Assembly (NCBI GenBank): GCA_900551625.1 | Contig: URWZ01000022.1 | Span: forward strand, 1-12,566 | Source of the DNA: an uncultured Collinsella sp. | GTDB lineage: Bacteria; Actinomycetota; Coriobacteriia; Coriobacteriales; Coriobacteriaceae | DNA length: 12,566 nt | Direction of reading: 5' to 3' | Shown here: piece by piece, positions 1-12,566 of the stretch | How positions within the stretch are numbered: position 1 is the first letter of the stretch | Layout: every line of letters begins with the position of its first letter | The notes under the pieces: generated by a model | What the model was told of the DNA's origin: nothing | What the model saw: only the letters and a program-made list of their open reading frames with translations | Databases searched by the model: none | Made by a program: the position numbers and the translations under genes

Positions 1-376
1 GCGTGTAGAGCGAGCGGGGGAGGAAGCACTGCCCGTCCGCGAAGATATCGAAGGTGACGTCATGGCCGGCGGCAATGCTATGGACGCGGTGGGCGATGGC
101 GCGGTCGAGCGGTCGGCTCAAAATGCGCGTAGCACGTGAAGTATCGGTGGGCGTACCATCGTCGAGCTGCCAGACGCTGGCACCGTTGGCGCAGACCGCG
201 TAGTGCACGGCGGGATGGGCGAGGATGGGCTCAAAGACGCCCGACAGCGGGCGCCCCGTGCAGGGCACAAACTCAATACCGCGTCGCGCAAGCTCGTCAA
301 GCATCGCCCAGGTGGCGTCGCTCATCTGCTTATCACTCGTCAGCAGTGTTCCATCCATATCGGAAAACACAATCAT
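1..376 (-). CDS. Cof-like HAD-superfamily hydrolase, N-terminal fragment
   Basis: Translating the reverse complement from the ATG at 376 gives an uninterrupted reading frame of 125 codons that runs off the left edge, so the C-terminal part is missing. The N-terminus MIVFSDMDGTLL is HAD motif I, with the nucleophile and acid/base aspartates at residues 6 and 8. A T-G-R at 40-42 after a short beta-strand fits the region that precedes the C2 cap in Cof/YbjI-type phosphatases. Members of this family are cytosolic Mg2+-dependent phosphatases of sugar phosphates or other small phosphorylated metabolites; the substrate cannot be told from sequence. The start is supported by a GAAAGG ribosome binding site about 10 nt upstream. 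It lies downstream of citrate synthase on the same strand but beyond that gene's terminator, so it may be transcribed by read-through or its own promoter; I saw no convincing -10/-35 pair. Confidence 0.88.
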   Translation of the reverse strand, partial: MIVFSDMDGTLLTSDKQMSDATWAMLDELARRGIEFVPCTGRPLSGVFEPILAHPAVHYAVCANGASVWQLDDGTPTDTSRATRILSRPLDRAIAHRVHSIAAGHDVTFDIFADGQCFLPRSLYT

Positions 377-401
377 TTGATGCAGCCCTTTCTACTGGCA
401 T

Positions 402-440
402 AAAAAGCGTGGCCGAGGGCGGTGATGCCCTGGCCACGCT
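402..440 (-). terminator. Intrinsic terminator of the citrate synthase gene
   Basis: On the minus strand AGCGTGGCC and GGCCACGCT form a 9-bp stem (406-414 with 432-440). A two-base mismatch follows, then GGGC/GCCC extends it around a GGTGAT loop. The run of T residues on the minus strand (A402-A406 on the plus strand) follows the stem. It begins about 24 nt after the citrate synthase stop codon and ends about 25 nt before the HAD start, so it separates the two genes transcriptionally. Confidence 0.85.
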
Positions 441-463
441 CGGGTTCTATAACGGTCCGCGTC

Positions 464-1882
464 CTAGCGATCGGCGAGCGGCTTGTACTTCAGCGGCTCG
501 ATAACCGGGCGATACGCGGGACGGATGATGCGGTGCGCGCAGAAGAGCTCTTCCATGCGGTGCGCCGACCAGCCTGCCATGCGGGCGACGGCGAATAGCG
601 GCGTAAAGAGCGTCTCGGGCACGCCGAGCATCTTGTAGATAAAGCCCGTGTAGAGGTCGATGTTGGCGCAGATGGGCTTGGTCATGCCGTGGTCGCGCAT
701 CACCAGCGGTGCCAGGCGCTCGATGCGCTCGATGAGCGCGAACTCCTCGCCCAAGTCCTTCTTGGCGGCAAGCGTGCGCGCGTAATGGCGGCACACCTCG
801 GCGCGCGGGTCGCTCAGCGTATAGACGGCGTGGCCCATACCGTAGATGAGGCCCGTGCCGTCGAAAGCCTGCTTGTCGAGGATCTTGCCCAGGTAGGCCG
901 CGACCTCGTCCTCGTCCTCCCAGTTGGAGACATGCGCGCGGATGTCCTCGTGCATAGACACGACCTTGGCATTGGCACCGCCGTGGCGCGGGCCCTTGAG
1001 CGAGCCGATAGCCGCGGCGTAGGCGGAATACGGGTCGGTGGCCGAGGAGGACAGCACACGGCAGGCAAACGTGGAGTTGTTGCCGCCGCCGTGCTCGGCA
1101 TGCAGCATGAGCATCACGTCGAGCAGCATGGCCTCATCGCGGGTGAACGCCATGCCGCCGCGCAGGACCTGCAGAATGGTCTCGGCGGTGGAGAGGCCGG
1201 GCGTGGGGTGCGGCACGTGAACCTCGGAGCCGCGAAGCTTGGCGATCGAGGCCATGTGGGCGAAGGCGGCGATGCGCGGGAGACGTGCGAGCATGGAAAT
1301 GGCGACGTCGATTTCGTGCTCGGGCGTGATCACGTCTGGTTCGGCATCGAAGGCGTAGAGCAGCAGCACGGCGCGCTGGAGCACGTTCATGATGCTCGAC
1401 GACACCGTGGTCATAGGGAACTCTTTGACGTACTCGTCGCTCAGATGTCTAAAGGCGCCCAGGCGCTCGCAAAAGCCGTCGAGCTCTTCCTTGTTGGGCA
1501 GCGAACCCGTGATAAGCAGATAGGCGACTTCCTCGTAGCCGTAGCGATTCTCGGCCTGGGCATTGTTGACCAGATCCTCGATGCTGTAGCCGCGAAGCGT
1601 GAGCTTGCCCTGATCGGGCACGACCTTTCCGTCGACCTTGTTGTAGCCGTGCACATCCGAGATGCGAGTGAGGCCCGCGACCACGCCCGAGCCGTCGGCA
1701 TTGCGCAGGCCGCGCTTGACATTGTGCTCAACAAATAGGCCCTCGTCATAAGGGTCAGTCGGCAGGCCATAGTAGAGATTTTCGCTTTCGGGCGAAATCT
1801 GGCGGCTCGCTTCGTAATCCAAGACCAGGCGGCTCAGGTGGTCGTCGAAGCGGTAATAGATTTTCTTGGCGTCGTAGGCCAT
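464..1882 (-). CDS. gltA: Citrate synthase (citrate/2-methylcitrate synthase family)
   Basis: The 472-residue protein condenses oxaloacetate and acetyl-CoA to citrate in the cytosol. All three catalytic residues of the family are visible: His264 in HAEHGGGNNSTF, His351 in the signature-like GMGHAVYTLSDPR, and Asp409 in CANIDLYTG. The substrate-binding region GPRHGGAN (about 297-304) is also present. It is longer than the 370-430 residues of most bacterial enzymes because of an N-terminal extension of about 60 residues, as in the long-form enzymes of some anaerobes. The ATG at 1882 has a GGAGAGGAG ribosome binding site about 6 nt upstream. The ACT-domain gene ends 77 nt upstream on the same strand with no terminator seen between them, so co-transcription is likely. 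A 2-methylcitrate synthase role cannot be excluded, but no prp genes are nearby. Confidence 0.95.
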   Translation of the reverse strand: MAYDAKKIYYRFDDHLSRLVLDYEASRQISPESENLYYGLPTDPYDEGLFVEHNVKRGLRNADGSGVVAGLTRISDVHGYNKVDGKVVPDQGKLTLRGYSIEDLVNNAQAENRYGYEEVAYLLITGSLPNKEELDGFCERLGAFRHLSDEYVKEFPMTTVSSSIMNVLQRAVLLLYAFDAEPDVITPEHEIDVAISMLARLPRIAAFAHMASIAKLRGSEVHVPHPTPGLSTAETILQVLRGGMAFTRDEAMLLDVMLMLHAEHGGGNNSTFACRVLSSSATDPYSAYAAAIGSLKGPRHGGANAKVVSMHEDIRAHVSNWEDEDEVAAYLGKILDKQAFDGTGLIYGMGHAVYTLSDPRAEVCRHYARTLAAKKDLGEEFALIERIERLAPLVMRDHGMTKPICANIDLYTGFIYKMLGVPETLFTPLFAVARMAGWSAHRMEELFCAHRIIRPAYRPVIEPLKYKPLADR

Positions 1883-1959
1883 GCGCGCTCCTCTCCGGTC
1901 CGCTTTGGGGCGGCGCGCTTGGACGATATGACGTCAAGCTGCCCCGAGCGGCTTGTTCG

Positions 1960-2247
1960 CTACAGGCGGTACATAAAGTTGAAGACGTCCTCGCGCTGGA
2001 TGGACACGTTGACGCCCGAAAGCTCGCCGGCCTCGGCCAGCGCCTTCTGCAGCTCGGCGAAGTCGAGCTTGGACTCGGCGGTGTCGGCCAGCATGGTCAT
2101 GGTGAAGATGTCCTCGATAATGGACTGCGTGATGTCGCGGATGTCGACGTTGGCCTCGCCTAGGACACGGGTGACGCCGGCGACGATGCCGGGGCGGTTC
2201 TTGCCAAGGACGGTGATGACGATGCGGGAGGACGAGATCTCGGCCAT
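1960..2247 (-). CDS. ACT domain-containing protein (UPF0237/GcvR-like)
   Basis: A 95-residue protein made almost entirely of one ACT fold. The N-terminal strand and loop SRIVITVLGKNRPGIVAGV (residues 7-25), then ANVDIRDITQSI (32-43), match the small stand-alone ACT proteins of the UPF0237 family. ACT domains bind amino acids or other small ligands at dimer interfaces and act as sensors; the ligand here is unknown. The ATG at 2247 is preceded by GAAAGGG about 6-7 nt upstream. In many Firmicutes the homologue is followed by a DUF711/UPF0210 gene; here the next gene is citrate synthase, 77 nt downstream. That suggests, without proving, a metabolic-regulatory link. The assignment to an ACT protein is firm; the role is not. 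Confidence 0.9.
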   Translation of the reverse strand: MAEISSSRIVITVLGKNRPGIVAGVTRVLGEANVDIRDITQSIIEDIFTMTMLADTAESKLDFAELQKALAEAGELSGVNVSIQREDVFNFMYRL

Positions 2248-2484
2248 GGGAAACCCTTTCGCGTGGTTGCGGCGCGCGGGGGCGCTCCGCTACGGTACAG
2301 TGTTCATCATTGTACCTGTCCTGCGCAAAAAAGGGCACCTTTGCTGCGGCGTTACACGTCTGCAACATGGGGTGCTTGTCTCGCGGGGTGTATTTTTGGC
2401 ACCCTGGACAGGTCAGGCGGTTCCTGTTGGCGCCGCGATCGGGCAGATGCACCTGTGCGCTCCGGTGCAAAGACCGTGAACCTT
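2248..2484. other. Divergent intergenic region upstream of rpmE and the ACT gene
   Basis: No gene can be supported here; the open frames are short and lack ribosome binding sites. It contains several short inverted repeats: GGTACA/TGTACC at 2294-2316, GGGTG/CACCC at 2386-2404, and TGCACC/GGTGCA at 2448-2469, the last ending 15 nt before the rpmE -35. Fragments such as GGACAGGT near 2407 resemble the core of the 33-nt palindromic repeats elsewhere in the window, but they lack matching arms and are at best decayed copies. Confidence 0.5.
2309..2314 (-). promoter_or_regulatory. Candidate -10 element for the ACT/citrate synthase transcript
   Basis: On the minus strand the hexamer TACAAT lies about 62 nt upstream of the ACT gene start, a good match to the housekeeping -10 consensus. 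No good -35 hexamer is found at 16-18 nt spacing. The hexamer sits in the arm of an inverted repeat, GGTACA (2294-2299) with TGTACC (2311-2316), which could be an operator or a hairpin at the very 5' end of the transcript. Moderate to low confidence. Confidence 0.4.
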
Positions 2485-2513
2485 TTGTGGGACGCTCGAC
2501 GCCGTGGTACCAT
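2485..2513 (+). promoter_or_regulatory. rpmE promoter
   Basis: TTGTGG (2485-2490) and TACCAT (2508-2513) are separated by exactly 17 bp, and a TG precedes the -10. This is a plausible sigma-70-type promoter that would start transcription near 2520, just ahead of the two-hairpin leader. Confidence 0.6.
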
Positions 2514-2519
2514 AGCCGA

Positions 2520-2597
2520 GTTTGTTGTCTTGGTCGGAAACCAAGACGCCTTATGCGCTGATCGGTAACCAGCGCCTGACCAATAAGGAGTCCTACC
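2520..2597 (+). promoter_or_regulatory. L31 ribosomal leader (cis-regulatory RNA, L31-Coriobacteria-like)
   Basis: The rpmE 5' UTR contains two consecutive hairpins. Hairpin 1 (2527-2547) has an 8-bp perfect stem, GTCTTGGT with ACCAAGAC, closing a CGGAA loop. Hairpin 2 (2555-2575) has the stem GCGCTG with CAGCGC, an A x C mismatch, a T-A pair and a CGGTA loop. Both present the same 12-nt motif, GRTCGGWAACCA, at 2532-2543 and 2560-2571. The ribosome binding site AAGGAG (2585-2590) follows 9 nt later. Leaders through which L31 represses its own mRNA are known in several phyla, including a reported Coriobacteria class. Assignment to that class is my inference from location and structure; I could not align to a covariance model. 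Confidence 0.65.
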
Positions 2598-3023
2598 ATG
2601 AAGCAGGGTATCCATCCCCAGTATGTCGAGTGCACGGTGACGTGCTCCTGCGGCAACACCTTCAAGACGCACGCTACCGTGTCCGAGATGAAGGTCGAGC
2701 TTTGCAACGAGTGCCACCCGTTCTACACCGGCCAGCAGAAGTTCGTCGACACCGGTGGACGCGTCCAGCGCTTCGCCGACAAGTTCGGTGGCGCCGCTGC
2801 CGCTCAGCTCAAGAAGGCCGAGGAGGCCAAGGCTGCCAAGGCCGCCAAGGCTGCTGAGGCCGAGGCCGCTCGCAAGGCCGCCGCTGAGGCTAAGGCTGCC
2901 GAGAAGGCCAAGCGTGCCGCTAAGTTTGCCGAGGAGGCTGCCAAGCAGGCCGCCGAGGCTCCCGCAGAGGCTCCCGTCGAGGAGGCCGCTGCCGAGGCCG
3001 AGACCACCGAGGCTGCTGAGTAA
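2598..3023 (+). CDS. rpmE: 50S ribosomal protein L31 with a long C-terminal A/K/E tail
   Basis: Residues 1-65 are a typical zinc-binding (C+) L31 of the large ribosomal subunit: MKQGIHPQY at the start, C16-x-C18 and C36-x-x-C39 as zinc ligands, then [21 protein letters not shown]31 helps form the central intersubunit bridge. Normal L31 ends near residue 65-80. Here a low-complexity tail of about 76 residues follows, first Lys/Ala-rich (66-118), then acidic with Ala, Glu and Pro (about 119-141). The frame is open, with normal GCC/AAG/GAG codon use and a proper TAA, so the tail looks real, not a frameshift. AAGGAG lies 7 nt before the ATG. The gene has its own promoter, leader and terminator and is probably monocistronic. 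Confidence 0.96.
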
Positions 3024-3056
3024 ATAGCTCGCCGCGGAATCACTCGTATTCATGGC

Positions 3057-3096
3057 TAAAGGGCCGCGTATCCATCTGGGTGCGCGGCCCTTTTCT
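3057..3096 (+). terminator. rpmE intrinsic terminator
   Basis: GGGCCGCG (3061-3068) pairs with CGCGGCCC (3083-3090) around a 14-nt loop. AAA precedes it and TTTTCTC follows. It lies 34 nt after the rpmE stop codon. Confidence 0.92.
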
Positions 3097-3100
3097 CTTA

Positions 3101-3133
3101 TTGGTGCAAACGACCCCATCCCCATGGCACCAA
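3101..3133 (-). repeat. 33-nt palindromic element, copy 1
   Basis: Read on the minus strand this is a 33-nt unit: a 10-nt arm starting TTGGTGC, a diverged core GGGGATGGG, the tetramer GTCG, and a 10-nt arm ending GCACCAA. Arms are complementary at 8 of 10 positions. It is separated by one base from an inverted partner copy at 3135-3167, so the pair can also fold into one hairpin with a 13-bp outer stem (3101-3113 with 3155-3167). Confidence 0.75.
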
Positions 3134-3134
3134 A

Positions 3135-3167
3135 TTGGTGCGAAGGGGACAGGCTCGTTTGCACCAA
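3135..3167 (+). repeat. 33-nt palindromic element, copy 2
   Basis: A 10-nt arm (TTGGTGCGAA), the core GGGGACAGG, the tetramer CTCG and the arm TTTGCACCAA. The arms pair along their full length with one G-T wobble. It has the same layout and length as copies 1, 3 and 4. Confidence 0.85.
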
Positions 3168-3198
3168 AAGGTAGGATGCAGCGTTTTCCCAGATAAAA

Positions 3199-3231
3199 CC
3201 TGCCAAAATAAACCAGTCCCTTTTTGGCAGG
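3199..3231 (-). repeat. 33-nt palindromic element, copy 3
   Basis: On the minus strand: arm CCTGCCAAAA, core AGGGACTGG, tetramer TTTA, arm TTTTGGCAGG, with perfectly complementary 10-nt arms. Similarity to copy 4 continues past the unit: 3192-3230 matches 12479-12517 in inverse orientation at 37 of 39 positions. Confidence 0.85.
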
Positions 3232-3349
3232 CTGTCGTAGTTATTACGTGGTCGAGCGTGTCGACCGCATAGGCGGCGCCTTGTTTGGCTAAAGTACAAA
3301 TATCTGTGTTTAACTCGTCCAAGGTTTCATGCCGCGGGCGATGGCCAAA

Positions 3350-3355
3350 AAGGAA
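3350..3355 (+). promoter_or_regulatory. secA ribosome binding site
   Basis: AAGGAA lies 6 nt before the ATG at 3362. This decides the start: the upstream in-frame ATG at 3329 has no such site, and the ATG at 3371 is too far away. Confidence 0.65.
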
Positions 3356-3361
3356 AACCAC

Positions 3362-6168
<2,807 letters not shown>

Positions 6169-6169
<1 letters not shown>

Positions 6170-7317
6170 TGGCCGAGACTCTAGAGGTGACGCCCGCCGA
6201 GTTGGACGCATTTGCGGACCGACTCGGCGAGGTCGAGTCGTATCTCCATTTGGACGAGAAGCGCACCCGCGTAACGGAGCTCGAGGCCAAAAGCGTCGCC
6301 CCGGGCTTTTGGGACGATGCCGATGCAGCTCGCGCCACGATGGAGGAGATTGCGCGCGCCAAGGAGGACATCGCCGCCGTGGATACCGCGCGCGGAGAGC
6401 TTTCCGATGCTCGCGCCGCGTTGGAGCTTGCCGAGGAAATGGGCGATGACCCCGATGCCGCTGCGCTGCGTGAGGAGGCTGCCGCCACGGCGGAGCGCCT
6501 ATCCCGCGCCATCGACGAGCTTGAGCTTGCGAGCTGGTTTACCGGGGAGTTCGACCATGGCGACGCGATTGTGACCATCAAGCCCGGACAGGGTGGCTTG
6601 GAGGCCCAGGACTGGACCTTCATGCTCTTTAAGATGTACATGAAGTACTGCCAGCGCCGCGGTTGGAAGGTCACCATCAACGATTGCCCCGCGGCCGAGG
6701 TCATCGGCATCGATCGCGCGACCTTTACCGTCGAAGGCAAGGATGCCTTTGGCATGCTTCGCGCCGAGGCCGGAGTTCACCGCCTGGTGCGCATTAGCCC
6801 CACCGACGACAAGAAGCGCCGCCAGACCACGTTTGCCGGCGTCGAGGTCATTCCGGTGCTACCCGACGATATCGATATCGAGATTAATCCCGATGACATT
6901 CGCGTCGACGTATACCACGCAAGCGGCCCGGGCGGTCAGGGCGTCAACACCACCGACTCCGCCGTGCGCGTGACGCATTTCCCCAGCGGTATCGTGGTCA
7001 CGTGTCAAAACGAGCGCAGCCAGATTCAAAACAAGGCCGCGTGCATGCAGATCCTCAAGGCGCGTCTGTACGAGATTGAGCTCGAAAAGCGCGCCGAGGC
7101 CCTGGATGAGATTCGCGGACCCAAGACCACAATTGGTTTTGGCAACCAGATCCGCAGCTACGTGCTCTACCCGTACCAGATGGTTAAGGACCTGCGCACG
7201 GGCGTGGAGACCAGCAACGTCGAGGCCGTTCTTGACGACGGCGATCTGGATCCGTTTGTGATTGGCTATCACCGTTGGGCTACCGGCAACGCTGACGCGG
7301 AGACCCCGTCCGCATAG
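6169..7317 (+). CDS. prfB: Peptide chain release factor 2 (RF2), no programmed frameshift
   Basis: A 382-residue class I release factor that ends translation at UGA and UAA. The peptidyl-tRNA hydrolysis motif GGQ is at 255-257 in SGPGGQGVNTTDSAVR. The codon-recognition loop reads S210-P211-T212 in RLVRISPTDDKKRRQTTF, where RF2 normally has SPF. The overall sequence (DDIDIEINPDDIRVDVYHASG; SQIQNKAACMQILKARLYE) is clearly RF2 and not RF1. Many bacteria need a +1 frameshift near codon 26 (CTT TGA C after a Shine-Dalgarno-like stretch); here the corresponding region encodes VESYLHLDEKR in one continuous frame with no in-frame TGA, so that autoregulation is absent. The ATG overlaps the secA TAA by one base, which fits the common secA-prfB gene order. 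Confidence 0.96.
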
Positions 7318-7336
7318 ACCGCTCGGTTTATGCGGA
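7309..7336 (+). other. Hairpin spanning the prfB stop codon
   Basis: TCCGCATA (7309-7316) pairs with TATGCGGA (7329-7336); a G-T pair and an ACC/GGT inner stem follow. The hairpin contains the TAG stop at 7315-7317. No T-run follows, so it is not a classical terminator; it may protect the 3' end or slow ribosomes at the stop. Confidence 0.55.
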
Positions 7337-7357
7337 AATGGATTAAAGCCCTCCGAG

Positions 7358-7408
7358 CAGGGTGGTTTTGTATCCAGAACATACCCTGTACAGGGGTGGT
7401 TTTTGTCC
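7358..7408 (+). repeat. Two imperfect 18-nt direct repeats
   Basis: CAGGGTGGTTTTGTATCC at 7358-7375 recurs, slightly changed, as CAGGGGTGGTTTTTGTCC at 7391-7408, with starts 33 nt apart. Each is preceded by a CCCT that can pair with the AGGG (CCCTCCGAGCAGGG and CCCTGTACAGGG), so each looks like a small hairpin followed by a T-rich tract, a weak terminator-like shape. Possibly tandem weak terminators of the secA-prfB operon. Confidence 0.5.
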
Positions 7409-7418
7409 GGCGAATCGG

Positions 7419-7424
7419 TAGAAT
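7419..7424 (+). promoter_or_regulatory. Candidate -10 for yitT
   Basis: TAGAAT lies 61 nt upstream of the YitT start codon. The sequence at -35 spacing (GTGGTT) is weak. If used, the transcript would begin near 7431 and meet the terminator hairpin before the ribosome binding site. Confidence 0.3.
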
Positions 7425-7443
7425 CGAATACAAGAAGAAGTTC

Positions 7444-7472
7444 AAAGCGCATCCGATGGGGTGCGCTTTTTT
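7444..7472 (+). terminator. Intrinsic terminator or attenuator directly before yitT
   Basis: AAAGCGCA (7444-7451) pairs with TGCGCTTT (7462-7469); T-G, C-G and C-G pairs extend the stem around a GATG loop, and a run of six T ends at 7472. It is a strong intrinsic terminator. The next base begins the yitT ribosome binding site, so it either ends the prfB operon or attenuates yitT. Confidence 0.85.
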
Positions 7473-7480
7473 AAAGGAGG
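7473..7480 (+). promoter_or_regulatory. yitT ribosome binding site
   Basis: AAAGGAGG, a near-perfect Shine-Dalgarno, lies 4 nt before the ATG at 7485. It selects this start over the GTG at 7461, which lies inside the terminator stem. Confidence 0.85.
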
Positions 7481-7484
7481 CAGC

Positions 7485-8375
7485 ATGGCATATCGTCTGG
7501 ACATCAAGCGCATTCTTTCGATGAACTTCTTTCACGATCTACCCCAGATCATGTTGGGGTGTGCCTTGGCCGCCATCGCGACCGACCTGTTTTTGATTCC
7601 CAACGGTCTTGCAGCCGGTGGCGTTACGGGCCTTGCGACGATTATCCAGGCAGTCGGCGCAGCGCGAGGCGTGTCGCTTCCTGTCGGTATCCAGACCATC
7701 GTGATGAATGCCTTGCTGCTGCTGGTCGTTATGCGCGAGGGCGGCATGTTCTATGTGGTGCAGACGGCGACGGGCTTTGTGCTTCTGGGCTTCTTTACCG
7801 ATCTGTTTGCCCCGTTTGTAGCGCCTCTGGCACATGCTGACCTGATGCTTCCCGCTATGTGGGGCGGCATTATCACGGGCATCGGTTACGGCATGGTATT
7901 GCGCGCTGGCGCCAACACCGGCGGCTCGGACACGATTGGCCAAATCATCTCGCGTAACACCTCGCTGCCGGTGGGCTCGACCGTCATGGCAATCGACGTT
8001 GCCGTATGTGCGGCATCGGCTCCGGTCTTCTCGCTCGAAAATGCTCTGTATGCAGGACTTTCGATGGTGATCAGCGGCTATGTGATCGACGCCGTGGTCG
8101 ATGGCGGCAATAAGCGTCGTATGGTGCTCATCATCTCGGATAACTTCCCCGATATCGCGGCCGACATCATGTATGGCCTGGGCCGCGGCTGCACCAAATT
8201 AAAGGCGACCGGTATGTATTCGGGCGTCGAGAAGCCGGTGATCATGGTGATCGTTAGCCGTCGAGAGCTCAACACCCTCAAAACGATCGTACGCGAGCGC
8301 GATCCTCACGCCATTGTGACGGTCGCCGACGTTACGGAAGCCTTCGGTGAAGGATTCAAGGACATTAACGCGTAG
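7485..8375 (+). CDS. YitT family membrane protein (DUF161-DUF2179)
   Basis: A 296-residue integral membrane protein. After a short amphipathic N-terminus, hydrophobic segments lie at about 20-42, 45-58, 66-83, 90-112, 122-142 and 165-200. The conserved YitT signature appears as GYGMVLRAGANTGGSDTIGQII (about 134-155). The soluble C-terminal part (about 210-290: RRMVLIISDNFPDIA, TGMYSGVEKPVIMVIV, RERDPHAIVTVADVTEAFGEGF) is a DUF2179 domain, which in relatives has a ferredoxin/PII-like fold and may bind a ligand. YitT proteins are thought to be transporters but no substrate is established. Transcription is probably separate from prfB because an intrinsic terminator lies between them. Confidence 0.93.
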   Translation: MAYRLDIKRILSMNFFHDLPQIMLGCALAAIATDLFLIPNGLAAGGVTGLATIIQAVGAARGVSLPVGIQTIVMNALLLLVVMREGGMFYVVQTATGFVLLGFFTDLFAPFVAPLAHADLMLPAMWGGIITGIGYGMVLRAGANTGGSDTIGQIISRNTSLPVGSTVMAIDVAVCAASAPVFSLENALYAGLSMVISGYVIDAVVDGGNKRRMVLIISDNFPDIAADIMYGLGRGCTKLKATGMYSGVEKPVIMVIVSRRELNTLKTIVRERDPHAIVTVADVTEAFGEGFKDINA

Positions 8376-8610
8376 GCTGAATTTCGGTTTGCGGATCATT
8401 TTTGTGCCGGGGCGAGAGGCAGCCACCGCATCCAAAAGACGTTCACATTGGTAAACCGTTTCATCAGCGATTCTGCCTGCTCAATTGTTCAAATAATGAT
8501 AAATACTCTGGTAAAGCTTCCAGTTTCCAGCATAATGAATGACGTACGTGCATCGCGGCTGGGTTGGGACTACCTTTCTGTGCCGTGCGCATCTTGTCTA
8601 AAGAGGATGA
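8376..8610 (+). other. Intergenic region upstream of the transketolase operon
   Basis: This stretch of about 235 nt has no gene. A patch at about 8480-8545 is clearly AT-richer than its surroundings (for example TTGTTCAAATAATGATAAAT) and probably carries the transketolase promoter. Candidates such as CATAAT near 8532 lack a good -35, so no exact promoter is called. No terminator for yitT is evident. Confidence 0.4.
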
Positions 8611-8622
8611 AAGGAAGGCACA

Positions 8623-9453
8623 ATGAGCGACGAAGAGCTCAAAAAGGTTGCCAACGAGGTAAGGAAGGGCATCGTCACCGGCGTGCACGCTGCCAAATCC
8701 GGCCATCCGGGCGGTTCGCTCGGCGCTGCCGACATCATGACCTATCTGTACTTTGAGGAAATGAACGTCGACCCGGCCGATCCCCGCAAGGCCGATCGCG
8801 ACCGCTTTGTGCTCTCTAAGGGCCATTGCGCTCCGGGCCTGTACGCCGTGCTCGCCGAGCGTGGGTTCTTCCCCAAGGAGGATCTCGAGACGCTGCGCCA
8901 TATCGGCAGCCACCTGCAGGGTCACCCCAACATGAACGACACCCCGGGCGTCGACATGTCCACCGGCTCGCTCGGCCAGGGCATCTCCGCCGCCGTGGGC
9001 ATGGCCGTTGCCGCCAAGCACTGGGGCGATACTTACCGTACGTACGCCCTGCTGGGCGATGGCGAGAGCGAGGAGGGCCAAGTTTGGGAGGCCGCTATGT
9101 TTGCCGGCAACCAACAGCTCGACAACCTCTGCGTGATCGTCGACCACAACGGCCTGCAGATCGATGGTCCCGTCGAGGAGGTCAACGACCCCATGCCGCT
9201 GGCAGACAAGTTCCGCGCCTTTAAGTTCCACGTGGTGGAGCTTGCCGACGGCAACGACTTCGATCAGATCCGCGCCGCCTTTGCCGAGGCCCGCGCCACC
9301 AAGGGTCAGCCTACCGCCATTATCGCCGAGACCACAAAGGGCAAGGGCGTCTCCTTTATGGAGAACCAGGTGGGTTGGCACGGTAAGGCCCCCAACGATG
9401 AACAGTTTGAGCAGGCCATGGCAGAGCTCACGGCCGCCGGAGAGGAGCTCTAG
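8623..9453 (+). CDS. tktN: Transketolase, N-terminal (TPP-binding) subunit
   Basis: A 276-residue protein equal to the N-terminal third of a full transketolase, which moves two-carbon units between sugar phosphates in the pentose phosphate pathway. The substrate-binding SGHPGGSLGAAD is at 26-37, and the thiamine pyrophosphate/Mg2+ motif runs from GDGESEEGQ (145-153) to VDHNG (Asn176). Other family landmarks are SKGHCAPGLYA (65-75) and STGSLGQGIS (113-122). AAGGAAGG lies 4 nt upstream of the ATG. The enzyme must pair with the C-terminal subunit encoded one base downstream; split transketolases are common in anaerobic Firmicutes and Actinobacteria. The same split layout is used by some sugar-acid or amino-sugar transketolase paralogues, so a side role is possible. 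Confidence 0.95.
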   Translation: MSDEELKKVANEVRKGIVTGVHAAKSGHPGGSLGAADIMTYLYFEEMNVDPADPRKADRDRFVLSKGHCAPGLYAVLAERGFFPKEDLETLRHIGSHLQGHPNMNDTPGVDMSTGSLGQGISAAVGMAVAAKHWGDTYRTYALLGDGESEEGQVWEAAMFAGNQQLDNLCVIVDHNGLQIDGPVEEVNDPMPLADKFRAFKFHVVELADGNDFDQIRAAFAEARATKGQPTAIIAETTKGKGVSFMENQVGWHGKAPNDEQFEQAMAELTAAGEEL

Positions 9454-9454
9454 G

Positions 9455-10396
9455 ATGGCAGACGTCAAGAAAATCGCCACGCGCGTAAGCTACGGCGAGG
9501 CCCTCGTCGAGCTCGCCAACGAGCACGATGACTTTGTGGTCCTCGACGCCGACCTGGCCGCCGCCACGCAGACCGGTAAGTTTAAGGCAGCCTGCCCCGA
9601 CCGCTTCTTCGATGTGGGCATTGCCGAGAGCAACCTGATGGGCGTTGCCGCCGGTATCGCAACCACCGGCCGCGTTGCCTTCGCGAGCACCTTTGCCATG
9701 TTTGCCGCCGGCCGCGCCTTTGAGCAGGTCCGTAACTCCATTGGCTACCCGCATCTCAACGTCAAGATCGGCGCCACGCACGCCGGTATCTCGGTGGGCG
9801 AGGACGGCGCCACGCACCAGTGCTGCGAAGATATCGCCCTGATGCGCGTCATTCCCGGCATGACCGTCATCGTTCCCGCCGATGACGTCGAGGCCCGCGC
9901 CGTGACGCGCGCCGCCTACGAGTGCGACGGTCCCGTGTACATGCGCTTTGCCCGCCTGGCCTCGCCGGTCATCAACGACCCCGAGACCTACAAGTTCGAG
10001 TTGGGCAAGGGCATCGTTATGCGCGAGGGCGCCGACGTTACCATCATTGCCTGCGGTCTGATGGTCGGCGAGGCCCTCGAGGCCGCCGAGCAGCTCGCTG
10101 CCGAGGGTATCGACGCCGAGGTCATCAACATGCACACCATCAAGCCCATCGACGCCGACCTGGTCGTTAAGAGCGCTACCAAGACCGGTCACGTCGTGAC
10201 CGTCGAGGAGCACTCCGTGATCGGTGGCCTGGGCAGCGCCGTTGCCGACGTCCTGTGCGAGCAGTGCCCGACGCCGCTCAAGAAGATTGGCGTCAACGAC
10301 ACGTTCGGCGAGTCCGGCCCGGGTGCCGAGCTCCTGCACAAGTACGGTCTGGACGCCGCGAACATCGTGGCGACCACCAAGGAGTTCTTGGCATAA
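9455..10396 (+). CDS. tktC: Transketolase, C-terminal subunit
   Basis: A 313-residue protein holding the pyrimidine-binding and C-terminal domains of transketolase. The catalytic glutamate that activates thiamine pyrophosphate is Glu58 in DVGIAESNLMG, and the conserved THAGISVGEDGATHQ (108-122) and RFARL region (about 170) follow. The last 120 residues (GKGIVMREGADVTIIACGLMV onward) form the transketolase C-terminal domain. The ATG follows the partner's TAG by one base, and its AGAGGAG ribosome binding site (9441-9447) lies inside the last codons of that partner, so both chains are made together. The frame is open far upstream to 9164, but that part overlaps the partner gene and is not used. 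Confidence 0.95.
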   Translation: MADVKKIATRVSYGEALVELANEHDDFVVLDADLAAATQTGKFKAACPDRFFDVGIAESNLMGVAAGIATTGRVAFASTFAMFAAGRAFEQVRNSIGYPHLNVKIGATHAGISVGEDGATHQCCEDIALMRVIPGMTVIVPADDVEARAVTRAAYECDGPVYMRFARLASPVINDPETYKFELGKGIVMREGADVTIIACGLMVGEALEAAEQLAAEGIDAEVINMHTIKPIDADLVVKSATKTGHVVTVEEHSVIGGLGSAVADVLCEQCPTPLKKIGVNDTFGESGPGAELLHKYGLDAANIVATTKEFLA

Positions 10397-10444
10397 GGCA
10401 AGGCGGATCTCAAGGACTGCTTCGCCAGTACTATGGAAACCCGG

Positions 10445-10476
10445 CAGGGGCGCTCTCTTGGAGGGCGCCCCTGTTT
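10445..10476 (+). terminator. Transketolase operon terminator
   Basis: CAGGGGCGC (10445-10453) and GCGCCCCTG (10465-10473) form a perfect 9-bp stem, then TTT. It lies 49 nt after the tktC stop and about 30 nt before the insertion sequence begins. Confidence 0.85.
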
Positions 10477-10502
10477 CAGTTGCGGTGAAATAAGGACTGT
10501 TT

Positions 10503-11801
10503 GGGGGTGCGGACGATTTCTTGGACCGCGCCTAGGCGTATCCAAGCTTCCTGCGGTACTCCATCGGGCTGAGCCACCCGAGGGACTTCTTTATCCGCCC
10601 CTCGCGATAATACACGAGGTAGGCCTCGAGCCTGCCCATGAACTCCCCGGCCGTCACGCCCTCCCAGTCCCTGTAGCGGAAGAACTCGTTCTTGAGGCGG
10701 CCGAAGAAGCCCTCGCAGGCCGAGTTGTCCGGGCTGCAGCCCTTCGCGGACATGCTCCTGACCAGCCCGTTCTCCTCGCAGATCCCGATCCACTCCGGCC
10801 AGCGGTAGTGGCCGCCGCGGTCCGAGTGGATCGTCGTGCGGGCGCCCGCCGGCCTGGCCGCGCAGGCCTTGAGCAGGCTCGAGTTCGCGAGGCGCTTGTC
10901 GGGGTGCAGCCCGATCGACCAGGCGACGGGCATCCCGTCGAAGCAGTCGATGACCGGGCTCAGGTAGACCTTCTCGCCGCCCGGGAGCCTGAACTCGGTG
11001 ATGTCGGTGAGCCACAGCCGGTTGGGCTCGTCGGCGTGGAAATTCCTGTTCACGAGGTTCTCCGGCGCCTTGGAGACCTCGCCGGCGTAGGAGCTGTAGC
11101 CCCGGGCGCGCCTCCTGTTGTAGACGACCTCGAGGCCCTCCTCGCGCATCACGCGGGCCACGCGCTTCTCGCTGGCGCGGACCCCCTCGCGGCGCAGGCG
11201 CGCCCAGACGGTGCGGTACCCCCAGCACCCCGAGCCCTCGCGGAAGATGCGCACCACGCGGTCGCGTATGTCGGCGTCGCGGTCGCGCGGCGCGGCGACG
11301 CGGGGCCTCCAGTACTCATAGGAGCTCTTCGATATCCTCAAGAAACCTGTGATCGAGCGGAGGGGCAGGGCGGTCGCCCGCCTCAATCTCTCGCCGAGCT
11401 CGCACTTGCTCCTGTTCGAGATCGAAGCCGGGTCCCACCCTTCCGCTTTTAGGTCGGCCAACACCGCCCTGAGCAGGAGGTTCTCTATCTGGTCCTCGTT
11501 GAGCCCGGCGAGCGGGCCGGTCGCGGGCGGGGCGTAGATCGACTTGTCGGGGCCCAAGCTGGCCTCCTTCCGGCGCGGTTTCCTCGCACCGATTCTACAG
11601 CGCGCCCCGGTGTAGCTGTGCGGGAGGTGGCCCGTCGCCCACTTCTTGGCCGCGCCCACCGTGACCCCCGCGAACTTCGCGGCGGCGGTCGGCCCCATGC
11701 CGTCCTCCGTCGCCAGGAGGAAGAGCTCGACCTTCTCCCTGCTGTACATGCGAACCTCCAGTCCGGACCGCTTCACGGTCCAACTTTCTGTCCGCACCCC
11801 C
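10503..11801 (-). mobile_element. IS3-family insertion sequence, complete
   Basis: About 1.3 kb bounded by imperfect 28-bp inverted repeats, 10503-10530 and 11774-11801. The outer 12 bp (GGGGGTGCGGAC) and an inner block (TTGGACCG) are identical, while the 6 bp between them differ completely. The left repeat ends next to the transposase stop codon. The pentamer TAAGG occurs at 11802-11806 directly outside the right repeat and at 10491-10495, 7 nt outside the left repeat. It may be the target duplication if the left end extends to 10496; IS3 duplications are usually 3-4 bp, so this is uncertain. The element sits between two convergent genes and breaks no coding sequence. Confidence 0.88.
10532..11749 (-). 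CDS. IS3-family transposase, single reading frame
   Basis: A 405-residue DDE transposase. From the ATG at 11749: a helix-turn-helix (about 14-35, GMGPTAAAKFAGVTVGAAKKW), a linker, the IS3 OrfB helical region (about 155-205, IREGS-type CWGYRTVWARLRREGV), then the integrase core with Asp249 (WLTDIT), Asp310 (IHSDRGG) and Glu346 (DNSACEGFFGRLKNE). The 35-residue gap between the second Asp and the Glu is the DD35E spacing of this family. Most IS3 elements make the protein by a -1 frameshift between orfA and orfB; here one intact frame spans both. The ATG has a GGAGG ribosome binding site 5 nt upstream; the GTG at 11797 lies in the terminal repeat and is rejected. All catalytic residues are present, so it may be active. 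Base composition looks even richer in GC than the neighbours. Confidence 0.93.
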   Translation of the reverse strand: MYSREKVELFLLATEDGMGPTAAAKFAGVTVGAAKKWATGHLPHSYTGARCRIGARKPRRKEASLGPDKSIYAPPATGPLAGLNEDQIENLLLRAVLADLKAEGWDPASISNRSKCELGERLRRATALPLRSITGFLRISKSSYEYWRPRVAAPRDRDADIRDRVVRIFREGSGCWGYRTVWARLRREGVRASEKRVARVMREEGLEVVYNRRRARGYSSYAGEVSKAPENLVNRNFHADEPNRLWLTDITEFRLPGGEKVYLSPVIDCFDGMPVAWSIGLHPDKRLANSSLLKACAARPAGARTTIHSDRGGHYRWPEWIGICEENGLVRSMSAKGCSPDNSACEGFFGRLKNEFFRYRDWEGVTAGEFMGRLEAYLVYYREGRIKKSLGWLSPMEYRRKLGYA

Positions 11802-11811
11802 TAAGGGGGCT

Positions 11812-11838
11812 CAAAGTGGGAGATTTTCCACGCTCATC
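11812..11838 (-). terminator. Weak terminator candidate of the cyclo-ligase gene
   Basis: On the minus strand GTGGAA and TCCCAC form a 6-bp stem (one G-T) around an AATC loop, followed only by TTTGAG. It lies about 25 nt past the stop codon and next to the right end of the insertion sequence, so insertion may have removed part of the T-run. Confidence 0.35.
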
Positions 11839-11861
11839 TTGCGGGTGCGATACAGCGGCGG

Positions 11862-12458
11862 CTAGGCGCTGACGATGTTGGGCAGCGGCAGATCGTGGGC
11901 GTCGGTGGGAACGTGGTCGATGCGCTGTTCGTCAAAGGCGATGCCGACGATTTGGCATGCGGGCGAGAGCATGGGCAGGTAGCGGTCATAGCAGCCGCCG
12001 CCGTAGCCTAGGCGCGCGCCGGTGCGGTCGAAAGCCACGAGCGGCACGACAACCATGTCGAGAGCCTTGGCGGGCACGATGGGGAAGTGGTCGCTGTCGA
12101 CGTTCGTGGCTGCGAAGGCCCGCGTGGGATGAGCGATAAACGGGGCCTCGGACGCATCGCCGGCAGAGACTGCCCGCATGCACATGCGCTGGCCACAAGC
12201 TGCGGCATCAATTGCCGAGAGCATGCACGGATAGGCTACACGCCAGCCACGCGCGGCGGCCGCAGCGGCAAACGCGGCTGGGTCGACCTCGGAACCCATC
12301 GCGGCATAGACGGCAACGGTGCGTTGGCTCGCAGTGCCGCTGGACTCCATCAGCTCAACAAGCCGCGCGCAGATAACGGCAGACTTCGCTGCCCGCAAGT
12401 CCAAATCAAGAGCATCGCGCCGAGCAATCCCCGCCCGCCGCAACTCAGCCTTGTCCAT
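11862..12458 (-). CDS. 5-formyltetrahydrofolate cyclo-ligase (MTHFS)
   Basis: A 198-residue cytosolic enzyme that uses ATP to convert 5-formyltetrahydrofolate to 5,10-methenyltetrahydrofolate, returning a folate storage form to the one-carbon pool. The N-terminal basic helix DKAELRRAGIARRDAL supplies phosphate-binding residues, VAVYAAMGSEVD is the substrate strand, and the family signature VVVPLVAFDRTGARLGYGGGCYDRYL lies near 143-168. Cys replaces the usual first Tyr of the GYGGGYYDR motif, a mild variation. Length is normal for the family. The ATG at 12458 has AGAGGG 5 nt upstream; a TTG at 12485 in the same frame lies inside a repeat and is rejected. It is convergent with the transketolase operon, with the insertion sequence between them. 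Confidence 0.92.
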   Translation of the reverse strand: MDKAELRRAGIARRDALDLDLRAAKSAVICARLVELMESSGTASQRTVAVYAAMGSEVDPAAFAAAAAARGWRVAYPCMLSAIDAAACGQRMCMRAVSAGDASEAPFIAHPTRAFAATNVDSDHFPIVPAKALDMVVVPLVAFDRTGARLGYGGGCYDRYLPMLSPACQIVGIAFDEQRIDHVPTDAHDLPLPNIVSA

Positions 12459-12477
12459 CCCGGCCCTCTCTCCCAAA

Positions 12478-12510
12478 CCTACCAAAAAGGGACAGGTTTA
12501 TTTTGGCAGG
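12478..12510 (+). repeat. 33-nt palindromic element, copy 4
   Basis: Arm CCTACCAAAA, core AGGGACAGG, tetramer TTTA, arm TTTTGGCAGG; the arms pair except for one A x C. It lies 20 nt upstream of the cyclo-ligase start codon and is nearly identical to copy 3, 9 kb away and inverted. Confidence 0.85.
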
Positions 12511-12517
12511 TTTTATC

Positions 12518-12566
12518 CTGTCTCTTATACACATCTCCGAGCCCACGAGACGCTACGCTATCTCGT
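12518..12566 (+). other. Sequencing adapter (Nextera read-2 adapter, i7 index, P7 start); not genomic
   Basis: CTGTCTCTTATACACATCT (12518-12536) is the Tn5 mosaic end used in Nextera libraries. CCGAGCCCACGAGAC (12537-12551) completes the read-2 adapter, GCTACGCT (12552-12559) matches a standard Nextera i7 index (I recall it as N709), and ATCTCGT begins the P7 tail. The last genomic base is 12517, or at most a base or two later by chance identity. Confidence 0.97.

Follow-up and report, generated by a model that had tools for sequence, protein, structure and literature searches.

Four palindromes in a 12,566-nt stretch of DNA from an uncultured Collinsella species (the window) share a core and differ in their arms, which raises the question of what these elements are, what spread them and why unrelated stems should enclose the same letters. 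A sequence-only reading had proposed a REP-like mobile or protein-bound element, and we asked how far this proposal holds in the window, in the genus and around transposase genes of related bacteria.

Four palindromes in the window

All four palindromes are present, on the strands first assigned to them:

3101..3133, (-) strand: type B palindrome, copy 1, with TTGGTGC arms and core GGGGATGGG
3135..3167, (+) strand: type B palindrome, copy 2, with core GGGGACAGG
3182..3231, (-) strand: type A unit, copy 3, consisting of the palindrome at 3199-3231 and a 17-nt 3' tail at 3182-3198
12478..12516, (+) strand: type A unit, copy 4, consisting of the palindrome at 12478-12510 and a tail cut by the contig end

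Copies 1 and 2 form an inverted type B pair, 1 nt apart. The core agrees with GGGGACAGG at 9 of 9 positions in copy 2 (3135-3167), 8 in copy 4 (12478-12510) and 7 in both copy 1 (3101-3133) and copy 3 (3199-3231), and the arms form 10 of 10 Watson-Crick pairs in copy 3, 9 of 10 in copy 4, 9 plus one G-T pair in copy 2 and 8 of 10 in copy 1. The fixed plan first described (10-nt arm, 9-nt core, 4-nt spacer, 10-nt arm) is recognizable in the four copies, with a poor core in copy 1, where the spacer, supposedly Y-rich in every copy, reads GTCG. The self-complementarity claimed for the arms is complete in copy 3 and broken by one mismatch in the left arm of copy 4, and the length of 33 nt is that of the palindrome itself, the type A repeat being longer by its 17-nt 3' tail. 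BLAST sets the limits of the copy 3 unit at 3181-3231; the tail of copy 4 is interrupted at the contig end, after TTTTATC, by apparent sequencing-adapter sequence.

Under a strict version of the plan (at least 8 arm pairs and at least 7 core matches), the window holds 4 palindromes, as compared with a total of 10 in 500 first-order Markov simulations of it, never more than one per simulated window; an earlier prefiltered run gave 7 matches in 300. A looser scan (5 in the window vs a mean of 3.3 in 60 simulations) was unselective and was dropped. The folding of copies 1 and 4 is weak, with 37 and 15 of 200 shuffles, respectively, folding equally well.

Three dispersed families with a common core

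Among 43 genomes of the same genus, type A, defined by CCTGCC arms, was found in 22, at 22-45 copies each, and type B, defined by TTGGTGC arms, in 22, at 5-28 copies each. A third family, type C, with CCACCAC arms, occurs in 24 of the 43, 22 of them with 16-38 copies and two with 1. The genomes that bear these dispersed families are those of the Collinsella aerofaciens group. Over all 197 genomes searched, type A was found in 23, namely the 22 of the genus and one distant genome with 7 copies. Copy counts per genome are complete, and reversed-pattern controls gave 0 for all three types, for type A in each of the 197 genomes; copies lie far above these controls, so the comparison of frequencies did not go against the sequence-only reading. 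As a genome probe, GGGACAGG alone reached only about twofold over control (121 vs 66) and was dropped.

Consensus patterns containing the core served to gather the copies of the three families, which then passed a filter on core letters; the core consensus is AGGGACAG in type A, GGGG[AT]CAG in type B and GGGGACAG in type C. When loci not fetched by the core pattern were searched with the arms only, GGG[AT]C was recovered in 84 of 99 sequences of type A and 35 of 45 of type C (orthologues uncollapsed); with the short arms of type B it was recovered in just 18 of 52. The statistics on units, stems and stop codons use only copies inside fetched loci, with similar-flank copies collapsed. On this basis, the type A unit extends from about 1 nt 5' of the 5' arm through the 17-nt 3' tail TTTTATCTGGGNAAACG (46 flank-distinct copies), and short T runs follow types A and C.

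In most of the other copies, too, the arms pair, and the view that structure plus core is the conserved feature was borne out. Paired stem cells number 528 of 590 in type A, exceeding all 1000 shuffles (maximum 520), and are not above shuffles in type C (418, maximum 419) and type B (132, maximum 136). Compensatory stem changes are few: 10 cells in type A (shuffle mean 4.5, maximum 12), 3 in type C (0.3, maximum 4) and 0 in type B (0.2, maximum 3). Stem covariation was weak as support and was dropped. GT[AG]G is absent from the consensus adjoining the arms of types A, B and C.

A Y1 transposase between type A copies

The suggestion that a RAYT-type transposase encoded elsewhere might be flanked by copies proved correct for type A. 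In 3 of the 22 type A genomes, a Y1 (HUH) transposase gene, RAYT-A, lies between inverted type A copies, one about 0.3 kb before its start codon and the other 0.14 kb after its stop. The gene is intact in G066 and G004 and internally deleted in G018, and half a palindrome is left at its position in G012. The protein keeps the NHIH (HUH) and YIHLNP (Y...NP) motifs; residues N59, H60, H62, Y119, N123 and P124 are invariant across 39 proteins chosen for alignment. It scores above the cut-off for Y1_Tnp, reaches 70.4 bits against REP_Tyr_transpos (NCBIfam; below the cut-off of 80) and matches the TnpArep structure 4er8 at E 1.2e-05. In TnpArep, W94, Q95 and R104 are described as the GTAG-contact residues (numbering of PMC6006769). 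By our reading of the 4er8 alignment, W94 is replaced by F98 in RAYT-A, Q95 is kept and R104 is replaced by K108; F98 is invariant in the 39 aligned proteins. A conserved C-terminal tail ends in LTGIG or similar. HTH profiles gave no match to RAYT-A itself and weak matches, below cut-off, to some relatives. Type A matches in the distant genome G056 were set aside, as they apparently belong to a transposase family of its own with similar arms (30% identity to RAYT-A), by a comparison that drew on 45 Y1 loci.

An orphan RAYT is also found, whose full-length gene has Ser in place of the catalytic Tyr in 10 of 14 genomes read; the orphan L163 barely passes the cut-off for HTH_23 (24.8 vs 24.6). 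None of the palindromes described here was found around the orphan gene in 6 loci. In some of these loci, a 33-nt hairpin that lacks GGGAC stands directly beyond the gene.

Flanking repeats of transposase relatives

Relatives of the transposase show the same layout with arms of other sequence. At least 597 stretches yielded at least 524 confirmed relatives, and of the best 80 we analysed 74 loci with 300 nt on both sides, nearly all from Coriobacteriia, leaving out six with short flanks; the 74 are a non-random sample, some of them near-identical. The score of the upstream/downstream inverted match has a median of 28.9 at these loci as compared with 11.8 in mismatched pairs (95th percentile 17.0), and it is at least 18 at 68 of the 74 loci vs 8 of 222 mismatched pairs. 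For 6 of the 74 transposases, an inverted repeat is missing within 600 nt.

The 68 flanking repeats were detected independently of the motif, and 58 of them carry GGG[AT]C on either strand, vs 164 of 1360 letter shuffles (12%). GGGGWSAS is present within one mismatch in 48 of the 68 (183 of 1360 shuffles, 13%) and exactly in 21 (12 of 1360, 0.9%). A hairpin with GGG[AT]C in its loop was found at 45 of 74 loci and in 38 of 1480 shuffled windows, under a choice that favoured loop-core hairpins when they were nearly as good; the exact motif is missing from the loop in 20 of 65 hairpins. A stem of at least 6 bp is uninformative alone, as 783 of the 1480 shuffled windows also have one. GT[AG]G stands at the 5' foot of 10 of the 65 hairpins, which equals background (13%).

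Arm type tracks transposase identity. In a comparison restricted to the loci with an anchor, 35 of 71, arm identity is 0.96-1.0 where transposases are more than 80% identical (12 pairs) and 0.40-0.43 where they are 30-60% identical (573 pairs), with shuffled arms at 0.34; core identity is not independent here, the core having served as anchor. Single-link clustering, left unused, ran 32 of the 35 arms together in a single cluster.

Type B or C copies were not found to flank any transposase in the best 80 of the 524 confirmed relatives or in the transposase loci L036-L080, and two type B matches more than 2 kb from transposases were dismissed as poor. Types B and C were probably spread by transposases absent from the loci searched.

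Shared positions and stop codons

The presence/absence comparison proposed for orthologous regions found copies 3 and 4 occupied throughout, in 15 of 15 loci aligned and 21 of 21 loci read, respectively, G012 being left out of the 15-locus alignment because its locus is rearranged. At the locus of copies 1 and 2, all 15 aligned orthologues have a type B palindrome, single or paired. A 34-nt stretch with one of the two copies is missing in 5 of them (G003, G005, G007, G009 and G018), and since GCACCAA direct repeats bound this stretch, slippage could account for the variable copy. An examination of seven more type A positions, spread over two long regions, revealed no site that was cleanly empty; the copies are mostly common to the genomes, and some genomes have no anchor. 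At one examined position a type C palindrome replaces type A in G018, and at one a type A copy is absent from G031, where the flank is altered too. Core letters are gone from several position-shared copies in some lineages. Therefore, the notion of a mobile REP-like element is retained as to its kinship with REPs and its tie to a transposase, and not as to current mobility, copies 3 and 4 lying at positions common to relatives.

Counting a stop codon within -3 to +6 nt of the 5' edge as adjacent, we found one at 18 of 48 type A units (0.6 expected), 10 of 34 type C units (0.4 expected) and 2 of 15 type B units (0.3 expected). Opposite-strand stops at the 3' edge number 0, 2 and 1 for types A, C and B. 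A good part of the copies thus lies directly behind stop codons, mostly in sense orientation, and would be transcribed as 3'-end hairpins. In a terminator scan of positions 2950-3340, the sole terminator-like match is a separate hairpin at 3058-3093, which is none of the palindromes.

What spread the palindromes

We consider it probable, at roughly 0.8, that these elements are non-autonomous and REP-like, of the TIRYT/TIRtron kind, and that each family owes its spread to a Y1 (HUH, single-tyrosine) transposase of its own, with stem and core both being read. The transposase would recognize the single-stranded hairpin through the constant GGG[AT]C on the 5' side of the loop, and presumably cleave it, with certain residues reading core and stem; family specificity would come from the family's own stem. 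The cores would be alike because the transposases share their core-reading part, and the arms would differ because each transposase lineage diverges together with its palindrome. The three families would have spread in the C. aerofaciens group ahead of the divergence of the sampled lineages, and today they would mostly be inherited relics.

It is possible, if doubtful, that a role in termination, mRNA protection or translation control preserves the palindromes today as RNA hairpins at 3' ends, with spread by a transposase belonging to their history. The 18 of 48 type A units right behind a stop codon, against 0 with an opposite-strand stop at their 3' edge, the persistence of units at positions common to the group and the short T runs after types A and C are in line with such a role, as is earlier work on E. 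coli, in which REPs less than 16 nt from a stop codon are reported to lower translation (PMC12306157). However, stop-adjacent units are a minority, several position-shared copies lack core letters in some lineages, and the terminator-like match near copies 1 to 3 falls outside the palindromes. Any effect on mRNA would in any case be compatible with spread by transposases rather than exclusive of it.

Less likely still is a two-part code, in which a constant loop motif and exchangeable stems would allow many transposase lineages a common cleavage logic and yet keep each specific, and host lineages would have retained Tyr-less orphan RAYTs as binders. If true, non-cutting RAYTs on stop-adjacent orphan palindromes would constitute a genome-wide 3'-end regulator derived from a transposon family.

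Derivation from IS200/IS605 elements as miniature, MITE-like ends, rather than from RAYT/TIRYT, seems to us improbable: IS200-like Y1 genes with 167-aa open frames are present (four in G001), but the genes found with same-family palindrome flanks encode Y1 proteins that are about 250 aa long and have Y...NP motifs and REP_Tyr_transpos matches. We give equally little credence to sites bound by some host protein, on DNA or RNA, that has nothing to do with transposases, such as an RNA binder that reads GGA in a loop. The core does sit in a hairpin loop and recur with unrelated arms, but such a protein leaves unexplained both the transposase genes flanked by their own inverted pair and the tracking of transposase identity by the arms. 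Chance palindromes, for which nothing speaks but the poor folding of copies 1 and 4, are refuted by the window and genome controls.

Comparison with known systems

Among the open-access titles and abstract openings searched, none mentions these palindromes for Collinsella or Coriobacteriia. The text available of PMC12306157 contains neither "Collinsella" nor "GGGGAC", and that of PMC8040213 names Collinsella once, for another RNA.

The Collinsella families share the Y1_Tnp catalytic domain family and presumed single-strand hairpin recognition with IS200/IS605, from which they differ in their longer proteins and in being dispersed short units, not whole insertion sequences. With the canonical REP/RAYT systems described in E. 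coli, Pseudomonas and Stenotrophomonas (PMC2817692, PMC8266576) they have in common dispersed palindromes, inverted pairs, a transposase flanked by its own repeat and homology to TnpArep (4er8). They are not, however, of the GTAG-tagged type: GT[AG]G at the foot is at background, a GGGGWSAS-like motif recurs in the loop instead, and copies number tens per Collinsella genome, not hundreds.

By features, not by published subclass profiles, the closest kind is TIRYT/TIRtron (GGGGWSAS; TnpAY1 subclass 2.1). Di Nocera et al. (2013, PMC3733652), whose main text does not use the word Actinobacteria, describe TIRtrons/TIRYTs as Y1 genes flanked by inverted repeats, some with GGGGWSAS, some self-complementary and some making up dispersed families of moderate abundance that include dimers. 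The Coriobacteriia genes likewise have inverted flanks, and GGGGACAG fits GGGGWSAS. Unlike in the TIRtrons described there, most of their repeats take the form of short self-complementary hairpins, the motif occupies the loop at 45 of 74 loci, the arms track the transposase, and three one-core families coexist in the same genomes, mostly with no dedicated transposase identified. Quentin et al. (2018, PMC6006769) characterize subclass 2.1 by Y...NP, a C-terminal extension and GGGG[AT][CG]A[CG] in most flanking repeats, features that the Coriobacteriia Y1 proteins and their repeats share. In their survey, neither automatic nor manual searching turned up REP-like sequences close to 2.1 genes, and Actinobacteridae are listed with subclass 1.1 only; the families described here provide this subclass with dispersed repeats.

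This comparison places the palindromes as a little-studied relative of classic REP repeats, in which at least one arm type, type A, belongs to its own relative of the single-strand DNA transposases. While the literature on REP biology deals, as far as consulted, with GTAG-tagged hairpins that are mainly proteobacterial, gut Actinomycetota offer a broad natural set of pairs in which every transposase comes with a stem of its own enclosing a recurring loop motif. Since arms and cores can be swapped between pairs, how single-strand nucleases discriminate their own hairpin becomes directly testable.

Four palindromes in the window

The four 33-nt palindromes described in the sequence-only reading are confirmed, both in their positions and in their plan of 10-nt arm, 9-nt core, 4-nt spacer and 10-nt arm. 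At strict settings (at least 8 of 10 Watson-Crick pairs in the arms and at least 7 of 9 core letters), a scan of the window returned exactly these four, while 500 first-order Markov simulated windows gave 10 hits altogether and at most one per window. Folded as single-stranded DNA, copies 2 and 3 clearly outdo shuffled sequence (z -3.7 each), and copies 1 and 4 are unremarkable (z -0.9 and -1.5). Their surroundings are as follows.

2555-2590: L31-Coriobacteria ribosomal leader (RF03128), upstream of the ribosomal protein L31 gene
3058-3093: likely terminator of the L31 gene
3101-3133, minus strand: copy 1, type B, intergenic between the L31 and SecA genes
3135-3167, plus strand: copy 2, type B, same intergenic region
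3199-3231, minus strand: copy 3, type A, same intergenic region
about 10500-11804: IS3-type element (rve and HTH_21) with imperfect inverted ends
12478-12510, plus strand: copy 4, type A, at the contig end, on the start side of the 5-formyltetrahydrofolate cyclo-ligase gene
12517-12566: contig end, immediately 3' of copy 4, which we take to be a Nextera-type sequencing adapter

The adapter-like end is an assembly artefact rather than genome. The IS3-type element beside the cyclo-ligase gene is, from its sequence context, probably a lineage-specific insertion; orthologous loci among the matches listed align only from about window position 11802 or later, and the end of the element matches other places in several genomes, including five in G001, the comparison genome nearest to the window.

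Three dispersed families

The palindromes belong to families dispersed through genomes of the genus. A 27-letter type A pattern (arms CCTGCC, up to 3 mismatches) is present in 23 of 197 genomes. It reaches 22-45 copies in each of 22 of the 43 genus genomes and 7 copies in one genome of another family; the reversed pattern, used as a control, had no match in any of the 197. Type B (TTGGTGC) occurs in the same 22 genus genomes, at 5-28 copies. A third arm type, C (CCACCAC), surfaced in the GGGACAGG list of G001 and is found in 24 of the 43, with 16-38 copies in those same 22 genomes and 1 copy in two others.

Once copies with similar flanks were collapsed (leaving 46 copies of type A, 29 of C and 14 of B), unit edges proved sharp in all three families. 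In type A, a 17-nt 3' tail (TTTTATCTGGGNAAACG) follows the 33-nt hairpin, type C is a 41-nt palindrome, and type B is a 33-nt palindrome without a tail, in which the spacer and the letters joining arm to core vary and GGGG.C.GG is constant; since these copies were gathered by a core-containing consensus, their core conservation is partly by construction. Among the sequences that an arms-only search picked out in loci not fetched by a core pattern, with orthologues not collapsed, GGG[AT]C is present in 84 of the 99 of type A and in 35 of the 45 of type C (core within one mismatch in 44 of 45). For type B the figure is only 18 of 52, but its arms are 7 nt long and, at one mismatch, are matched by chance as well.

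Type A units often begin beside stop codons. Taking same-strand open frames of at least 130 codons, with expectations from neighbouring bins, the 5' edge lies -3 to +6 nt from a stop in 18 of 48 type A units (0.6 expected), 10 of 34 type C (0.4) and 2 of 15 type B (0.3); at the 3' edge, stops on the opposite strand number 0, 2 and 1, respectively. Stops adjoining type A are 16 TAA and 2 TAG, the long frames of 19 loci use 27 TAA, 16 TAG and 7 TGA, and the base A precedes the unit in most type A copies. The arrangement is compatible with a target preference, to which the preceding A would belong, and also with selection for sites where a unit is harmless or useful. Passages in PMC12306157 report that REPs near stops reduce translation in E. 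coli.

A transposase between type A palindromes

A Pfam Y1_Tnp search gave matches in 37 of 58 relatives, one of which, in genome G018, is flanked by type A copies. Its intact front piece has close matches among the 43 genus genomes in G018, G066 and G004, all remaining genus matches being at most 53% identical. In all three, type A copies bracket this gene, RAYT-A: the upstream one runs in the direction of the gene and the downstream one is inverted. It is a flanked RAYT gene of the sort that the sequence-only reading had proposed seeking. The gene encodes 252 aa in G066 and G004 and has an internal deletion in G018; the protein keeps the HUH and tyrosine motifs and resembles TnpArep, the REP-associated transposase.

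G012 has lost the gene at this place and retains half a palindrome, consistent with deletion between short repeats. Where the left junction was read, 16 of 17 other genomes carry a type C palindrome there, and in the 17th (G011) the type C palindrome is broken up by other DNA. The neighbour gene at the type C-bearing place is, where matched, inverted relative to the RAYT-A genomes. In loci L146 and L178-L195, the gene next to RAYT-A has the opposite orientation to most other genomes, and which palindromes lie at its edges depends on the orientation, type A for one and type C for the other; the inversion may have been palindrome-mediated.

A separate Y1 protein (L174:1084-1893 and orthologues, such as G001:C6:221375-221749) had no palindromes of this kind around its gene in the 6 loci examined. 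The catalytic Tyr is retained in 4 of 14 genomes and is Ser in 10, in 6 of which HUH is altered too, and the gene is still full length. This orphan is a candidate domesticated transposase.

Core and arms in related transposases

Relatives were taken as the best 80 of 524 confirmed, from named genomes, whose names place nearly all of them in Coriobacteriia. For the 74 whose flanks reach 300 nt on each side, we compared the upstream flank with the downstream one in reverse complement, without use of the core. The median score was 28.9, compared with 11.8 in mismatched pairs (95th percentile 17.0; 99th 30.9, probably inflated by near-identical loci), and scores of at least 18 were reached by 68 of 74 loci and 8 of 222 mismatched pairs. 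Among the 68 flanking repeats, 58 contain GGG[AT]C on either strand (164 of 1360 shuffles), 48 contain GGGGWSAS within one mismatch (183 of 1360), and 21 contain it exactly (12 of 1360). A stem of at least 6 bp, present at 65 loci, is weak evidence alone, since 783 of 1480 shuffled windows have one; at 45 of 74 loci the stem encloses a loop with GGG[AT]C, as it does in 38 of 1480 shuffled windows.

Arm sequence tracks transposase identity. Of 71 loci, 35 could be compared by anchoring on the core, which makes core identity here a matter of construction. Among them, arm identity is 0.40-0.43 at 30-60% protein identity, against 0.34 for shuffled arms; it rises to 0.68-0.75 for the 10 pairs at 60-80% and to 0.96-1.0 for the 12 pairs above 80%. 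This explains the fixed core with interchangeable arms noticed in the window: the arms follow their transposase. GT[AG]G at the hairpin foot is at background level (10 of 65 versus 13%), and in RAYT-A two TnpArep residues tied to GTAG recognition are, on our reading, replaced (W94 by F and R104 by K, from the alignment with structure 4er8 and the numbering excerpted from PMC6006769).

Present mobility

The proposal of a mobile REP-like element is partly supported: RAYT-A is flanked by type A copies, and the shared positions of type A copies 3 and 4 speak against mobility now. All 15 full orthologous loci that were aligned (excluding the rearranged G012) keep copy 3, and all 21 that were read keep copy 4. 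A 34-nt stretch with one type B copy is missing in 5 of 15, but it is bounded by 7-nt direct repeats and may have been lost by slippage. Two longer regions, of 8 and 10.5 kb, hold seven type A positions; the copies there are mostly common to genomes, some having lost core letters. The G018 orthologue (L399) of L304:1108-1158 has type C in place of type A, joined at the left arm of A, and at one type A position G031 lacks the copy and has an altered flank. No B- or C-flanked transposase was found in the best 80 of 524 loci or in loci L036-L080, and in G014, G065, G018 and G010, B and C places among the matches listed never fell, by eye, within 2 kb of transposase places. Two more dispersed repeats of about 150 nt (L302:2073-2236 and L304:6310-6476), 79-90% alike, occur at many places in the same genomes and have no Rfam match at gathering score.

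Relation to known systems

By analogy with TnpArep and IS608, as treated in parts of PMC8266576, the enzyme would bind the hairpin single-stranded, with cleavage predicted beside it. The part that GTAG plays at the foot of canonical REPs would fall to GGG[AT]C in the loop, and the stem would confer specificity.

Di Nocera et al. 2013 coined TIRYT for Y1 transposases with flanking inverted repeats, and passages of that paper describe some repeats with GGGGWSAS and some that are self-complementary and moderately abundant (PMC3733652). Sections of Quentin et al. 2018 indicate that TnpAY1 subclass 2.1 probably corresponds to the TIRYTs and that REP-like sequences were not found for it (PMC6006769). 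The Coriobacteriia palindromes and Y1 genes agree with the features of TIRYTs and thereby extend the kind to this class; they also show that a TIRYT repeat can take the form of a REP-like hairpin, whose loop holds the motif and whose arms vary with the transposase.
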